From the NCBI RefSeq assembly GCF_009649635.1, contig NZ_WJII01000006.1:62001-126000 (forward strand): 64,000 nt of DNA, written 5' to 3'. The DNA comes from Microbacterium sp. SYP-A9085 (GTDB taxonomy: Bacteria > Actinomycetota > Actinomycetes > Actinomycetales > Microbacteriaceae). The notes below the pieces were generated by a model, which was given only the letters and a program-made list of their open reading frames with translations, was not told the DNA's origin and did not search any database. Shown here one piece after another: positions 1 through 64,000 of this stretch (position 1 is the first letter of the stretch; every line of letters starts with the position of its first letter). The translations under genes were made by a program, and so were the position numbers.

Positions 1-504
1 CGTGCGCCGCTCGCTCCGCCGTGGCCGGCGCCGGGCTTCTCGTGGTATCCGATCGAAGATGTCGTGGACGTCGACCTCGCCGGCCGCGACCCCGCGCGCG
101 TGACGTCGGCGGCCGCGGCGGTGCTGGAGTGGCTGGATGCCGCGGCACCCGACGTGACGCGGGTGGGCCTGGTCGGATTCTCACAGGGGGCGTCGGTCGC
201 GCTGCAGGCCCTGCGGCTGGCGCCGACGAGATTCGCTTTCGCGGTCAACCTGTCGGGGTACGCGGCGCCCGGCGCGCTCGCGGGCGACGAGGAGCTGGCC
301 GCGCGCAGCATCCCGGTGTTCTGGGGACGCGGGGACCGCGACGACGTCATCCCGCCGGCGCTCGTCGCGCACACGACGCAGTGGCTGCCGGCGCACAGCG
401 CCCTGTCCGGGCGCGTGTACCCCGGTCTCACGCACAGTGTGTCCGACGAGGAGCTCGCCGACGTGCGGGTGTTCCTCGACAAGCAGCTCGTCGCCGCGGA
501 CTGA
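1..504 (+). CDS. Alpha/beta hydrolase, phospholipase/carboxylesterase type, 5' truncated by window edge
   Basis: The frame is open from base 1, so the N-terminus lies outside the window. The readable part contains G-F-S-Q-G (nucleophile serine elbow, near base 175), an Asp in G-R-G-D-R-D-D and a His in G-L-T-H-S near the C-terminus, which is the Ser-Asp-His triad of the carboxylesterase/phospholipase (AB hydrolase 2) family. The upstream segment A-P-G-F-S-W-Y-P is typical of these small cytosolic esterases of about 200 residues. The substrate cannot be read from sequence. An in-frame GTG at base 64 is not the start, because conserved family sequence precedes it. Confidence 0.85.
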   Translation, partial: RAPLAPPWPAPGFSWYPIEDVVDVDLAGRDPARVTSAAAAVLEWLDAAAPDVTRVGLVGFSQGASVALQALRLAPTRFAFAVNLSGYAAPGALAGDEELAARSIPVFWGRGDRDDVIPPALVAHTTQWLPAHSALSGRVYPGLTHSVSDEELADVRVFLDKQLVAAD

Positions 505-691
505 CCCGGCGCACGCCGTCGCACCCGGCTGGTCGCGTGGTCCGTTCAAAACTCATCCGATGTCGCCGCGCCGGGTGCGAATCGGCGCGAATTCCGGCCG
601 CCGACGCCGGATGTGCGGAGTTCTGCGCACGTGTCCGTGCGCAGGCCACGGATGCCGCGCCCCGCAGGGGCGTCTCAGCCGGCCGCGAGGG

Positions 692-1105
692 CTACGCGAA
701 CGGCGTCGCCGCGACGATGGTGACGGTCAGCTGTGCGCCGTTGGGCGCGGTGAAGCTCACCTCGTCGCCGACGCGGTGGCCGTTGATCGCGGCACCCAGG
801 GGCGAGGTCGGCGAGTACACCTCGACATCGCCGTCGGTCTGCACGAGGTCGCGGCTTCCGAGCAGGAACGTCTCCGTGGAGCCGTCGCCCTGGAAGGTCA
901 CGGTGATGCGCATGCCGGGTTCCACGACGCCATCGTCGGGCTTGGTGCCGACCTCGGCGCGGCGAATCAGCTCGCGCAGCTCGAGCACGCGCGCCTTGCC
1001 GCTCTCGTCGCCGGGCGCGGCCGTGAGCGCATCGAGCTCGGCCTGCAGGGCCGCCAGGGCGGCCGGGGTCATCCAGACGGTGTCCGTTCCGGTCACGTTC
1101 GACAC
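692..1105 (-). CDS. GreA/GreB-family transcription elongation factor, short form
   Basis: This is a 137-residue protein. Its C-terminal half has the FKBP-like GreA/B domain (V-E-P-G-M-R-I-T-V, then S-P-L-G-A-A-I-N-G near residues 100-108, then a G-D-E-V-S-F segment). Standard GreA has about 155-165 residues. The deficit lies in the N-terminal coiled coil that enters the RNA polymerase secondary channel, where only one compact helical pair of about 55 residues remains. The GTG start at 1105 has a good GGAAGGGAG ribosome site seven bases upstream. It is divergent from lhr, with 85 bases between them. The role is inferred to be rescue of backtracked polymerase, but the shortened coil makes a modified or regulatory role possible. 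Confidence 0.8.
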   Translation of the reverse strand: MSNVTGTDTVWMTPAALAALQAELDALTAAPGDESGKARVLELRELIRRAEVGTKPDDGVVEPGMRITVTFQGDGSTETFLLGSRDLVQTDGDVEVYSPTSPLGAAINGHRVGDEVSFTAPNGAQLTVTIVAATPFA

Positions 1106-1190
1106 GATCGGCTCCCTTCCGCGGAGATCGTGGGTGGCAAAGAACCTCTACCTTATCCCGGATGTCTGCGGCAGCGGCGAAGATAAGAGG

Positions 1191-4100
1191 ATGGGCGACG
1201 TGCTGGACCGCTTCGGCGACGCGACGCGGGCGTGGTTCCGCAGCGCTTTCGCCGCTCCCACCGACGCCCAGCGCGGCGCGTGGGAGGCGATAGCGGCCGG
1301 AAAGCACGCGCTCGTGGTCGCCCCGACCGGCTCCGGCAAGACGTTGTCGGCATTCCTCTGGGCGATCGACAGCGTCTTCCATGCCCGGCAGGCGGAGCCT
1401 CCCGCGGCCGACCGGTCGACATCCCGGGGCGACCGACGCGCACAGGCGGCGCACCGCACGCGCGTCCTGTACGTCTCGCCGCTGAAGGCGCTGGGCGTGG
1501 ATGTCGAGCGCAACCTGCGCTCCCCGCTGGTCGGCATCGCGCAGCAGGCGCGGCGGCTCGGGGTGAGCGTGCCCGAGGTCACCGTGGGCGTCCGCTCCGG
1601 AGACACGCCCGCCGCCGACCGCCGCCGGCTCGTCACCGCACCGCCCGACATCCTCATCACCACCCCGGAATCCCTCTACCTGATGCTCACGAGCCAGGCG
1701 TCGGAGACGCTGCGGGGCGTCGACACCGTGATCGTCGACGAGATCCACGCGGTGGCGGCCACCAAGCGGGGCGCGCACCTGGCCGTCAGCCTCGAACGGC
1801 TCGACGACCTCCTCGAGCGTCCCGCCCAGCGCATCGGCCTGTCCGCGACCGTGCGTCCCATCGACGAGGTGGCGCGGTTCCTCGGCGGCGCGGCGCCCGT
1901 CGAGATCGTCGCGCCGCGCGCCTCGAAGACGTTCGAGCTGCAGGTGGTCGTGCCCGTCGACGACATGCTCAATCCCCCGCCGCCGCCGGCGGCATCCGCC
2001 GAGCCCACCCATGAATCGCGAACCCACCAGCGTTCGCCGATGGGTTCGGCAGCAGAGGGTGGGGTCGGCGCGGTTGACGGCGACGGCGACGGGGGGAGCC
2101 CGTGGTACGGGAGCGAGAGCACGGAGATGACCGGCTCGATCTGGCCGCACGTCGAGGAGGCGATCGTCGACCGGGTCCTCACGCAGCGCTCGACGATAGT
2201 GTTCGCGAACTCGCGACGGCTCGCCGAACGCCTCACCGGCCGGCTGAACGAGATCTACGCGGAGCGCCTCGGCCTGGACATCCCCGACCAGACGGTGCCG
2301 GCCGCGATGATGGCGCAGGCGGGAGCGACGGCGGGGGTCGCCCCGGTGCTCGCGAAGGCGCACCACGGCTCCGTGTCGAAGGAGCAGCGGGCGCAGGTCG
2401 AGGACGAGCTCAAGAGCGGCGTGCTGCGCTGCGTCGTGGCGACCTCGAGCCTCGAACTCGGCATCGACATGGGCGCCGTGGACCTGGTGATCCAGGTGGA
2501 GGCGCCGCCGTCGGCGGCATCCGGGCTGCAGCGGATCGGACGCGCCGGGCACCAGGTGGGCGAGACGAGCCGCGCCGCGCTGTTCCCCAAACACCGCAGC
2601 GACGTGCTGCACACCGCGGTGGTCACCGAGCGGATGCTCGCGGGGCAGATCGAGTCGATAGCGGTGCCGCAGAACCCGCTCGACATCCTCGCCCAGCAGA
2701 CCGTCGCCGCGTGCGCGGTCGGACCGGTCGACGTCGAAGGATGGTACGAGACGGTGCGGCGCAGCGCGCCGTTCCGGGCGCTGCCGCGCTCGGCGTACGA
2801 GGCGACGCTCGACCTGCTGGCGGGCCGGTTCCCGTCCGACGAGTTCGCGGAGCTGCGCCCGCGGGTGGTGTGGGACCGGGACCACGGCACCCTCACCGGA
2901 CGTCCCGGTGCGCAGCGCATCGCCGTCACGAGCGGCGGCACGATCCCCGACCGTGGCCTGTTCGGTGTGTTCGTCGCCGGTGAGAAGGTGGGCGCCCGGG
3001 TCGGCGAGCTGGACGAGGAGATGGTGTACGAGTCGCGCGTGAACGACGTGTTCACGCTCGGCACCACGAGCTGGCGGATCGTCGAGATCACCCACGATCG
3101 CGTCAACGTCGTTCCCGCGTTCGGGCAGCCGGGCAAGGTCCCGTTCTGGCACGGGGACGGGATCGGCCGGCCCGCCGAGCTCGGCGAGGCGCTCGGCCGG
3201 TTCTCGCGCGAGGTGTCCGCCGCCGCCCCCGACAAGGCACGCACCCGGCTCGTGGAGTCGGGCATGGACGAGAACGCGATAACGAATCTGCTCGGGTACC
3301 TCGCCGAGCAGCGCGCGGCCACCGGAACGCTCCCGACCGACACGACGCTCACGGTCGAACGCGGCCGCGACGAGGTCGGCGACTGGCGGGTCATCCTGCA
3401 TTCCCCGTACGGCATGCAGCTGCACGCACCGTGGGCGCTGGCCGTGAACGCCCGCATCCGGGAGCGCCTCGGCGTCGACGGATCGGCGGTCGCCGGCGAC
3501 GACGGCATCATCGCGCGGATCCCGGATGCCACGGCCACCCCGCCCGGCGCGGACCTCTTCGTGTTCGAGCCCGACGAGATCGACCAGCTCGTCACCGACG
3601 AGGTGGGGGGCTCGTCGCTGTTCGCGTCGCGCTTCCGCGAGTGCGCCGCGCGGGCCCTGCTGATGCCGCGCCGCAACCCCGGCCGCCGCAGCCCGCTGTG
3701 GCAGCAGCGCCAGCGCGCCGCGCAGCTGCTCGAGGTCGCCCGGCGGCATCCGACGTTCCCGATCATCCTGGAGACGCTGCGCGAGGTGCTGCAGGACGTG
3801 TACGACCTGCCCGCCCTGCTGCGCCTCATGCGCGGGATCGGCGAGCGCCGCATCCGCCTGATCGAGGTCGAGACGCCGCAGCCGTCGCCGTACGCGCGCG
3901 ACCTGCTGTTCGGATATGTCGGCGCGTTCATGTACGAGGGTGATTCGCCGCTCGCCGAGCGCCGCGCCGCCGCGCTGTCGGTCGACCCGGCACTGCTGTC
4001 CGAGCTGCTCGGCAAGGTCGAGATGCGCGAGCTGCTCGACCCGGAGATCATCGCGCAGTACGAGCGCGAGGTGCAGCGGCTCGACCCCGAGCGCCGCGTG

Positions 4101-5909
4101 CGGGGCGTGGAGGGCGTCGCGGACCTGCTCCGGATGCTGGGCCCGCTGGATGCCACGGAGGTCGCGGCCCGCCTCGAGGACTCCCCGCTCGCCGAGCCGG
4201 GCGGCGCGGAGCCCGACCCGGGCGCGTACCTGGACGCGCTGATCGCCGCCCGGCGCGCGATCCCGGTCACCGTCGGCGGCGCCTCCCGGGTCGCCGGCAT
4301 CGAGGACGCGGGCCGGCTGCGGGACGCCCTGGGCACGGCGCTGCCGGTCGGCATCCCGACCGCGTTCCTGGAGCCGGTGCCCGATCCGCTGGGCGATCTC
4401 GTCGCCCGATACGCCCGCACGCACGGGCCGTTCCGCGCCGACGCCGTCGCCGACCGCCTCGGCGTGGGGGTGGCCGTTGCCCGGCTGACCCTGCAGCGGC
4501 TGGAGGCCGCGGGGCGCGTCACCAGCGGGTTCTTCCTGCCGGAGGCATCCGGGTCCGACGACACCGAGTGGTGCGACACCGAGGGACTGCGCCGTCTGCG
4601 GATGCGCAGCCTCGCCGCGATCCGCGGGAGTGTCGAGCCCGTCCCTCCGCAGGCGTTCGCCCGGTTCCTGCCGGCGTGGCAGCACCTCGCCCGGCCGCTG
4701 GAGGGCATCGACGGGGTGGCCGCCGTGGTCGAGCAGCTCGCGGGGGTGCCGATCCCCGCCAGCGCATGGGAGTCGCTGGTGCTTCCCGCTCGGGTCCGCG
4801 ACTATGCCCCGGGGATGCTCGACGAACTCACGGCGACCGGCGAGGTCGTCTGGTCGGGGCACGGCGCGCTGCCCGGTCGCGACGGCTGGGTCGCCCTGCA
4901 CCCCGCCGACGCCGCACCGGTGACGCTCGCTGACCCGGTCGGCGAGATCGTGCCGGGGTCGCTCGAGGAGCGCCTGCTCAACATCCTGGGCGCGGGCGGC
5001 GCGTACTTCGCGGGGCAGCTGCGGACGCTCGCGGATGCCGAAAACGAGCAGTCCGTGATCGAGACGCTGTGGGCGCTGACCTGGGCCGGACGGGTCACGA
5101 ACGACACTTTCGCGCCGCTGCGGACGCTGTTGTCCGGCGGCACGCAGGCGCACAAGATCTCCCGGCGCACCCCGCGCGGCCGCCTCTACCGCGGAGCGTC
5201 CGCGACCCGGGTCTCGGCGCCGCCGCGCCCGCCCGCGATCGGCGGCCGCTGGTCGCTGCTGCCCGACCCCGAGGCCGACCCGGCCCTGAGGGCGACCGCC
5301 GCGGCGAGTCTGATGCTCGACCGCTACGGCGTCGTCACGCGAGGGTCCGTCCAGGCCGAGCAGATCCCCGGCGGATTCGCGCAGATGTACCGGATCCTCG
5401 CCGGGTTCGAGCAGGCCGGGCACTGCCGCCGTGGCTATGTGATCGAGAAGCTGGGAGCCGCGCAGTTCGCCACCTCCGCCACCATCGACAGGCTGCGCGA
5501 GTTCTCCGGCCTGGCCGATCCGCCGCCGCGCGCCGCCATCACGCTCGCCGCGGCCGACCCCGCCAATCCGTACGGCGCCGCGCTCGCCTGGCCGGCGCTG
5601 GAGGGCAGCGCGCACCGGCCCGGGCGCAAGGCCGGCGCGCTCGTGGTGCTCGTGGACGGCGCGCTGGTGCTGTATCTGGAGCGCGGCGGCAAGACCGCTC
5701 TCGCTTTCACCGACGACGACGAGGCGCTGGCGGCGGGATGCCGCAGCCTCGCCGACACCGCACGGGCGCGGCGCCTGGAAACCCTGACGGTCCAGCAGGT
5801 GAACGCGGAGGTCGTCTTCGGCAGCCCGGTCGGACGCGCCCTCCGCGCGGCGGGATTCGTCGAGTCGACGCGCGGGCTCACGCTGCGGAAGGCGCCCGGG
5901 CGTGCCTGA
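1191..5909 (+). CDS. lhr: Lhr family ATP-dependent DNA helicase
   Basis: A 1572-residue superfamily 2 helicase, the full length of actinobacterial Lhr. Walker A is A-P-T-G-S-G-K-T (Lys at residue 50), the DEIH box is at residues 183-186, and motif VI Q-R-I-G-R-A-G-H marks the second RecA domain. The long C-terminal part, with winged-helix and beta-barrel segments, is present to the end. Lhr translocates 3' to 5' and belongs to DNA repair in mycobacteria. It overlaps the downstream nei gene by 8 bases, the same pairing as in mycobacteria. The ATG at 1191 has AGAGG directly against it. A GTG at 1200 would be better spaced and is a possible true start. A proline-rich linker at about residues 260-310 carries a palindromic element at 2004-2063. 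Confidence 0.95.
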   Translation: MGDVLDRFGDATRAWFRSAFAAPTDAQRGAWEAIAAGKHALVVAPTGSGKTLSAFLWAIDSVFHARQAEPPAADRSTSRGDRRAQAAHRTRVLYVSPLKALGVDVERNLRSPLVGIAQQARRLGVSVPEVTVGVRSGDTPAADRRRLVTAPPDILITTPESLYLMLTSQASETLRGVDTVIVDEIHAVAATKRGAHLAVSLERLDDLLERPAQRIGLSATVRPIDEVARFLGGAAPVEIVAPRASKTFELQVVVPVDDMLNPPPPPAASAEPTHESRTHQRSPMGSAAEGGVGAVDGDGDGGSPWYGSESTEMTGSIWPHVEEAIVDRVLTQRSTIVFANSRRLAERLTGRLNEIYAERLGLDIPDQTVPAAMMAQAGATAGVAPVLAKAHHGSVSKEQRAQVEDELKSGVLRCVVATSSLELGIDMGAVDLVIQVEAPPSAASGLQRIGRAGHQVGETSRAALFPKHRSDVLHTAVVTERMLAGQIESIAVPQNPLDILAQQTVAACAVGPVDVEGWYETVRRSAPFRALPRSAYEATLDLLAGRFPSDEFAELRPRVVWDRDHGTLTGRPGAQRIAVTSGGTIPDRGLFGVFVAGEKVGARVGELDEEMVYESRVNDVFTLGTTSWRIVEITHDRVNVVPAFGQPGKVPFWHGDGIGRPAELGEALGRFSREVSAAAPDKARTRLVESGMDENAITNLLGYLAEQRAATGTLPTDTTLTVERGRDEVGDWRVILHSPYGMQLHAPWALAVNARIRERLGVDGSAVAGDDGIIARIPDATATPPGADLFVFEPDEIDQLVTDEVGGSSLFASRFRECAARALLMPRRNPGRRSPLWQQRQRAAQLLEVARRHPTFPIILETLREVLQDVYDLPALLRLMRGIGERRIRLIEVETPQPSPYARDLLFGYVGAFMYEGDSPLAERRAAALSVDPALLSELLGKVEMRELLDPEIIAQYEREVQRLDPERRVRGVEGVADLLRMLGPLDATEVAARLEDSPLAEPGGAEPDPGAYLDALIAARRAIPVTVGGASRVAGIEDAGRLRDALGTALPVGIPTAFLEPVPDPLGDLVARYARTHGPFRADAVADRLGVGVAVARLTLQRLEAAGRVTSGFFLPEASGSDDTEWCDTEGLRRLRMRSLAAIRGSVEPVPPQAFARFLPAWQHLARPLEGIDGVAAVVEQLAGVPIPASAWESLVLPARVRDYAPGMLDELTATGEVVWSGHGALPGRDGWVALHPADAAPVTLADPVGEIVPGSLEERLLNILGAGGAYFAGQLRTLADAENEQSVIETLWALTWAGRVTNDTFAPLRTLLSGGTQAHKISRRTPRGRLYRGASATRVSAPPRPPAIGGRWSLLPDPEADPALRATAAASLMLDRYGVVTRGSVQAEQIPGGFAQMYRILAGFEQAGHCRRGYVIEKLGAAQFATSATIDRLREFSGLADPPPRAAITLAAADPANPYGAALAWPALEGSAHRPGRKAGALVVLVDGALVLYLERGGKTALAFTDDDEALAAGCRSLADTARARRLETLTVQQVNAEVVFGSPVGRALRAAGFVESTRGLTLRKAPGRA
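2004..2063. repeat. 60-bp nested palindrome inside the lhr reading frame
   Basis: The outer arms are CCCACCC (2004-2010) and GGGTGGG (2057-2063). The inner arms are CGAACCCA (2019-2026) and TGGGTTCG (2041-2048). Both pairs are perfect complements, separated by eight bases on each side and a 14-base central loop. The element encodes about 20 residues of a low-complexity linker between the two RecA domains of Lhr, so it is tolerated in frame. It resembles an intergenic REP-like element more than coding DNA. Confidence 0.7.
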
Positions 5910-6675
5910 GGGCGACACCGTCTGGCAGACCGCCCGCCGCCTGCACGCGGCGCTGGCCGGGCACGAGCTGACGCGCTTCGACCTGCGGGTGCCGCAAACG
6001 GCCACCGTCGACCTCACCGGACAGGTGGTGCGCGAGGTCGTGCCGCGGGGCAAGCACATCCTGCATCGCATCGGCGAGTGGACGCTTCACTCCCACCTGA
6101 AGATGGAGGGCATCTGGGTCGTCCTCGCCCCCGGCGGCCACTGGCCCCGGCCGACCCACCAGGCCCGCGCGATCCTGTCCACCGCCTCGTGCGACACCGT
6201 CGGGTTCGACATCGCCGAGATCGCCGTTGTGCACACCCGCGACGAGCCCACGCTGATCGGCCACCTCGGCCCCGATCCGCTGGCACCGGACTGGGATGCC
6301 GCCGAGGCGGCACGACGCCTCGGCGTCGACCCGCGACCCGTGCACGTCGCCCTGCAGGACCAGCGCAACCTCGCCGGGCTCGGCAACGAGTACGTCAACG
6401 AGGCACTGTTCGTCCGCGGCATCCTGCCCACGACCCCGGCGACACAGGTCGACGCCGCCGCCCTTGTCGAGACGGCGGCCCGGATGCTGCAGGCCAACCG
6501 GGACCGCCCGGTCCGCACTTTCACCGGCGACAGCCGGCGCGGGCACAGCCGGTGGGTGTACGGACGCGAGGCGCGGCCGTGCCTGCGCTGCGGCACGCCG
6601 ATCAGCGGCGGCCGCCTCGGCGCCGACCCGACGCGCCAGCGGGTGGTCTACTGGTGCCCGTCCTGCCAGCGCTGA
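5902..6675 (+). CDS. nei: Fpg/Nei family DNA glycosylase (endonuclease VIII type)
   Basis: A 257-residue bifunctional base-excision glycosylase/AP lyase. After removal of the initiator, the chain begins P-E-G-D-T, giving the catalytic N-terminal proline and glutamate. R-G-K-H-I holds the conserved lysine. The helix-two-turn-helix segment N-L-A-G-L-G-N-E-Y-V-N precedes a C-terminal zinc ribbon of two C-x2-C pairs (C-L-R-C and C-P-S-C). The T-G-D-S-R-R-G linker fits the actinobacterial Nei2-like subgroup. The GTG start lies inside the end of lhr (8-base overlap), so the two are very likely co-transcribed and translationally coupled, joining a repair helicase with a glycosylase. Confidence 0.93.
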   Translation: MPEGDTVWQTARRLHAALAGHELTRFDLRVPQTATVDLTGQVVREVVPRGKHILHRIGEWTLHSHLKMEGIWVVLAPGGHWPRPTHQARAILSTASCDTVGFDIAEIAVVHTRDEPTLIGHLGPDPLAPDWDAAEAARRLGVDPRPVHVALQDQRNLAGLGNEYVNEALFVRGILPTTPATQVDAAALVETAARMLQANRDRPVRTFTGDSRRGHSRWVYGREARPCLRCGTPISGGRLGADPTRQRVVYWCPSCQR

Positions 6676-6856
6676 GCGGCTCGCGCGGCGCGGAATCGAC
6701 CCTTTCCCGGACAGACTGTATGAGCGCCTCCCGCGGACAGGCGAATCCGTCCGTTTCGCGCCCGCCCCTGCTTGCATCCGGGGGCCGGCCGGGATTGAAT
6801 CTCGGGACAGGGCGACGCAGCCCGCCGGAGGGCGACGACGCCCGGAGGAGGTTCAG

Positions 6857-8038
6857 GTGGCCACGACCAGCCCGGCCCGCCCCGCCACGGACATCGACGT
6901 GGACGAGATGCCCGGCGCTGTGCGCCTGGACCGCCTGACGAAACGCTATGGCGACCAGACCGCCGTGGACGACCTGTCCCTGGACATCCGTCCCGGCGAG
7001 TTCCTGTCCCTGCTGGGCCCGTCGGGATGCGGCAAGACGACGACCCTGCGCATGATCGCCGGATTCGAGGAGCCGGACGCCGGCGACATCCTGATCTCCG
7101 GACGATCCGTCCTGGGGCACCCGCCGTACCGGCGGAACGTGAACACCGTATTCCAGGCGTACGCGCTGTTCCCGCACATGACGGTGGCCGAGAACGTGGC
7201 CTACGGCCTGCAGCAGAAGCGTGTGCCGAAGGCCGAGATCCGCGAACGGGTGACCTCCGCGCTCGGAATGGTGCAGATGCGCTCGTTCGCCGACCGACGG
7301 CCTGCGCAGCTCTCCGGCGGCCAGCAGCAGCGGGTCGCGCTGGCCCGCGCGCTTGTGAACCGCCCCGCCGTGCTGCTGCTGGACGAGCCGCTGGGGGCCC
7401 TGGACCGGCAGCTGCGCGAGGAGATGCAGCTCGAGCTCAAGCTCATCCAGGCGCAGCTGGGCATCACTTTCGTGTTCGTCACCCACGACCAGGGCGAGGC
7501 CCTGTCGATGAGCGACCGGGTCGCGGTGATGCGGTCCGGCCGCATCGAGCAGCTGGCCGATTCCGACACGATCTACAGCGCACCCGCGTCCGCATACGTC
7601 GCGGCGTTCGTCGGGCAGCAGAACTTCTTCGACGGGACCGTCACCGCCGACGGCGCGGCCGTCGAGTCCGCGCACGCCGTGCTGCGCCCCGCGCAGCGGA
7701 TCACGGGCATCTCTCCCGGCCTGCAGGCGCGCGCCGCCGTGCGCCCCGAGTTCGTCGAGATAGTGACCTCCAGGCCGGCCTCCGCCGCCAACGTCGCCGA
7801 GGGACGCGTGATCGGTGTCTCGCATCTGGGCGAGACGATGCAGTACCTCGTGCAGTTCGGGCGGGAGATGTCGATCATCTCCCGCCGGCCCACCCCGGAC
7901 GCCCCGCGCGTCGCGGTGGGCGCCACGGTGTGGTGCACATGGCGCCCCGAATCCGTGCAGGTCTTCCCCGTGGACGACTCCGCCGCCCACGGCGGCTTCG
8001 TCGAACCGCCCACCACCCGCAGCATCCGTACCCGCTGA
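6857..8038 (+). CDS. potA: ABC transporter ATP-binding protein, spermidine/putrescine (PotA) type
   Basis: A 393-residue cytoplasmic ATPase. Walker A is G-P-S-G-C-G-K-T (Lys 60), the Q-loop lies in V-F-Q-A-Y-A-L-F-P-H, the signature is L-S-G-G-Q-Q-Q-R, Walker B is L-L-L-D-E-P and the H-loop is V-T-H-D-Q. A C-terminal TOBE-type regulatory domain occupies about the last 110 residues, as in PotA. The GTG at 6857 follows GGAGGAGG closely. The reading frame is open further upstream, but that stretch reads as non-coding and matches no family. The 181 bases back to nei contain no gene and should hold the operon promoter. It is the first gene of a four-gene importer. Polyamine as substrate is inferred from family and neighbours. 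Confidence 0.92.
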   Translation: MATTSPARPATDIDVDEMPGAVRLDRLTKRYGDQTAVDDLSLDIRPGEFLSLLGPSGCGKTTTLRMIAGFEEPDAGDILISGRSVLGHPPYRRNVNTVFQAYALFPHMTVAENVAYGLQQKRVPKAEIRERVTSALGMVQMRSFADRRPAQLSGGQQQRVALARALVNRPAVLLLDEPLGALDRQLREEMQLELKLIQAQLGITFVFVTHDQGEALSMSDRVAVMRSGRIEQLADSDTIYSAPASAYVAAFVGQQNFFDGTVTADGAAVESAHAVLRPAQRITGISPGLQARAAVRPEFVEIVTSRPASAANVAEGRVIGVSHLGETMQYLVQFGREMSIISRRPTPDAPRVAVGATVWCTWRPESVQVFPVDDSAAHGGFVEPPTTRSIRTR

Positions 8039-8064
8039 CACTCGACCCGGCGAGAGGAAATGCC

Positions 8065-9252
8065 ATGACCGAACACAACCCCGTCCGCATCCTGGCCGAC
8101 CACGGCACGGCGAACCGCATCGTGTCTGACATGAGCCGCCGCGGATTCTTCTCCCTCGTCGGTGTCGTCGGCGGCACGGCCCTGCTCGCGGCGTGCACGC
8201 CCGGCGGCGGCCCCGGCGGCAAGACGACGCCGCGGGCCAGCGGCGGGAAACTCGAGGGCTCGCTGTCGATGTACTCGTGGGGCGACTACGACGCCCCCGA
8301 GGTGCTCAGCGCGTTCACGAAGGAGCTCGGGCCGAAGCTGACAGTGGACTCGTTCGGCTCGAACGAGGAGCTGATCGCCAAGCTGGTGGCCGCCAAGGGC
8401 ACCGGCGGCTACGACATCATCGTCCCCACCGGGGCCTTCATCCCGCAGATGGTCCAGAACAACCTGCTGATGAAGCTGAACAAGGACCTCATCCCGAACC
8501 TGTCTCACATGGACCCCGCGTTCCTCGGCCGCAGCTGGGACAAGGGCAACGACTACTCCATCTGCAAGGCGTGGGGCACCACCGGGTTCGTCTACGACAC
8601 GACGAAGATCAGCCGCGAACTGAAGACGTGGGCGGACTTCCTGGACTGCGCGCAGAAGGAGGCCAGCGGCAAGACCAGCGTGCTGGACGACCCCGCCGAG
8701 ATCACCGGCATGTACTACTGGTCGCACGGCATCGACTGGAACACGACCGACACCGCCGACATCGACAAGTGCGAGGACTTCATCGTGACCAAGCTCGCCC
8801 CGCACATCGCCGCGTTCGACTCGTACCCGGGCAGCGGCGCCATCCCGCAGAGCGCACACGCGCTCATCCAGGTGTGGAACGGCGACGCCCGGCAGGGCAT
8901 CCTCGCGTCCGACAAGCCGGACAAGTGGCAGTGGGTGCTGGGTGCCCCCACCACGGAACTGTGGATGGACAACTGGGCCATCTCTTCGACGGCCCCGCAC
9001 CCCGAGGCCGCGCACGCGTTCATCAACTTCGTGCTCACGCCCGAGAACCAGATAAAGAACGTCGACTACATCGGGTACCACACCGGCGCGAAGGACATCG
9101 AGGCCACCGCTAAGAGCGAAGGCCTGGAGATGCTCGACCTGGTGTTCTTCACCCAGGCTCAGCTGGCCACCATGAAGGACGGCGAGGTCAACTCGGCGCA
9201 GGAGCGCACCGTCGACATCTACAACAAGGCCAAGGCCGCCGCCGGTGCGTAG
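8065..9252 (+). CDS. potD: Polyamine-type ABC substrate-binding lipoprotein with Tat-like signal
   Basis: A 395-residue extracytoplasmic binding protein of the PotD/PotF fold. The N-terminus carries S-R-R-G-F-F, a twin-arginine motif, then a hydrophobic stretch and a lipobox L-L-A-A-C with the lipidated cysteine at residue 44. This suggests Tat export as a folded lipoprotein. The mature part shows the family phrases Y-S-W-G-D-Y, V-P-T-G-A-F-I and D-N-W-A-I. The ATG at 8065 follows GAGAGGAAA. The stop overlaps the next permease start by 8 bases. The ligand is inferred to be putrescine, spermidine or a related amine, but this fold also binds other small amines. Confidence 0.92.
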   Translation: MTEHNPVRILADHGTANRIVSDMSRRGFFSLVGVVGGTALLAACTPGGGPGGKTTPRASGGKLEGSLSMYSWGDYDAPEVLSAFTKELGPKLTVDSFGSNEELIAKLVAAKGTGGYDIIVPTGAFIPQMVQNNLLMKLNKDLIPNLSHMDPAFLGRSWDKGNDYSICKAWGTTGFVYDTTKISRELKTWADFLDCAQKEASGKTSVLDDPAEITGMYYWSHGIDWNTTDTADIDKCEDFIVTKLAPHIAAFDSYPGSGAIPQSAHALIQVWNGDARQGILASDKPDKWQWVLGAPTTELWMDNWAISSTAPHPEAAHAFINFVLTPENQIKNVDYIGYHTGAKDIEATAKSEGLEMLDLVFFTQAQLATMKDGEVNSAQERTVDIYNKAKAAAGA

Positions 9253-10135
9253 AGCGCGCCTCCCCGGCTTCATCCTCGCCGTCCCGGCGTGGCTGTGGCT
9301 GCTGGCGTTCTTCGTCGCCCCCGTGCTCGTGGTGTTCTGGTACAGCTTCGGGTACAAGCCGGGACTGTTCGGCACCCACGCCAACGACAAGCTGTCGCTG
9401 GACCGGTACGCCGAAGTGCTCACCCCGACGTTCTTCGACACGTTCTGGAACACGCTGTGGATCGGCATCGCCGGGACGCTGCTGTGCTTCCTGATCGGGG
9501 CGCCGGTGGCCTACTGGATGGCTCTGAAGGCCCCCGCGCACCGGAAGGGCCTGCTGCTGGCGCTGGTCCTGGTCCCGTTCTGGACGAACTTCCTCGTGCG
9601 CACGATCGGGTGGATGGTGGTGCTGTCGCCGGAGGGATGGATCTCGCACGCCATGCAGGCGATCGGGCTCGCACCGCTGGACATCCTGTACACGCGACCG
9701 GCGGTGCTGTTCGGGGTGGTCTACAACTATCTGCCGCTGATGATCCTGCCGCTGTTCGTCGCGTTCGACCGGGTCGAGCTCTCGGTGCGCGAGGCATCCA
9801 AGGACCTCGGCGCGAGCAAGTGGCGCACATTCACGCGCATCACGTTCCCGCTGGCCCGGCCCGGCATCGTCGTCGGGGCGCTGCTCGTGTACATCCCGCT
9901 GATGGGCGACTACATCACCGCGACCGTGCTCGGCGGCGCGAAGGGGAACATGGTCGGCCAGCTCGTGGCATCCCAGTTCCAGACCGCGCAGAACTGGGCG
10001 CTCGGCTCGGCCATGGCGGTCATGCTGATCCTCATCATCCTCGCCTCGGTGGCCCTGATCGCGGGCCTGCTGTGGCTGGCCGCACTCCCGTTCCGCCTGC
10101 ACAACCGGATCATCGTCGAGGAGCTCGCGTCATGA
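9245..10135 (+). CDS. potB: ABC transporter permease, PotB type
   Basis: A 296-residue inner-membrane permease with about six hydrophobic helices. The conserved cytoplasmic EAA loop is R-E-A-S-K-D-L-G-A-S-K, followed by T-F-P-L-A-R-P-G, which docks on the ATPase. It starts at GTG 9245 inside the end of the binding-protein gene (8-base overlap) and ends in an ATGA overlap with the second permease. The tight packing indicates one transcript and translational coupling. With the next gene it forms the heterodimeric channel of the importer. Confidence 0.92.
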   Translation: MRRARLPGFILAVPAWLWLLAFFVAPVLVVFWYSFGYKPGLFGTHANDKLSLDRYAEVLTPTFFDTFWNTLWIGIAGTLLCFLIGAPVAYWMALKAPAHRKGLLLALVLVPFWTNFLVRTIGWMVVLSPEGWISHAMQAIGLAPLDILYTRPAVLFGVVYNYLPLMILPLFVAFDRVELSVREASKDLGASKWRTFTRITFPLARPGIVVGALLVYIPLMGDYITATVLGGAKGNMVGQLVASQFQTAQNWALGSAMAVMLILIILASVALIAGLLWLAALPFRLHNRIIVEELAS

Positions 10136-11085
10136 CATCCGTCGAACCCGGGATGGGGACCCTACCGGCGGCGGCGGTCGACCTCGAGCGCGGCGTCGAC
10201 CTCGCGCACGCCGGGGCTGACCGTGCAGCGCCGAACCCGCACGGGCGGCGCCGGGCGATGACCGACCGGCTGCTGACGGCGTGGAGCGTGCTCGTGTACG
10301 TGTTCCTGTTCACGCCGATCCTCGTGATCGTCATCTACTCGTTCAACAACGGCCGGCTCCTGGTCGCGTTCGACAGCTTCGGCGTCGACGGATACCTCGC
10401 CCTGTTCCGCAAGCCCGTGATCGCCGACGCCGTCATGGTGTCGCTGCGCACCGGCGCGATCGCCGCGGTGCTCGCGTCGCTGCTGGGCACGCTCGCGGGC
10501 ATCGCGCTGGCCCGGCGCCCCGGGAAGTGGACGTTCTGGTTCATCGGGATGCTGCTGCTGGTGGCGGTCACCCCGGAGATCGTCGACGCCGTGTCGCTGC
10601 TGCCGTGGCTCGTGTTCCTCGGTCAGGACGTCGGGATGTCGTTCTTCAACGACGGCACGTTCCGCCTCGTGATCGGCCACTCGCTGTTCTCGGTCGCCGT
10701 CGTCACCTACATCGTGCGGGCACGGCTCGTCGGTCTGCCGGCGAACCTGGAGGAGGCCTCGGCGGACCTGTACGCGCCGCCGCTGCGCACGTTCCTGCGC
10801 GTGACGCTGCCCCTGGCGATGCCCGCGGTGCTGGCCGGACTCCTGCTCTCGTTCACGTTCAGCCTCGACAACACCGTCGTCTCCGCGTTCGTGCAGGTCT
10901 CCGGCTCGACACCGTGGCCCGTGTACGTCCTCAGCTCGCTGCGCAGCGGCCTGCGGCCCGAGATCGCCGGCGTCTCCACGATCATGCTCGTGGTCACCCT
11001 GCTCGCGCTGTCCGTCGTCGCCGTCGTCCTGCGCCGCGCCGGAGATTCCGCCGCCGACATCGCCCGCACGATGGCCGGCGGGTGA
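10132..11085 (+). CDS. potC: ABC transporter permease, PotC type
   Basis: A 317-residue permease, with the EAA loop E-E-A-S-A-D-L-Y-A-P-P followed by T-L-P-L-A-M-P-A. The start chosen is ATG 10132, overlapping the potB stop as ATGA. It gives a hydrophilic N-terminal extension of about 42 residues before the first membrane helix. PotC proteins usually begin near the internal ATG at 10258 (M-T-D-R-L-L), so the true start may be there. If the extension is translated it would be cytoplasmic and unusual. This is the last importer subunit. Confidence 0.9.
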   Translation: MTSVEPGMGTLPAAAVDLERGVDLAHAGADRAAPNPHGRRRAMTDRLLTAWSVLVYVFLFTPILVIVIYSFNNGRLLVAFDSFGVDGYLALFRKPVIADAVMVSLRTGAIAAVLASLLGTLAGIALARRPGKWTFWFIGMLLLVAVTPEIVDAVSLLPWLVFLGQDVGMSFFNDGTFRLVIGHSLFSVAVVTYIVRARLVGLPANLEEASADLYAPPLRTFLRVTLPLAMPAVLAGLLLSFTFSLDNTVVSAFVQVSGSTPWPVYVLSSLRSGLRPEIAGVSTIMLVVTLLALSVVAVVLRRAGDSAADIARTMAGG

Positions 11086-11121
11086 TCCCCCCGCTGTGCA
11101 GATCCACCCCGTGAAGGAGTC

Positions 11122-12777
11122 ATGATGCCGTACGCCGATCTCGTGTTCACCGGCGGGCCCGTCTTCACCGCGAATACCGTGCGCTCCCGCGCCGGCGCGG
11201 TCGCCGTCTCCCGCGGGCGCATCGTCGCCGTCGGGCACGACCTCGACGAGCTCGTCGGCCCGAGCACCGAGGTCGTCGACCTGGCCGGGCGGATGCTGGT
11301 GCCCGGCTTCCAGGACGCGCACGTGCACGCGGTCTGGGGCGGGCTGGACCGGCTGCGGTGCGACCTGTCCCCGTACGCGTCGCAGCCCGAGTACCTCCAG
11401 GCGCTGGCGGCGTTCGCGGCCGCCCGCCCCGACGACCCGTGGATCCTCGGCGGCGGCTGGTCGATGTCGGCGTTCCCGGGCGGCACGCCCACAGCATCCG
11501 CCCTGGACACCGTCATCCCGGACCGGCCCGCGTTCCTGCCCAACCGCGACGGTCACGGCGCGTGGGTGAACAGCGCCGCGCTGCGGCGGGCCGGCATCGA
11601 CCGCGACACCCCGGACCCCGCCGACGGGCGCATCGAGCGCGACGCCGACGGGAACCCCACCGGCACGCTGCACGAGGGCGCCATGAGCCTCGTCAACCGT
11701 CTGCTGCCGGCCGAGCCGCCCGAGCGCATGGTCGAGGCGCTGCTGGAGGGTCAGCGGTACCTGCACTCGTTCGGGATCACCGCGTGGCAGGACGCGATCA
11801 TCGGCTCCTATGGGGACGCCGGCGATCCGGGTCCCGCGTACGTCACCGCCGGCGCCGACGGGCGACTCACCGGCAGGGTCGTGGGCGCGCTGTGGTGGGA
11901 CCGCACCGCGGGGCTGGAGCAGATCCCGTCGCTCGTCGAGCGTCGCGAGCGCTATCGTGCGGGTCGGTTCGCCGCCACCAGCGTCAAGGTGATGCAGGAC
12001 GGCGTCGCGGAGAACTTCACGGCGTCGATGCTGGAGCCGTACGGCGACGGGCACGGACATCCCACCGACAACTCGGGCATCTCGTTCGTCGCGCCGGAGG
12101 TGCTGAACGAGGCGGTGCCGGAGCTGGACGCGCTCGGGTTCCAGGTGCATTTCCATGCGATCGGGGATCGTGCGGTGCGCCAGTGCCTGGATGCCGTCGC
12201 CCACGCGCTGGACCGCAACGGCCCGGGCGACAACCGGCACCACATAGCGCATCTGCAGATCGTGCACCCCGACGACGTGCGGCGGTTCCGCGACCTCGGG
12301 GTCGCCGCGAACATGCAGTCGCTGTGGGCGACGCTCGAACCGCAGATGGTGGAGCTGACCCTGCCGTTCCTCGGCGAGCCGCGCAGCGGCTGGCAGTATC
12401 CGTTCGGGGATCTGCAGCGCTCGGGCGCGGTCCTGGCGGCCGGCAGCGACTGGTCCGTGTCCAGCCCCAATCCGCTCGCGGCGATCCACACGGCCGTGAA
12501 CCGCAAGGCCGCGCCGGGCTTCGAGGAGGGCGAGTACGACGCGTTCCTGCCCGAGCAGTCCATCGACCTCGCGACGTCGCTGACCGCCTACACGGCCGGC
12601 TCGGCGTGGGTGAACCACCTGGACGAGGCCACCGGGACGATCGAGGTCGGCAAGTACGCGGATCTCGCGCTGCTGGACCGGGACCCGTTCGCCGGCCCCG
12701 CCGACGAGATCGGCGCGACCCGCGTGCTGCAGACGTTCGTGGAGGGCGAGCGGGTGTTCGCCGCCGATCGGAGCTGA
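11122..12777 (+). CDS. YtcJ-type metal-dependent amidohydrolase
   Basis: A 551-residue amidohydrolase-superfamily enzyme. D-A-H-V-H-A-V-W-G-G at about residues 57-66 gives the first metal histidines. F-H-A-I-G-D-R-A-V, H-I-A-H-L-Q-I-V and A-A-G-S-D-W-S-V-S complete the TIM-barrel metal and acid set of the YtcJ (amidohydro_3) group. GAAGGAG sits just before ATG 11122 (a second ATG at 11125 is equivalent). Members hydrolyse exocyclic amides or N-acyl amines, and the specific substrate is unknown. Lying 36 bases after the importer and just before an amine oxidase, it could release a free amine from an imported N-acylated or amide-linked compound. That role is inference. Confidence 0.88.
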   Translation: MMPYADLVFTGGPVFTANTVRSRAGAVAVSRGRIVAVGHDLDELVGPSTEVVDLAGRMLVPGFQDAHVHAVWGGLDRLRCDLSPYASQPEYLQALAAFAAARPDDPWILGGGWSMSAFPGGTPTASALDTVIPDRPAFLPNRDGHGAWVNSAALRRAGIDRDTPDPADGRIERDADGNPTGTLHEGAMSLVNRLLPAEPPERMVEALLEGQRYLHSFGITAWQDAIIGSYGDAGDPGPAYVTAGADGRLTGRVVGALWWDRTAGLEQIPSLVERRERYRAGRFAATSVKVMQDGVAENFTASMLEPYGDGHGHPTDNSGISFVAPEVLNEAVPELDALGFQVHFHAIGDRAVRQCLDAVAHALDRNGPGDNRHHIAHLQIVHPDDVRRFRDLGVAANMQSLWATLEPQMVELTLPFLGEPRSGWQYPFGDLQRSGAVLAAGSDWSVSSPNPLAAIHTAVNRKAAPGFEEGEYDAFLPEQSIDLATSLTAYTAGSAWVNHLDEATGTIEVGKYADLALLDRDPFAGPADEIGATRVLQTFVEGERVFAADRS

Positions 12778-12782
12778 TATCC

Positions 12783-14216
12783 GTGGGAACCACCGTCTTC
12801 GAACGGAACCGTCCGGCGGCATCCGTCATCGCCCACTCCCTCTCCGGCACCGCGCCCTCCGTGTTCTGGCGCGACGACCTCCCGGCCGCGCTGACCCCGG
12901 ACCGCCCGCCGCTGGCGGGCACCATCGACGCGGACCTCGCGGTGGTCGGCGGCGGCTACACCGGACTGTGGACGGCGCTGCTGGCGGCGGAGCGGATGCC
13001 GGGCGCGCGGATCGTCGTGCTCGAGGCGCAGCGGGTGGGCTGGGCGGCGTCGGGGCGCAACGGCGGGTTCTGCGAGACGAGCCTCACGCACGGCCGGGAG
13101 AACGGGATGTCGCGCTGGCCGGCCGAGATGCCGACGCTGGAACGGCTCGGCATGGAGAACCTCGACGAGATCGAGGGCGCCGAGGCCCGGTACGGCATGG
13201 ATTTCCACTTCGAGCGCACCGGGGAGTTGTCCCCCGCCGTCGAGCCGCACCAGGTGCAGTGGCTGCGCGAATGGGCGGACGACGCCGGCGACGACGTCGT
13301 CTACCTCGACCAGGATGCCGCGCGCGCCGAGGTCGCCTCGCCCACGTACCTCGCCGCCGTGTGGGAGAAGCGCACGTGCGGGATGCTGCATCCCGCCCGC
13401 CTGGCCGCCGAGCTCGCCCGCGTCGCCGAGGAGCGCGGGGTCGAGATCTTCGAGCGCACGCGCGTCCGCCGGCTGCAGACATCCCGCACCGGCGGCGTCA
13501 CCCTCGCCTGCGTGGACGGAGGGGTGCGTGCGACGCAGGCGGTGCTCGCCACGAACGTGTTCCCGTCGCTGCTGGCCCGCAATCGGCTGATGACGGTGCC
13601 GGTCTACGACTACGTCCTGATGACCGAGCCGCTGACCGCGCAGCAGCGCGCGTCGATCGGCTGGCAGCACCGGCAGGGCATCGGCGACCTGGCGAACCAG
13701 TTCCACTACTACCGGCTCACTCGCGACGACCGCATCCTGTTCGGCGGATACGACGCCGTGTACCACTTCGGTCGCAAGGTGCGCGCCCACCACGAGGACC
13801 GGCCGCAGTCGTTCGAGACGCTCGCGAGTCACTTCTTCACGACGTTCCCGCAGCTGGAGGGCCTGCGCTTCAGCCACCGCTGGGCCGGCGCGATCGACAC
13901 CAGCACGCAGTTCACCGCGTTCTTCGGCACTGCCCGCAGCCGCCGCGTCGCCTATGCGGCGGGGTTCACCGGGCTCGGCGTCGGCTCGACCCGGTTCGCC
14001 GCGGAGGTGATGCTCGACCTGCTGGCGGGCGTGGAGAACGAGCGGACGGCGCTGCGGATGGTGCGCACGAGGCCGCTGCCGTTCCCGCCGGAGCCCGCCG
14101 CGGCCATCGGCATCAACGCCACCCGCTGGGCGCTCGATCGCGCCGACCACCGCGAGGGGCGACGCAACCTGCTGCTGAAGACGCTGGACGCCGTCGGACT
14201 GGGGTTCGACTCGTGA
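12783..14216 (+). CDS. FAD-dependent amine oxidoreductase (PuuB/DAO-like), first copy
   Basis: A 477-residue flavoprotein. The Rossmann dinucleotide motif is V-G-G-G-Y-T-G-L-W-T, about 55 residues in. It is followed by V-L-E-A-Q-R-V-G-W-A-A-S-G-R-N-G-G-F, the signature of the gamma-glutamylputrescine oxidase/glycine oxidase group. The C-terminal F-T-G-L-G-V-G-S-T-R closes the FAD site. It starts at GTG 12783, six bases after the amidohydrolase stop, and overlaps the cupin gene by four bases. Predicted reaction: oxidation of an amine to imine/aldehyde plus hydrogen peroxide and ammonia. The exact amine is unknown. A second homologue lies at 19234-20589. Confidence 0.88.
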   Translation: MGTTVFERNRPAASVIAHSLSGTAPSVFWRDDLPAALTPDRPPLAGTIDADLAVVGGGYTGLWTALLAAERMPGARIVVLEAQRVGWAASGRNGGFCETSLTHGRENGMSRWPAEMPTLERLGMENLDEIEGAEARYGMDFHFERTGELSPAVEPHQVQWLREWADDAGDDVVYLDQDAARAEVASPTYLAAVWEKRTCGMLHPARLAAELARVAEERGVEIFERTRVRRLQTSRTGGVTLACVDGGVRATQAVLATNVFPSLLARNRLMTVPVYDYVLMTEPLTAQQRASIGWQHRQGIGDLANQFHYYRLTRDDRILFGGYDAVYHFGRKVRAHHEDRPQSFETLASHFFTTFPQLEGLRFSHRWAGAIDTSTQFTAFFGTARSRRVAYAAGFTGLGVGSTRFAAEVMLDLLAGVENERTALRMVRTRPLPFPPEPAAAIGINATRWALDRADHREGRRNLLLKTLDAVGLGFDS

Positions 14217-14563
14217 CGAGGCTGGACGCGGGATCCCCCCGGGTCGCGGCATCCCTGTCCCTCACCGACGATCCGGTCCCCGCCGACAAGGTGCGCGCGG
14301 GCGCGCCGCGCACCGGCTGGCTCGCGCTCGACGAGACCGAGGCCCGCACGATCGGCGTGTGGGAGCACACGCCCGGGGTGTCGACGGATGTCGAGGACGA
14401 CGAGGTGTTCGTCGTGGTGGCGGGCGCCGGCACCCTCGAGTTCACCGACCCGCCGCTGCCGGCGGTCGAGCTGCTGCCGGGCACCATCGTGCGACTGACG
14501 GCGGGGATGCGGACGGTGTGGACGGTCCGCGAGACGCTGCGCAAGGTGTCCATAGCGCCCTGA
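14213..14563 (+). CDS. Small cupin-domain protein
   Basis: A 116-residue single-domain protein starting at GTG 14213, overlapping the preceding oxidoreductase stop. The phrases G-V-W-E-H-T-P-G, E-D-D-E-V-F-V-V-V-A-G and L-P-G-T-I-V-R-L match the cupin_3 (DUF861, EutQ-like) pattern. Similar short cupins accompany FAD amine oxidases and aldehyde dehydrogenases in polyamine and amino-alcohol catabolic clusters. No enzymatic function can be assigned. It may bind a pathway intermediate or a metal. It is the last gene of the plus-strand unit starting at 6857 and converges on the PucR gene 12 bases away. Confidence 0.85.
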   Translation: MTRLDAGSPRVAASLSLTDDPVPADKVRAGAPRTGWLALDETEARTIGVWEHTPGVSTDVEDDEVFVVVAGAGTLEFTDPPLPAVELLPGTIVRLTAGMRTVWTVRETLRKVSIAP

Positions 14564-14575
14564 CCTCGCACCTGC

Positions 14576-16219
14576 TCAGCGGCGCGGGGGGGCGCTGCGC
14601 CGCACGAGCAGGGCCAGGTGCAGCGCGGTCTGGGTCTCCCCGTCGTCGAGGTCCATGTCCAGCAGCTGCTCGATGAGCGCTATCCGCTGGTAGAACACGG
14701 ACCGGGACAGATGGGATGCCGCGGCGGCGGCGGTCCGGTTCGCGGGATGTGCGAGCACAGCCGCCAGGACGTCCAGCAGGTCTCCGCCGCGGCTGAGGTC
14801 GTGGTCGATCAGCGGCGCCAGCATCCGCTCGCCGTGCTCGAGCAGCCGCCGGTCGTCGCGAAGATTCGTGACCAGGCGCACGAGCGGACGCGTGTCCGCA
14901 CGGAGCACGTGCAGCCCGCCGTGCTCGCCACGGGGACCGCCCTGCGCGAGGTCGATAGCCTCCTGCAGCGACACGAGCGCTTCGTCCAGGCCCTGCGCCG
15001 GGGAGCCCACCGACACCACGGCGCGGTCCGCCGCGCCGCCGGCCACCTCGGTCACGAACGACCGCACGGCGGCGTCGTCGAACGCGGTATCGGCGGGCAG
15101 CGAGACGAGCACCGTGGCCGCGGGGGTGCCGGCACCGGCCGGGCCCGGCCCGAGAAGGGCGCGGCCGCCGAGCGTGCGGGCGACGGCGTCCGCGCGCCCG
15201 GGCACCGGTGCGACGCGGGCGATCACGAGGCCGTACAGGCGGCGGCCCTGCACCGGCAGCCCGGAGGCGCCCAGACGCGCGGAGGCCCCGCCGGTCGTGG
15301 AGAACCGGCCCGTCAGCAGCCGGTCCAGGAGCCGGCGCCGCGCCTGCCGCTCCCACTCGTCGACGGGGCCGTCGGCCAGCCGGCCCAGGGCGAGCGCTAT
15401 GGCACCTTGCTGCAGAACGCCCAGCCGCCCCGCCGGATGCTCCGGGCCGGGCAGCGCCACAAGGAACCCCCAGCGCGCGCCCCGCGCCTCCACGGGAACC
15501 ACGAGCCAGTCGGCTGCCGCGTCGCTGCGCGCGGCCGGCGGCCGGTGCGCCTCGCGCGACCGGCGCTCCCACTGCGCGAACAGCTCCTCCTCGCGCGCGG
15601 GCGGCACCTCGGCGGCCACCACCTCGTGCGCGAGGTTCTCCAGGACCACGGGCGCCCCCAGCGTGACCGCGAGCTGCTGCACGACGTAGTCGGCCGGTGA
15701 GCCGCGCAGCGTGAGCGCGGTGAAGCGGTCGCGCACCTCGTCCCGCGCCCGCAGCGCCGCGGTCTGCCGTTCGATGATCAGGCGGTGCACGACCTCGGTG
15801 ACAGTGACGTATTTGACCTCGCGGTGCAGCACCACCAGGACCAGGTCGTGCGCGCGGGCCGCGTCGACGATGACCGCCGGCGTCCACCGGTAGTGCGAGC
15901 CGAGCTCGAGCACGAGCCCGGCGATGCCGACCTCGACGAGGCCGGCGATGAAAGCGCGCAGCGCGGCCGGATCCTGCGGCCAGCCGGACCCGGTGGACAG
16001 CAGCAGCTCGCCGCCGTTCAGGAGCCGGGCGACGCCGGCGCTGTCGGACGCGTGCACCCACCGCACACGCCCGTCCAGCGCGGCGGCGCCGCTGACCACC
16101 TCGGGCATCCCGTCCGCGAGCGCATCCAAGCGCAGCACTTCGCGCACCGTGGGCAGCGCGCGGTGCATCTCGGACCGCGGGAGATCCGCGTCACCGGCGG
16201 CAGCGCTGCGCATCGGCAT
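14576..16219 (-). CDS. PucR-family transcriptional regulator
   Basis: A 547-residue protein with the PucR N-terminal domain (T-V-R-E-V-L-R-L ... R-W-V-H-A-S-D), a central GGDEF-like region and a C-terminal PucR-type helix-turn-helix (L-A-H-P-A-N-R-T-A-A-A-A-A-S-H-L-S-R-S-V-F-Y-Q-R). ATG 16219 was chosen because GGGGGAG lies five to eight bases upstream. A more distal ATG at 16252 has no such site. It is divergent from the aminotransferase gene and convergent with the importer operon. PucR regulators respond to nitrogen-compound substrates, so control of the surrounding amine pathway is likely. Confidence 0.92.
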   Translation of the reverse strand: MPMRSAAAGDADLPRSEMHRALPTVREVLRLDALADGMPEVVSGAAALDGRVRWVHASDSAGVARLLNGGELLLSTGSGWPQDPAALRAFIAGLVEVGIAGLVLELGSHYRWTPAVIVDAARAHDLVLVVLHREVKYVTVTEVVHRLIIERQTAALRARDEVRDRFTALTLRGSPADYVVQQLAVTLGAPVVLENLAHEVVAAEVPPAREEELFAQWERRSREAHRPPAARSDAAADWLVVPVEARGARWGFLVALPGPEHPAGRLGVLQQGAIALALGRLADGPVDEWERQARRRLLDRLLTGRFSTTGGASARLGASGLPVQGRRLYGLVIARVAPVPGRADAVARTLGGRALLGPGPAGAGTPAATVLVSLPADTAFDDAAVRSFVTEVAGGAADRAVVSVGSPAQGLDEALVSLQEAIDLAQGGPRGEHGGLHVLRADTRPLVRLVTNLRDDRRLLEHGERMLAPLIDHDLSRGGDLLDVLAAVLAHPANRTAAAAASHLSRSVFYQRIALIEQLLDMDLDDGETQTALHLALLVRRSAPPRR

Positions 16220-16255
16220 CCCCTCTCCCCCGTCGGAGCGATGCTCCAGCATAGC

Positions 16256-16272
16256 CCGGACAGTGCGTCCGG
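16256..16272. promoter_or_regulatory. Inverted repeat in the pucR/aminotransferase divergent promoter region
   Basis: CCGGAC (16256-16261) and GTCCGG (16267-16272) form a perfect 6-bp dyad with a 5-base spacer. It lies 37 bases upstream of the regulator start and about 125 bases upstream of the aminotransferase. Its position fits an operator read by the adjacent PucR protein, but no family consensus was available to confirm it. Confidence 0.35.
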
Positions 16273-16396
16273 AACGCCGAGAAGTTCACGACGGATAGGC
16301 CCTCTGCTACCCGCGATGCCCCTGCGACACTGGGAACCAGCGAACCGGGCGCGGCCGGTCGATCTGTCCGACCAGGCTTCCCGCAGAACGAATGAG

Positions 16397-17770
16397 ATGC
16401 AGATGACCGACATCCTCGCCCCCACCGCCGTGGACCTCGCCGCCGACGCCGCCGTGCGCGCGGACGATCGCGGGCACGTGTTCCACTCGTGGAGCGCCCA
16501 GGCGCTCATCGACCCGCTGCCGGTGGCCGGCGGCGCCGGATCGACGTTCTGGGACTACGCCGGCAACAGCTACCTGGACTTCGCCAGTCAGCTCGTGAAC
16601 CTCAATCTCGGGCACCGGCATCCCGATCTCGTCGAGGCGATCCGACGGCAGGCCGGACGGCTCGCGACGATCCAGCCGTCGCTGGCCAATGACGTGCGCG
16701 GCGAGCTGGCGCGCCGGATCAGCGAGGTGGCGCCGGACGGATTCGAGAAGGTGTTCTTCACGAACGGCGGCGCGGACGCGAACGAGAACGCGGTGCGGAT
16801 GGCGCGCGCGTACACGGGGCGCCGCAAGGTGCTGGCGATGTACCGCAGCTACCACGGCAACACGTCAACGGCGATAGCGCTCACCGGCGACCCGCGGCGC
16901 TGGGCGAACGAGCCCGCCGACGGATCGGTCGCGCACTTCTTCGGGCCGTATCCGTACCGCTCTCCGTTCCACGCCACCACGCCCGAGGAGGAGACAGCAC
17001 GGGCACTGGAGCACCTCGAGCAGACGATCATCCTGGAGGGCGCGTCCACGATCGCCGCGATGATCATCGAGACGATCGTCGGCACGAACGGCGTGCTCGT
17101 GCCGCCGCCCGGGTACCTGGCCGGCGTCCGCGCGCTGTGCGACCGGTACGGGATCGTGTACATCGCGGACGAGGTCATGGTGGGGTTCGGCCGTGTCGGG
17201 GAGTGGTTCGCGGTCGACGCGTTCGACGTGGTGCCGGACCTGATCACGTTCGCGAAGGGCGTCAATTCCGGCTACGTGCCGTTGGGCGGTGTGGTCCTCT
17301 CGGACCGGATCGCCGCGCACTTCGACACGGTGCCGTTCCCCGGCGGGCTTACCTACTCGGGGCATCCGCTGGCCTGCGCCGCGGGCGTCGCGACGTTCGA
17401 GGTGTTCGAGCGCGACGGGATCCTGCCGCGCGTGCGCGACCTGGGCGCCCGCGTCGTGGGGCCGCGGCTGCGCGAGATGGCGCGGCGACACCCGAGCGTC
17501 GGAGACGTGCGCGGGATGGGGCTGTTCTGGGCGATCGAACTGGTCCGCGACCGGAAGACGCGCGAGCCGCTGGTCCCGTTCAATGCCTCCGGGGCGGATG
17601 CCGCGCCCGTCGCCGCGGTCGCCGCGGCGTGCAAGAAGGCCGGCGTGTGGCCGTTCACGCATTTCAACCGCGTGCACATAGCGCCGCCCCTCGTGATCGC
17701 TGAGGACGAGCTGGTGCGGGGCCTGGACGCCGTCGACAATGCGCTGCACGCAGCGGACGAATACGTGTGA
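16397..17770 (+). CDS. Class III PLP-dependent aminotransferase (omega-amine/putrescine type)
   Basis: A 457-residue fold-type I aminotransferase. F-F-T-N-G-G-A-D-A-N-E-N binds the cofactor phosphate, A-D-E-V-M-V-G-F-G-R holds the PLP aspartate, and F-A-K-G-V-N-S-G-Y carries the Schiff-base lysine. L-G-G-V and Y-S-G-H-P-L-A-C-A-A complete the class III pattern. ATG 16397 is used, with ATG 16403 two codons on as an alternative. Four bases separate its stop from the aldehyde dehydrogenase start. Predicted role: transfer of the terminal amino group of a diamine or omega-amino acid to an oxo-acid, giving an aminoaldehyde or semialdehyde for the next enzyme. The exact substrate is not readable. 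Confidence 0.9.
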   Translation: MQMTDILAPTAVDLAADAAVRADDRGHVFHSWSAQALIDPLPVAGGAGSTFWDYAGNSYLDFASQLVNLNLGHRHPDLVEAIRRQAGRLATIQPSLANDVRGELARRISEVAPDGFEKVFFTNGGADANENAVRMARAYTGRRKVLAMYRSYHGNTSTAIALTGDPRRWANEPADGSVAHFFGPYPYRSPFHATTPEEETARALEHLEQTIILEGASTIAAMIIETIVGTNGVLVPPPGYLAGVRALCDRYGIVYIADEVMVGFGRVGEWFAVDAFDVVPDLITFAKGVNSGYVPLGGVVLSDRIAAHFDTVPFPGGLTYSGHPLACAAGVATFEVFERDGILPRVRDLGARVVGPRLREMARRHPSVGDVRGMGLFWAIELVRDRKTREPLVPFNASGADAAPVAAVAAACKKAGVWPFTHFNRVHIAPPLVIAEDELVRGLDAVDNALHAADEYV

Positions 17771-17774
17771 TGCC

Positions 17775-19199
17775 GTGGCCGACATCCTCCCCAACATCAT
17801 CGACGGGGTCGCCGTGCCCTCGACCGGCGCTCTGATCGACCTCGTCGATCCGGCCACGGAGCAGGTGTACGGGCGGGCACCGATCTCGACCGGCGCCGAC
17901 GTGGACGCGGCGTTCGCCGCGGCATCCCGTGCCTTCCCGGGGTGGCGCGACACCACCCCGGCCGCCCGGCAGCTGGCCCTGTTCCGCCTCGCCGATGCGC
18001 TGGCCGCGCACGCCGACGAGTTCGCCGACCTGGAATCGCGCGACACCGGCAAGCCGAGGGCGAGCCTGGTCGCCGACGAGATCGACCAGTCGATCGACCA
18101 GCTGCGGTTCTTCGCCGGCGCGGCGCGCGAACTGAACGGCCGCGCGGCCGCGGAGTACGCGGAGGGGTTCACGTCGTACGTGCGGCGCGAGGCGATCGGC
18201 GTGGTCGCGCAGGTGACGCCGTGGAACTACCCGCTGAACATGGCGATCTGGAAGATCGCACCCGCCCTCGCGGCCGGGAACACGGTCGTGCTGAAGCCGA
18301 GCGAGACCACGCCGTCCACGACCGTGCGCCTCGCGGAGCTCGCCGCCGAGATCCTGCCGCCCGGCGTGCTGAACGTCGTGCTCGGCGACCGGACGACGGG
18401 TGCGCTGCTGACCGAGCATCCCGTCCCGCAGCTCGTGGCGATCACCGGTTCGGTACGCGCGGGGATGGCGGTGGCGCGGTCGGCGTCGACGCAGCTCAAG
18501 CGCGTGCACCTTGAGCTCGGCGGCAAGGCGCCCGCGGTCGTGTTCGCGGACGCCGACCTGGTCCGCGCGGCCGAGGGGATCGCGCAGGCCGCGTTCTTCA
18601 ACGCGGGGCAGGACTGCACGGCGGCGACCCGGGTGATCGTGCACTCCTCGGTGCACGACGAGTTCGTGCGCGCCCTGGTGTCGTATGTGAAGGCCGACAT
18701 CCGCACCGGCGCTCCCGACTCCGGCGCGTTCTTCGGCCCCGTCAACAACCCGGCGCAGCTCGAGCGGGTCACCGGCTTCATCGCGCGACTGCCCGCGCAC
18801 GCGCGCATCGAGACCGGCGGGCGCCGGCAGGGCGGGGCCGGATACTACGTCGAGCCCACGGTGGTCACCGGCGTGCAGCAGGACGACGAGATAGTGCAGT
18901 CCGAGGTGTTCGGCCCGGTCCTGACGGTGCAGCCGTTCGAGACGGAGCGGGATGCCGTCGCCCTGGCCAACGGCGTCCCCTACGCCCTCGCCGCCTCGAC
19001 GTGGACCCGCGACCACGCCACCGCGATGCGGATGAGCCGGGCGCTGGACTTCGGCTGCGTGTGGATCAACGCGCACATCCCGTTCGTGTCGGATATGCCG
19101 CACGGCGGGTTCAAGCAGTCCGGCTACGGCAAGGATCTCTCCATCTACGGCTTCGAGGACTACACCCGGCTCAAGCACGTGATGTCGAGCCTGGAGTAG
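17775..19199 (+). CDS. NAD(P)-dependent aldehyde dehydrogenase, aminobutyraldehyde type
   Basis: A 474-residue aldehyde dehydrogenase. T-P-W-N-Y-P-L-N-M starts the cofactor fold, L-E-L-G-G-K-A-P supplies the general-base glutamate and N-A-G-Q-D-C-T-A-A the catalytic cysteine. G-Q-D-C and the C-terminal G-F-K-Q-S-G-Y-G-K-D are characteristic of gamma-aminobutyraldehyde dehydrogenases (PatD/YdcW group). GTG 17775 follows the aminotransferase stop by four bases, so the pair is one unit. It would oxidise the aminoaldehyde made by that enzyme or by the flanking FAD oxidases to a GABA-type acid. Confidence 0.9.
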   Translation: MADILPNIIDGVAVPSTGALIDLVDPATEQVYGRAPISTGADVDAAFAAASRAFPGWRDTTPAARQLALFRLADALAAHADEFADLESRDTGKPRASLVADEIDQSIDQLRFFAGAARELNGRAAAEYAEGFTSYVRREAIGVVAQVTPWNYPLNMAIWKIAPALAAGNTVVLKPSETTPSTTVRLAELAAEILPPGVLNVVLGDRTTGALLTEHPVPQLVAITGSVRAGMAVARSASTQLKRVHLELGGKAPAVVFADADLVRAAEGIAQAAFFNAGQDCTAATRVIVHSSVHDEFVRALVSYVKADIRTGAPDSGAFFGPVNNPAQLERVTGFIARLPAHARIETGGRRQGGAGYYVEPTVVTGVQQDDEIVQSEVFGPVLTVQPFETERDAVALANGVPYALAASTWTRDHATAMRMSRALDFGCVWINAHIPFVSDMPHGGFKQSGYGKDLSIYGFEDYTRLKHVMSSLE

Positions 19200-19200
19200 C

Positions 19201-19217
19201 CCGGCGCGTTGCGCCGG
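19201..19217. terminator. Hairpin between convergent genes
   Basis: CCGGCGC-GTT-GCGCCGG is a perfect 7-bp stem with a 3-base loop. It starts two bases after the aldehyde dehydrogenase stop, in the 34-base gap before the convergent oxidoreductase. It can fold on either strand and there is no T-run. It probably acts as a bidirectional terminator. Confidence 0.6.
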
Positions 19218-19233
19218 ATCGTGACGTCCCGGC

Positions 19234-20589
19234 TCAGTGGCCCGAGATCAGATCGGCGAGCTTCGCGATCGGGGATGTCGCGGGCCGGCCGCGCGCTTCG
19301 TGCCGGTCGGCGGCGTGATACGCCGCGTAGATGGCGTTCACGGCGAGCCAGCGCAGCGGCTCGGGCTCCCACCGCTTCGCCCGGTGGCCGACCCACGGCA
19401 GGTGCACGAGGTCGGTGTCGCGGCCGAGCACCAGATCGGCGAGCGTCCGCCCCGCGAGATTCGTGGTCGTCACCCCCGTGCCGACGTATCCGCCAGCCCA
19501 GCCGAGGCCGGTTGCGGTGTCGTGGCCGACCGACGCGGCCCAGTCCCGCGGCACGCCCAGCACGCCCGACCACGCATGCGCTATCGGCACGTCCGCGGCA
19601 TCCGGGAACGCGCGGTGCAGCAGCGCCGTCAGGCCCGCGACGGCCCGCTCCTGCGTGCGCCCGTCCGTGTCGACCCGGGATCCGTACCGGTACGGCACGC
19701 CTCGCCCGCCGAACGCTATCCGCCTGTCCGCCGTGCGCTGCGCGTATGTGTACACGTGCGCGAGGTCGCCGAGCGTGTCGGCGTGCGCCCAGCCGATCCG
19801 GTCCCACGCCTCCGCCGGCAGCGGATCGGTGACGATCAGCGACGAGTTCATCGGCAGCCATGTGCGGTGCTCGCCGCGCAGGTTCGCGGTGAAACCCTCC
19901 GTGGCCCGCAGGACGTGCGCGGCGCGCACGGTGCCGCGCGGCGTCTCGACCCGCCCGGGCGATATGGCAGGCGCCGGCGTGTCCTCGTAGATCACGGCAC
20001 CAGCGCGCTCCACCGCCTCGGCGAGCCCCCGCACGAGCTTCGCGGGGTGCACCCGCGCGCAGTGCGGGTGCCACACCGCGCCCAGCGGCCGGGCGACCCC
20101 GACCCGGTCGCGGGTCTCCGCGGGTGAGAGCTCGACCACATCCGCTCCCGGCCATTTCGCCTCGGCGGCAGCGAAAGCGCGCAGGCGCGCCAGCTGCGCC
20201 GGCGTGTACGCGACGTTCAGCTCGCCGCCGGCGAGGATGTCGGCGTCGATGCCCTCGCCATCCGCGACCCGGATCACCTCGTCGACTGCCGCGTTCAGCG
20301 CGGCCTGCTGACGGATGCCGTCGTCGCGGCCGTAGCGCTCGCGTCCCCCGGTGACGGAGTTCGTGAGCCAGCCGCCGTTGCGCCCCGAGGCTCCGAATCC
20401 GGCGAACCGCGCCTCGATCACCACCACCCGCACGGACGGGTCCAGCCGGCGCAGGTAGTACGCCGTCCAGAGCCCCGTGAACCCCGCGCCGACGACGCAC
20501 ACGTCCACGTCGAGGTCGCCGGGCAGCGCCGGGCGCGGCGCGGGCAGGCCGATCTGCCGCCACCAGAACGACACGTCACCATTGCGCAC
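19234..20589 (-). CDS. FAD-dependent amine oxidoreductase (PuuB-like), second copy
   Basis: A 451-residue flavoprotein of the same group as the 12783 gene. V-V-G-A-G-F-T-G-L-W-T is the FAD Rossmann motif near residue 32, and V-I-E-A-R-F-A-G-F-G-A-S-G-R-N-G-G-W is the group signature. The C-terminal G-Y-V-G-T-G-V closes the site. It starts at GTG 20589 with AAGGCGG upstream. It is transcribed toward the aldehyde dehydrogenase, as a separate unit. The two oxidases may act on different amines or on successive steps. No gamma-glutamylputrescine synthetase is encoded in the window, so a full Puu pathway is not shown. Confidence 0.88.
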   Translation of the reverse strand: MRNGDVSFWWRQIGLPAPRPALPGDLDVDVCVVGAGFTGLWTAYYLRRLDPSVRVVVIEARFAGFGASGRNGGWLTNSVTGGRERYGRDDGIRQQAALNAAVDEVIRVADGEGIDADILAGGELNVAYTPAQLARLRAFAAAEAKWPGADVVELSPAETRDRVGVARPLGAVWHPHCARVHPAKLVRGLAEAVERAGAVIYEDTPAPAISPGRVETPRGTVRAAHVLRATEGFTANLRGEHRTWLPMNSSLIVTDPLPAEAWDRIGWAHADTLGDLAHVYTYAQRTADRRIAFGGRGVPYRYGSRVDTDGRTQERAVAGLTALLHRAFPDAADVPIAHAWSGVLGVPRDWAASVGHDTATGLGWAGGYVGTGVTTTNLAGRTLADLVLGRDTDLVHLPWVGHRAKRWEPEPLRWLAVNAIYAAYHAADRHEARGRPATSPIAKLADLISGH

Positions 20590-20777
20590 GTCGACCGCCT
20601 TTGCTCGGGGTGCGAACGCTTACCGCGATCCTAGGATGCCGGCGTCCGACATCCCGGGCACCGGATGCCGCGACCGGCGAGCCCCGCGTCGGAGAACGTC
20701 GCGACATGCCGGGCGCGACATCCCGGATCGCGGCGTGGCGGCGGCGATCTCCTACGGAGCGCACGCCTCCAGAATTC

Positions 20778-20808
20778 TTGACCGGTCGGTCAATCAGGAG
20801 CGTATGAT
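20778..20808 (+). promoter_or_regulatory. TetR-type operator overlapping a promoter
   Basis: TTGACCGGTCGGTCAA (20778-20793) consists of perfect 6-bp arms TTGACC and GGTCAA around GGTC, a common TetR-family operator form. The left arm also serves as a -35 box, and TATGAT at 20803-20808 is a good -10 box, spaced 19 bases. It precedes the SPW gene, which is followed by a TetR gene, so autorepression of both is likely. The rest of the 270-base gap back to 20590 holds no gene, only short direct repeats around GACATCCCGG. Confidence 0.65.
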
Positions 20809-20859
20809 GGCGTCGACCCCCGATTCGGGAGCCATCTGACCAAGAGGAGGATGAGTTCG

Positions 20860-21210
20860 ATGAAGAGGTGGACACGCTGGCAGGACTGGGCGGCCGTCGC
20901 CGCCGGACTGTACGCGGCCCTGGCGAGCATCTGGACGACCCCGCGCACCGGCGCGTCGATGTGGCTGATGATCGTTCTGGGCATCCTGTTGATCGCCGCC
21001 GGGGTATGGAGCCTGGCAGCGCCGGAACTCGTGTCGATGGAATGGATCGTCGCGGCGATCGGCGCGCTGCTGTTCATCTCCCCGTGGGTCGGCGCCTACG
21101 CCGGCAACGCCGGCCCCGCCTGGTCCTCGTGGATCTGCGGAGCCGTCGGGGTGATCGCGGGGCTGTGGGGGCTCGCCCCCGCCGAGAAGATGCACCACGC
21201 GCACGCGTGA
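20860..21210 (+). CDS. SPW-repeat membrane protein
   Basis: A 116-residue integral membrane protein with about four hydrophobic segments. It has two SPW-type repeats: W-Q-D-W-A-A-V-A-A-G-L near the start and S-M-E-W-I-V-A-A-I-G-A-L-L-F-I-S-P-W in the middle. The first possible ATG (20851) lies directly against the GAGGAGG ribosome site. ATG 20860, nine bases downstream, is correctly spaced and was chosen. It is the first gene after the TetR-type operator. The function of SPW proteins is unknown. Confidence 0.85.
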   Translation: MKRWTRWQDWAAVAAGLYAALASIWTTPRTGASMWLMIVLGILLIAAGVWSLAAPELVSMEWIVAAIGALLFISPWVGAYAGNAGPAWSSWICGAVGVIAGLWGLAPAEKMHHAHA

Positions 21211-21266
21211 TGCCCGCACCCGGGGCGACGGTACGCCGCCGTCCCGGCATTCTGTGAAGGGGCACG

Positions 21267-21854
21267 ATGCGGGATGGCGCCGGTGTGCACGCGCGCGCAC
21301 GGATCCTGGATGCCGCGGCCACGCTGTTCGCCGCGCACGGCTTCGACGGGACATCCACCGCCCGTATCGCGCGCGCCGCCGAGGTCCCGAAGGGGCTCCT
21401 CTTCTACTATTTCCCGGCCAAGCCGGAGATCCTCTCGGCGCTGCTCGAGGAGCGCCTGGGCGCGGACGCCTGGGACCCGGCGGCGATGACGGTGCCCGGC
21501 GACCCCACCCAGACGCTCGTGAACGTGGGCGACCGGGTGCTGCGCGACCATGCGGCATCGGATGTGCTGCGCGAGATCATCTGGCACGAGTCGCACACGC
21601 GGCCCGAAGTGCGGGCGGCGCTGACGCGCTACCGCCATGCCCTCCACAACACGATCACCCGCGCGCTGGCGGCCAGCCTGCCCGCGCCCGTCGACGCTGA
21701 CGCGGTGCGGGCAGCCGCGGCCGCCTGGGCCGCCACGATCACCGCGCGGCCCCTCGAGGCATCCGACGACGCCGGCCGGCTGCACGACGAGACGGGTCTG
21801 CGCGCCATAGCGCGGCTGCTGGTGGCCGGGCTGCAGGCCGCGCTGCCCGCGTGA
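21267..21854 (+). CDS. TetR-family transcriptional regulator
   Basis: A 195-residue regulator. The helix-turn-helix runs over residues 10-55 (R-I-L-D-A-A-A-T-L-F-A ... G-T-S-T-A-R-I-A-R-A-A-E-V-P-K-G-L-L-F-Y-Y-F), with the canonical Y-F-P-A-K end. The C-terminal ligand domain is divergent, so the inducer is unknown. ATG 21267 has GAAGGGG upstream. It lies 56 bases after the SPW gene on the same strand and probably represses that operon through the dyad at 20778-20793. Confidence 0.92.
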   Translation: MRDGAGVHARARILDAAATLFAAHGFDGTSTARIARAAEVPKGLLFYYFPAKPEILSALLEERLGADAWDPAAMTVPGDPTQTLVNVGDRVLRDHAASDVLREIIWHESHTRPEVRAALTRYRHALHNTITRALAASLPAPVDADAVRAAAAAWAATITARPLEASDDAGRLHDETGLRAIARLLVAGLQAALPA

Positions 21855-22007
21855 GGCGGACGGCGTGAGACGCCGCGGGCGCCGGCCGGTAGCGCGCGCG
21901 AATCCACTCAATGACATCCCGGTTTCCCTTCCCGGCGAGGGAATGAGATGATTTCTTCCAGAGTTATTCCTATAAGCGGCACCCCTGTGATGCCGCAGGA
22001 GGACATC

Positions 22008-22415
22008 GTGGGTAAGAACTACGTCGACATCGAGACCGACCAGGGCGACACGCTGCGCTACCGCAAGCACGCGAACGGGCGCGGCCTGATCGCCCATGGA
22101 GCGAAGGTGCACCCCAGCGCCATCGTCGAAGCGGGTGCGTATGTCGAACCCGGGGCTCAGATTGCCGCGGGCGTGCACATCGGCCGCGGCGCGTGGGTGG
22201 AGGCGGATGCCGTGATCGGCCAGGGTGCCGAGATAGCCCCGCAGGCGCACATCGGCCCGCACGCCTCGATCGGCGCGCGCGCGAAGATCGGCATCCGCGC
22301 CCACGTCGGCGATCGCGCATCGGTCGCCATCGGCTCGCTCATCGGCGACGACGAGACCGTCGCGGACGGTGAGCGCATCGCCACCGACCGGCGGGGGCTC
22401 CGGCTGGCCGCCTGA
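22008..22415 (+). CDS. Hexapeptide-repeat left-handed beta-helix protein
   Basis: A 135-residue protein. After an N-terminal beta segment (N-Y-V-D-I-E-T-D-Q-G-D-T-L-R-Y), nearly the whole chain is imperfect hexads of the form [IV]-x-x-G-A-x. It runs from A-K-V-H-P-S-A-I-V-E-A-G-A to V-G-D-R-A-S-V-A-I-G, about 13 rungs, giving a left-handed beta-helix. This is the fold of acyltransferases and gamma carbonic anhydrases, but no catalytic or metal-binding histidine triad is evident, so the annotation 'transferase' is not justified. GTG 22008 was chosen because AGGAGG lies five bases upstream, while ATG 21990 has no such site. Confidence 0.8.
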   Translation: MGKNYVDIETDQGDTLRYRKHANGRGLIAHGAKVHPSAIVEAGAYVEPGAQIAAGVHIGRGAWVEADAVIGQGAEIAPQAHIGPHASIGARAKIGIRAHVGDRASVAIGSLIGDDETVADGERIATDRRGLRLAA

Positions 22416-22466
22416 CGCGAGCCTCGGCGCCCCGGCGCGAATTTGCCGGCCGCTGTTGCCGCCCCA

Positions 22467-22640
22467 GCGCCGCGATGCGGCACGACGGGACGGTGAGTTC
22501 CGTTGTGTCGCGAATCGCCGTCCCCAGGTGTCGCCCGCGCCGCGATGCGGCACGACGGGACGGTGAGTTCCGTTGTGTCGCGAATCTCCGTCCCCAGGTG
22601 CCGCCCCGGGCGCCGCGATGCGGCACGACGGGACGGTGAT
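22467..22640. repeat. Tandem 70-bp hairpin repeats
   Basis: Three direct copies begin at 22467, 22537 and 22610 with GCGCCGCGATGCGGCACGAC. The first two are full length and the third breaks off after about 32 bases. In each full copy GCGGCACGACGG and CCGTTGTGTCGC pair as a 12-bp RNA stem with two G-U pairs and an 11-base loop (copy 1: 22477-22488 with 22500-22511). The array fills the gap between the beta-helix gene and the LysR-like gene. No coding sense is seen on either strand. Confidence 0.85.
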
Positions 22641-22671
22641 CCGACACCGCGCACCGGATAGGTTGGACGCC

Positions 22672-23412
22672 ATGGCGAAAGGCACGCCCGGGGCACGGCC
22701 GGGCCGAGGGAGTGCAGGCGCGCGCGGGCGACGACCGCCGCGTCCGACGGCGCCGGGCCGGGCTCCCCGCACCCCGCGCCCGACGCCGTCGCCATCCCCG
22801 CAACCGGCTCCGACACCGCCGGCCGGGCCGTTCCGGCTCGGCGCGGTCGAGGGCGCGACGCCGGGCCGGTGGATCCGCACCTGGGAGGAGCGGATGCCGC
22901 GCACGGCACTCGAGCTCATCCCGCTCACCGTCGCGACCCAGCGCGACGCTATCGTGGCCGGCGCCGTCGACATCGCGCTCGTGCGCCAGCCCATCGACCG
23001 CGAGGGCCTGCAGCTCATCCCGCTGTACGACGAGGTGCCGGTCGTCGTGATGGCGGCGGACTCGACGCTGTCCGCGGCGGACGAGCTCGACGCCGCCGAC
23101 CTCGCCGGCGAGGTACTGATCGCCTCGCGCGACGACGTGCTGGGCTACACCGCGCCCGGAACGACGACCCCCGCGTTCGAAGCGCTCGAGACGACCGCGG
23201 ATGCCGTCGCCACGGTGGCCGCGGGCGTCGGCATCGCGGTGATGCCGATGTCGCTCGCGCGCCTGCATCACCGCAAGGACGTCACCTACCGCGTGCTGCG
23301 CGACGGTCCGGTCTCGTCGATCGCGCTGGCATGGGATGCCGACCGCGCCACGCCGCTCGTCGACGCGTTCGTGGGCATCGTGCGCGGGCGCACCGCGAAC
23401 TCGTCGCGCTGA
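22672..23412 (+). CDS. LysR-type substrate-binding domain protein lacking a DNA-binding domain
   Basis: A 246-residue protein. Residues 1 to about 45 are a Pro/Arg/Gly-rich, probably disordered, basic tail. The rest matches the LysR effector-binding fold: F-R-L-G-A-V-E-G-A-T-P-G, D-I-A-L-V-R-Q-P-I, L-I-P-L-Y-D-E-V-P-V-V-V, T-V-A-A-G-V-G-I-A-V-M-P-M-S. No winged helix-turn-helix precedes it, and the upstream DNA is a repeat array, so the domain was not simply split off nearby. It could be a stand-alone ligand sensor or a partner of a full LysR protein. The ATG at 22672 has no strong ribosome site. The 92 bases downstream hold no gene. Confidence 0.8.
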   Translation: MAKGTPGARPGRGSAGARGRRPPRPTAPGRAPRTPRPTPSPSPQPAPTPPAGPFRLGAVEGATPGRWIRTWEERMPRTALELIPLTVATQRDAIVAGAVDIALVRQPIDREGLQLIPLYDEVPVVVMAADSTLSAADELDAADLAGEVLIASRDDVLGYTAPGTTTPAFEALETTADAVATVAAGVGIAVMPMSLARLHHRKDVTYRVLRDGPVSSIALAWDADRATPLVDAFVGIVRGRTANSSR

Positions 23413-23504
23413 TCCGGCATCCACCCGCCGTCTGCGTCGCTCGATGAGGGACCGCATCGGCGACACCGTTCGCCTCGGCCGCCCCCTGGCCCACGGACGC
23501 GCGG

Positions 23505-25079
23505 CTACAGCTCCTCCGCGCGGAGGCCCTCGACGACGCTGAGCGCCCGCGCGATGCGGGCCGCGGCATCCCCCTCCCCGCCGCCGAGGTCGTCGAGCCG
23601 CGCGGCTATCGTGCCGGCGACGAGCGGGGCGGCGAACGAGGTGCCGCTCCACACCGCGAATCCGCCGGTGAAGTCGTCCGGATCCAACGACTCGCGGCGC
23701 TGCCCGTGCGCGTCGTGGCGGGTGACCGCCTGCGCCCCGCCGTCGAAGGCCGGGAACGTCGAGAGCACCGACACGCCGCGCGCATACAGGTCGACCCACG
23801 GCGCCGTGTTGCTGAACAGCGCGACCGTCTTGCGGTTCGGGTTCTTCGCGCCGACGGCGATCAGCGGCGCGCAGCCGCCCTCGCCCGGGAACGCCGCCGG
23901 AAACATCGGCCGATCGGTGGCATCGTTGCCGGCGCTGCACACAATCGTGGTGCCGGCGGCGGCGATCTCCAGGAGCACCAGCCGCAGGCCCGCGCTGTAG
24001 AGCACGTCGGCCGGCGTCTCGTGGTAGTACCCGAGCGACAGATTGAGCACGTCGATGCGCTGGCCGCCGGCCTCGCCCGCGGCATCCCGGGTCACGAGCT
24101 CGGCGATCTTGTCCATCGCGTCGATGAGGTCGGACTCGACGACGCGGCCCAGGCTGTCGGCGATGCGGAGGGCGAGGATGTCGGCATCCGGGCACGCCTG
24201 ATGCACGATGCCCGCCAGGAACGTGCCATGCCCCGACACCGGGTCGATCTGACCGTCGAGCGGTCCGACCAGGTCAGGGTTCAGCTCGGGATCCCGACCG
24301 TCGTCGTCGCGGCCGATCGGAACGCCGTCCAGCTCGACCCGGGTGCGCACGACGCCGGGCGTGAACCACGGATGCGGGGCGCAGCCGGTGTCGACGATCA
24401 TCACGACCGGGCGATGCGTGCGGTCGGCGGCCCGCGTCGGCGCCGCGCCGACCCACGTGACGGCCTGGCGTCCCCCGAAACCGGGCAGTGCGTAGGCGCC
24501 CAGGCCCGCGGACGCGGGGTTCGTGGAGCCGAACGGGTTCGTGGACGTGAACGGGTTGGTCGAGGTGAACGGGTTCGTCGACGTGAACGGGTTCGTCGAG
24601 CCGAACGGGTTCGTCGACGTGAACGGGTTCATGCCGATCGGCGCGACGGTGAGCAGGTGGTCGAGGCTCACGCCGTCGAGGTTCACACCCTGCCGCGCGG
24701 CCGACTGCAGCACGGCCCACGCGTCCGGCGCGGAGCCGGCGGCGGCACCCTCGGCGAGCACCTGGAGGCGGGTGACGGCGGCCGCCCGCCCGCGCCGGGC
24801 GCCCCGCCGGTCGATCGCCACGACGGGGTGCGGCCGGAACCGCCAGCCCGCGCTGCGGAATGCGTCGTCGAGGTCGCGCATGACCTCGTCCACGTTCCGG
24901 GTGGGCGCCACAAGCAGCCGGTCCGGGATGTACACGGTCGGGAACACGGCGTTCTCGTCCGGCATCGCGGGCGGCTGCAGGACCACCCCGAGCGGTTTGA
25001 TGGCGCGCTCGCGCTCCTCCCAGCTCGCTCCCCCACCGCTGCCCGCGGCCTGCCCGCCCGTGCGCTTGTCATCGTCCAT
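23505..25079 (-). CDS. S8-family (subtilisin-like) serine protease with NPF-repeat linker
   Basis: A 524-residue protein. The triad is readable: Asp 230 in V-M-I-V-D-T-G, His 284 in S-G-H-G-T-F-L-A-G and Ser 481 in S-G-T-S-F-A-A-P, with oxyanion Asn 385 in S-A-G-N-D. The N-terminal 150 residues form a separate domain with no signal peptide, so it should be cytoplasmic. Six N-P-F-[TG]-S-T hexads link it to the protease domain. GGGGGAG precedes ATG 25079. It is the last gene of a minus-strand set with the CHAT protease, small beta protein and sigma factor. Cytosolic S8 proteases in such loci are likely to process a partner protein. That role is inference. Confidence 0.92.
   Translation of the reverse strand: MDDDKRTGGQAAGSGGGASWEERERAIKPLGVVLQPPAMPDENAVFPTVYIPDRLLVAPTRNVDEVMRDLDDAFRSAGWRFRPHPVVAIDRRGARRGRAAAVTRLQVLAEGAAAGSAPDAWAVLQSAARQGVNLDGVSLDHLLTVAPIGMNPFTSTNPFGSTNPFTSTNPFTSTNPFTSTNPFGSTNPASAGLGAYALPGFGGRQAVTWVGAAPTRAADRTHRPVVMIVDTGCAPHPWFTPGVVRTRVELDGVPIGRDDDGRDPELNPDLVGPLDGQIDPVSGHGTFLAGIVHQACPDADILALRIADSLGRVVESDLIDAMDKIAELVTRDAAGEAGGQRIDVLNLSLGYYHETPADVLYSAGLRLVLLEIAAAGTTIVCSAGNDATDRPMFPAAFPGEGGCAPLIAVGAKNPNRKTVALFSNTAPWVDLYARGVSVLSTFPAFDGGAQAVTRHDAHGQRRESLDPDDFTGGFAVWSGTSFAAPLVAGTIAARLDDLGGGEGDAAARIARALSVVEGLRAEEL
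24522..24629 (-). repeat. Six 18-bp repeats encoding NPF(T/G)ST in the subtilisin linker
   Basis: Residues 151-186 of the S8 protease are six exact hexads, four N-P-F-T-S-T and two N-P-F-G-S-T, and a seventh starts as N-P. The DNA units are nearly identical 18-mers, so copy number can change in frame. The block joins the N-terminal domain to the catalytic domain. Confidence 0.9.
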
Positions 25080-25120
25080 GCTGGTCTCCCCCACCCCACG
25101 ATGCCCCGTGATCCGGAACT

Positions 25121-25327
25121 CTAGCCCTCCTGCGCCGCGCAGACGAGGAGGACGCCGACCCCGTCGACGCCCTCCCCCAGTGGGCTCGATGACGACGCCC
25201 CCAGTACGCCACCCTCGTCCGACAGTGCTCCCGTGTGGCCGGACTCCCCAGTCCCGCGGCCCGGTCGCACCGCGAACGTCCCACTGTGTAGAGCGGCGAC
25301 ATCCGCGTCTGATACACGGATGCTCAG
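25121..25327 (-). CDS. Possible small protein between the CHAT and subtilisin genes
   Basis: The 244-base gap between the two protease genes holds a 68-codon open frame with protein-like composition (S-I-R-V-S-D-A-D-V-A-A-L, later G-V-G-V-L-L-V-C-A-A-Q-E-G). It has no ATG. A CTG overlapping the CHAT stop and an internal GTG are the only starts, and I counted about 76% G/C at third positions, lower than in neighbours. It may be a short substrate or regulator of the proteases, or just spacer. No known family was recognised. Confidence 0.25.
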   Translation of the reverse strand: MSIRVSDADVAALHSGTFAVRPGRGTGESGHTGALSDEGGVLGASSSSPLGEGVDGVGVLLVCAAQEG

Positions 25328-27792
25328 AAACCTGCGCCGTGCGCCTGGAACGGGGTGACCAGTCCGGTACGGGTGGATGCCGCGGCCAGCGCCTCGGCGG
25401 GCGGGAGGCCCCTGGCGAGCCCGGTGTGCATGGTCCCGAGCAGCTCGCATGCCGCGTCGTCATCGACGACGACCGGGGTGGCGATCACGCAGCGCGCCCC
25501 CGCGGACAGCCAGATCCGGGCCATGCCGATGGCCTCCTCACCCCAGCGCACCGAGGAGCGCCCGCTCTCGCACGCGGAGAGGATCACGGTCGGGGGCACC
25601 CGCGGGACGCGGTCGATGTCGTAGCCGAACAGCGTGCCATCGGCGAGCTCGAGCCCCGAGAACAGCGGGTTGTCGGCGGCATGCTGCCCGTGCGCAGCCA
25701 CGTGGAGCACGCCGACGTCGGGGGCGAGGCCGGTGAGCGCATCGACGGTGGCGGCGGCGCCCGTGAGAAGGGCGGGGTCCCTCCAGGCCGCCCCTGCCGC
25801 GCGGATCTCCTCTTCGCCGCGCGCGACGCCCGGTCCCGCGACGAAGCCGGCGGCGAATGGCGCAGTGCGCTGCGGGGTGGTGCGGTCCGGGATGCTGCGG
25901 TCGCCCACCCACTGCGACGCCGATGACGCGAGGGTGAACGGGCGGCCCCGCATCGCCGGGAGCATCGCCCACGGGATGCCGGAGAGCAGCCCGGGCGCGG
26001 TGATCACGAGCCGCCGGTCACCGGCGATGGCGAGCGGCTCATCGAGGAGGAGGGCCGAGAGCGCGGCGATGCGGTCTCGCAGCGACCGCTGCACGACATC
26101 CACCATCGGGCCGGTGCGGATGATGGCGGCCATGTCGAGGTCGGCGCGCAGCCCGGGCGTGAGCGCGCGGATCCCGTCGACGCCGGGGAGTGCGACGAGG
26201 CGGCGGCGATCGGCCGTGACGACCAGCGCGGTGAGCGCGGAGCCCGAGAAGACGTACGAGATGAGCGCGGCCGAGGCATCCAGCGCGCCGGCGAGCTCGT
26301 CGAGGTCGGCGCGGCGGTATGCGCCGTCGGCGCCGGTCTGGGCCCACTGCCGGGTGCGGGCGCGGTCGCGCAGCGCGACACCGCGCGGGCTCGTGGCCCA
26401 TGCGGGGTCGTCGGCGCGGAGCATCCGCAGCTCCGCGAGGTCCGCGGCGAGCTCGGGGTCGGGCGGCGGGCGCAGCGGGACGACCTGCTGCGTGAGCTGG
26501 CGGGCCCGCTCCGACCATTCGAAGACGACGTCCGGGCGGCGCGATCGGACCGCGGAGTCGAGGCCGATCAGCGCGAGCGCGTTGCCGTGCATGGCGACGG
26601 ATGTCTGCAGGTCGAGGCTGCCGAATGCCTGCCGCCACGCGGCCAGCGCGTCCAGGCCGGCGGCCGCATGCCGGCGGGACGCGGCATCCCGTCCTCGCGC
26701 GCGAGCGCGGGTGGCGCGCGCCTCGTGAGCGAGCAGGTGCACCTGTACGGGCGCGGACGCCGGCACTCTGATCGGCGCCGCCGTCGGCTCGCCGTGGCGG
26801 GATCGCCGAATGGCGAGAGTCAGGCTCAGCGCGACGGCCTCGCCGGGGAATCCGGCGCGGCGGAGCCGGTCGGCGAGCGCGGCGACGTCGCCGGGTGCGG
26901 GGAGCCGGCGGGATACGTCGCCAGTGAGCGCCGCGCGCACCCGGATCGCGTCGGCGCGAGCCTCCCATGCCGCGTTGCCGAGCGCGGCGAAGCGGCGTAC
27001 AGCCGCGGCGGCGATGCGGCGAGCCCGGGCCGGGTCGTGCAGGAGCTGCGAGCAGGCGAGCTGGAACTCCGCTTCCGCGCGCAGCTGCGGCATCCGCTGT
27101 GCTCCGAAGACGGCCGCGCTGGTCTCGAAGAGGCGCTCGGCGTCGCGGGTGAGGCCGGCGTCGCGGAGGACCTCGGCGCGGTCGGCGTCGCAGATGCCTG
27201 CGGCGACGGGGGATGCCGCGGCCCGCGGCCGCGCCGCCTGCATGCCGTTCAGCGCCGCGATCAGGTCGCCCTGCAGCAGCGCGACATACGCGCGGTTGTG
27301 CTGCGCCTGGCCGGCGTCGACCGGCAGATCGGCGTCGGTGAAAGTGCGTTCGGCGTGCTCGAGGTCGTCGGCGGCGCCGTCGAGGTCGCGCAGCTGCAGC
27401 CGCGTGACGCTGCGGTTCATGCGCACGCGCGCCTGCGCGACCGGGTCGGCGGCCAGCCCGTCGATAGCGTCGGAGAGCTCGCGCAGCGCCTCGCGCAGGC
27501 GTCCGCCCATGAGTGCCAGCGCGCCCAGCTGGCCGAGGAGCACCGCGCGGGTGTCCTCGCGGAGCCCGGGCAGCGCTATGGCCTGACGGCAGAGGCGCTC
27601 GGCCTCCGCCGGCATCCCGGTGCGCTGTCGTACGACCGCGCGCGTGCCCATGATGCGGGCGCGCAGGTCGACGTCCCGTCCCGACGCGGCCAGGGCGGCA
27701 GCATCCCGGAGCGTGCGTTCGGCCTGCACGAACCGGCCGCGGATGCTCTCGTCCACGGCGCGGCGATGCAGTTCCTCGGCGCTGCCGCTCAC
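25324..27792 (-). CDS. TPR-CHAT protein (caspase-like cysteine protease)
   Basis: An 822-residue protein. The N-terminal 330 residues or so are helical TPR-type repeats rich in A-x-x-x-L-x-x-A patterns. The C-terminal third is a CHAT domain with catalytic His 701 (V-L-H-V-A-A-H-G-Q-H) and Cys 741 (I-L-S-A-C-E-S-G), the dyad of the clan CD caspase-like peptidases. No signal peptide is seen. GTG 27792 was chosen because GGGAGAAG lies nine bases upstream. The frame continues upstream only through a non-coding repeat array. CHAT proteases act as regulated effectors in signalling and defence. The TPR part would sense a partner. Confidence 0.92.
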   Translation of the reverse strand: MSGSAEELHRRAVDESIRGRFVQAERTLRDAAALAASGRDVDLRARIMGTRAVVRQRTGMPAEAERLCRQAIALPGLREDTRAVLLGQLGALALMGGRLREALRELSDAIDGLAADPVAQARVRMNRSVTRLQLRDLDGAADDLEHAERTFTDADLPVDAGQAQHNRAYVALLQGDLIAALNGMQAARPRAAASPVAAGICDADRAEVLRDAGLTRDAERLFETSAAVFGAQRMPQLRAEAEFQLACSQLLHDPARARRIAAAAVRRFAALGNAAWEARADAIRVRAALTGDVSRRLPAPGDVAALADRLRRAGFPGEAVALSLTLAIRRSRHGEPTAAPIRVPASAPVQVHLLAHEARATRARARGRDAASRRHAAAGLDALAAWRQAFGSLDLQTSVAMHGNALALIGLDSAVRSRRPDVVFEWSERARQLTQQVVPLRPPPDPELAADLAELRMLRADDPAWATSPRGVALRDRARTRQWAQTGADGAYRRADLDELAGALDASAALISYVFSGSALTALVVTADRRRLVALPGVDGIRALTPGLRADLDMAAIIRTGPMVDVVQRSLRDRIAALSALLLDEPLAIAGDRRLVITAPGLLSGIPWAMLPAMRGRPFTLASSASQWVGDRSIPDRTTPQRTAPFAAGFVAGPGVARGEEEIRAAGAAWRDPALLTGAAATVDALTGLAPDVGVLHVAAHGQHAADNPLFSGLELADGTLFGYDIDRVPRVPPTVILSACESGRSSVRWGEEAIGMARIWLSAGARCVIATPVVVDDDAACELLGTMHTGLARGLPPAEALAAASTRTGLVTPFQAHGAGF

Positions 27793-27847
27793 GTTCTCAT
27801 TCTTCTCCCGCCGCCCCGCCCGCGCGCCCCCCCCCCGTCCGCGCCCC

Positions 27848-28055
27848 GCGAGGCATCCCCCAAATCCGCGAGGCAGCCCCCAACTCCCCGAGGCAGCCCC
27901 TAACTTCACGAGCCTGCCCTGGACGCGAGGCAGCCCCGAAATGCGCGAGGCAGCCCCCAACTCCCCGAGGCAGCCCCGAACGCAAGGGATGCCTCGCGAA
28001 GTTAAGGGATGCCTCGCGAAGTTGAGGGATGCCTCGCGAACTTGGGGGATGCCTC
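27848..28055. repeat. Convergent arrays of a 20-bp repeat
   Basis: From 27848 to about 27980 there are six to seven copies of GCGAGGCA(T/G)CCCC followed by a variable AACTTC or AACTCC tail, one of them degenerate. From 27984 four copies of the reverse complement, AAGGGATGCCTCGCGAAGTT, follow at an exact 20-base period. The two halves can pair into one long hairpin. The array lies between the CHAT gene and the small beta-domain gene, and a run of ten C residues (27827-27836) precedes it. No gene is present. Confidence 0.9.
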
Positions 28056-28083
28056 GCGCGGCGGGCGCGCGGAGCGCGGCGGG

Positions 28084-28551
28084 TCAGACCTCGAACTGCG
28101 GGGTCTGGAACTCGCGGGCATCACCGGCGCCGTCGCGCACGGACAGGCGGATCCGGGTCAGGCCAGGGCGCACCCCGTCGAACGCGAACCGGCCGTGCTC
28201 CCCCGGCGCGGCGCTGCGCTCGTCGCCCGCCTGCACCAGGCGCACGGCGACCGCCGCGGAATCCACCCACCCGTCGATGCGGCGCTCTCCGCCTTCCGCG
28301 ACCGTCACGTGCAGCAGCACGCTGGTCCTACCGTCGCTGAACTGCAGCGTCGCCTCATCGCCCTCGCCGCGCACCGCAGCGTACTCGCCCTCGACCAGGG
28401 TCAGCAGAGCGTATTCGCGAGACAGGTCCGCAACCGCGACGGCAGCCACCATCCTGTCGACAAGCCCCGCCGGCACCGGGTCGCGCTTCTGCCATTCGGC
28501 GCGCAGCCGCGCGAACAGCGCGGCGTCGGCGGCGACATCCTCATTCTCCAT
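28084..28551 (-). CDS. Small protein with helical N-terminus and beta-sandwich-like C-terminus, sigma-factor neighbour
   Basis: A 155-residue protein. Residues 1-60 are helical and acidic (A-L-F-A-R-L-R-A-E-W-Q-K-R-D-P-V-P-A-G-L-V-D-R-M). The rest alternates beta strands (V-L-L-H-V-T-V-A, I-D-G-W-V-D, G-R-F-A-F-D-G-V-R-P-G, T-R-I-R-L-S-V), resembling a carboxypeptidase-regulatory or Ig-like domain. The start overlaps the end of the sigma-factor gene by 11 bases, the usual place of an anti-sigma factor. There is no zinc H-x3-C-x2-C motif and no membrane helix. A soluble partner or regulator of the sigma factor is the best guess. Confidence 0.8.
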   Translation of the reverse strand: MENEDVAADAALFARLRAEWQKRDPVPAGLVDRMVAAVAVADLSREYALLTLVEGEYAAVRGEGDEATLQFSDGRTSVLLHVTVAEGGERRIDGWVDSAAVAVRLVQAGDERSAAPGEHGRFAFDGVRPGLTRIRLSVRDGAGDAREFQTPQFEV

Positions 28552-29173
28552 ATGCCGACACCCCCTCTTCGCCGAGCAGGGTGCGCAGCTTGGCGAGGCA
28601 CCGCTGCCGCGTCGGGCCGATCGAGCCGATCGGGATCGCGAGGTCCTTCGCCATCCGGGCGTAGTCGGGCCGGTCGTCGAACGCTATGACGCGCAGCAGC
28701 CGCCGGCACCGTTCGGTGAGCTGGGCGACGGCATCCCACAGCCGGTTCGCTTCCGCGGACCGGGATGCCGACGCCTCGGCCGACTCGTGGGTGGGCAGGT
28801 GCGGCTCAAGAGACTCCGTCTCGGTGACGTCGGTGCGCCGCCCGGCACGGCCCACACGCCACGCCTCGCGGCGCGCGCAGGTGGTCAGCCACCCGGACAC
28901 CGCGCGCGGGTCCGCGATCGTCTCGTGCCGGCGGACGAGGGTCAGCCAGGTCGTCTGCACGACGTCCTCGGCGAGCGCCGCGTCCAGCCCGTACGCCCGC
29001 ACGACGTGCCACAGCGTCGGCGTCATCAACCGCACGAGCTGGTCCATTGCCCGCGTCTCACCCTCGCGCCATGCCGCGAAGAGGGCGCCCGCCTGCTCCC
29101 ACCGGCTCGGCTGGGCGGTGTCACCCGTGGCCGGCGGCGGGTCGAGGGAGGTCATGTCGACAATTGTGTCCAC
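28541..29173 (-). CDS. ECF-type RNA polymerase sigma factor
   Basis: A 210-residue sigma-70 family protein with only regions 2 and 4. Region 2: L-W-H-V-V-R-A-Y-G-L-D-A-A-L-A-E-D-V-V-Q-T-T-W-L. Region 4 helix-turn-helix: Y-A-R-M-A-K-D-L-A-I-P-I-G-S-I-G-P-T-R-Q-R-C-L-A-K-L. The region 2-4 linker is about 50 residues. The start may be GTG 29173 or ATG 29155, and neither has a clear ribosome site. It is the first gene of the minus-strand set that continues with the small beta protein, CHAT protease and subtilisin, so it probably drives that set. Confidence 0.9.
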   Translation of the reverse strand: MDTIVDMTSLDPPPATGDTAQPSRWEQAGALFAAWREGETRAMDQLVRLMTPTLWHVVRAYGLDAALAEDVVQTTWLTLVRRHETIADPRAVSGWLTTCARREAWRVGRAGRRTDVTETESLEPHLPTHESAEASASRSAEANRLWDAVAQLTERCRRLLRVIAFDDRPDYARMAKDLAIPIGSIGPTRQRCLAKLRTLLGEEGVSAYGE

Positions 29174-29237
29174 ATCAGGACAGAGGACGGTAGACCCCGC
29201 CCTGATACCACGGGGTTCCGCTCCCCGCCCGCCCCCC

Positions 29238-31412
29238 TCACCGCCCCGGCATCGCCGCGGCCACCGAGGCCTCCACGGAGTGGTCGGGATCGACCGCGTC
29301 GTCGCTGTGCGCGCCGAGCACCGCGAGCGTCCGCGGCTGCAGCGTCACCGTTCCCCCCGGCGGCACGGGACCGTCACCGTCACTGTGCGCACCGGTCTCG
29401 ACGAGGATGTCCCACCGCGGCGAGCGCTGCCCGACGGGGATGCGGAACTCGATCGGCTCGTCGCTCGCGTTGAACAGGATCAGGAAATGCCGGTCCGTGA
29501 TCGGCCGCCCTCGCGCATCCCGCTCGCGGATGCCGTCGCCGTTCAGGAACACGCCGATCGCGCGCCCGAAGCCCGAGTCCCAGTCCTCCGGCCGCATCGG
29601 CGTCCCATCCGGGCGCAGCCACGAGATGTCGGGCAGCGGCGCGCCGGCCGCCCGCACGACCGGGTGCCCGTCGAAGAAGCGCCGCCGCCGGAAGGTCGGA
29701 TGCTCCCTCCGCAGCGCCGCAAGCATGGCGGTGAACTCGATGAGCGGCTGGTCCGCGGCATCCCAATCGACCCAGGTCAGCTCGCTGTCCTGGTTATACG
29801 CGTTGTTGTTGCCGAGCTGAGTGCGTCCGAGCTCGTCGCCGTGCGAGAGCATCGGCACGCCCTGGCTCAGCAGCAGCGTCGCGATGAAGTTGCGCTGCTG
29901 CCGGGCGCGCAGGGCCAGGATGTCGGGATCGTCGGTGGGTCCCTCCACGCCGCCGTTCCACGAGCGATTGTCGTCGGTGCCGTCGCGGCCCTGCTCGCCG
30001 TTCGCGTCGTTGTGTTTCTCGTTGTACGAGACGAGGTCGCGCAGCGTGAAGCCGTCGTGCGCGGTCACGAAGTTGATGGATGCCACCGGCCGGCGCCCTG
30101 AATTCGCGTACAGGTCGCTGGATCCGGTCAGGCGCGACGCGAACTCGCCGAGCGCCTGCGGCTCGCCGCGCCAGAAGTCGCGGACGGTGTCGCGGTACTG
30201 CCCGTTCCACTCCGTCCACAGCGGCGGGAAGTTGCCCACCTGGTACCCGCCGGGTCCGACATCCCACGGCTCGGCGATGAGCTTTACCTGCGAGATCACC
30301 GGGTCCTGCTGCACGATGTCGAAGAACGCGCTCAGCCGGTCGACCTCGTAGAACTCCCGCGCCAGCGTGGATGCCAGGTCGAACCGGAACCCGTCGACGT
30401 GCATCTCGAGCACCCAGTATCGCAGCGAGTCCATGATCAGCTGCAGCGTGTGCGGGTGGCTGACGTTCAGGCTGTTCCCGGTGCCGGTGTAGTCGGTGTA
30501 CGTGGCGGGGTCGTTCTCGTCGAGCTTGTAGTAGGCGGCGTTGTCGATGCCGCGCATGCTCAGCGTCGGCCCGAACTCGTTGCCCTCGGCGGTGTGGTTG
30601 TAGACGACGTCGAGGATCACTTCGATCCCGGCGACGTGCAGCGCCCGCACCATCGCCTTGAACTCCTGCACCTGCTGGCCGCGGTCGCCGCCGGACGCGT
30701 ACCCGTTGTGCGGGGCGAGGAACGCAATCGTGTTGTAGCCCCAGTAGTTGCCTCGCTCCTGCTCGGCGACGGCCGCGGCATCCACGAACTGATGCACGGG
30801 CATCAGCTCGATCGCCGTGACGCCGATCCGGTGCAGGTGCGCGATGATCGCGGGGTGGGCGATCGCGGTGTAGGTGCCGCGGATGGCCTCCGGGATGTCG
30901 GGATGCCGCGCGGTCAGGCCCTTCACGTGCGCCTCGTAGATCACGGTCCGCGCGTACGGGGTATTCGGCGGACGATCGCCGCGCCAGTCGAAGTACGGGT
31001 TTATCACGACGCAGGTCATCGCCGCCGCGGCGGAGTCGTCGTCGTTGCGGAGGTCGGGGTCGTCGAGGTCGTAGCCGAACAGCGCCTGCCCCGGTGTCAC
31101 GGCGCCCTCGACGGCCTTCGCGTACGGGTCGATCAGGAGCTTGGCCGGGTTGAACCGCTTGCCGGTCGCGGGGTCGTACTCCCCGTGCACGCGGTAGCCG
31201 TAGCGCTGCCCGGGGGCGACGTGCGGCAGGTACACGTGCCAGACATAGCCGTCGACGTCCCCGAGCTCGACGCGCGTCTCCGTCCCGTCCTCGGCGAACA
31301 GGCACAGCTCGATGCGCTCGGCCTGCTCGCTGAACAGGCTGAAGTTCGTCCCGTTGCCGTCGTACGTCGCCCCGAGTGGATAGGGCGTTCCGGGCCAGGT
31401 CTCCACCGGCAT
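29238..31412 (-). CDS. glgX: Glycogen debranching enzyme GlgX
   Basis: A 724-residue GH13 enzyme that hydrolyses alpha-1,6 branches of phosphorylase-limit glycogen in the cytoplasm. An N-terminal CBM48-like domain (P-L-G-A-T-Y-D-G-N-G-T-N-F-S-L-F-S) precedes the barrel. G-F-R-F-D-L-A-S gives the nucleophile Asp, L-I-A-E-P-W-D-V the acid Glu and T-A-H-D-G-F-T the third Asp. The length is normal. ATG 31412 abuts the GGAGG site, and GTG 31406, two codons on and seven bases from GGAGG, is the better-spaced start and matches how relatives begin (E-T-W-P-G-T). It is a monocistronic gene. No other glycogen genes are nearby. Confidence 0.95.
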   Translation of the reverse strand: MPVETWPGTPYPLGATYDGNGTNFSLFSEQAERIELCLFAEDGTETRVELGDVDGYVWHVYLPHVAPGQRYGYRVHGEYDPATGKRFNPAKLLIDPYAKAVEGAVTPGQALFGYDLDDPDLRNDDDSAAAAMTCVVINPYFDWRGDRPPNTPYARTVIYEAHVKGLTARHPDIPEAIRGTYTAIAHPAIIAHLHRIGVTAIELMPVHQFVDAAAVAEQERGNYWGYNTIAFLAPHNGYASGGDRGQQVQEFKAMVRALHVAGIEVILDVVYNHTAEGNEFGPTLSMRGIDNAAYYKLDENDPATYTDYTGTGNSLNVSHPHTLQLIMDSLRYWVLEMHVDGFRFDLASTLAREFYEVDRLSAFFDIVQQDPVISQVKLIAEPWDVGPGGYQVGNFPPLWTEWNGQYRDTVRDFWRGEPQALGEFASRLTGSSDLYANSGRRPVASINFVTAHDGFTLRDLVSYNEKHNDANGEQGRDGTDDNRSWNGGVEGPTDDPDILALRARQQRNFIATLLLSQGVPMLSHGDELGRTQLGNNNAYNQDSELTWVDWDAADQPLIEFTAMLAALRREHPTFRRRRFFDGHPVVRAAGAPLPDISWLRPDGTPMRPEDWDSGFGRAIGVFLNGDGIRERDARGRPITDRHFLILFNASDEPIEFRIPVGQRSPRWDILVETGAHSDGDGPVPPGGTVTLQPRTLAVLGAHSDDAVDPDHSVEASVAAAMPGR

Positions 31413-31494
31413 CCCTCCGCTTCGACCCGCCCCACACTACCTGCCGGTTCCTCCGCGTAGCGTCAAGGGGCAGGGGCAGGGTCGCCGGCCGGGG

Positions 31495-31983
31495 TCACGT
31501 CGCGCCGGCGGGCGGGTCGCGCAGCAGCGCCACGTGCTCGTCGAGGTACCCCCGCAGCGGCGTGAACCCGCCGGTGCGGCTCCAGCGGACGCTCGGCACT
31601 CCGTCGACGAGCGCGAGGGGCCCGGATGCCGCGCCCTGCGCGACCGCGTCGACGTCGATCGGCGTCCACCCGACGTGCACGGTCTCGCCCTCCGCGAAGC
31701 CGCCGCGGCGGGCGGCCCCCGCGAGCGCCGCCCGCTCACGCTGCGACTGCGCTGTGAAGCCGCGCCGCACCTCCTCGCGGGCGCGCACGATGTCGCCGGT
31801 GGCCAGCAGCGCGTCCGCGGCCAGCAGCAGGACGCCGAGGTGCCACGCCTCGCCGACCGGAACGACCCGTGCGGCCCGGGGGATGCCGAGAATCCGGCGC
31901 ACCGGGACGTACTCGCCGAGCCGCTCGCGCGGTGCGTCCGCGAGACGCCGGCGCGCGGCATCCAGCATCTCGGCGATCTCCAC
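31495..31983 (-). CDS. Conserved actinobacterial protein of unknown function
   Basis: A 162-residue soluble protein. It opens with a helical stretch (E-M-L-D-A-A-R-R-R-L-A), then V-P-V-R-R-I-L-G-I-P, a helical hairpin (A-W-H-L-G-V-L-L-L-A-A-D-A-L-L-A-T-G-D-I-V-R) and the phrase F-A-E-G-E-T-V-H-V-G-W-T-P. I have a memory of close relatives in Microbacterium being called 'glutaminase', but no glutaminase motif is visible, so I do not use that name. GTG 31983 is the likely start. An ATG 36 bases further upstream (32019) is possible. Confidence 0.65.
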   Translation of the reverse strand: MEIAEMLDAARRRLADAPRERLGEYVPVRRILGIPRAARVVPVGEAWHLGVLLLAADALLATGDIVRAREEVRRGFTAQSQRERAALAGAARRGGFAEGETVHVGWTPIDVDAVAQGAASGPLALVDGVPSVRWSRTGGFTPLRGYLDEHVALLRDPPAGAT

Positions 31984-32040
31984 CCGGCCAGGGTACCCAC
32001 CGGTGTGCGGCGGATTCATGCAGCTCGGCCGGCACAATCC

Positions 32041-32068
32041 CGCCCCGAACGCAGGAATCCGCCCCAGA
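32041..32068. repeat. 28-bp interspersed element, copy 1
   Basis: CGCCCCGAACGCAGG, three bases, then CCGCCCC: the same 28-bp element recurs inverted at 38261-38288, with 23 of 28 bases identical by hand alignment. It lies in the 93-base gap upstream of the unknown gene and downstream of the alarmone synthetase. Confidence 0.6.
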
Positions 32069-32076
32069 CGAAGGCG

Positions 32077-32775
32077 TCACACCGCGAACACGCGCGGGTC
32101 GGCCTCGAGCTGCCGCATGCCGCCGTGCAGCTCACGGTGGAGGCGCTCCATGCGCGCATCCAGGTGCGCGGCCGAGTCGGCGGCATCCTTCAGCTCCGCG
32201 AGCAACTCTCCCGGCACCTGCTGGCGGTACTTGTAGTAGATCTTGTGCTCCAGACTCGCCCAGAAGTCCATCGCTATCGTGCGGAACTGCACCTCGACGG
32301 GCACCTCCACCGGCCCAGTGGACAGGAACACGGGCACCCCGATGATCGCGTGCAGGCTCTTGTAGCCGTTCGGCTTGGGCGCGGCGATGTAGTCCTTCAC
32401 GCGCCGCACGGTGATGTCGGACTGCGTGGTGAGCAGGTCGAAACGACGGTACGCGTCGGCGGTGAAGCTCGTCGTGATCCGGATGCCGGCGATGTCGGTG
32501 ATGCGGGCGCGGATGCTGTCGAAATCGGCATCGATGCCCTTGCGGGCTATCTTCTCGACGAGGCTGTCGGCGCTTTTGACCCTGCTGGAGACGTGCTCGA
32601 TCGGGTTGTAGTCGTGCAGGTACTGGAACTCGTCGCGGAGGATGTCGATCGTCGTGGACACCTCCGCCAACCCGAAGCGGTACGGCAGGAGGAACCGCTG
32701 GAGCTCGTCGCGCACTGTGCGCAGCTGCGCGGGCGACATCTCGACGGGGACATCCAGGTCGGGGTGATCGAGCAT
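32077..32775 (-). CDS. Small alarmone synthetase (RelA/SpoT domain, RelQ-like)
   Basis: A 232-residue single-domain (p)ppGpp synthetase. I-T-D-I-A-G-I-R-I-T and Y-K-S-L-H-A-I-I are the nucleotide-binding and catalytic segments. V-E-V-Q-F-R-T and W-A-S-L-E-H-K-I-Y-Y-K complete the synthetase fold, including the catalytic Glu. There is no HD hydrolase, TGS or ACT domain. It should transfer pyrophosphate from ATP to GTP/GDP in the cytoplasm, adding to a full-length Rel elsewhere in the genome. ATG 32775 is used, with GTG 32781 just upstream as an alternative. It is a single gene, divergent from the PaiB-like gene. Confidence 0.9.
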   Translation of the reverse strand: MLDHPDLDVPVEMSPAQLRTVRDELQRFLLPYRFGLAEVSTTIDILRDEFQYLHDYNPIEHVSSRVKSADSLVEKIARKGIDADFDSIRARITDIAGIRITTSFTADAYRRFDLLTTQSDITVRRVKDYIAAPKPNGYKSLHAIIGVPVFLSTGPVEVPVEVQFRTIAMDFWASLEHKIYYKYRQQVPGELLAELKDAADSAAHLDARMERLHRELHGGMRQLEADPRVFAV

Positions 32776-32891
32776 GGTCACACGCTAGGGGCGGTCTCTG
32801 ACAGTGGGGTTTGCATCCGGCGCCCAACTGAGCAATCCGCTGGGAAGGGGGTCTCGCGTGGCCCTGGCGTCGCGCGGCGTAGTGTCGACAC

Positions 32892-33506
32892 ATGTACGTC
32901 CCGCATTTCAACCGCATCGACGACCTCGACGCCGCCCGGGCCTTCGTCCGGGAGGCGGCCGTCGGCACGCTGATCACAGCCGGTGCCGACGGGGTGCCGG
33001 ATGCCACGCTCCTGCCGATCCTGTGGGATGGCGACCGTGTCGTCGCGCACTTCGCGCGCGCGAACGAGCACTGGAAGCGCATCGCGGACGGCGCGGACGG
33101 GCTGTTCGTCGTGTACGGACCGGACGCGTACGTGACCCCCTCCTGGTACGCCGCGAAGGCCGAGCACGGCAGGGTGGTACCGACCTGGAACTACTCCGCG
33201 GTGCACCTGCGCGGACCGGTGACCGTGCACGAGGATCCGGCATGGCTGGAGACGGCAGTGACGATGCTGACCGAGCGGCACGAGGGCACCCGGGACGAGC
33301 CGTGGGCGGTGACGGATGCGCCGGACGCATACGTGGCCGGGCAGCTGCGCGCGATAGTCGGGCTGGAGATGCGGGTCGAGGATGTCGACGCGAAGGCGAA
33401 GTGGAGCCAGAACCGCTCCGACGCCGACCGCGCCGGCGTGGTCGCCGGGTACGAGGCGGAGGATCGGCCGATCGCCGCCGAGCACGTCCGCACCGGGCGG
33501 CTCTGA
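32892..33506 (+). CDS. PaiB-like FMN-binding protein
   Basis: A 204-residue protein of the FMN-binding split-barrel PaiB family (named after a negative regulator in Bacillus). It begins M-Y-V-P-H-F-N and continues with G-T-L-I-T-A-G-A-D-G-V-P-D-A-T-L-L-P. T-P-S-W-Y-A-A-K and V-P-T-W-N-Y are the family hallmarks, and the C-terminal K-W-S-Q-N-R-S is conserved. There is no DNA-binding domain. An oxidoreductase or flavin-sensing role is likely. The start lacks a ribosome site, and TAGTGT seven bases upstream would fit a leaderless message. Confidence 0.88.
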   Translation: MYVPHFNRIDDLDAARAFVREAAVGTLITAGADGVPDATLLPILWDGDRVVAHFARANEHWKRIADGADGLFVVYGPDAYVTPSWYAAKAEHGRVVPTWNYSAVHLRGPVTVHEDPAWLETAVTMLTERHEGTRDEPWAVTDAPDAYVAGQLRAIVGLEMRVEDVDAKAKWSQNRSDADRAGVVAGYEAEDRPIAAEHVRTGRL

Positions 33507-33577
33507 GCCGCGCCGCGCGCCATCCGCGCGCCGTCCGCGCCATCCGCGACATCCGCGCGCCGCTCGACCGGAGGGCA

Positions 33578-33647
33578 TTCCGCCGAGGCGAGGGCATTCC
33601 GTCGCCGAGAGTCCTCCGCTCGCGCGAATCCCCTCCGCTCGGCGGAA
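33578..33647. repeat. Inverted-repeat intergenic element
   Basis: TTCCGCCGAG (33578-33587) and CTCGGCGGAA (33638-33647) are perfect 10-bp arms. GAGGGCATTCCG occurs twice at the left end (33571 and 33590) as a direct repeat. It lies between the convergent PaiB-like and NRDE genes, where a terminator would be expected, but the 50-base loop and direct repeats suggest a mobile or REP-like element. Confidence 0.55.
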
Positions 33648-33687
33648 GGCACATTTCTCTGCGAGGCGGGTCGCGCGGCGAAACGCG

Positions 33688-34401
33688 TCACACCGGCGGG
33701 ACGAGCTCGACCTCGTTCCACATCCCCGGCGTCGTCAGCTCGCCGTACCGCACGTCGACGGATGTCCCGACCGAGGCCGTGCACAGCAGGAGCGACTGCG
33801 TGGGGTAGCCGTGCACGCGGTTGTCGCGGATGATGGCGCGGTCGTCGTCGGGGCCCAGGCGCGCCGACCGGGCGAGCACGTCCAGCCACGCACGCTCCCA
33901 GTCCGGGCCGGACGCGGCATCCGCGAACGCGTCGTGCCACGCCGTGATCCGCGATGTCCGGGGGTCGTCGAGGTCGTCGTGCGCGATCATGTGCACGCCG
34001 GGCGGGACCGGCGTCTCGCGCAGCGCATGCCCGTCCCACGTGAGCACCCGCACCCCGTCCGCCGAGACGTCCACGAGATTGAAGCCGAGCACCGCGGCGG
34101 TGGGATGCTGCGGCCGGCCGGCCACGGCATCCAGCACTATCCCGCCCCGCGACACCTGCACCATCCCGTCGGGCACCGGCCCGCTCGCGCGGTTCAGGAG
34201 CACCGCGAGACGCCCAGCCGACGCGTCGGCGGCCAGCCACGCCCCGCCCGCGCGGGCGTCGCGCACGCCGACCACGCCCGGCCGGTCCGGCCACCATGCG
34301 CCCAGCGGCTGCCAGGCGCGCGCGGGGTCCTCGTCGCGGACCGCGAGCACGCGCACCGGCTGGTCGGACGCGGCGGGCACCGAGAGGATCACCGTGCACA
34401 C
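33688..34401 (-). CDS. NRDE-family (TANGO2-like) protein
   Basis: A 237-residue protein of the NRDE family. The hallmark N-terminus is Met-C-T-V-I-L-S, and V-R-D-E is the family's N-R-D-E motif (V-L-A-V-R-D-E-D-P). G-G-A-W-L-A follows. GTG 34401 was chosen because the conserved cysteine must follow the initiator directly, as in N-terminal nucleophile enzymes. ATG 34416 would bury it. The biochemical role is unsettled. Heme or lipid handling has been proposed for eukaryotic members. It is divergent from coaBC with a 29-base gap, so the promoters overlap. Confidence 0.85.
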   Translation of the reverse strand: MCTVILSVPAASDQPVRVLAVRDEDPARAWQPLGAWWPDRPGVVGVRDARAGGAWLAADASAGRLAVLLNRASGPVPDGMVQVSRGGIVLDAVAGRPQHPTAAVLGFNLVDVSADGVRVLTWDGHALRETPVPPGVHMIAHDDLDDPRTSRITAWHDAFADAASGPDWERAWLDVLARSARLGPDDDRAIIRDNRVHGYPTQSLLLCTASVGTSVDVRYGELTTPGMWNEVELVPPV

Positions 34402-34430
34402 GGTGCACCGCCGCATGGGAGGATCGAGCC

Positions 34431-35627
34431 ATGTTCGTGGTCGTGGGCGTGACCGGCGGCATCGCCGCGTACAAGACCGTGCACCTCGTGCGGCTGCTGG
34501 TGAAGGCCGGTCACGAGGTCCACGTCATCCCCACCGCGGATGCGCTGCGGTTCGTCGGCCTGCCGACGTGGGAGTCGATCAGCCGCCACCCGGTCACCAC
34601 GAGCGTGCACGACGACGTGCCGCAGGTGCGCCACGTCGCCCTCGGCCGATCGGCCGACCTCGTGATCGTCGCTCCCGCCACCGCTGACTCCCTCGCGAAG
34701 ATGGCCGCGGGCCTGGCCGGCGACCTGCTGGGGACTACGTTACTGGCCACCACCGCGCCGGTGGTCGTCGCTCCCGCCATGCACACCGAGATGTGGCGGC
34801 ATCCCGCGACACAGGCCAACATCGCGACGCTCGCCGCCCGCGGTGTGCACATCGTCGGGCCCGCCGAGGGCGAACTCACCGGCGGCGACACCGGCCCCGG
34901 ACGCATGGTCGAGCCCGAGCAGATCCTGGAGGTCGCGCTCGCGCTGCGGCGTCCGCAGGACCTCGCCGGCGTGCGCGTGGCGGTCTCGACGGGCGGCACG
35001 CGCGAGCCCATCGATCCGGTGCGGTACATCGGCAACCGCTCGAGCGGACGGCAGGGCGCGGCCCTCGCCCGCGCCGCGGCCGACCGCGGCGCGACCGTGA
35101 CGCTGGTCGCGGCGCACACCGGGGACGGCGTGCTCGCCGACACCGCGGGCATGACCGTGGTCCGGGTCGGGACGGCCGCGGAGCTCCGCGACGCGATGCG
35201 GGATGCCGCGGCCGCGGCGGATGCGGTCGTGATGGCCGCCGCGGTGGCCGACTACCGGCCCGCGGCGGCATCCGACGCGAAGCTCACGAAGGAGTCCGCC
35301 GACGGCCCGCAGCGCACCATCGAGCTGGTGGAGACCGTCGACGTGCTCGCCGAGCTTGTCGGCCAGCGGCGTCCCGGCCAGCTCGTCGTGGGCTTCGCCG
35401 CCGAGACCGCGCACGGCGACGAACTGCTGGAGCGGGGCCGCCGCAAGCTCGCTCGCAAGGGGTGCGACCTGCTCGTCGTGAACGAGGTCGGCTGGAGCAC
35501 CGGGTTCGACGCCGCGACCAACGACGTGCTCGTCCTCGGTGCCGACGGCACAGTGCTGGCCGCGGCATCCGGATCCAAGCGCGCGGTCGCGGACGCCGTC
35601 TGGGACGCCGTGCTCGCCGCGCGCTGA
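34431..35627 (+). CDS. coaBC: Bifunctional phosphopantothenoylcysteine synthetase/decarboxylase
   Basis: A 398-residue bifunctional enzyme making 4'-phosphopantetheine for coenzyme A. The N-terminal CoaC flavoprotein domain shows V-T-G-G-I-A-A-Y-K and P-A-M-H-T-E-M-W. The C-terminal CoaB domain begins near residue 180 with S-T-G-G-T-R-E-P-I-D-P-V-R-Y-I and N-R-S-S-G-R-Q-G, the CTP site. The C-terminal A-T-N-D-V-L-V matches the family. GGGAGGATC precedes ATG 34431. The length is normal and the domains are fused, as usual in bacteria. Confidence 0.96.
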   Translation: MFVVVGVTGGIAAYKTVHLVRLLVKAGHEVHVIPTADALRFVGLPTWESISRHPVTTSVHDDVPQVRHVALGRSADLVIVAPATADSLAKMAAGLAGDLLGTTLLATTAPVVVAPAMHTEMWRHPATQANIATLAARGVHIVGPAEGELTGGDTGPGRMVEPEQILEVALALRRPQDLAGVRVAVSTGGTREPIDPVRYIGNRSSGRQGAALARAAADRGATVTLVAAHTGDGVLADTAGMTVVRVGTAAELRDAMRDAAAAADAVVMAAAVADYRPAAASDAKLTKESADGPQRTIELVETVDVLAELVGQRRPGQLVVGFAAETAHGDELLERGRRKLARKGCDLLVVNEVGWSTGFDAATNDVLVLGADGTVLAAASGSKRAVADAVWDAVLAAR

Positions 35628-35654
35628 CGCCACGCTGGCCCGCGAGGGTACCCC

Positions 35655-35731
35655 GGCGAAAACGCCGAGAGTGCATCTGACCGCCGAGGGAGCGGTAAGT
35701 TCCCGCTCCCTCGTCCGCCAGTTGCACTCTC
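35655..35731. repeat. Compound stem-loop after coaBC
   Basis: Three stacked hairpins: GGCG-AAAA-CGCC (35655-35666), outer arms GAGAGTGCA/TGCACTCTC (35667-35675 with 35723-35731), and inner arms CGAGGGAGCGG/CCGCTCCCTCG (35685-35695 with 35703-35713) around a 7-base loop. It lies between coaBC and the DUF2235 gene, which run the same way. It could be a terminator, an RNA element in the leader of the next gene, or a repeat. Confidence 0.6.
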
Positions 35732-35796
35732 GCGGTGGCGCGGCGTGTATCAGGGGCGGGGCGGGCGAGGTCTTCTCTGTGAGCAGGGAGGTTGCC

Positions 35797-37047
35797 ATGA
35801 GCGGTGCGGACGGGCCCAAGAACATCGTGGTGTGCCTGGACGGCACGAGCAACGAGCTCGACCACCATCCGACGAACGCCGCGAAGGTGTTCATGATGCT
35901 CGACCTCGACGATTCCGCGAAGCAGATCGCGTACTACGACCCCGGCGTCGGCACCCTTCCGTCGGCCACGGCCCACGGCGCGCTCGAGCGGTGGATGTCG
36001 CAGGTGTGCGGACTCGCGTTCGGGTTCGGCATGCGCGCGAAGGTGAGCCGCGCCTACGGCTGGCTCGTCGAGCACTATCGCCCCGGCGACCGGGTCTACA
36101 TCTTCGGGTTCAGCCGCGGCGCCTATACCGCGCGAGCCCTCGCGGCCCTGCTGGCCCGGCCGGGCCTCTTGCGCACAGGGTCCGAGCACCTCGTCGACTA
36201 CGCGGTCGCGCAGTATGTGAAGCCCGCCGGGAGCCGGAAGGCCGTCGCGCGGCGCGCCCGCGAGGCGAAGGCGTTCGCCGACGCGCTGTGCTGGGGCACC
36301 ACCGGACGGCCGGTCTCCGCCGCCACCGGCGGGTTCGCGGCATCCGTCCCCGACGAGTTGCTGCGGGATGTCCACGCGATCCCCGTCGAGTACCTGGGCG
36401 TGTGGGACACCGTCGAGGCGTGGTTCGCGGGCCTGGGCAGCCTGGACTGGCCCGACACGTGCTCGCTGTGGAACGTGAAGCGGCTGCGGCACGCGGTGTC
36501 GATCGACGAGGCGCGCCGGCCGTTCCGCTACCTGCCGGTGGATCGCCGCGACGGTTTCGAGGAGGTCTGGTTCCCCGGCGTGCACTGCGACGTGGGCGGC
36601 ACGTTCGCCGACCACGAGCTGGCCACCATCGCGCTGAAGTGGGTGTTCGACGGCGTGAGCGATCGGCTGCTGCTGCGCGACCGCAACCATGCCGCGGTCT
36701 ACCGGCGCTACTGCGCCGTCGAGCGGGAGTTCGCCATGCGGGCCCCGCTGCACGCCAATTCGTGGGCGTGGAACCTCCTGATCCCGCGGCGGCGCAGCAT
36801 CCCCGATGACGCGGTCCTGCACGCGTCGGTGCGCGACCGCCGCGAGGCCGTGCCGTCCTACCTGCCGCGCCTTGTCCGCGCCGAGGACGCCGACCGCTGG
36901 ACGGACGCCGACTGGTGGATGCCGCGGGTCACGGCGTCCGGATCGCCCGCGACCGCCGTGCACCGGCCCGCACCCGTCATCCGACCCGCGATCACAGTCG
37001 CTCCGGTCGGAACCCGTACCCCACCACGCGTGCCAGCACCGGTCTGA
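35797..37047 (+). CDS. DUF2235 protein (Tle1-like alpha/beta hydrolase)
   Basis: A 416-residue protein beginning N-I-V-V-C-L-D-G-T-S-N-E, the DUF2235 opening, with the nucleophile elbow G-F-S-R-G-A-Y-T-A-R at about residues 108-117 and F-P-G-V-H-C-D-V-G-G carrying the conserved Asp/His region. The family includes phospholipase effectors of Gram-negative type VI secretion, but no secretion apparatus, signal peptide or immunity gene is visible here. A housekeeping hydrolase role is as likely. GGGAGG precedes ATG 35797. Its last 56 bases overlap the convergent hydroxylase gene. Confidence 0.88.
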   Translation: MSGADGPKNIVVCLDGTSNELDHHPTNAAKVFMMLDLDDSAKQIAYYDPGVGTLPSATAHGALERWMSQVCGLAFGFGMRAKVSRAYGWLVEHYRPGDRVYIFGFSRGAYTARALAALLARPGLLRTGSEHLVDYAVAQYVKPAGSRKAVARRAREAKAFADALCWGTTGRPVSAATGGFAASVPDELLRDVHAIPVEYLGVWDTVEAWFAGLGSLDWPDTCSLWNVKRLRHAVSIDEARRPFRYLPVDRRDGFEEVWFPGVHCDVGGTFADHELATIALKWVFDGVSDRLLLRDRNHAAVYRRYCAVEREFAMRAPLHANSWAWNLLIPRRRSIPDDAVLHASVRDRREAVPSYLPRLVRAEDADRWTDADWWMPRVTASGSPATAVHRPAPVIRPAITVAPVGTRTPPRVPAPV

Positions 37048-38215
37048 GCAGCGGCAGGGCGACGCGCAGCACGGCGCGCTGTGTCCGGGTGGGCGGATTG
37101 TCGAGCAGGCGCGCCACCTGCCCGGTGCCGAGGAACCGGTGCGCGGCGCGCTGGACGCGCTGCATCGTCGCCGTGGCCCACGCCCGCCGCCGCTGCACCG
37201 CCGCGCACGCAGCGTCGACGGCATCCGCGGTCGTCCGCGCCGGGGATGATGCGCCGGGTCGCAGCGCGGGGATCAGCACGCGGGCGGCGGCGACGGCATC
37301 CTGGACGGCGTAATTGATGCCGACGCCGAACACCGGCGACATGGCGTGCGCGGCGTCGCCGATGCACAGCGCGCCCGGCCGCCACCACCGCGGCAGCCGG
37401 TCGATCTGGACGTTCAGGTGCTTGACGTCGTCGAACGAGCCGATGGCGCCGACCACGTCGGCCAGCCGTGGCACGACTCGACCGACGCGCTCCCGGAACG
37501 CGCCGATGCCGGCCTCGCGCAGCGCGTCGAGGGAGCCCTTCGGCACGAGCAGCGCGCACTGCAGGTAGTCGGGCCGCGGGATCGTGATCGCCAGGCCCGC
37601 CCGGTTCGCCCAGGCGAGGGTGTCCGGCACGGGACGCGCCGGGCGGGGCACCCGGAACCAGAGCACGTCGGTGTCGACGGGGATCTCCCGCGGCACGAGC
37701 CCCAGTGCGCGGCGCACCGTCGACGTGCGGCCATCGGCGGCCACGACGAGGCGGGCCGTGATCTCGTCGCCGTCCCGGGTCCGGATGCCGGTGACGCGGC
37801 CGTCGCGCTCGATCACGCCGGTGACCTCGGCATCCATGCGCAGATGGAACGAGGGATGCTGCGCCCCCGCGTCGGCCAGCAGGTCCAGCAGGTCCCACTG
37901 CGGCATCAGCGTGACCGACCGGTTCGGGGCCGGCAGCGACGCGAAGTCGACAGCGTGGATCCGGATGCCGTTCAGGACGACATCCAGTCGCTCCAGCGGC
38001 GTGTGCGCAATGGCGTCGAAGCGGGCGCGTAGCCCGAGCGCGTCGATGAGATTGAGCGTCGACGGATGCACGGTGTCGCCGCGGAAATCGCGGAAGAAGT
38101 CGGGGTGCTTTTCGAGGACCACGACGTCGACGCCCGCGCGGGCCAGCAGCAGGCCGAGCATGACTCCGGCCGGTCCCCCGCCGGCGATGCACACGTCGGT
38201 GCTCTGCGTGGCCAC
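36992..38215 (-). CDS. FAD-dependent aromatic hydroxylase-type oxidoreductase
   Basis: A 407-residue flavoprotein of the p-hydroxybenzoate hydroxylase group. G-G-G-P-A-G-V-M-L-G binds ADP, A-A-D-G-R-T-S-T-V-R is the DG motif and G-D-A-A-H-A-M-S-P is the GD motif for ribityl binding. V-L-E-K-H and F-R-G-D-T-V-H-P-S-T-L are typical of the subgroup acting on polyketide-like or phenolic substrates. The GTG start is at 38215. The substrate is unknown. The C-terminus overlaps the end of the DUF2235 gene on the other strand by 56 bases. Confidence 0.9.
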   Translation of the reverse strand: MATQSTDVCIAGGGPAGVMLGLLLARAGVDVVVLEKHPDFFRDFRGDTVHPSTLNLIDALGLRARFDAIAHTPLERLDVVLNGIRIHAVDFASLPAPNRSVTLMPQWDLLDLLADAGAQHPSFHLRMDAEVTGVIERDGRVTGIRTRDGDEITARLVVAADGRTSTVRRALGLVPREIPVDTDVLWFRVPRPARPVPDTLAWANRAGLAITIPRPDYLQCALLVPKGSLDALREAGIGAFRERVGRVVPRLADVVGAIGSFDDVKHLNVQIDRLPRWWRPGALCIGDAAHAMSPVFGVGINYAVQDAVAAARVLIPALRPGASSPARTTADAVDAACAAVQRRRAWATATMQRVQRAAHRFLGTGQVARLLDNPPTRTQRAVLRVALPLLRPVLARVVGYGFRPERL

Positions 38216-38260
38216 GCTCGCAGACTACGCCGAGGCGGCCGGGGATGCAGCAGCATCCGG

Positions 38261-38323
38261 TTCGGGGCGGAAACCTGCATTCGGGGCGCATCTGTGCAGG
38301 GTCATCTGCAGGAATGCGCCCCA
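38261..38323. repeat. Palindromic intergenic element with copies 2 and 3 of the 28-bp repeat
   Basis: GGGGCGCAT (38283-38291) and ATGCGCCCC (38314-38322) are perfect arms. The left part (38261-38288) is the reverse complement of the 32041 element. GCAGGAATGCGCCCCA (38308-38323) matches 15 of 16 bases of 32051-32066 in direct orientation. The 124-base gap between the hydroxylase start and the manA stop holds nothing else. Confidence 0.6.
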
Positions 38324-38339
38324 ATATGGGCTCGCGCGC

Positions 38340-39488
38340 TCAGAGGCCGGTCGCGACGAACAGGCGACCGGCGCCGGTGACCGCCAGTTCGCCGGGGGCG
38401 TCGGCGAACAGGATGTCGCCGCGGGCGACCGCTGCGGTCGAGCCGTCGACGGCGAGCGTGAACGTTCCCTCGACGGTGAGCGCTATCGCGGCGGAGCCCG
38501 TGCGGACCGTCGCGTCGCCGGTGATCAGCAGCAGCTCGAAGCCGACGTCCGCGCCGGATGCGACCGACGCCGGCCGGTACGCGACGACGTGGCGGGTGAC
38601 CGCGACCGGCTTCAGGCGCGAGACCGGCCCCGGCGTGACGTCGAGCACGCTGCGCAGCTCGTCGCGATCGACGTGCTTCGGGGTGAGCCCGCCGCGCAGG
38701 ACGTTGTCGCTCGGGCCCATCAGCTCGACCCCGGTGCCGCGCAGGTACGCGTGGATGTTGCCGGCCGGCAGCCACAGCGCCTCGCCGGCGGCGAGCGTGA
38801 CGTGGTGCAGCATCTGCGCCACGAGGATGCCGGGATCGCCCGGGTACGCGCGCGCGAGCCGGTCGACGAGCTCGAATCGGCGCGGGTGCACCTGCGCTGT
38901 CGCCGACGCCACGGCGACCGCGCGGTCGACCTCGGGGGCGCCGGACAGCAGCCACGCGAAACCCTCGCGGACGCCGGCGGCAACGGCATCCCGCCACCCG
39001 GCGAGCGCCTCCGGCGCCTCGGATGCGTCGGCCAGTCCGTCGATGAGAGCGACGGTCTCATCGACCGGCCGGAACCCGCATAGCGCCTCGAACCCGGCGT
39101 CGACAGCGACGATGAGCTCGGGCTTCGCGTTCGGGTCCTTGTAGTTGCGCTCGCGCGCCGTCAGCGGAATGCCGGCGGCCTCCTCGCGCGCGAAGCCCGC
39201 GGCGGCCTGCGCGGCCGTCGGGTGGGCCTGCAGCGAGAGGGGGGATGCCGCGGCCAGCAGCTTCAGCAGATACGGCAGGCGCGCGCCGGTCGCCGCCTCC
39301 CACCCGGCCAGGTCGTCCCAGGCCGCGTCACCTCCGGCGCGCGCGGCCGGCGAGAGCGGATGCGCGCCCAGCCACAGCTCGGCCTCCGGGCCGCCGGACG
39401 GCGCCCAGCCGAGGGCCCGGGCGACGCCGTCGATCGCACCCCACGCATAGTCGCGGGGGGTATTCGTCAGCGGGATGAGAGCGGTCAT
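38340..39488 (-). CDS. manA: Mannose-6-phosphate isomerase, type I
   Basis: A 382-residue zinc enzyme interconverting mannose-6-phosphate and fructose-6-phosphate. Q-A-H-P-T (zinc ligands), N-A-K-P-E-L and the signature P-A-G-N-I-H-A-Y-L near residue 245 are present, with G-P-S-D-N-V-L-R-G-G-L-T-P-K following. GGAAGGA precedes ATG 39488. The length is normal. The gene stands alone. The product probably feeds GDP-mannose synthesis for cell-wall glycolipids, or mannose catabolism. Confidence 0.95.
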   Translation of the reverse strand: MTALIPLTNTPRDYAWGAIDGVARALGWAPSGGPEAELWLGAHPLSPAARAGGDAAWDDLAGWEAATGARLPYLLKLLAAASPLSLQAHPTAAQAAAGFAREEAAGIPLTARERNYKDPNAKPELIVAVDAGFEALCGFRPVDETVALIDGLADASEAPEALAGWRDAVAAGVREGFAWLLSGAPEVDRAVAVASATAQVHPRRFELVDRLARAYPGDPGILVAQMLHHVTLAAGEALWLPAGNIHAYLRGTGVELMGPSDNVLRGGLTPKHVDRDELRSVLDVTPGPVSRLKPVAVTRHVVAYRPASVASGADVGFELLLITGDATVRTGSAAIALTVEGTFTLAVDGSTAAVARGDILFADAPGELAVTGAGRLFVATGL

Positions 39489-39633
39489 CGTGTCCTTCCG
39501 GCCGAGGCGGCGCCTTCCAGCGTAGGCCGCGGCACGCGCGCCGGCCGATGATAGCCGCCGCGCCGCGCGGCGTCATCCCCTTCCCCGCGAGACGGCAGAC
39601 GCGCTCGAATGAGGACGACCTCAGGAGGGCCCC

Positions 39634-39834
39634 ATGAACGACGCCAGCTTCTTCCGATCCCGCGACGAAAACGTGCACAAGCGTCCCGACGACATCGAAG
39701 GCGACCCGGAGCCGGCGAGCGAGAGCCTGCCGGACGGACAGTTCCAGGATGACGACATGCCGACGACCGACGGCGAACCGGCCGACGAGGACAACCCGTC
39801 CACCGGCCCGTCCGCGGTCAACGACCGTCCCTGA
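39634..39834 (+). CDS. Small acidic protein of unknown function
   Basis: A 66-residue, strongly acidic, probably disordered protein (D-D-I-E-G-D-P-E-P-A-S-E-S, later Q-D-D-D-M-P-T-T-D-G-E). CAGGAGGG lies five bases before ATG 39634, an excellent ribosome site, and third positions are G/C rich, so it is very likely translated. No homologous family was recognised. It is a free-standing gene, divergent from manA. Confidence 0.7.
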   Translation: MNDASFFRSRDENVHKRPDDIEGDPEPASESLPDGQFQDDDMPTTDGEPADEDNPSTGPSAVNDRP

Positions 39835-39865
39835 TCCGAAATCACGCGCCTCGACCGTGAAAAGC

Positions 39866-39900
39866 GCTGTGCCCCGTCGCTGGGGGCAACGGGGCACAGC
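39866..39900 (-). terminator. Rho-independent terminator for the minus strand
   Basis: GCTGTGCCCCGT (39866-39877) and ACGGGGCACAGC (39889-39900) form a perfect 12-bp stem with an 11-base loop. On the minus strand the stem is followed by GCTTTTC, a short T-run. On the plus strand there is none. It lies 20 bases beyond the stop of the 44-residue minus-strand frame at 39921. Confidence 0.7.
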
Positions 39901-39920
39901 AGACCAGGCTCTGCGAGAAC

Positions 39921-40055
39921 TCAGCAGGCTGGCGGCCGGGCATCGCGAAGAACTGGGAGCGACGCCAACGGGTCTTTGAAGACGAGTGACTTCACGCAGT
40001 GCGCTATTTCGCCGCACACTCGGCCGTCACGGACGAGCCGGATGGCGTGAAGCAT
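39921..40055 (-). CDS. Possible 44-residue protein with own ribosome site and terminator
   Basis: The frame begins M-L-H-A-I-R-L-V-R-D-G-R-V-C-G-E and ends P-P-A-C. AGAAGGAG lies about ten bases upstream of ATG 40055, and a strong hairpin plus T-run lies just beyond the stop. Three cysteines and two histidines suggest metal or redox chemistry, but no family was recognised. The transcript could instead be a small RNA. It sits in the 380-base stretch 39835-40214, which otherwise holds only the dyad at 40100-40120. Confidence 0.45.
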   Translation of the reverse strand: MLHAIRLVRDGRVCGEIAHCVKSLVFKDPLASLPVLRDARPPAC

Positions 40056-40099
40056 GGTCAAGACTACTCCTTCTGCAGACGACATCGGTCACGATGCGG

Positions 40100-40120
40100 T
40101 TCCGCGTCGTGAGTGCGGAA
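40100..40120. promoter_or_regulatory. Inverted repeat upstream of the small minus-strand frame
   Basis: TTCCGC (40100-40105) and GCGGAA (40115-40120) are perfect arms with a 9-base spacer, about 45 bases upstream of the 40055 start. It may be an operator. The stretch 40121-40214 shows nothing else. Confidence 0.3.
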
Positions 40121-40214
40121 CATTTCTATCGCGTCAGGCACCGACGCGCCGGTATTCACCGGCGTGTCGCGACGTGCGTCGCCCGTTCACGCACGCCCTT
40201 CCGCCTCGCGCCGC

Positions 40215-40949
40215 TCACGTCACGAGGGCGCGCAGCCGCTGCGCGTCACGCACCGCGGCACCCCCGATGTCGTTGTTGAAGTACGCCACCACGCCGAGCC
40301 CGGCCGCGCGCCAGCCGGCGATGCGCGCCGCCCACCGCTGCAGCTCGGCCTCGGGGTAGGACCCGACGTACAGGTGCTGCCCGTCCGGCCCATGGAACCG
40401 CAGATACACGTCCTCCGTCGTCGCGCGCGGCACGCACGGCATGCCGGCCCCGCTCGCGACGCAGTAGGTGGCGCCGTGGCGCTCCAGCAGTGCGAACACC
40501 GCGTCGTCGTTCCAGGAGGGATGCCGCAGCTCCACCGCGGCCCGGATCCCAGCGGGGACGCAGCCCAGCAGCGCGTCGAGACGCTCGTCGTCGCGCTCGA
40601 GCGTGGCGGGCAGCTGGAACAGCAGGAACCCGGCCCGGTCGCCGAGCGCCACCATGCCCTCGGCCAGCCGTGGCATCCATTCGCCGGGATCGCGGAGCCG
40701 TCGTGCGTGGGTGAGCCCCCGCGGCGCCTTCACCGCGAACAGGAACCCGGCCGGAACCCGGCCGCGCCAGCCGGCGAACGTGGCCGCCCGCGGCCAGTGG
40801 TAGAAGCTGGCGTTCAGCTCGACCGTGTCGAACTGCGCGGCATATGCCTCCAGTCGCCGCGCCGACGGTGTGCCCGGCGGATAGAGGATGCCCCGCCAAT
40901 GGTCATAACTCCAGCCCGAGGTGCCGATCCGCACGGCGCCGGTGCTCAC
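40215..40949 (-). CDS. DUF72 (YecE-like) protein
   Basis: A 244-residue TIM-barrel-like protein: V-R-I-G-T-S-G-W-S-Y-D-H-W near the start, T-V-E-L-N-A-S-F-Y-H-W-P and F-A-V-K-A-P-R. The C-terminal Y-F-N-N-D-I-G-G-A-A-V is diagnostic. GTG 40949 overlaps the stop of the M20 hydrolase gene as GTGA, so the two are coupled. DUF72 has no settled function. Confidence 0.9.
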   Translation of the reverse strand: MSTGAVRIGTSGWSYDHWRGILYPPGTPSARRLEAYAAQFDTVELNASFYHWPRAATFAGWRGRVPAGFLFAVKAPRGLTHARRLRDPGEWMPRLAEGMVALGDRAGFLLFQLPATLERDDERLDALLGCVPAGIRAAVELRHPSWNDDAVFALLERHGATYCVASGAGMPCVPRATTEDVYLRFHGPDGQHLYVGSYPEAELQRWAARIAGWRAAGLGVVAYFNNDIGGAAVRDAQRLRALVT

Positions 40950-42199
40950 GCTGCGAGCCAGGCTCCGGCCGCCACCAGGAGCGCTTCGGTACCCGTGCGC
41001 AGCGTCGGCTGAATCACCGGCAGGAACAGCGGCGAATGATTGGCGGGCACTGTCGCAGCCACCGTTCCGGCCTGCTCCGCGGCATCCCACTGCGCCGGGT
41101 CGGTCCCGCCGATGCCCCAGTAGGTGTAGGGCGCGTCCAGCGCGCGGGGGATGTCGCTGAAGTCCTCGCTCGCCGTCTGCAGCGCGAGGTCACCCGCGCG
41201 CTCGCCGAAATGAGAGGCGAATGCGGTGGCCACCCGCTGCGTCGCCGCAGCGTCGTTCACCGTGAGCGGGAAGCTGTCGTACACCTCGATGTCGGGTTCG
41301 CGAGTCGTCCCGCTGGCGGCGCACTCCGCGTGCACGATGCGGACCATGGCATCCCGCACCCGTCGGCGGGTCTGCTCCGTGTAGGTGCGGATGTTGAGTT
41401 CGAGCACCGCCTCGTCGGGAATGATATTGCTCTTGGAACCGGCGCGGATCGATCCGACCGTGAGCACGGCCGGCTCGATGGGTGCGACCTCGCGGGCCAC
41501 CACGGTCTGCAGACGAACGACGATCATCGCCGCGAGGACAACGGGGTCGATGGTGTTCTGCGGCATCGACCCGTGCCCGCCGCGACCGTACACGGTCACG
41601 CGCATGCTGTCGGCGGCCGACAGCACCGGGCCCACGCGTGTCGCCACATGGCCGGAGCGGCCGGGCAGGACATGCTGGCCCATGCACACATCGGGAGCCG
41701 GGATGCGTGTGGCCAGTCCATCGTCGACCATGCCACGGGCCCCGTCCCCGGTTTCCTCGGCGGGCTGGAACAGTGCGACCACTGTTCCGCGCCACGTCTG
41801 CGAGTGCGCCGCGAGCAACCGCACCGCACCGAGCAGGCACGCCACATGCACGTCGTGCCCGCAAGCGTGCATCACCGGAACGCGGTGCCCGGCGGCATCC
41901 GTCGCCTCGACCGTGCTCGCATATGCTGCCCCCGTCTGCTCGTACACCGGCAAGGCGTCCATGTCGGCGCGCATCAGGACGGTCGGCCCGTCGCCGTTGG
42001 AGAGCACCCCGACCACGCCCGTTCCGCCGAGGTGCTGTTCGACGCGGCATCCCCACGCGGTCAGGCGCTGCGCGACCTTCCCAGCGGTCCGCGTCTCCTG
42101 GTGGGAGAGCTCGGGATGGCGATGCAGGTCGCGGTAGGTCTGCTCCTGGTCGGCGCGGATGGTTTCATACCGTTCGGGGAGCTGTTCGAATGCAGACAT
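40946..42199 (-). CDS. M20-family amidohydrolase (aminoacylase/hippurate hydrolase type)
   Basis: A 417-residue zinc or manganese peptidase-fold hydrolase. H-A-C-G-H-D-V-H gives metal ligands and F-Q-P-A-E-E-T the catalytic Glu pair. G-R-G-G-H-G-S-M-P and A-S-E-D-F-S-D complete the M20D pattern. It cleaves N-acyl amino acids or related amides, and the substrate is unknown. ATG 42199 was chosen because AGGAGGGG lies six bases upstream. An upstream in-frame start at 42232 lacks support. It is the first gene of a two-gene unit with DUF72. Confidence 0.92.
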   Translation of the reverse strand: MSAFEQLPERYETIRADQEQTYRDLHRHPELSHQETRTAGKVAQRLTAWGCRVEQHLGGTGVVGVLSNGDGPTVLMRADMDALPVYEQTGAAYASTVEATDAAGHRVPVMHACGHDVHVACLLGAVRLLAAHSQTWRGTVVALFQPAEETGDGARGMVDDGLATRIPAPDVCMGQHVLPGRSGHVATRVGPVLSAADSMRVTVYGRGGHGSMPQNTIDPVVLAAMIVVRLQTVVAREVAPIEPAVLTVGSIRAGSKSNIIPDEAVLELNIRTYTEQTRRRVRDAMVRIVHAECAASGTTREPDIEVYDSFPLTVNDAAATQRVATAFASHFGERAGDLALQTASEDFSDIPRALDAPYTYWGIGGTDPAQWDAAEQAGTVAATVPANHSPLFLPVIQPTLRTGTEALLVAAGAWLAA

Positions 42200-42239
42200 G
42201 GATGCCCCTCCTGGAGTCGGACGTGGCGTCACGATACGC

Positions 42240-42872
42240 CTAGGTCCTGTGGCGCGGCCAGGGCCCTCGTGCGTGCGGGATGCGCCAGCCGAAGTGCAGC
42301 GACAGCACGCGGAACGCGAAGACCGCCACCGTCACGGCCACGAGGGTCACCGGGCCGTACCAGCCCACGATCCAGAGCGTCCCGATCAGCGCTGCACCGA
42401 CAAACGCGGGTACCGCGTACAGGTCGTTCGGGTTGAACAGCTGCGGGTCGCGGTTGGCCACGACGTCGCGCAACAACCCCCCGCCGACCCCCGTCGTCAC
42501 GCCGAGCAGGACCGCGGCGACCGGGTTCATCCCGGCGCTGAGCGCGGTGACGGTTCCGGTCGTGCAGAAGACGGCCAGCCCACCTGCATCGAACACCAGC
42601 AGTGCCCGCGAGTAGCGCTGCACGGTCCCGCTGAGGAAGAACACCAGGGTCGCGGCGGCGACGGGCGGGATCACGTGCACGGGCTGCGCGAACGCGGCCG
42701 GCGGCGTCCCGATGACGAGATCGCGGATGACACCCCCGCCCAGCCCCGTCAGCGATGCGAGCAGGAGCGAGGCGACGATGTCGAAGCCGCGCTGCGCGGC
42801 CAGCAGGCTCCCCGAGATCGCGAAGAAGAAAGTGCCCAGCAGGTCGAACACGATCCCCCACGTCACAGGCAC
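42240..42872 (-). CDS. TRIC/UPF0126-type membrane protein (YadS/YicG-like)
   Basis: A 210-residue membrane protein with about seven helices in two repeated halves. Each half has the glycine-rich signature G-G-G-[VL]-[IL]-R-D (at about residues 45-51 and 128-134), the hallmark of the bacterial TRIC channel/glycine transporter family. F-A-I-S-G-S and F-C-T-T-G-T mark the paired helices. The GTG start is at 42872. It is probably an independent gene. Confidence 0.93.
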   Translation of the reverse strand: MPVTWGIVFDLLGTFFFAISGSLLAAQRGFDIVASLLLASLTGLGGGVIRDLVIGTPPAAFAQPVHVIPPVAAATLVFFLSGTVQRYSRALLVFDAGGLAVFCTTGTVTALSAGMNPVAAVLLGVTTGVGGGLLRDVVANRDPQLFNPNDLYAVPAFVGAALIGTLWIVGWYGPVTLVAVTVAVFAFRVLSLHFGWRIPHARGPWPRHRT

Positions 42873-43033
42873 CCCCGGTTCCGGGGTCAGTGTAGCGACT
42901 CACCTGGGCGGGATGTCGGAGATCTTCGCGCGCTTCCCGGTGACACTCGCGGACGCCCCACGCGTGCTGTCAACCCCCTGGGCGTGCAGACGGGAGCGCC
43001 GCTACCTTTCGGGTGCACACCGACGGAGGACAC

Positions 43034-43567
43034 ATGGACGACCTCACACCGCAGACGGAGCCCACACCGCAGATGAGGGCAAAGCGCCCCGCCAACCCGC
43101 TCGCCGGGCCGTATGGCCATCCGATCCATCCCCTGCTGGTCACAGTCCCGATCGGTGCGTGGGTGGCGTCGTTCGTGTTCGACATCATCGGATTCGTCGC
43201 CGACGACCCGACCCCGTACGCCGTCGCATCCCGGGTCCTGATCCTGATCGGACTGATCGGGGCCGCACTGGCGGCGGTGTTCGGACTCATCGACGCGTCC
43301 CACATCACCCATGGCACTCGGGCGCGCCGCACCGTCATGATCCATCTGTCCGTGAACCTCGCGGTCACCGCGCTGTTCCTCGTGAATCTGCTGATCCGGT
43401 GGCTCACGGAGCCCGAACGCATCAGTGTGATCGGCTTCATCCTCACCATCGTGGGCCTGGTCGCGCTGTCGTTCTCGGGATGGCTGGGCGGCAAGATGGT
43501 CTACCGCTATGGCGTCCGCGTGGCGGACGAGGCGACCCAGCGTGAAGGGTTCGTGCCCGACCGGTAA
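43034..43567 (+). CDS. DUF2231 membrane protein
   Basis: A 177-residue protein with four predicted membrane helices. The first is preceded by G-H-P-I-H-P-L-L-V-T-V-P-I-G-A-W, the DUF2231 signature that often carries heme or metal-binding histidines. GGAGGACAC precedes ATG 43034. The 160 bases upstream have no gene and should hold the promoter. Function unknown. Confidence 0.88.
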   Translation: MDDLTPQTEPTPQMRAKRPANPLAGPYGHPIHPLLVTVPIGAWVASFVFDIIGFVADDPTPYAVASRVLILIGLIGAALAAVFGLIDASHITHGTRARRTVMIHLSVNLAVTALFLVNLLIRWLTEPERISVIGFILTIVGLVALSFSGWLGGKMVYRYGVRVADEATQREGFVPDR

Positions 43568-43762
43568 GGCGGTCGGGGCACGGCGAGGGCGACGGCGGAG
43601 TCCGCTCGGGGGGCCGGGCTTCTCCGTCGCCGTGCTCGCCGCCGGCGTCGCTTCCGCCATTCGACATCCACCCGCGGATGCGTGTTTCCTCACGTGACGA
43701 CGCATTTCACGCAGCGTCGCGGCACTCCTACCCTCGAAGGATCCGAGAAGAAGGAGACCGCT

Positions 43763-44110
43763 GTGACCACGCCGCTGACCCGCCTGACGCCCCTCGAGGT
43801 GCCGGAGCGTGTCGCATGCATGTGCGATCACGGCGACGTGTGCTCCTCGTTCGCGCCCGGTCATGCCCTGCACTTGATTCAGGCGCGGCTGGCGTCGGCC
43901 ACCCCGGCGGAGTGGGTCGATGGCCTGGTGGCCGCCGTGGATGCCGCGTCCGGCGTCATCGCCATCGCGACGCTGGACGGCGCGTCGCACACGGTGTGGA
44001 ACGCGGGTGGCGCGGCGCTCGAGGTCGCCCCGGGCACGCCGGTCGCCCTGCACCCGCGGTACGGGGTGCTGGCCGTGGGCCGCATCCAGTACAACGTCGC
44101 GGCCGCGTAG
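43763..44110 (+). CDS. Hypothetical protein with CDHGDVC motif
   Basis: A 115-residue protein starting at GTG 43763 after AAGGAG. Near the N-terminus M-C-D-H-G-D-V-C-S gives two cysteines and a histidine within eight residues, a possible metal site. The C-terminal half (V-I-A-I-A-T-L-D-G, A-P-G-T-P-V-A-L-H-P-R-Y-G-V-L-A-V-G) resembles a small beta-barrel. Its convergent neighbour is a copper-binding protein, so metal handling is a thought, not a finding. Confidence 0.65.
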   Translation: MTTPLTRLTPLEVPERVACMCDHGDVCSSFAPGHALHLIQARLASATPAEWVDGLVAAVDAASGVIAIATLDGASHTVWNAGGAALEVAPGTPVALHPRYGVLAVGRIQYNVAAA

Positions 44111-44118
44111 CCTCGACG

Positions 44119-44145
44119 CCGGATGCCGCCGAGCGCGGCATCCGG
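44119..44145. terminator. Bidirectional hairpin terminator
   Basis: CCGGATGCCGC (44119-44129), loop CGAGC, then GCGGCATCCGG (44135-44145): a perfect 11-bp stem nine bases after the 43763 gene stop, in the 50-base gap to the convergent copper-protein gene. Confidence 0.7.
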
Positions 44146-44160
44146 GACCTCAGTGCAGTG

Positions 44161-44562
44161 TCACGCCGTCGCGGGCATGGCGTCGCGCATCTTGCTGCAC
44201 GCATCCATGCACGCCTTGCACGACTGCGCGCACATGCGGCAGACCTCGCTGTGTTCGGCGTGACGCATGCAGGCGTCCATGCACGCGTGACACATCGCGA
44301 TGCAGGCGTCCAGCATCGCCATCATGGCCGGCGGCGTCATCCCCTGCATGCGCAGCATCGCGCGCATCGTGGTGCTGCACATGTCGGCACAGTTCATGCA
44401 CGCCGGCGCGCAGTCCATCAGCTGCATCGAGCACACCGTGCACGCCTGCTCGCAGGCCGAGCAGGCGTCCATACACTCCTGCATCATGCTCATGTCCATC
44501 GCGGCCATGCCGGGCATCGACATCATGTCGTCGGTCATGGCGCCCATCATCATCGCGTCCAT
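44161..44562 (-). CDS. Cys/Met-rich four-helix-bundle copper-storage (Csp-like) protein
   Basis: A 133-residue protein with 18 cysteines and 32 methionines by my count. Cysteines fall in helical spacings (C-x3-C-x2-C-x3-C-x2-C and C-x3-C-x2-C-x3-C) that would line the inside of a four-helix bundle, as in Csp copper-storage proteins. A Met-rich N-terminal tail (M-D-A-M-M-M-G-A-M-T-D-D-M-M) adds further soft-metal ligands. There is no signal peptide, so it should be cytosolic, like Csp3. Predicted role: storing many Cu(I) ions. No copper ATPase or CsoR gene lies beside it. Alternative: another thiol-rich metal buffer. Confidence 0.88.
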   Translation of the reverse strand: MDAMMMGAMTDDMMSMPGMAAMDMSMMQECMDACSACEQACTVCSMQLMDCAPACMNCADMCSTTMRAMLRMQGMTPPAMMAMLDACIAMCHACMDACMRHAEHSEVCRMCAQSCKACMDACSKMRDAMPATA

Positions 44563-44805
44563 CCGGTACCCGCCTTCTCGTTTCCGGGACGGGCAGGATC
44601 ACCCGCCTGAGGTCAGGCTAGACCTGTTCCGGCAACCGGTCGAGAGTGGGGATCCGGGCGTCGATGCACCGCATCGGATGACGGCCATTGCCTGTGCACG
44701 CGGGTGCCGGATGGGCATTGTCAACCCGGTTCCCGGGAGCCGCCTGCGACGGGTTCACTGCGGTGACATGCGGTCGACCGCGATCGCCGGGCCACGAGGA
44801 GCACC

Positions 44806-45249
44806 ATGTCCGTCAACGAGCGAACGCTGCGGTGCAGCCCCGACGACGTCTTTCGTGTGCTGGCCGACGGATGGCTCTACCCTGCCTGGGTCGTCGCCGC
44901 GGCCCGAATGCGGAACGTGGATGCCGGCTGGCCGTCGCCGGGCACCCGCCTTCATCACTCGGTCGGCACGTGGCCGGTGCTCATCAACGGCACGACGACC
45001 AGCCTGGAGTGGCGACCTCCGCACCGCTTCGCCGTGGAGGCGCGCGGGGGCCTGATCGGAACGGCGCGCGTGGTCATCGACGTCACGCCCTCTGCTCGGG
45101 GATCGCTCGTGCGGATGACCGAGACCGCCGTGAGCGGGCCCGCCCGCCTGGTCCCGGTCCTGCCGGACCTTCTGCTGTGGTGGCGCAACACCGAGGCACT
45201 GCGGCGCCTGGGATTCCTTTGCGAGGGAATGGCGGGCGGCGTGCGGTGA
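44806..45249 (+). CDS. SRPBCC (START-like) ligand-binding protein
   Basis: A 147-residue single-domain protein. It begins V-N-E-R-T-L-R-C-S-P-D-D-V-F-R-V-L-A-D, the opening of polyketide cyclase/dehydrase-like SRPBCC folds. W-R-P-P-H-R-F-A-V-E-A-R and V-R-M-T-E-T are typical strands. GAGGAGCACC precedes ATG 44806. The ligand is unknown. The 243 bases upstream hold no recognisable gene. Confidence 0.85.
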   Translation: MSVNERTLRCSPDDVFRVLADGWLYPAWVVAAARMRNVDAGWPSPGTRLHHSVGTWPVLINGTTTSLEWRPPHRFAVEARGGLIGTARVVIDVTPSARGSLVRMTETAVSGPARLVPVLPDLLLWWRNTEALRRLGFLCEGMAGGVR

Positions 45250-45274
45250 GGCGGAGCTGATTGCGGCCCCGTTG

Positions 45275-45499
45275 GTGTCGCACAAGATGCTGGTTGCGCG
45301 GCATCCCACCCTCAGCTTCTGCGACCACACCACGAACGTGTCTCAGAAAACGCGACCTGCGCGGCGCCCCACCCGCATCTTCTGCGACCGGGTCGGCGCC
45401 GCAAGGATTCGACGCGTCAATCCCCAGCAATGGATGTCACTCGACAACGCGTCTCAGAAAGCGCGACCTGCGCGGCATCCCGCCCGCATCTTCTGCGAC
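45275..45499. repeat. Three copies of a 51-bp imperfect palindrome
   Basis: Copies lie at 45275-45325, 45338-45388 and 45449-45499, each running from G[TC]GTC[TG]CA to CTTCTGCGAC. Each copy has near-complementary ends: GTGTCGCACAAGATGC of copy 1 is the reverse complement, one mismatch apart, of GCATCTTCTGCGACAC at the end of copy 3. The array fills the 262-base gap between the convergent SRPBCC and fliW genes. There is no coding sense. Confidence 0.85.
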
Positions 45500-45511
45500 A
45501 CGGCCGCGCCG

Positions 45512-45883
45512 TCAGCCCAGGGGCGCCCGCAACGGGTAGCCCTGGTCCTCGAGGATGACCTGCGCCGCGGCGCCGGTGACGCGGTTCACCACGACGGGCG
45601 CCATGAGGTTCACCGTCACGCCCTCGCCGCCGGGGCGCGCCACGACCAGCAGCATCACGTCATCCGGTGTCCCCAGAGCCAGCTCGGTCACGTGGTCGTC
45701 ACTCAGCGTCGGAGCGTACCCCTCGATCACCGTCTGCGGATCGACGAGGTAGACGCGCAGGTCCTCCTGCCCGTCGGCGTTCATCACGAACAGCCCGTCC
45801 GCACCGTCGACGGGGGCGAGAGTGAAGGCCGTGTGCGGGTCGAATCCGGGCGGCGGGGCGACGAAGGAGAGGGTGACGCTCAC
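45512..45883 (-). CDS. fliW: Flagellar assembly factor FliW
   Basis: A 123-residue protein with the FliW fold: G-F-D-P-H-T-A-F-T-L, G-A-D-G-L-F-V-M and the C-terminal L-M-A-P-V-V-V-N. FliW binds flagellin and antagonises CsrA, tuning flagellin translation. GTG 45883 overlaps the flgL stop as GTGA, so it is translated from the flgN-flgK-flgL-fliW message. No csrA gene follows in the window, although the two are often adjacent. Confidence 0.9.
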   Translation of the reverse strand: MSVTLSFVAPPPGFDPHTAFTLAPVDGADGLFVMNADGQEDLRVYLVDPQTVIEGYAPTLSDDHVTELALGTPDDVMLLVVARPGGEGVTVNLMAPVVVNRVTGAAAQVILEDQGYPLRAPLG

Positions 45884-46764
45884 CGCAGGAAGTCCATCAG
45901 CGACGGCTGGAGAACCCGTCCGGTCACGGCGAGCGCGGAGCGGTACACGAGCTCCTGCGCCTGCAGCCGGACCAGAACCTCGACCGAGTCGACGTCCTCC
46001 ACGGCGGCCCGGCGCGCCTCCAGCGAGACGGAGTTGTCCACAGCGGCCTCCTTGGCACGCTCGATCTGCGATTGTCGGGCGCCCACCGCGCCCTGCGCCC
46101 CGAGCATAGCGGTCATGCGCTGGTCGATCGCGGTCAGGTGACTGCCCACGTTCGTCCCGGATCGGAGGTCGGCGACCACCGAGTCCAGCAGCGCGAACAC
46201 CGAGCCGGCGCCGGTGCCGAACACCGCCGAACCGTCGGCATCCACCCGGACGGTCACCCCGTCGGAGACGCGACGCACGACCTGTGAACCCGGCGCCCCC
46301 GTGTACCCGAACGCCGCATCGAAGGCGACGCCGGCGTCGGAGGTTCCGGCGAACACCGAACGGCCGAGCAGGCTGGTGTTGGCCTGCGCGAGCAGCTCGT
46401 CCCGGATGCCTTCCAGTTCGACCGCGATCGACTCCTTCGCGGTCGAATCCAGGGCGCCGTCGTTCGCACCCTGCACCGTCAGGTCGCGGGCGCGGCGCAG
46501 CAGCGACGTCGACGACGAGATGGCGCTGTCGACGGTGGTCACCCACGCCATCCCGTCGTCGATGTTGCGCGCGTACTGGTCGTTGCGCTGCTGCTGCGCG
46601 TGCACCTGCAGCGCGGTGGCGGCGGCAGCGGGGTCGTCGGACGGGTTCGTGAACGCGCGCTGGGATGTCGCCTGCTCCTGCAGGCGGGACAGCTGGGTGA
46701 GGTTCGCCTGCAGGTGGCGCATCGCCGACTGCGTCATGGCGGATGCCGTCACACGCGAAATCAT
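45880..46764 (-). CDS. flgL: Flagellar hook-filament junction protein FlgL
   Basis: A 294-residue flagellin-like protein. The N-terminus M-I-S-R-V-T-A-S-A-M-T-Q-S-A-M-R-H-L-Q-A-N and the C-terminal coil (V-L-V-R-L-Q-A-Q-E-L-V-Y-R-S-A-L-A) are the D0/D1 helices of HAP3. AAGGAG precedes ATG 46764. It lies 13 bases after flgK in the same unit. It joins the hook to the filament outside the cell after export through the type III apparatus. Confidence 0.93.
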   Translation of the reverse strand: MISRVTASAMTQSAMRHLQANLTQLSRLQEQATSQRAFTNPSDDPAAAATALQVHAQQQRNDQYARNIDDGMAWVTTVDSAISSSTSLLRRARDLTVQGANDGALDSTAKESIAVELEGIRDELLAQANTSLLGRSVFAGTSDAGVAFDAAFGYTGAPGSQVVRRVSDGVTVRVDADGSAVFGTGAGSVFALLDSVVADLRSGTNVGSHLTAIDQRMTAMLGAQGAVGARQSQIERAKEAAVDNSVSLEARRAAVEDVDSVEVLVRLQAQELVYRSALAVTGRVLQPSLMDFLR

Positions 46765-46777
46765 GGTGCTCCTTCGT

Positions 46778-48184
46778 TCATCGTCCGACGATGCCGGTCT
46801 TGTTGATCAGCACGTCGAGGGCTTCGTCGATGGCGCTGAGCACCCGCGCCGAAGCCTGGTAGGCGGCCTGATAGGTCACAAGGGATACCGTCTCCTCGTC
46901 GCCGTCGACGGCAGCCACCGACTGCTGCGCCGACGCCGCCGCGACAGCCGCGGACTCGGACAGCCGCGCCCGCTGCACATCGGCGCCCGTGGACACCCCG
47001 AACCGCAGGACCTGGTCGGCCCATACGGCATCCGGCGAGCCGGGGCCGATGCCCAACTGCGAGAGGGCGTCGGCGTTCGTCGCGTCGAACGCGCCAGCGC
47101 CTGGCGCCGCAAGGGCGAGATCCGCCGCCGAGGTCGGGACGACGCCCAGCCCGAGCGCCGCCGGGCCGGTCGCGGCGATCGAGAAGAAGTCCGCGCCGGG
47201 CGCACCGGATGTCGTCGCCCCCGCCCGGTGCTGCGTGTTCACCCTTGCAGCCAGCGTCGCGGCCACCCCGTTGTAGGCCTCCGCGAGCTGGGCGAGCGGG
47301 CCCCCGTCCGCAGCGGGTGCCAGCACGGCCAGAGTCCCCCCGAGCTCCCCGTCGGCGACGGCCACCGGGAAGCCGGCATCCTGCCACGCGACCGACACGC
47401 GGCCGGCGCTGTCCACGGAGGTCGGGCCGCTTGCGACGAGGTGCCGCGCGTCCACGCCGGAGACCAGGGCGTTGCCGTCGATCCGCACGGTCAACGTCCC
47501 GTCAGCCTCCACGGTGGCCCTTCCCCCGGCCATCCGCGCGACGCTCTGCGCCAGCAGACCCCGCTGGTCGACGAGTTCGTTGGCTGTACGGCCGGAGGCC
47601 ACGGCATCCCGGATCTGCCGGTTCAGGTCGGCGATCTGATCGGCGGCCGTGTTGATCTGGCTGACCGTGCGGTCGACGGTGGCGCGCGCCTGGCTCCACT
47701 GTGCGGCCACCTTTCGGTATCCGTCGGCGAGCCGCACCGTCAGCTCCTGCGCGGAATCCAGGACAACGGCAGCGGCGGCGCCTGAGTCCGGCGTGTTCGC
47801 GAGATCCTGCCAGCCCGCCCAGAACGCCGACAGCCGCGCGGCCAGTCCATCGGAGGTCGGCTCGGCGAGCGCGGTCTCCGCCGTCGTGGTCGCCACCGCC
47901 CGTGTCGACCAGAATCCGGATGCCGCCAGGGTGTCCCGGACCCGCGCGTCGCGCAGCGCATCGCCGAGCCGGGCGATGCCGTCCACCGCGACGCCCTGCC
48001 CCGGCACCGCTCCCGTGGAGAAGCGTCCGGCCTGCGCTATCGCGGCGACAGCGTGCGTGGTCACGCGCTGCCGGGTGTACCCCTCGGTGGTCTGGTTGGC
48101 GATGTTCTGGCCGACGACATCCATCCCCCGACGGGCGGCGGCGAGGCCGGAGGCGGCCGCGGTCAATCCGCTGAAGGTCGACAT
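46778..48184 (-). CDS. flgK: Flagellar hook-associated protein FlgK (HAP1)
   Basis: A 468-residue protein. M-S-T-F-S-G-L-T-A-A-A-S-G-L-A-A-A-R-R-G is the conserved axial-protein N-terminus, with V-V-G-Q-N-I-A-N-Q-T-T-E-G-Y-T-R-Q-R following. The C-terminal Y-Q-A-A-Y-Q-A-S-A-R-V-L-S-A-I-D is the matching coil. ATG 48184 was chosen from this N-terminus, and GGAGCAG lies four bases upstream. It is the second gene of the minus-strand unit. Confidence 0.95.
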   Translation of the reverse strand: MSTFSGLTAAASGLAAARRGMDVVGQNIANQTTEGYTRQRVTTHAVAAIAQAGRFSTGAVPGQGVAVDGIARLGDALRDARVRDTLAASGFWSTRAVATTTAETALAEPTSDGLAARLSAFWAGWQDLANTPDSGAAAAVVLDSAQELTVRLADGYRKVAAQWSQARATVDRTVSQINTAADQIADLNRQIRDAVASGRTANELVDQRGLLAQSVARMAGGRATVEADGTLTVRIDGNALVSGVDARHLVASGPTSVDSAGRVSVAWQDAGFPVAVADGELGGTLAVLAPAADGGPLAQLAEAYNGVAATLAARVNTQHRAGATTSGAPGADFFSIAATGPAALGLGVVPTSAADLALAAPGAGAFDATNADALSQLGIGPGSPDAVWADQVLRFGVSTGADVQRARLSESAAVAAASAQQSVAAVDGDEETVSLVTYQAAYQASARVLSAIDEALDVLINKTGIVGR

Positions 48185-48194
48185 ACTGCTCCGA

Positions 48195-48677
48195 TCACAT
48201 CTCGGTGTCGACGATGCGGGCGGCATCGTCGCGGGCGCGGGCGCCGCCGGTGGTGTACTCGCCACTGTCAGTGCCGAGCCCGGTGAGGGTCTCCTGGGTG
48301 GCGCGCATCACGGTGTTCAGCTGCTGCACGTTCGTGTCGCGCAGCTGCCCTATCTCGGCGACCAGCTGGGTGAGCACGCGCAGGTGGTCGGCGAACACGT
48401 CGCGCCAGGCCGCATTGGGGGCATGCTCGACGAGTTCGCGCAGCGTCGCCGACTCGGAGGCTCCCCACTCCTCGGCGACCGCGGACGCGTCCACCACGCG
48501 CGCGATGCCCGTGGTGCGCAACCGGTCCAGCACCTGCTCGATCTCACGCGTCGCCAGGTGCATCCAGCGGCCGTTCCCCGATGCCAGCAGCAGTTGCTGC
48601 ACCTCAAGCTTGAACAACAGCATCTCCAGCAGCTCCCGCTCATGCCACAGGCGCATGGACAGCTCGTTGGTTGCCAT
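48195..48677 (-). CDS. flgN: FlgN-like flagellar export chaperone
   Basis: A 160-residue, mostly helical protein. It opens N-E-L-S-M-R-L-W-H-E-R-E-L-L-E-M-L-L-F-K-L and has a second long helix around V-L-T-Q-L-V-A-E-I-G-Q-L. The composition and position directly before flgK fit FlgN, the chaperone of FlgK and FlgL. GAAGGA precedes ATG 48677. It is the first gene after the minus-strand sigma-28-type promoter at 48770-48796. Confidence 0.85.
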   Translation of the reverse strand: MATNELSMRLWHERELLEMLLFKLEVQQLLLASGNGRWMHLATREIEQVLDRLRTTGIARVVDASAVAEEWGASESATLRELVEHAPNAAWRDVFADHLRVLTQLVAEIGQLRDTNVQQLNTVMRATQETLTGLGTDSGEYTTGGARARDDAARIVDTEM

Positions 48678-48769
48678 CGGTTCCTTCTTTCCCCAGCAAA
48701 AGCCCACCCGGTTCGGCGGTGCATCAACTCCCCAAGAGCGACCGCCCCGTGCGGCGGTTCTTGTTTGTC

Positions 48770-48796
48770 CTATCGACCGGCTTTCCTCTATGGTTA
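48770..48796 (-). promoter_or_regulatory. Sigma-28 (FliA)-type promoter for flgN-flgK-flgL-fliW
   Basis: On the minus strand it reads TAAC (48796-48793), exactly 15 bases, then GTCGATAG (48777-48770). It matches TAAC-N15-GCCGATAG found upstream of fliC and flgB with one difference. It implies a leader of roughly 85 bases before flgN. Confidence 0.7.
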
Positions 48797-48850
48797 TCGA
48801 GCAAGATGAGGATCTTCTCATTTTCCACGGAAACGGGAGAATCTCATTCT

Positions 48851-48870
48851 GCGGCTCCCCACGGAGCCGC
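48851..48870. promoter_or_regulatory. Hairpin in the flgN/fliA intergenic region
   Basis: GCGGCTCC-CCAC-GGAGCCGC is a perfect 8-bp stem with a 4-base loop, 56 bases upstream of fliA. The surrounding 48678-48925 segment is AT-richer than its neighbours and holds no gene. It could be a leader hairpin controlling fliA, or an operator. Confidence 0.4.
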
Positions 48871-48925
48871 GGCGATCTGGGGACATCCAGCTGTGTGAGG
48901 GGACAGCCGAGAAGTTGGAGTCCGG

Positions 48926-49732
48926 ATGCAGACGCGAGCCGAGCGCAACCGCCTCATCGAAGACAATCTGCCCCTCGTCGGCTACCTCGCCGCCGAAACG
49001 CACGCCCGCGCGACGCACGTCCCGCGCGAAGAGCTGGCCAGTGTCGGCGCGTTGGCGCTGGTGACGGCCGCCGACGCGTTCGACCCGACCCTCGGCGTAC
49101 CCTTCGGCGCGTATGCCCGGCGCCGCATCCTCGGCGCTTTCGCGGATGAGATGCGGGCGATGGACTGGGCGTCCCGCGGCATCCGCAAGCGCATCAAGGA
49201 GACCGTCGCCGTCCGCGACACGCTGACCGCGGCCCTGGGCCGCGTCGCCACCGTCGACGAAGTGGCGACGGCGATGAGCGTCCCCCGGGGCGAGGTGTCC
49301 GAGGCGCTGGCCGACGCCGCTCGGATCGTGACCACTCTGGACGACCCCGCCGCCCGCGACCTGGCGGGCACGGTGCCGCTGCCCGAGGAATCCGCGCTGC
49401 TGGCCGAACGCCGGCACGTGCTCGAGTGCGCGGTGCTCGCGCTGCCCGAGCGGATGCGCGAGATAGTGCAGGCCGTGTACATCGACGAGCGCCCGGTCAA
49501 GGAGATCGCCGGAGCCCTGGGCGTCTCGCACTCCGCTGTGTCGCAGCAGCGGTCCGAGGCCGTCCGGCTGCTGCGCGACGCGCTCGAGCAGTACTTCGCC
49601 GACGGGGCCGCACCCGCGCCCGTCTCCCGGGTGTCGGCGCCGGTGCGGGAGGCGTTCTTCGCACGGATGGTCGAGATCGGCGGCGACAGCATCGGCGGCG
49701 CGCTGCGCCCGCGCATCTCGATCGCGGTCTGA
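48926..49732 (+). CDS. fliA: FliA/WhiG-type sigma factor
   Basis: A 268-residue sigma-70 protein. Region 2: N-L-P-L-V-G-Y-L-A-A-E and A-R-R-R-I-L-G-A-F-A-D-E-M-R-A-M-D-W-A-S-R-G-I-R, the latter highly typical of FliA/WhiG. Region 4: V-K-E-I-A-G-A-L-G-V-S-H-S-A-V-S-Q-Q-R-S-E-A. GGAG precedes ATG 48926. As the only flagellar sigma gene in the locus, it is the probable reader of the TAAC-N15-GCCGATAG promoters on either side. No FlgM anti-sigma gene is visible. Confidence 0.9.
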   Translation: MQTRAERNRLIEDNLPLVGYLAAETHARATHVPREELASVGALALVTAADAFDPTLGVPFGAYARRRILGAFADEMRAMDWASRGIRKRIKETVAVRDTLTAALGRVATVDEVATAMSVPRGEVSEALADAARIVTTLDDPAARDLAGTVPLPEESALLAERRHVLECAVLALPERMREIVQAVYIDERPVKEIAGALGVSHSAVSQQRSEAVRLLRDALEQYFADGAAPAPVSRVSAPVREAFFARMVEIGGDSIGGALRPRISIAV

Positions 49733-49749
49733 TCGCCCCGCCCCGCGGC

Positions 49750-49776
49750 TAACGGGGATGGATGCTGCGCCGATAG
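49750..49776 (+). promoter_or_regulatory. Sigma-28 (FliA)-type promoter for fliC
   Basis: TAAC (49750-49753), 15 bases, GCCGATAG (49769-49776). This is close to the general flagellar consensus TAAA-N15-GCCGATAA. It lies 58 bases before the flagellin ATG, which has a strong GGAGGAG ribosome site. Confidence 0.8.
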
Positions 49777-49834
49777 GTGTCTCTGGAAGCCCACGGATGG
49801 GCTTTCGAGTACCCCATCACGGAGGAGCAACACC

Positions 49835-50989
49835 ATGGGTATGCAGATCAACACGAACGTGTCGGCGCTGAACGCCTACCGCAACCTCGCCAGCACGCAG
49901 AACGACCTGTCCAAGTCACTCGAGAAGCTCTCGAGCGGTCTGCGCATCAACCGGGCAGCGGATGACGCGGCCGGCCTCGCCATCTCCGAGGGCCTGCGCT
50001 CGCAGGTCAACGGCCTGAACGTCGCCGCCCGCAACGCCCAGGACGGCATCTCGGTCATCCAGACCGCAGAAGGCTCCCTGACCGAGGTCCACTCGATCCT
50101 GCAGCGTCTGCGGGATCTGTCGGTGCAGGCAGGCAACGACTCGAACAACGCGAAGTCCCGTGAAGCGATCACGAGTGAGGCCACCCAGCTGGTGTCCGAA
50201 CTCGGCCGCATCGGCGACGCGACCAACTTCAACGGCATCAAGCTGCTGGACGGGTCGGCGAACCTGACGTTCCAGGTCGGTGCCAACGGCGACGCGGCAA
50301 GCCAGATCGGCGTCAACCTGTCCAGCGCGAACGTCAAGGGCATCGCGGCGTCGCTGTCGGTGGGTTCGGGCGGCGCGCAGTTCGACGTCCTGACGCCGAC
50401 CACCGTCACCGGCGCGCAGGCGTTCTCCATCACGAACGCCGACGGCAGCACCAGCACCGTCAACGTCACGCTGGGTGCCGCCGGCACCTACAAGACGGTG
50501 CAGGACGTCGCGGATGCGCTGAACAGCAGCGGCAGCTTCAACGGCAGCCTGAACGCGCGGGTCAACGACAGCAACCAGCTGGTGGTGTCCTCGCTCACCG
50601 GCGCGTCGGTGGTCGGTGGCGGCACCGCCGGAACGGATGCCACGTCCGGAACCGGATTCAGCGCGAGCACCCAGATCGCGGCGGGAAGCCTGGACTTCAG
50701 CTCCGCCACCGGTGCCGCGGCGGCGATCACCCTGATCGACACGCAGATCACCTCGATCTCCGGCGCCCGCGCAGACCTGGGTGCCATCCAGAACCGGTTC
50801 GAGTCGACCATCAACAGCCTCAACGTGTCCGCGGAGAACCTCTCGGCCGCCGAGAGCCGCATCCGCGACACCGACATGGCGTCGGAGATGGTCAAGTTCA
50901 CGGCGAAGAACATCCTGTCGCAGGCCGGCACCGCGATGCTCGCCCAGGCCAACCAGGCCAACCAGGGCGTGCTGCAGCTGCTGCGCTGA
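49835..50989 (+). CDS. fliC: Flagellin
   Basis: A 384-residue filament protein. The N-terminal D0/D1 sequence includes I-N-T-N-V-S-A-L-N-A-Y-R-N-L, L-S-S-G-L-R-I-N-R-A-A-D-D-A-A-G-L and A-R-N-A-Q-D-G-I-S. The C-terminal A-A-E-S-R-I-R-D-T-D-M-A-S-E-M and Q-A-N-Q-A-N-Q-G-V-L-Q-L-L-R match. A variable, Ser/Thr/Gly/Ala-rich centre of about 150 residues forms the exposed domain. ATG 49835 follows GGAGGAG. ATG 49841, two codons on, is a possible start. A hairpin lies just after the stop. Confidence 0.97.
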   Translation: MGMQINTNVSALNAYRNLASTQNDLSKSLEKLSSGLRINRAADDAAGLAISEGLRSQVNGLNVAARNAQDGISVIQTAEGSLTEVHSILQRLRDLSVQAGNDSNNAKSREAITSEATQLVSELGRIGDATNFNGIKLLDGSANLTFQVGANGDAASQIGVNLSSANVKGIAASLSVGSGGAQFDVLTPTTVTGAQAFSITNADGSTSTVNVTLGAAGTYKTVQDVADALNSSGSFNGSLNARVNDSNQLVVSSLTGASVVGGGTAGTDATSGTGFSASTQIAAGSLDFSSATGAAAAITLIDTQITSISGARADLGAIQNRFESTINSLNVSAENLSAAESRIRDTDMASEMVKFTAKNILSQAGTAMLAQANQANQGVLQLLR

Positions 50990-50996
50990 GACACCA

Positions 50997-51025
50997 GGCG
51001 GCTCCGGGGCAGACCCGGAGCCGCC
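50997..51025 (+). terminator. Hairpin between fliC and fliD
   Basis: GGCGGCTCCGGG (50997-51008), loop GCAGA, CCCGGAGCCGCC (51014-51025): a perfect 12-bp stem seven bases after the fliC stop, with no T-run. It probably ends or stabilises most fliC messages, letting flagellin be made in excess over fliD-fliS. Confidence 0.7.
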
Positions 51026-51052
51026 CATCCCATCTGACGCGGAAGGATGCCC

Positions 51053-52441
51053 ATGGGACTCTCGATCGACGGCCTCGTCTCGGGCCTCGACACGACGGCC
51101 CTCATCAAGTCGCTGATGGACGTGGAGGCCATTCCCCGCAATCTGCTGTCGTCGAAGAAGAACGACACGAACGGCATCATCACACAGCTGCAGTCCCTCA
51201 ACTCCGCGGTGCAGACCCTGGCCGATCAGTCGAAGACGGCATCCGGGGCCACCGCGCTCACGTTCTTCACCGCCACCGCGTCCTCGTCCGCCGTCACGGT
51301 GACCGCCGGTGCCGGCGCCGCGCCCACCGCAGCCGACATCGTCGTCGACCGCGTCGCGCGGGCGCACACGGTGGTGACCGCGGCATCCGCCGCCTGGCCC
51401 GACGATCCGCCCGTGCTCACGCTCGAGAACGCCGCCGGCGACCGGGTCGAGGTGACCGCGGCATCCACGTCGATGCAGGATGTCGCGCGCGCCATCACCG
51501 CCGCCGGCACCGGCATCACCGCGACCGTCGTCCGCGCCGGCACGGATGTCGACGGGAACACCACGTACCGGCTGCAGCTGACCGCGGACCAGACCGGCCA
51601 GGCCGGCGCCTTCCGCGTCTACCGGGGCGACGCCGCCGCCGTCGCCGCCGGCACCGCCACCGACGTGGCCACCGCCCCGGGGGGCGCGGTGGTCACCGTC
51701 GGCGCGGACGCGCAGCTGCGGCTGTGGGCGGGGACAGCGGCCGAGCAGATAGTGACGTCGTCCGGGAACACTGTCACCGGCCTGTTCCCGGGCGTCGACG
51801 TGACCGTCTCCGCCGCCTCACCCGACCCGGTGTCGATCCAGGTGGCCGTCGACCAGAACGCCCGCAGCAAGGCCGCCGGCGACTTCGTGAACGGCGTCGC
51901 CTCGATCCTCACCCGAATCGACAAGGGATCCACCGCGACGGTGCCCGACGCGCCCGGCGGCACCACGACGCTGGGCGTGTTCACCGGCGACAGCACCGTG
52001 CGCGCGCTGCGCCAGGCGCTGGCCGACGCGGTCCAGCGCCCCGTGAACGGCATCTCCCCGTCCACGATCGGGATCTCCATCGACCGCCACGGCGTGCTCT
52101 CGTTCGACAGGGACGCGTTCGCCGCGGCAGCGGCGGCCGACCCGGAGGCGACGCAGGCGCTGTTCGCTGGCATCGCGGCACGGGTGCAGGATGTCTCGAC
52201 GCAGTACTCCGACAAGTACGACGGCATGCTGACGGCCCGCATCGTCGGCCAGCAGAACGAGGTCACGGCGCTCGGCGACCAGATAGCGCGGTGGGACGTC
52301 CGGCTCGAGCAGCGCCAGGCGACGCTGCAGCGCACGTACGCGCACCTGGAGACGATGCTCTCGCAGATGCAGTCGCAGTCCTCGTACCTCACCTCACAGC
52401 TGGCGAGCCTGCCCACCGCGCAGAAGGGGTCCGGCTCGTGA
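51053..52441 (+). CDS. fliD: Flagellar filament cap protein FliD (HAP2)
   Basis: A 462-residue protein. L-S-I-D-G-L-V-S-G-L-D-T-T-A-L-I-K-S-L-M is the FliD N-terminus, and the C-terminal coil ends L-S-Q-M-Q-S-Q-S-S-Y-L-T-S-Q-L. ATG 51053 was chosen because GGAAGG lies six bases upstream, while ATG 51047 abuts that site. It forms the distal cap that folds flagellin. The fliS start overlaps its stop as GTGA. Confidence 0.95.
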   Translation: MGLSIDGLVSGLDTTALIKSLMDVEAIPRNLLSSKKNDTNGIITQLQSLNSAVQTLADQSKTASGATALTFFTATASSSAVTVTAGAGAAPTAADIVVDRVARAHTVVTAASAAWPDDPPVLTLENAAGDRVEVTAASTSMQDVARAITAAGTGITATVVRAGTDVDGNTTYRLQLTADQTGQAGAFRVYRGDAAAVAAGTATDVATAPGGAVVTVGADAQLRLWAGTAAEQIVTSSGNTVTGLFPGVDVTVSAASPDPVSIQVAVDQNARSKAAGDFVNGVASILTRIDKGSTATVPDAPGGTTTLGVFTGDSTVRALRQALADAVQRPVNGISPSTIGISIDRHGVLSFDRDAFAAAAAADPEATQALFAGIAARVQDVSTQYSDKYDGMLTARIVGQQNEVTALGDQIARWDVRLEQRQATLQRTYAHLETMLSQMQSQSSYLTSQLASLPTAQKGSGS

Positions 52442-52824
52442 ACGCCGCGGCGAAGGCGCAGCAGCGGTACCGCGACGACGCCGTCCTCTCCGCCACGCCC
52501 GAACGCCTGGTCACGATGCTCTACGATCGGCTGCTGCTGGACATCCAGCGCGGCGAGGCCGCGCAGCGCGGCGAGGACTGGGCCACCGCGAACGCGAACC
52601 TGCAGCACGCGCAGGCGATCATCGCGGAGCTCTCGGCCTCGCTCACCGACGTGTGGGACGGCAGCGCCGGGCTGCGCGCGCTGTACACGTTCCTGACCCG
52701 CACGCTCATCGGCGCCAACGTCGCCCGCGACGCCGACCGCACCCGCGCGTGCGGCGAGATCGTGGCACCGCTGCGCGACGCCTGGCATGCGGCGGCCGCC
52801 ACCACGGCCGGCCGGGCTTCATGA
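52438..52824 (+). CDS. fliS: Flagellar export chaperone FliS
   Basis: A 128-residue helical protein. It has R-Y-R-D-D-A-V-L-S-A-T-P-E-R-L-V-T-M-L-Y-D-R-L-L-L-D, the FliS signature. It binds the flagellin C-terminus and keeps it unfolded for export. GTG 52438 overlaps the fliD stop, and its own stop overlaps the next gene as ATGA. Confidence 0.93.
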   Translation: MNAAAKAQQRYRDDAVLSATPERLVTMLYDRLLLDIQRGEAAQRGEDWATANANLQHAQAIIAELSASLTDVWDGSAGLRALYTFLTRTLIGANVARDADRTRACGEIVAPLRDAWHAAAATTAGRAS

Positions 52825-53084
52825 CCCACGCCGGGTGGGAAGCGCTGCTGGACCGCTTCGAGCACGACCTCGCCGACGCCGCCGCACCGCGGACGTGGAC
52901 GCCGCCGGACACGGCCCTGCCACCCGAGTTCGCCGACCGTGCGCGGGCGCTGCTGGCGCGCCAGGACGAGCGGATGCAGCAGCTGCGGGACGTGCTGGAC
53001 GAGCTGCACGGCCAGATAGCCGCCCTGCGCCGGGTGCCGAGGATGCGCGGCGACATCCCGATCCTGCTCGACGTCGACCTGTGA
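52821..53084 (+). CDS. Small helical protein, FliT-like by position
   Basis: An 87-residue protein with two helices rich in Leu, Arg and acidic residues (L-L-D-R-F-E-H-D-L-A-D-A and L-R-D-V-L-D-E-L-H-G-Q-I-A-A-L) joined by a proline-rich linker. The start overlaps fliS as ATGA. Its place after fliD-fliS and its size match FliT, the FliD chaperone, but sequence similarity alone does not prove this. Confidence 0.6.
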   Translation: MTHAGWEALLDRFEHDLADAAAPRTWTPPDTALPPEFADRARALLARQDERMQQLRDVLDELHGQIAALRRVPRMRGDIPILLDVDL

Positions 53085-53179
53085 GGCGCCCCGCGGGGCT
53101 TCCCGGTGCCGACTCGCACTCCGGGGCGGCCGTGCAACGGGGAGGGGGCGGGATGCCGCGGGCATCCATGAGAATCCTC

Positions 53180-53206
53180 TAACGCATCGTCCCGGCCGGC
53201 CGATAG
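53180..53206 (+). promoter_or_regulatory. Sigma-28 (FliA)-type promoter for the flgB operon
   Basis: TAAC (53180-53183), 15 bases, GCCGATAG (53199-53206), identical boxes to the fliC promoter. It lies 74 bases before the flgB start and would drive the long unit flgB through flgE. The 196-base gap 53085-53280 holds no gene. Confidence 0.8.
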
Positions 53207-53280
53207 AGCACGCCGAGCAGGGAACGCTCGAAACCCGGCCAGGGAGCGGCCGCCACCGATCGACATCGGGAGGACGGGCC

Positions 53281-53625
53281 TTGCTCGATTCTGTGACCAT
53301 CTCAGCGCTCACGAGCGCCCTGGACGGCCTCTCGCAGCGCCAGCGGGCGATCGCGGACAACATCGCGAACATCAACACGCCCGACTACCACGCGAAGCGC
53401 GTGCGGTTCGAGGAGGCGCTGGCCGCGTCCGTGACGGCGGGCGACGGGCGCGCGACGGCGACGGTCGGGCAGTCGCTGGAGCCCACCCGGCTCGACGGCA
53501 ACAACGTGAACCTCGACACCGAGACCCTCTCCAGCATCGACACCATGCTGCGCTTCCAGTTCGCCTCGCAGGCCGTGGACGGCTCGTTCGCTGCGGTGCG
53601 CACAGCGCTCCGGACCACATCATGA
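53281..53625 (+). CDS. flgB: Flagellar basal-body rod protein FlgB
   Basis: A 114-residue rod protein starting at TTG 53281, supported by GGGAGGAC eight bases upstream. S-Q-R-Q-R-A-I-A-D-N-I-A-N-I-N-T-P-D-Y is the axial-family signature, and the C-terminal helix is typical. It is the first gene of a tightly packed operon, overlapping flgC as ATGA. Confidence 0.93.
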   Translation: MLDSVTISALTSALDGLSQRQRAIADNIANINTPDYHAKRVRFEEALAASVTAGDGRATATVGQSLEPTRLDGNNVNLDTETLSSIDTMLRFQFASQAVDGSFAAVRTALRTTS

Positions 53626-54017
53626 CGTTCGACGCGATCGGCATCGCCGGCACCGGCCTGACCGTGCACCGGAAGTGGCTGGATGCCGTCAGCGACAACA
53701 TCGCCAACATCAACACCGCCGTCTCACCCGCCGAGGCCGCGTTCCGCGAACGCTACGTCCTGGTCTCCACAAGTGACATGTCGCCGGGGGCATACGTCGC
53801 GGGAACCGCGCTCGGCGACGCCGAGGGGCGTCTGGTGCAGGAGCCGGGGAACCCACTCGCGGACGCCCGCGGCTACGTCCGCTACCCCGACATCGACCTG
53901 GGCGACCAGATGGCGCAGCTGATCCTCGCGCAACGCGGCTACGAGGCCAACGCCGGCGTCGTGGACCGCGCCCGGAACACGTACGAGGCCGCGCTGCAGA
54001 TAGGACGCGGCCGATGA
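53622..54017 (+). CDS. flgC: Flagellar basal-body rod protein FlgC
   Basis: A 131-residue rod protein. It shows W-L-D-A-V-S-D-N-I-A-N-I-N-T near the N-terminus, G-Y-V-R-Y-P-D-I-D-L-G-D-Q-M and L-A-Q-R-G-Y-E-A-N at the C-terminus. Four-base overlaps with flgB and fliE indicate coupled translation. Confidence 0.94.
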   Translation: MTFDAIGIAGTGLTVHRKWLDAVSDNIANINTAVSPAEAAFRERYVLVSTSDMSPGAYVAGTALGDAEGRLVQEPGNPLADARGYVRYPDIDLGDQMAQLILAQRGYEANAGVVDRARNTYEAALQIGRGR

Positions 54018-54313
54018 ATCCCGTCTCCGCCGTCACCGGCATCCCCTCCGTCCTGCCCACGCCCCAGCCCACGCCGGCGCCGGCCGCCGACGGATCCGGT
54101 TTCGCATCGAGCCTGGCCGGCGCCGTCGACGACCTGCGCGGCCTGCAGTCGACGGCCTCGCAGCTGAACGTCGCCGCCGTCACCGGCAACCTCGATGACA
54201 TCCACTCCGCGATGATCGCGTCCACCCGCGCCGCGGTGACCCTCGAGCTCGTGGCCGCCGTGCGCAACAAGGGCGTGGACGCGTTCAACGAGATCATGCG
54301 GATGCAGGCCTGA
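54014..54313 (+). CDS. fliE: Flagellar hook-basal body protein FliE
   Basis: A 99-residue protein linking the MS ring to the rod. The C-terminal part (D-I-H-S-A-M-I-A-S-T-R-A-A-V-T-L-E-L-V-A-A-V-R-N-K) is the FliE signature. It overlaps flgC and shares one base with fliF. Confidence 0.93.
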   Translation: MNPVSAVTGIPSVLPTPQPTPAPAADGSGFASSLAGAVDDLRGLQSTASQLNVAAVTGNLDDIHSAMIASTRAAVTLELVAAVRNKGVDAFNEIMRMQA

Positions 54314-55929
54314 TGCCGCAGCCGGTGGCGACAGCGCTCAAGCGCGTCCAGAGCATCATCGCGGGGTTCACGCTCGCGCAGCGCACCATCGCGGTGATCG
54401 GCCTCGCGGTGCTCGTGCTCGGCATCGTCGCCCTGGTCAGCTGGCTCAGCCGCCCGGCCTACACGCCCCTGTTCTCGGGACTCAGCGCCGCCGACGCGAA
54501 CGCCGTGGTCGAGCAGCTGCGCTCGTCTTCGGTCCCGTATCAGCTGACCGACGGCGGGTCGACGGTGCTGGTCCCGGAACAGGATGTCTACGACCAGCGC
54601 CTCGCCGCGGCATCCGCGGGTCTTCCCACCGCGAGCTCGGGCGGATACACCCTGCTGGACAAGATGGGGGTGACGGCATCCGAGTTCCAGCAGTCCGTCA
54701 CCTACAAGCGGGCGATCGAAGGGGAGCTCGCCGCGACGATCTCGTCGATGGACGGCGTGGGCGCGGCATCCGTGAAACTCGCGATTCCCGAGGAGAGCGT
54801 ATTCGTCTCCGAGACGAAGGATCCGACGGCATCCGTGTTCGTCGAGCTGCGCGACCGCTCGACACTGTCCCCTCAGAAGGTGCAGGCCATCGTGCACCTC
54901 ACCTCCGCGGCGGTCACCGGGCTGAAGCCGGAGAACGTCGCCGTCGTGGACCAGACCGGCAGGACGCTGTCCGCGGTCGGGGTCGGCGCCACAGGCGGCA
55001 TCGACGAGCAGGCCGGGGACTACGAGGGGCGCGTCGCCGCGAGCGTCCAGAAGATGCTCGACACCGTCGTGGGCGTCGGCAACGCCACCGTCACTGTCGC
55101 CGCCGACATCGACCGGTCCTCGAACCAGAGGCAGGACGAGACGTACTCGCCCGCGGAAGGCGCACCGCCGGCCAGTGAGCAGACGAAGACGCAGACCTCG
55201 AAGGACGGCTCGACCGGCGCCGGCGTGCTCGGTCCGGACAACATCGCCGTGCCCTCCGGCGGCAGCGGCGGCGAGAGCCAGTCCACCGAGGTGACCCGCA
55301 ACAACGTCGTGAACAAGTCCGTGCAGACCACGACGACCCCCGCCGGGGCGCTGCGCCGCCAGTCCGTCTCGGTCGCCGTGGACGCCGCGGCCGCCGGCAC
55401 CGTGGATGCCGCGCAGCTGCAGAACCTTGTGGCGACCGCCGCCGGCATCGACGCCACCCGCGGCGACGCCGTCACCGTGGCGTTCGTGAACTTCAGCCAA
55501 ACCGAGGCGAAGGCCGCGCAGGACGCGCTGAAGGCCGCGCGGGATGCCGCGGACGCCGAGCGCGCGGCGGCGCTGCGCAACACGATCATCGTGGCCGCCG
55601 CAATAGCGGTGCCGGTGCTCGTCGCGCTCATCCTGTTCGTCGTGCGTCGCCGGCGCACCCACGAGGACCCCGTCGAGGATCCGGAGTACGTGCCGCTGCT
55701 GGACGGCCGCCCCCGCCCGCTCACGGGGCCCGCCGCCGCCGAACCGGCACCCGTTGCCCGGCTCGAGTTCACCGAGACACCGGAAGCACCGCCGCGTCAA
55801 CCCGAGTTGGATCCCCTGCAGGTAGACCTGGAGCACCACCGGCGCGACCTGGAGTCCTTCGCACGACGCGACCCGCGGCGGACGGCCGAGCTCTTGCGTG
55901 CCCTGCTCTACGACGGGCAGGACGCATGA
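54313..55929 (+). CDS. fliF: Flagellar MS-ring protein FliF
   Basis: A 538-residue membrane protein. One helix lies at about residues 25-47 (I-A-V-I-G-L-A-V-L-V-L-G-I-V), and a second near residue 430 (I-I-V-A-A-A-I-A-V-P-V-L-V-A-L). The periplasmic ring-building part contains Y-T-P-L-F-S-G-L and Y-K-R-A-I-E-G-E-L. The C-terminal cytoplasmic tail, R-R-D-P-R-R-T-A-E-L-L-R-A-L, is the FliG-binding segment. It overlaps fliG by four bases. Confidence 0.95.
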   Translation: MPQPVATALKRVQSIIAGFTLAQRTIAVIGLAVLVLGIVALVSWLSRPAYTPLFSGLSAADANAVVEQLRSSSVPYQLTDGGSTVLVPEQDVYDQRLAAASAGLPTASSGGYTLLDKMGVTASEFQQSVTYKRAIEGELAATISSMDGVGAASVKLAIPEESVFVSETKDPTASVFVELRDRSTLSPQKVQAIVHLTSAAVTGLKPENVAVVDQTGRTLSAVGVGATGGIDEQAGDYEGRVAASVQKMLDTVVGVGNATVTVAADIDRSSNQRQDETYSPAEGAPPASEQTKTQTSKDGSTGAGVLGPDNIAVPSGGSGGESQSTEVTRNNVVNKSVQTTTTPAGALRRQSVSVAVDAAAAGTVDAAQLQNLVATAAGIDATRGDAVTVAFVNFSQTEAKAAQDALKAARDAADAERAAALRNTIIVAAAIAVPVLVALILFVVRRRRTHEDPVEDPEYVPLLDGRPRPLTGPAAAEPAPVARLEFTETPEAPPRQPELDPLQVDLEHHRRDLESFARRDPRRTAELLRALLYDGQDA

Positions 55930-56930
55930 GCGCCTTGACCGGACGCCAGACCGCGGCCATCGTCGTGATGAACCTGGACCGCGTGCAGGCGATCGAGGTG
56001 ATGAAGCACCTGTCCGAACAGGAAGCGGAGTCCATCGCCGCCGAGATCATGGCGATCGACCGACCCGATGCCGCGACCACCGGGCGTGCGCTTGCCGCGT
56101 TCCACCACCTCGCGGCCGGAGCCGTGAGCCCGGCCCGTGGCGGCCGCGACATCGCCGCAGGTCTGCTCGAGGCATCGTTCGGCGCAGAGCGCGCGGCCCG
56201 CGTGCTCGAGCGTGTCGCCGCGACGAAGGCCAATTCCTCGTTCGACTTCCTCAACGGGGCGATACCCGCCCAGTTGGCGAATCTGCTCGACGGCGAGCTC
56301 CCCCAGACCGTGGCGCTCGTGGTCGCCCACCTGCCCGCGGAGCAGGCGGCCGCAGTGCTCAGCGCCCTGCCCGACCCGGCGCGTACGGACGTGGCACAGG
56401 CGATTGCGACCATGGGCACAGGCACGCAGGAGGCCATCTCCGTCATCAGCGACGCCCTGCGGGCACGGACCGGCGTGCTCAGGACGCGGGGCACGCCGGA
56501 GGCCGTCGGCGGGGTGGGTCCGCTCGTGGAGATCATCAACCGCTCCGACGCGACGACGGAGAAGGCCCTGCTGGCGAACATCGAGGCCCGCGATCCCGCT
56601 CTCGCAGACGACATCCGCTCGCGGATGTTCACCTTCGCGGACCTGGTCAAGCTGGAGGAGCGGGACGCTCAGCGGGTGCTGCGCGGAATCGACGTCAGGT
56701 CCCTCGCGCTGGCCATCAAGGGAGCGAACAAGGCGATCTCGGATGTCATCCTCAGCAACGTCTCCGAGCGGATGCGCGAAGTACTCGGAGAGGAATCCCG
56801 CAGCCTCGGGCCAGTGCGGATGTCGCAGGTCGAGGAGGCTCGTGCCGGGATCGTGCGCGCGATCCGCGCCCTGGAGGCCGAGGGCGAGATCACGGTGCGC
56901 CGCGCAGACGAGGAGGAGTATGTCAGCTGA
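55926..56930 (+). CDS. fliG: Flagellar motor switch protein FliG
   Basis: A 334-residue cytoplasmic rotor protein. The N-terminal domain binds FliF (A-A-I-V-V-M-N-L-D). The middle has F-D-F-L and Q-T-V-A-L-V-V-A-H-L. The C-terminal torque domain has M-F-T-F-A-D-L-V-K-L-E-E-R-D and R-E-V-L-G-E-E, with the charged helix that meets MotA. Length and domain order are normal. It overlaps fliF and fliH. Confidence 0.96.
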   Translation: MSALTGRQTAAIVVMNLDRVQAIEVMKHLSEQEAESIAAEIMAIDRPDAATTGRALAAFHHLAAGAVSPARGGRDIAAGLLEASFGAERAARVLERVAATKANSSFDFLNGAIPAQLANLLDGELPQTVALVVAHLPAEQAAAVLSALPDPARTDVAQAIATMGTGTQEAISVISDALRARTGVLRTRGTPEAVGGVGPLVEIINRSDATTEKALLANIEARDPALADDIRSRMFTFADLVKLEERDAQRVLRGIDVRSLALAIKGANKAISDVILSNVSERMREVLGEESRSLGPVRMSQVEEARAGIVRAIRALEAEGEITVRRADEEEYVS

Positions 56931-57525
56931 CGTCTTCGCCCCGGCGGTCTTCCCGCGGCTGCGGGACACCGCGCTGGACGACGAGCGCGACCGCGCTCGT
57001 CGCCGCGGGTACGCCGACGGCCATGCCGAGGGGTTCCGCGCGGCCGCCGAGGCGGCATCCGCAACCGCGGCCGAGGCGGAGGCGCGCCGCGCCGCCCGTG
57101 AGGCCGAGCTGCGCGGCGCGGTCGCACAGGCGGTGGCGACCCTGCAAACGGCGGCGGCGGCCCTCACCGTGCGGGCGTGCGAGCTGGCGGCCACCGCGCA
57201 GGACCGGGTGCACGCGCATGCCGTCGAGCTGGCGGCCGTGATCCTCGCGGGCGAGCTGGCCGTCGGCGAGACAGCCGCCACCTCGGCCGTGCGCCGAGCG
57301 CTCGCGGCCGCCGACGACGCGGACGTGCGCGAAGTGCGGCTGAACGCCGACGATCTCGCGGTCCTCGAGCGCCTGGGCGTGCAGCCCGAGGGGGTGGCCC
57401 TCGTCGCCGACGACGAGCTGTCCCGGGGGGATGCCGTGGCCATCCTGGACGACGGGTTCGTCGACGCGCGGATCGGCGCGGCCGTCGAGCGGGCGCGCCA
57501 GGCCGTCGCGGAGGCGACACCGTGA
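56920..57525 (+). CDS. fliH: Flagellar export ATPase regulator FliH
   Basis: A 201-residue protein. An Ala/Arg/Glu-rich coiled coil (about residues 25-90, with G-x3-G spacing in R-G-Y-A-D-G-H-A-E-G) is followed by the compact C-terminal domain (V-I-L-A-G-E-L-A, then G-D-A-V-A-I-L-D-D-G-F-V-D-A). ATG 56920 overlaps the fliG end, with AGGAGGA inside fliG as the ribosome site. FliH holds FliI at the export gate. Confidence 0.87.
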   Translation: MSADVFAPAVFPRLRDTALDDERDRARRRGYADGHAEGFRAAAEAASATAAEAEARRAAREAELRGAVAQAVATLQTAAAALTVRACELAATAQDRVHAHAVELAAVILAGELAVGETAATSAVRRALAAADDADVREVRLNADDLAVLERLGVQPEGVALVADDELSRGDAVAILDDGFVDARIGAAVERARQAVAEATP

Positions 57526-58817
57526 CCGGGTGGGCGACGGTGCTGCGGGCGGCGCGCCCCGAGCGGGTCGGCCGGGTTTCGCAGGTGCGCGGGCTGAGCG
57601 TGGCGGTGCAGGGCCTGGACTGCGCGGTCGGCGACCTCGTGGCGCTCGGCGACGGGCGGCGCGCCGAGGTGGTCGCCACCGGCGACGACGGGCTGCGCTG
57701 CATGCCCCTCGCATCCGCGGTGGGCCTCACGGTGGGTGCGCCGGCGCGGCGCCTCGGCGGGCCGCTCCGCGTCCCGGTCGGACCGGAGCTGCTCGGACGC
57801 GTGATCGACGGCCTGGGCCGGCCGATCGACGGCCGCGGACCCCTGCGTGCGCGCCGTGTGAGCCTGGACCACGAGCCGCCGTCGGTCATGGGACGGGACC
57901 GCATAGCGGCGCCGCTGACCCTCGGCGTGCGCGCCATCGACACACTGACCACCGTCGGTCAGGGGCAGCGCGTGGGGCTGTTCGCCGGCTCGGGGGTCGG
58001 CAAGTCGTCGCTGCTGTCGATGATCGCGCGGGGGACGACGGCGGATGCCGCGGTGATAGCGCTCGTCGGCGAGCGCGGCCGCGAGGTGCGCGAGTTCATC
58101 GAGGACGACCTCGGCCCCGAGGGCCTGGCGCGCGCGGTGGTCGTGGTCTCGACATCCGATGAGCCGGCGATGACCCGGATGCGGGCGGCGTTCACGGCGA
58201 CCCGGATCGCGGAGGCGTTCCGCGACACCGGCGCCCACGCCGTCCTGATGATGGACTCGCTCACGCGGGTCGCGATGGCCCAGCGCGAGATCGGGCTGTC
58301 GGCCGGCGAGCCGCCCGCCACCCGCGGGTATCCGCCATCGACGTTCGCACTGCTGGCGCGGCTCCTGGAGCGGGCGGGCACGGACCGGTCCGGGTCGGTC
58401 ACCGGCATCTACACGGTGCTCGTGGACGGCGACGACCACAACGAGCCGATCGCCGACGCGGTGCGCTCGATCCTCGACGGGCACATAGTGCTCGACCGTG
58501 CGCTCGCGCTGAGCGGTCATCATCCCTCCATCGACGTGCTCGGCTCGGTGTCGCGCGTGGCGGGCAAGGTCACGACGGCCGAGCAGCGCGGCCTGGTCGC
58601 AGCGCTGCGCGCGGTGCTGGCGGCGCGGCGCGGCGCGAACGACCTCATCGATATCGGCGCGTATCAGTCCGGCGCCAACCCGCGCGTGGATGCCGCCATC
58701 GCGAACGAGCGCGCGATCGTCGACTTCCTCACCCAGCCGCTGGACCAGACGAGTCCGGCGGATGAGTCGTGGCGCCGGCTCGCGGCGCTCGTGGCGAGCT
58801 TCGGAGGTGTCGTATGA
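57522..58817 (+). CDS. fliI: Flagellum-specific ATP synthase FliI
   Basis: A 431-residue hexameric export ATPase. Walker A is F-A-G-S-G-V-G-K-S. L-M-M-D-S-L-T-R-V-A-M-A-Q-R-E-I and G-E-P-P-A-T-R-G-Y-P-P-S are diagnostic of FliI/type III ATPases. The GTG start is at 57522, overlapping fliH. It drives export of rod, hook and filament subunits. Confidence 0.96.
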   Translation: MTGWATVLRAARPERVGRVSQVRGLSVAVQGLDCAVGDLVALGDGRRAEVVATGDDGLRCMPLASAVGLTVGAPARRLGGPLRVPVGPELLGRVIDGLGRPIDGRGPLRARRVSLDHEPPSVMGRDRIAAPLTLGVRAIDTLTTVGQGQRVGLFAGSGVGKSSLLSMIARGTTADAAVIALVGERGREVREFIEDDLGPEGLARAVVVVSTSDEPAMTRMRAAFTATRIAEAFRDTGAHAVLMMDSLTRVAMAQREIGLSAGEPPATRGYPPSTFALLARLLERAGTDRSGSVTGIYTVLVDGDDHNEPIADAVRSILDGHIVLDRALALSGHHPSIDVLGSVSRVAGKVTTAEQRGLVAALRAVLAARRGANDLIDIGAYQSGANPRVDAAIANERAIVDFLTQPLDQTSPADESWRRLAALVASFGGVV

Positions 58818-59236
58818 GCCGTGCTTTTTCCCTTGCGGGGCTGCTGCGGGTGCGGAGCGTGCAGGAGCGCGAGGCCGCGCAGCGGCTGTCGCGGGCGGCC
58901 GTGGAGGCCAGCCAGACGCAGGCGCGCGACCGGCACCTGCGGGCGGCGCTCGGCGATGCCGGATCGGGCCCGCAGGACGGCCGCACGCTGGCCGCCCTCG
59001 CGGCATCCCGTGCCGCGGGGCGTGCACTGCTGACGGAACTGCGGGTTGTCGCGCAGCTGCAGGAGCAGACCCTCAGCGACGCGCGCGCCGTGCACGACAC
59101 GCGCCGGCGCGAGGTGCGGGGGCTGGAGAAGCTCGCGCACGCGCACCTGCTCGAGGTGCGCGCGGAAGCGCTGCGGGCCGAGCAGAAGGAGCTTGACGAG
59201 ATAGCATCCCGCACCCACCCCGGGGAGGACGCATGA
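58814..59236 (+). CDS. fliJ: Flagellar export protein FliJ
   Basis: A 140-residue coiled-coil protein (S-L-A-G-L-L-R-V-R-S-V-Q-E-R-E-A-A-Q-R-L, then long Ala/Arg/Leu/Glu helices). It fits the FliJ stalk that sits in the FliI ring. The start overlaps fliI by four bases. Sequence conservation is low, as usual, and position supports the call. Confidence 0.87.
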   Translation: MSRAFSLAGLLRVRSVQEREAAQRLSRAAVEASQTQARDRHLRAALGDAGSGPQDGRTLAALAASRAAGRALLTELRVVAQLQEQTLSDARAVHDTRRREVRGLEKLAHAHLLEVRAEALRAEQKELDEIASRTHPGEDA

Positions 59237-59291
59237 CGTCTCGTGGCGCGGCCCTCGGCCCGGCCGAGGGGATCGGCCGAGGCGAGGACGT

Positions 59292-59558
59292 AAAGGGCGG
59301 GTTCGGCCCTCGGCTCGGCCATTCTCCTCGGCTCGGGCGAGGGGATGACGCCATGAGCATCGCGAACCTGCTGGCATCGGCATCCGGCGCCAGGAACCCC
59401 GCGGCCCGCGGTGGCGGGCCACGCGGCTCCGGGCCCTCGGCCCGGGCGAGGATTTCGGCCGAGGCGAGGGCGCAAAGGGCGGATTCGGCCCTCGGCTCGG
59501 CCATTCTCCTCGGCTCGGGCGAGGGGATGACGCCATGAGCATCGCGAACCTGCTGGCA
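59292..59558 (+). repeat. Near-perfect duplication of the fliK start region (182-bp shift)
   Basis: Bases 59292-59376 and 59474-59558 are identical over 85 positions except one. Each includes the leader, ATG and first codons of fliK (ATG at 59353 and 59535). The shift of 182 bases is not a multiple of three, so the upstream copy opens a short, different frame and cannot be an N-terminal extension. The flanking GGCCGAGGCGAGG is also shared. This fills the 298-base fliJ-fliK gap. Confidence 0.92.
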
Positions 59559-60857
59559 ACCCCGCCCAGCGGCGGGAAGAACACGAGCCCCGCGGGTTCG
59601 GCCGCGAAGCCCGACCACGCCACCGCGTTCGCGGACGCACTGCAGGGCATCCTCGGCATCGAGAACACCGCGCCCGAGGGCACGGTCGCGGACGGAACCG
59701 ATGCCAACCCGGGGCAGTCGGGGGATGCCGCGCCCGGCACTGTCGCAGCTGCGCTGCTTGCGCTCGGGGTGCCGGCCGACGGCACGGGGCCGGCGGCCTC
59801 CGCACAGGCGGCATCCGCCACCGAGGCTGCCACAGACGGCACCGCGGCCTTGCCCACAGCGGCTGCCGCTGTCACTGCAGCCGGCACCTCGACAGCCACC
59901 GCCATCCTGGCTGCCGCACCGGCTGTCGCCGCGGCCCACAGCGACGGCGCGACGACTCCATCCACGTCCGGGGCGTCCATACTGTTGACGACGGATGCCG
60001 CCGCATCGGGCGCAGTTTCGGGATCCGCCGCGGCATCGGGATCCGCTGGGGCATCCACCGCGGTTGCCGGACTCGCCACGGCAGCAGCATCCCCCTCCCC
60101 CGCCACCGGGACCGACACGGGCACAGCACCAGCCCCCGCCGTCCCCGCACCCAGCAGCCCAGCCGCCGCGGCGATCGGCACCCCCGCGGTAACCGCGCAC
60201 GCGGCCGCGACGACCTCGTCGTCTCCCGCGGCATCCCCGCATCCCCCAACCGACTCGGCGGCATCCGCGCACCCGGCACCAGCCACCCCAACCCCCTTCA
60301 CCAACCCGCGGATCGCGTCCGACGCAGCCCCGGCCGCCGCACCCATTCCGGCCGCCGGAGCGACTGCGCCCCCCGCCGCCCCCGCCCCGGCTGCCGCGTC
60401 CGCCGCCGCACGGCCCGCGCTCGCGCCGCAGCTGTCCGCGCCGATCGTCTCGCTCGCGCAGGCGCCGGACGGCGACCACCGCATCACGCTCACCGTGTCT
60501 CCCGAGAACCTCGGCCCGGTCACGCTGCGTGCGCACGTCGCCGACGGCACCATCCGCGTCGAGCTGCACGCTCCCACCGACGTCGGCCGCGACGCGCTGC
60601 GCGCGATTCTCACCGACCTGCGCCGCGACCTGGCGGCCGCCGCTCCCCAGGCATCCCTCACCGTCTCCACGGGCGACGCGGGCGGGGCTCCGACGGGCCA
60701 CCACGGCGCCAGCCTCGCCGGCCAGCACGGCGGCGGCCCGGGCGGGCAGCACGCCGGCCGACCCGGCGGACCCGGACCCCACCGCGACCCGCCCCGCGCG
60801 GAGCCGCCGCCGCATCCCGCCGGTGACCGCGTATCCGGAATCGACATCTTCGCCTGA
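59535..60857 (+). CDS. fliK: Flagellar hook-length control protein FliK
   Basis: A 440-residue protein. About 300 residues are Ala/Thr/Ser/Pro-rich low complexity, as expected for the molecular ruler. The C-terminal Flg_hook domain is clear: H-R-I-T-L-T-V-S-P-E-N-L-G-P-V-T-L-R, then V-E-L-H-A-P-T and R-A-I-L-T-D-L-R-R-D-L. A His/Gly-rich tail ends the protein. ATG 59535 is the downstream of two duplicated starts and the only one in frame. It switches export from hook to filament subunits. Confidence 0.92.
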   Translation: MSIANLLATPPSGGKNTSPAGSAAKPDHATAFADALQGILGIENTAPEGTVADGTDANPGQSGDAAPGTVAAALLALGVPADGTGPAASAQAASATEAATDGTAALPTAAAAVTAAGTSTATAILAAAPAVAAAHSDGATTPSTSGASILLTTDAAASGAVSGSAAASGSAGASTAVAGLATAAASPSPATGTDTGTAPAPAVPAPSSPAAAAIGTPAVTAHAAATTSSSPAASPHPPTDSAASAHPAPATPTPFTNPRIASDAAPAAAPIPAAGATAPPAAPAPAAASAAARPALAPQLSAPIVSLAQAPDGDHRITLTVSPENLGPVTLRAHVADGTIRVELHAPTDVGRDALRAILTDLRRDLAAAAPQASLTVSTGDAGGAPTGHHGASLAGQHGGGPGGQHAGRPGGPGPHRDPPRAEPPPHPAGDRVSGIDIFA

Positions 60858-60871
60858 CGCGAGAGGACACC

Positions 60872-61291
60872 ATGACCACGATCAGCCCCGTCGGCCCCTC
60901 CGGTATCTACACCGGGGGCACCGTCCCGACCACCGAGCGCAAGCAGACCCTCGACGCCGAGGTATTCCTCAAGCTGCTCGTCACGCAGCTGGCCAACCAG
61001 GACCCGAGCTCGCCGATGAACACCAACGAGATGATCTCGCAGACCACCCAGCTGGCCTCCATGGAGCAGCTCACGGCACTGTCCACCACGACGACCGAGA
61101 GCTTCGCACTCGGCATGCGCCAGGCCGCCACCGCCCTGATCGGGCAGGAGGCGCGGTACCTCGACGGCGCCGGTGTCGAACAGTCCGGCACCGTCACCGC
61201 CATCTCGTTCGCCGGCACCGTGCCGCAGGTCACGATCGGCGACGCCACCATCCCGCTCGACGCCGTGTCGGGCCTGTCCCTCCGTTCCTGA
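60872..61291 (+). CDS. flgD: Flagellar hook assembly protein FlgD
   Basis: A 139-residue hook cap protein. E-V-F-L-K-L-L-V-T-Q-L-A-N-Q-D-P-S-S-P-M-N and Q-T-T-Q-L-A-S-M-E-Q-L are the FlgD N-terminal hallmarks. The C-terminal beta domain is short (V-T-A-I-S-F-A-G, T-I-P-L-D-A-V), as in Gram-positive FlgD. GAGAGGA precedes ATG 60872. Confidence 0.94.
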   Translation: MTTISPVGPSGIYTGGTVPTTERKQTLDAEVFLKLLVTQLANQDPSSPMNTNEMISQTTQLASMEQLTALSTTTTESFALGMRQAATALIGQEARYLDGAGVEQSGTVTAISFAGTVPQVTIGDATIPLDAVSGLSLRS

Positions 61292-61311
61292 CCGCCGCAG
61301 AAAGGCACACC

Positions 61312-62472
61312 ATGCTCCGCTCCCTCTACTCGGGCATCTCGGGTCTGCGTTCGCACCAGACCATGCTGGATGTCACCGGCAACAACATCGCCAACGTCAA
61401 CACCGCCGGGTTCAAGGCCTCCGCGGTCCAGTTCCAGGACTCGCTGTCGCAGCTCGTGCGCAACTCGACCCTGCCGCAGCAGGCGAACGGCGGGTCCAAC
61501 CCCGCGCAGGTGGGTCTGGGCGTGCAGGTGGCCGGGATCAACACGAACTTCGCGCAGGGTGCCGCCCAGTCCTCCGGCGTGCCGACCGACCTCATGATCG
61601 CCGGCGACGGATTCTTCATGGTGCGATCCGGTGTCGAGAACCGGTACACCCGCAACGGCGGGTTCTCGTTCGACGCGAGCGCCCGGCTCGTCACCGCCGA
61701 CGGCGCACTCGTGCAGGGATGGACGGCGCAGAACGGCGTCATCCTGCCCGGCCAGGGCGTGGGTGACATCATGCTGCCGGTGGGTGCGACCCTTCCCGCC
61801 ACCGCGACGACGGCGGCCGCGGTGACCGGCAACCTGCCGGCCGAGACCCCGGTGGGCGACCAGCTCGTCCGCGACATCCGCGTGTACGACGCACAGGGTG
61901 GCAGTGCGATGCTGCGGCTCACGTTCACCCGCACCGGGACGGGGTGGGATGTCGCGGACGGCGCCGGCGCGACCGACACGCTCACGTTCACGAACGGCCA
62001 GCTCACCGGCGGCGGCACGCTGGTGTCCGGCGGTATCACCGTCGACCTGTCCAAGGTCACCGGCTACGCCGACATCGACACCGCCGCGTTCGACAGCCAG
62101 GACGGCGAGCCCGCCGGCACGCTGCTGTCGTACGCCCTGTCTGACGACGGGAGCCTGGTCGGCACGTTCAGCAACGGCAAGACGCAGGTGCTCGCCCGCG
62201 TCGCCCTCGCGACGTTCGTCAACCCCGGGGGGCTGGAGAAAACCGGGTCCTCGCAGTACATGCCGAGCGTCAACTCCGGCCAGCCGACGATCGGCACCGC
62301 GGGTGCCGACGGCATGGGCACGATCGTCAGCGGGGCGCTGGAGATGTCCAACGTGGACCTGTCGCAGGAGTTCACGAACCTCATCGTCGCGCAACGCGGA
62401 TTCCAGGCGAACGCGCGCATCATCACGACCAGCGATGAGGTGCTGCAGGAGCTGACGAACCTCAAGCGCTGA
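61312..62472 (+). CDS. flgE: Flagellar hook protein FlgE
   Basis: A 386-residue hook subunit. M-L-R-S-L-Y-S-G-I-S-G-L-R-S-H-Q and D-V-T-G-N-N-I-A-N-V-N-T-A-G-F-K are the N-terminal axial signature. M-S-N-V-D-L-S-Q-E-F-T-N-L-I and Q-R-G-F-Q-A-N-A-R-I-I-T-T close the C-terminus. ATG 61312 follows AAAGGCACACC. It is the last gene of the flgB unit before the inserted transporter gene. Confidence 0.95.
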   Translation: MLRSLYSGISGLRSHQTMLDVTGNNIANVNTAGFKASAVQFQDSLSQLVRNSTLPQQANGGSNPAQVGLGVQVAGINTNFAQGAAQSSGVPTDLMIAGDGFFMVRSGVENRYTRNGGFSFDASARLVTADGALVQGWTAQNGVILPGQGVGDIMLPVGATLPATATTAAAVTGNLPAETPVGDQLVRDIRVYDAQGGSAMLRLTFTRTGTGWDVADGAGATDTLTFTNGQLTGGGTLVSGGITVDLSKVTGYADIDTAAFDSQDGEPAGTLLSYALSDDGSLVGTFSNGKTQVLARVALATFVNPGGLEKTGSSQYMPSVNSGQPTIGTAGADGMGTIVSGALEMSNVDLSQEFTNLIVAQRGFQANARIITTSDEVLQELTNLKR

Positions 62473-62518
62473 CGACTCGACCCCGGTGTGCCCGACGGAG
62501 GTCGTCCCGCCGTGTCGG

Positions 62519-62538
62519 GCCGCCCTGGGCCGGGCGGC
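62519..62538. terminator. Hairpin after flgE
   Basis: GCCGCCC-TGGGCC-GGGCGGC is a perfect 7-bp stem with a 6-base loop, between flgE and the convergent transporter gene. It is usable on either strand, with no T-run. Confidence 0.55.
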
Positions 62539-62571
62539 GCGGAGCGGCATGCGCCAGCGCCCGCCGGCCCT

Positions 62572-63540
62572 TCAGCGCGGTATCGTCGCGCGCGCGAGAA
62601 CCGCGCCGCGCACCCGCAGGGCCGCCGTGGCCGCCCACACGACCAGGGTCTCCGCCGCGGCCACCGCCGCGAGGGGGGCGACCGGCAGCGAGGGGAACAG
62701 GATGCCGACCTGGGCGGTTCCCAGCGCGTACACCCCGCTGGAAAACGCGGGTGGCCACGCCGGACGGCCGCGCAGACTGCGCACCCCTGCCAGGAACACC
62801 ACGCTGCCGACGGTCACGGGGACGAGGACGACTGTGGCGATCGCCCAGCAGGCGACGGCCGTGAAGGCCAGCGTCCCCTCCGACAACGTGCCTGCCAGAC
62901 TGCCCAGCACGTCCGCGGCCAGGCCCCCGCATCCCACCACGATCCACCAGGCGACTCGCGGTGCGCCGTGAAGTCCATGGCGCTGGATCCGCACCGCGCC
63001 CACAATCAACAGCGCGGCGTACCCCGCTGTGCCGGCCCACACGCACGCCCGCGCCATGACATCCAGCGCCGCAGCCCACTCCGGCCCGCACAGCGGGCGT
63101 AGCGTCCCCGCACCCGCAGCATCGGCCAGCAGCGCCGCCGGCGCTATGTACCATGCCCCGTTCACGGCACGCAGCCCCGGCCGGTCCGCGGCGACGGGGC
63201 CGACGACGACGACAAGCAGCAGCGCCGTCGTCGCCCATGTGAGCCAGACCGCGATGACGACGGTGACGCCGGGCGCGTCACCGGCCGTCAGCCCCAGGGC
63301 GATCACCGCGAGCCCCACCGGCACCGTGAAGTGCCCGAACCCGAACCGGGGCCGGAGACCGCGCACGCGCGCCAGTCCGGCGATCCCCTTCCCGGTGACC
63401 CCCAGGGCGATGACGATCGCTGTCGCCAGCAGGGGCGATCGCAGCGCGGGCAATGCGACCAGCCCCGTCAGCGCGGAAGCGGCTCCCGTCGCCATCACGG
63501 CGCCGAACGGCAGTCCGGAAGGAGTGGGCGGAAGGGGCAT
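62572..63540 (-). CDS. TDT/SLAC1-family (TehA-like) membrane transporter
   Basis: A 322-residue protein with about ten hydrophobic helices. L-P-F-G-A-V-M-A-T-G-A-A-S near the N-terminus is the family opening, and F-T-V-P-V-G-L and A-W-L-T-W recur in the helices. Relatives export tellurite-related ions, sulfite, malate or chloride. The substrate is not predictable. It lies on the opposite strand inside the flagellar locus, between flgE and flbD, where related loci usually run straight on. Confidence 0.85.
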   Translation of the reverse strand: MPLPPTPSGLPFGAVMATGAASALTGLVALPALRSPLLATAIVIALGVTGKGIAGLARVRGLRPRFGFGHFTVPVGLAVIALGLTAGDAPGVTVVIAVWLTWATTALLLVVVVGPVAADRPGLRAVNGAWYIAPAALLADAAGAGTLRPLCGPEWAAALDVMARACVWAGTAGYAALLIVGAVRIQRHGLHGAPRVAWWIVVGCGGLAADVLGSLAGTLSEGTLAFTAVACWAIATVVLVPVTVGSVVFLAGVRSLRGRPAWPPAFSSGVYALGTAQVGILFPSLPVAPLAAVAAAETLVVWAATAALRVRGAVLARATIPR

Positions 63541-63566
63541 TTGCCACCATTCTGCTCCCGTCCGGC

Positions 63567-63593
63567 TAACGCCCTGCGCAGATCGACCGACAG
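63567..63593 (+). promoter_or_regulatory. Weaker sigma-28-type promoter for flbD-motA
   Basis: TAAC (63567-63570), 15 bases, ACCGACAG (63586-63593). It agrees with the other three flagellar promoters at six of eight -10 positions and with exact spacing. It lies about 70 bases before flbD and restarts transcription after the inverted transporter gene. Confidence 0.5.
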
Positions 63594-63663
63594 TGACCCA
63601 CGACAGCCCAGGAGGGGCCGTCAGGTCCTCGCTCGCGAGGCCGGAGTTTCCAGGATGGAGCCC

Positions 63664-63891
63664 ATGATCGTCGTCACGCGCTTGAACCGTACCCGGTTCG
63701 CGGTGAACCCCGACCTGGTCGAGCGCATCCAGGCCGCCCCGGACACCACGATCACCATGATCGACGGTGCCACGTTCATCGTCACCGAAACCATGGACCA
63801 GGTGATCGAGCAGATCACGCGCTTCCGCGCCCGCGTGCTCGCCGCCGCCGTCGCGTGGCCCCTGCCGGCCCTGCCCGAAGAGGACGGCTGA
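63664..63891 (+). CDS. flbD: FlbD-family flagellar protein
   Basis: A 75-residue protein: M-I-V-V-T-R-L-N-R-T-R-F-A-V-N-P-D-L-V-E-R, later T-T-I-T-M-I-D-G-A-T-F-I-V, then E-T-M-D-Q-V-I-E. This is the small FlbD/SwrD protein found next to motA in Gram-positive flagellar loci, where it supports motor power. ATG 63664 is used. ATG 63655 is less consistent with the family N-terminus. Confidence 0.92.
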   Translation: MIVVTRLNRTRFAVNPDLVERIQAAPDTTITMIDGATFIVTETMDQVIEQITRFRARVLAAAVAWPLPALPEEDG

Positions 63892-64000
63892 TGGATCCCG
63901 CACTGCTGATCGGGCTGGTCCTCGCGTTCGGGGCGCTCCTGGCGATGGTCGGCATCGAGGGCGCGTCGGTCACCGCGCTGCTGCTGCCCGCCCCGATGGT
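63891..64000 (+). CDS. motA: Motility protein MotA, 3' truncated by window edge
   Basis: Only the first 36 codons are visible: M-D-P-A-L-L-I-G-L-V-L-A-F-G-A-L-L-A-M, a first membrane helix, then G-A-S-V-T-A-L-L-L-P-A-P. This matches the MotA N-terminus and its usual place after flbD. The start shares one base with the flbD stop (TGATG). MotA would be the proton-channel stator subunit. The call rests on context as much as on sequence. Confidence 0.8.
   Translation, partial: MDPALLIGLVLAFGALLAMVGIEGASVTALLLPAPM

Follow-up and report, generated by a model that had tools for sequence, protein, structure and literature searches.

A dispersed 93-bp palindromic element at the fliJ-fliK junction of Microbacterium sp. 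SYP-A9085 and its probable doubling together with the start of fliK

The flagellar genes fliJ, fliK and flgD follow one another on the forward strand of the window, the 64,000-nucleotide stretch of Microbacterium sp. SYP-A9085 DNA analysed here, and two copies of a 93-bp element are found between fliJ and fliK (Table 1). The stop codon of fliJ overlaps the start codon of a leader open reading frame (ORF) in the sequence ATGA, and no Pfam match was found for this leader ORF. The start assigned to fliK is backed by the likeness of its N-terminus to that of Microbacterium elymi (MSIANLLA here, VSIASLIA in M. elymi). ATG codons occur in both copies of a doubled block, at 59353 and 59535, and only the latter opens fliK, in agreement with the original prediction that the downstream copy alone is in frame with this gene. 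The start of fliJ itself (58814-58817) was observed to overlap the stop codon of the preceding ORF (ATGA), giving two start-stop overlaps in succession.

Table 1. Features annotated at the fliJ-fliK junction (positions in the window).
Feature	Position	Strand	Evidence
fliJ	58814..59236	+	Pfam FliJ, E 4.4e-6, 27.4 bits, just under the curated cut-off of 28.4; 70% identical to M. elymi
Leader ORF, 101 codons, from the fliJ stop through both elements to the fliK start codon (ATGA)	59233..59538	+	Frame reading
Block copy 1: element ending in Shine-Dalgarno-like GAGGGG (59339-59344), ATG at 59353, first eight codons	59250..59376	+	Sequence comparison
Element copy 1, 93-bp palindromic dispersed	59252..59344	+	Covariance model, E 1.9e-17 (copy among the training sequences of the model)
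Spacer between block copies	59377..59431	+	No significant likeness to fliK 3' of copy 2 or to the M. elymi upstream flank
Block copy 2: element ending in GAGGGG (59521-59526), ATG at 59535, first eight fliK codons	59432..59558	+	Sequence comparison
Element copy 2, 93-bp palindromic dispersed, in front of fliK	59434..59526	+	Covariance model, E 4.8e-17 (copy among the training sequences of the model)
fliK, hook-length control protein, 440 aa	59535..60857	+	Pfam Flg_hook, E 2.3e-10
flgD, gene after fliK	60872..61291	+	Pfam FlgD, E 1.8e-17

Positions 59292-59376 and 59474-59558 are equal at 84 of 85 bases at an offset of 182, with the sole mismatch at 59301, as originally predicted for an 85-bp block repeated 182 bp apart. 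The likeness was found to extend further than predicted, reaching left to 59250, so that 59250-59376 and 59432-59558 agree at 120 of 127 bases, a match far above chance. All seven mismatches lie between 59264 and 59301 and are followed by a clean run of 75 bases, which has a chance of 0.012 given seven mismatches in 127; the mismatches are clustered (seven in 52 bases). From 59377 the likeness is lost sharply, with eight mismatches in the next 20 bases. Since 93 of the 127 bases belong to a repeat that is present elsewhere in the same genome, it is the sequence beyond the element, where 32 of 32 bases are common to both copies (59345-59376 and 59527-59558), that identifies a local duplication. 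A plain duplication followed by even drift would fit imperfectly, the mismatches being clustered; gene conversion may have played a part, or the left arm may be a different one. The left arm of element copy 1 has its best match in the element at position 751103 of contig C1 (36/38), ahead of copy 2 (33/38). Tandem duplication of the full 182 bp, spacer included, was rejected because the spacer shows no significant likeness to the fliK downstream sequence: when tested as 59378-59433, its comparison with fliK downstream of copy 2 was equalled or exceeded in score by 120 of 500 shuffles, and that with the M. elymi upstream flank by 75 of 500.

A nucleotide search of the genome with positions 59233-59594 returned 22 further matches with 70-83% identity on both strands. 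Fifteen copies, both window copies among them, align without gaps over 93 bases, and each of these folds into a long imperfect hairpin. The covariance model finds at least 20 places of full length, 17 of them strong and three weaker, and three fragments; 15 of the 20 places trained the model, and the count may be low as 150 of the 7076 candidates were scored. The leader is therefore mostly a dispersed palindromic element, similar to miniature inverted-repeat transposable elements (MITEs). When ORFs at the 20 places were chosen by the GC3 rule, two places fall in the leader ORF, one in an ABC-transporter gene and 12 outside ORFs, while the remaining five overlap an ORF of doubtful start or reality (L099, L101, L102, L107 and the second of L110). 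The neighbouring genes have no common function according to a Pfam comparison of 20 proteins, three of which had no family at 1e-6; the families found include luciferase-like monooxygenase, kynureninase, ketoacyl synthase, adenylosuccinate synthetase, CofD, HemD and Nramp. Three pairs of places lie less than 300 bp apart, against 0.04 expected for random placement. Only the fliK pair among them has flanking sequence in common, the flanks of the other two showing no clear likeness (13/25 and 8/25; 6/25 and 8/25). These two other pairs (L111:1555-1840 and L112:1575-1905) are spaced 193 and 238 bp apart.

The copy in the ABC-transporter gene (675 aa; C5:439439-439531, L106:1540-1632) is in frame and occupies codons about 350-381, in the linker between the membrane and ATPase domains. 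The protein carrying it would be functional, judging from its intact domains. The same element was found in the linker of congener G011 and in a degenerate version in M. elymi, and among the other ten relatives aligned the linker differs in both length and sequence. The M. elymi ABC-transporter gene (L117:443-2440) matches in several pieces, as if frameshifted; this genome is listed as 68% complete and sequence errors are possible.

The covariation term is close to zero (0.11) when the 15 copies of this genome are compared, so that the palindrome appears to be kept there mainly as sequence. When 37 copies from three genomes were aligned, one long hairpin was found to pair 84.8% of cells, and a model with separate terminal hairpins and the same inner stem 88.2%. 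Both models surpass every one of 500 shuffles in cells paired and in covariation score, but not in the two measures based on counts of pairs or of types, and relatedness of the copies can produce such an excess. The row orientations of the alignment were chosen by hand. The terminal hairpins alone pair 95.4% and 96.9% of cells in these 37 copies, and nine and seven copies are unpaired at the two covarying terminal pairs. A known RNA family was rejected for the region, as the only Rfam match in window positions 59000-59800 was a chance-level miRNA match scoring 20 bits where the cut-off is 94 and none was over the gathering score.

We infer that mobility of the element was the origin of the dispersed copies. 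A perfect 11-bp direct repeat abuts one M. elymi copy (1378003), as a target-site repeat would. Shared flanking words of at least seven bases were found in four of 28 copies, compared with 1.5% in mismatched flanks, and three of these four do not abut exactly; the other 24 copies have no flanking repeat of seven or more. A search for a RAYT-type transposase (Y1_Tnp, PF01797) was negative in this genome and positive in five of 14 control genomes.

In the covariance search of the genus, 41 of 148 sampled congeners match at E <= 1e-3 and nine of 148 at E <= 1e-6, with the SYP-A9085 genome counted separately. The strongest sets of elements were found in M. elymi KUDC0405 (G114), G117, G077, G121 and G011, and many of the remaining congener matches are weak, possibly chance or remote ones. 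In a family sample, one of 149 other genomes matches at E <= 1e-6, weakly. Congener G117 was observed to have 14 element places (L162-L174), most of them of a second subtype and three inside a long ORF by a GC3-type rule. In this subtype the terminal palindromes are altered on both sides (G-C to C-G) and self-complementarity is largely kept. Six of the eight M. elymi element places listed match places in the SYP-A9085 genome, namely the fliJ-fliK junction and five others, and most copies therefore look inherited rather than currently jumping. M. elymi also has a close pair of elements (L113:1504-1596 and 1696-1788), which are 192 bp apart and 92/93 identical, the first being flanked by the perfect 11-bp direct repeat; this pair suggests fairly recent movement.

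The fliJ-fliK junction was compared among relatives after a FliJ search of 366 genus genomes, in which 43 match at E <= 1e-30 with SYP-A9085 included. Junctions were read in 56 relatives, comprising the 42 at this threshold and 14 more distant ones. In 47 of the 56 (18/25, 19/19 and 10/12), the next ORF of at least 250 codons, putatively fliK, starts four bases before the end of fliJ. Among the resulting 57 fliJ-fliK loci, the element occurs at the junction only in SYP-A9085, twice, and in M. elymi, once, the next best match having an E value of 0.36. Because the element is restricted to these two genomes and the overlap is found in most relatives, the element was probably at the junction before the split from M. 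elymi. One insertion before this split is the simplest reading, separate insertions at the same junction being a possible one. The doubled block itself was seen in none of the 56 relatives. The two element copies agree mutually at 86/93 positions and with the M. elymi element at 74/93 and 73/93, which supports a doubling that followed the M. elymi split or copies that have been homogenised since then; the one-copy state of M. elymi could also have arisen by deletion. The prediction of a recent event or conversion from the near identity of the copies holds to this extent, as a local duplication dated relative to the M. elymi split, while the nature of the leader as a dispersed element had been missed.

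The frame of the first ATG opens at 59233 on the fliJ stop and ends with the TGA at 59536-59538, which overlaps the fliK ATG. The earlier claim that this ATG leads ribosomes into a dead frame was not borne out, as the frame ends on fliK's own start in an arrangement suited to coupling. In M. elymi, a 52-aa ORF from the fliJ stop crosses the single element and ends on the fliK GTG (GTGA). The distance from the end of fliJ to the start of fliK is 298 bases here and 151 in M. elymi, and the difference of 147 is a multiple of three. The start-stop chain from fliJ through the leader ORF to fliK can be read as relayed translational coupling, a reading that is suggestive only, because over half of shuffles leave the leader frame open and the observed phase would arise by chance in one case out of three. 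An open leader frame was accordingly rejected as a sign of selection (1150/2000 shuffles open). No report of fliJ-fliK coupling was found in the open-access literature searched.

The predicted opening cost from folding is 18.0 kcal/mol at the fliK start with two copies and 24.1 at the first start (59353). Sixteen other starts in the window, with start codons picked by a simple rule, range from 6.9 to 26.4 kcal/mol, and an unusual hairpin occlusion of the fliK start was rejected as its cost falls inside this range. Over four stretch lengths, an in-silico one-copy version opens at 23.9-27.3 kcal/mol compared to 17.8-19.3 for two copies. The single-copy fliK start of M. elymi, for which a slightly different stretch was folded, has an opening cost of 19.5. 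If anything, the doubling would make the fliK start easier to open, a small and purely predicted effect, and we infer that it is nearly neutral for FliK output. Folding gives no support to the suggestion that the upstream ATG lowers FliK synthesis.

These observations probably reflect an ancestral insertion of a MITE-like element that was later doubled in one lineage together with the fliK start, with coupling retained. The 93-bp palindromic element would have inserted between fliJ and fliK in the common ancestor with M. elymi and parted two genes whose start and stop codons overlap in most relatives; the right end of the element carries the Shine-Dalgarno-like GAGGGG beside the present fliK start. 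In the lineage of Microbacterium sp. SYP-A9085, the element and the next 32 bases, through the eighth fliK codon, would then have been doubled 182 bp apart, leaving the downstream copy to start fliK and the upstream copy embedded in the leader ORF. Ribosomes leaving fliJ would probably still reach fliK by the relay.

The order of these events would be different if the doubling were old and predated the M. elymi split, with the copies kept alike by gene conversion and one of them lost from M. elymi by recombination. Direct repeats spaced 182 bp apart can in principle readily undergo deletion, and the clustered mismatches fit conversion of the right part; however, this reading needs the extra loss and has to account for copies far more alike than either is to the M. 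elymi element, and we consider it unlikely. Two independent insertions at the junction without any duplication are very improbable, as the fliK pair has all 32 bases beyond the element in common, fliK codons included, even though close pairs recur in this genome and the other two are without a clear common flank. The proposal that a recent duplication created a decoy start, which lowers FliK and alters hook length, draws on the presence of the same Shine-Dalgarno-like sequence and ATG in copy 1 as in copy 2. It appears improbable to us, given that the decoy frame stops at the start of fliK, that the first start is predicted to be costlier to open than the real one and that having one copy in silico raises the opening cost instead of lowering it. 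Repeats can cause misassembly, but an assembly artefact is the least probable of the explanations because the copies differ at seven sites and have unlike outer flanks; the site is also well away from the ends of its 219,902-bp contig.

With insertion followed by lineage-specific doubling as the preferred reading, an odd flagellar-gene start becomes a case of a dispersed palindrome taking over a translation start in an operon of overlapping genes. Should the coupling reading be true, it would show how such elements can be tolerated at start-stop overlaps, and the element family could mark genome change in Microbacterium. The element is of a known kind, MITE-like and with a coding copy like those of Rickettsia palindromic elements (RPEs), and its family is apparently undescribed in the open-access literature searched.

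The element resembles REP and BIME repeats in being palindromic, often located outside genes and sometimes found in close pairs. REPs are however 20-40 bp in length according to PMC3733652, and a REP with RAYT was rejected for the 93-bp element, which has no GTAG-type tag at its consensus ends and no RAYT-type (Y1_Tnp) transposase in its genome. The resemblance to MITEs extends to its size, within the 70-300 bp given for MITEs in the same paper, its self-complementary inverted repeats, its dispersal, the lack of a transposase gene within it and the 11-bp direct repeat at one M. elymi copy. It differs from them in that most copies have no visible target duplication (24/28 without a shared word of at least seven) and in that the search for a parent transposon, which covered the RAYT type (PF01797) only, found none. 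RPEs are described in PMC3733652 and PMC10969869 as palindromic dispersed repeats found in frame inside protein genes, and the in-frame copy of a short dispersed palindrome in the ABC-transporter linker recalls this description. They are however about 150 bp long in the latter paper, as opposed to 93 bp here, and belong to another phylum; in SYP-A9085, moreover, 12 of 20 copies lie outside ORFs and only the ABC-transporter copy is clearly inside a protein by the GC3 rule. As a tentative possibility, Microbacterium may have its own family of mobile palindromes, 31 codons long and compatible with the reading frame, as the actinobacterial equivalent of the RPEs; these elements would settle in translated DNA such as the ABC-transporter linker and the fliJ-fliK overlap, supply a Shine-Dalgarno sequence, keep coupling and at times be doubled with the first codons of a neighbouring gene.
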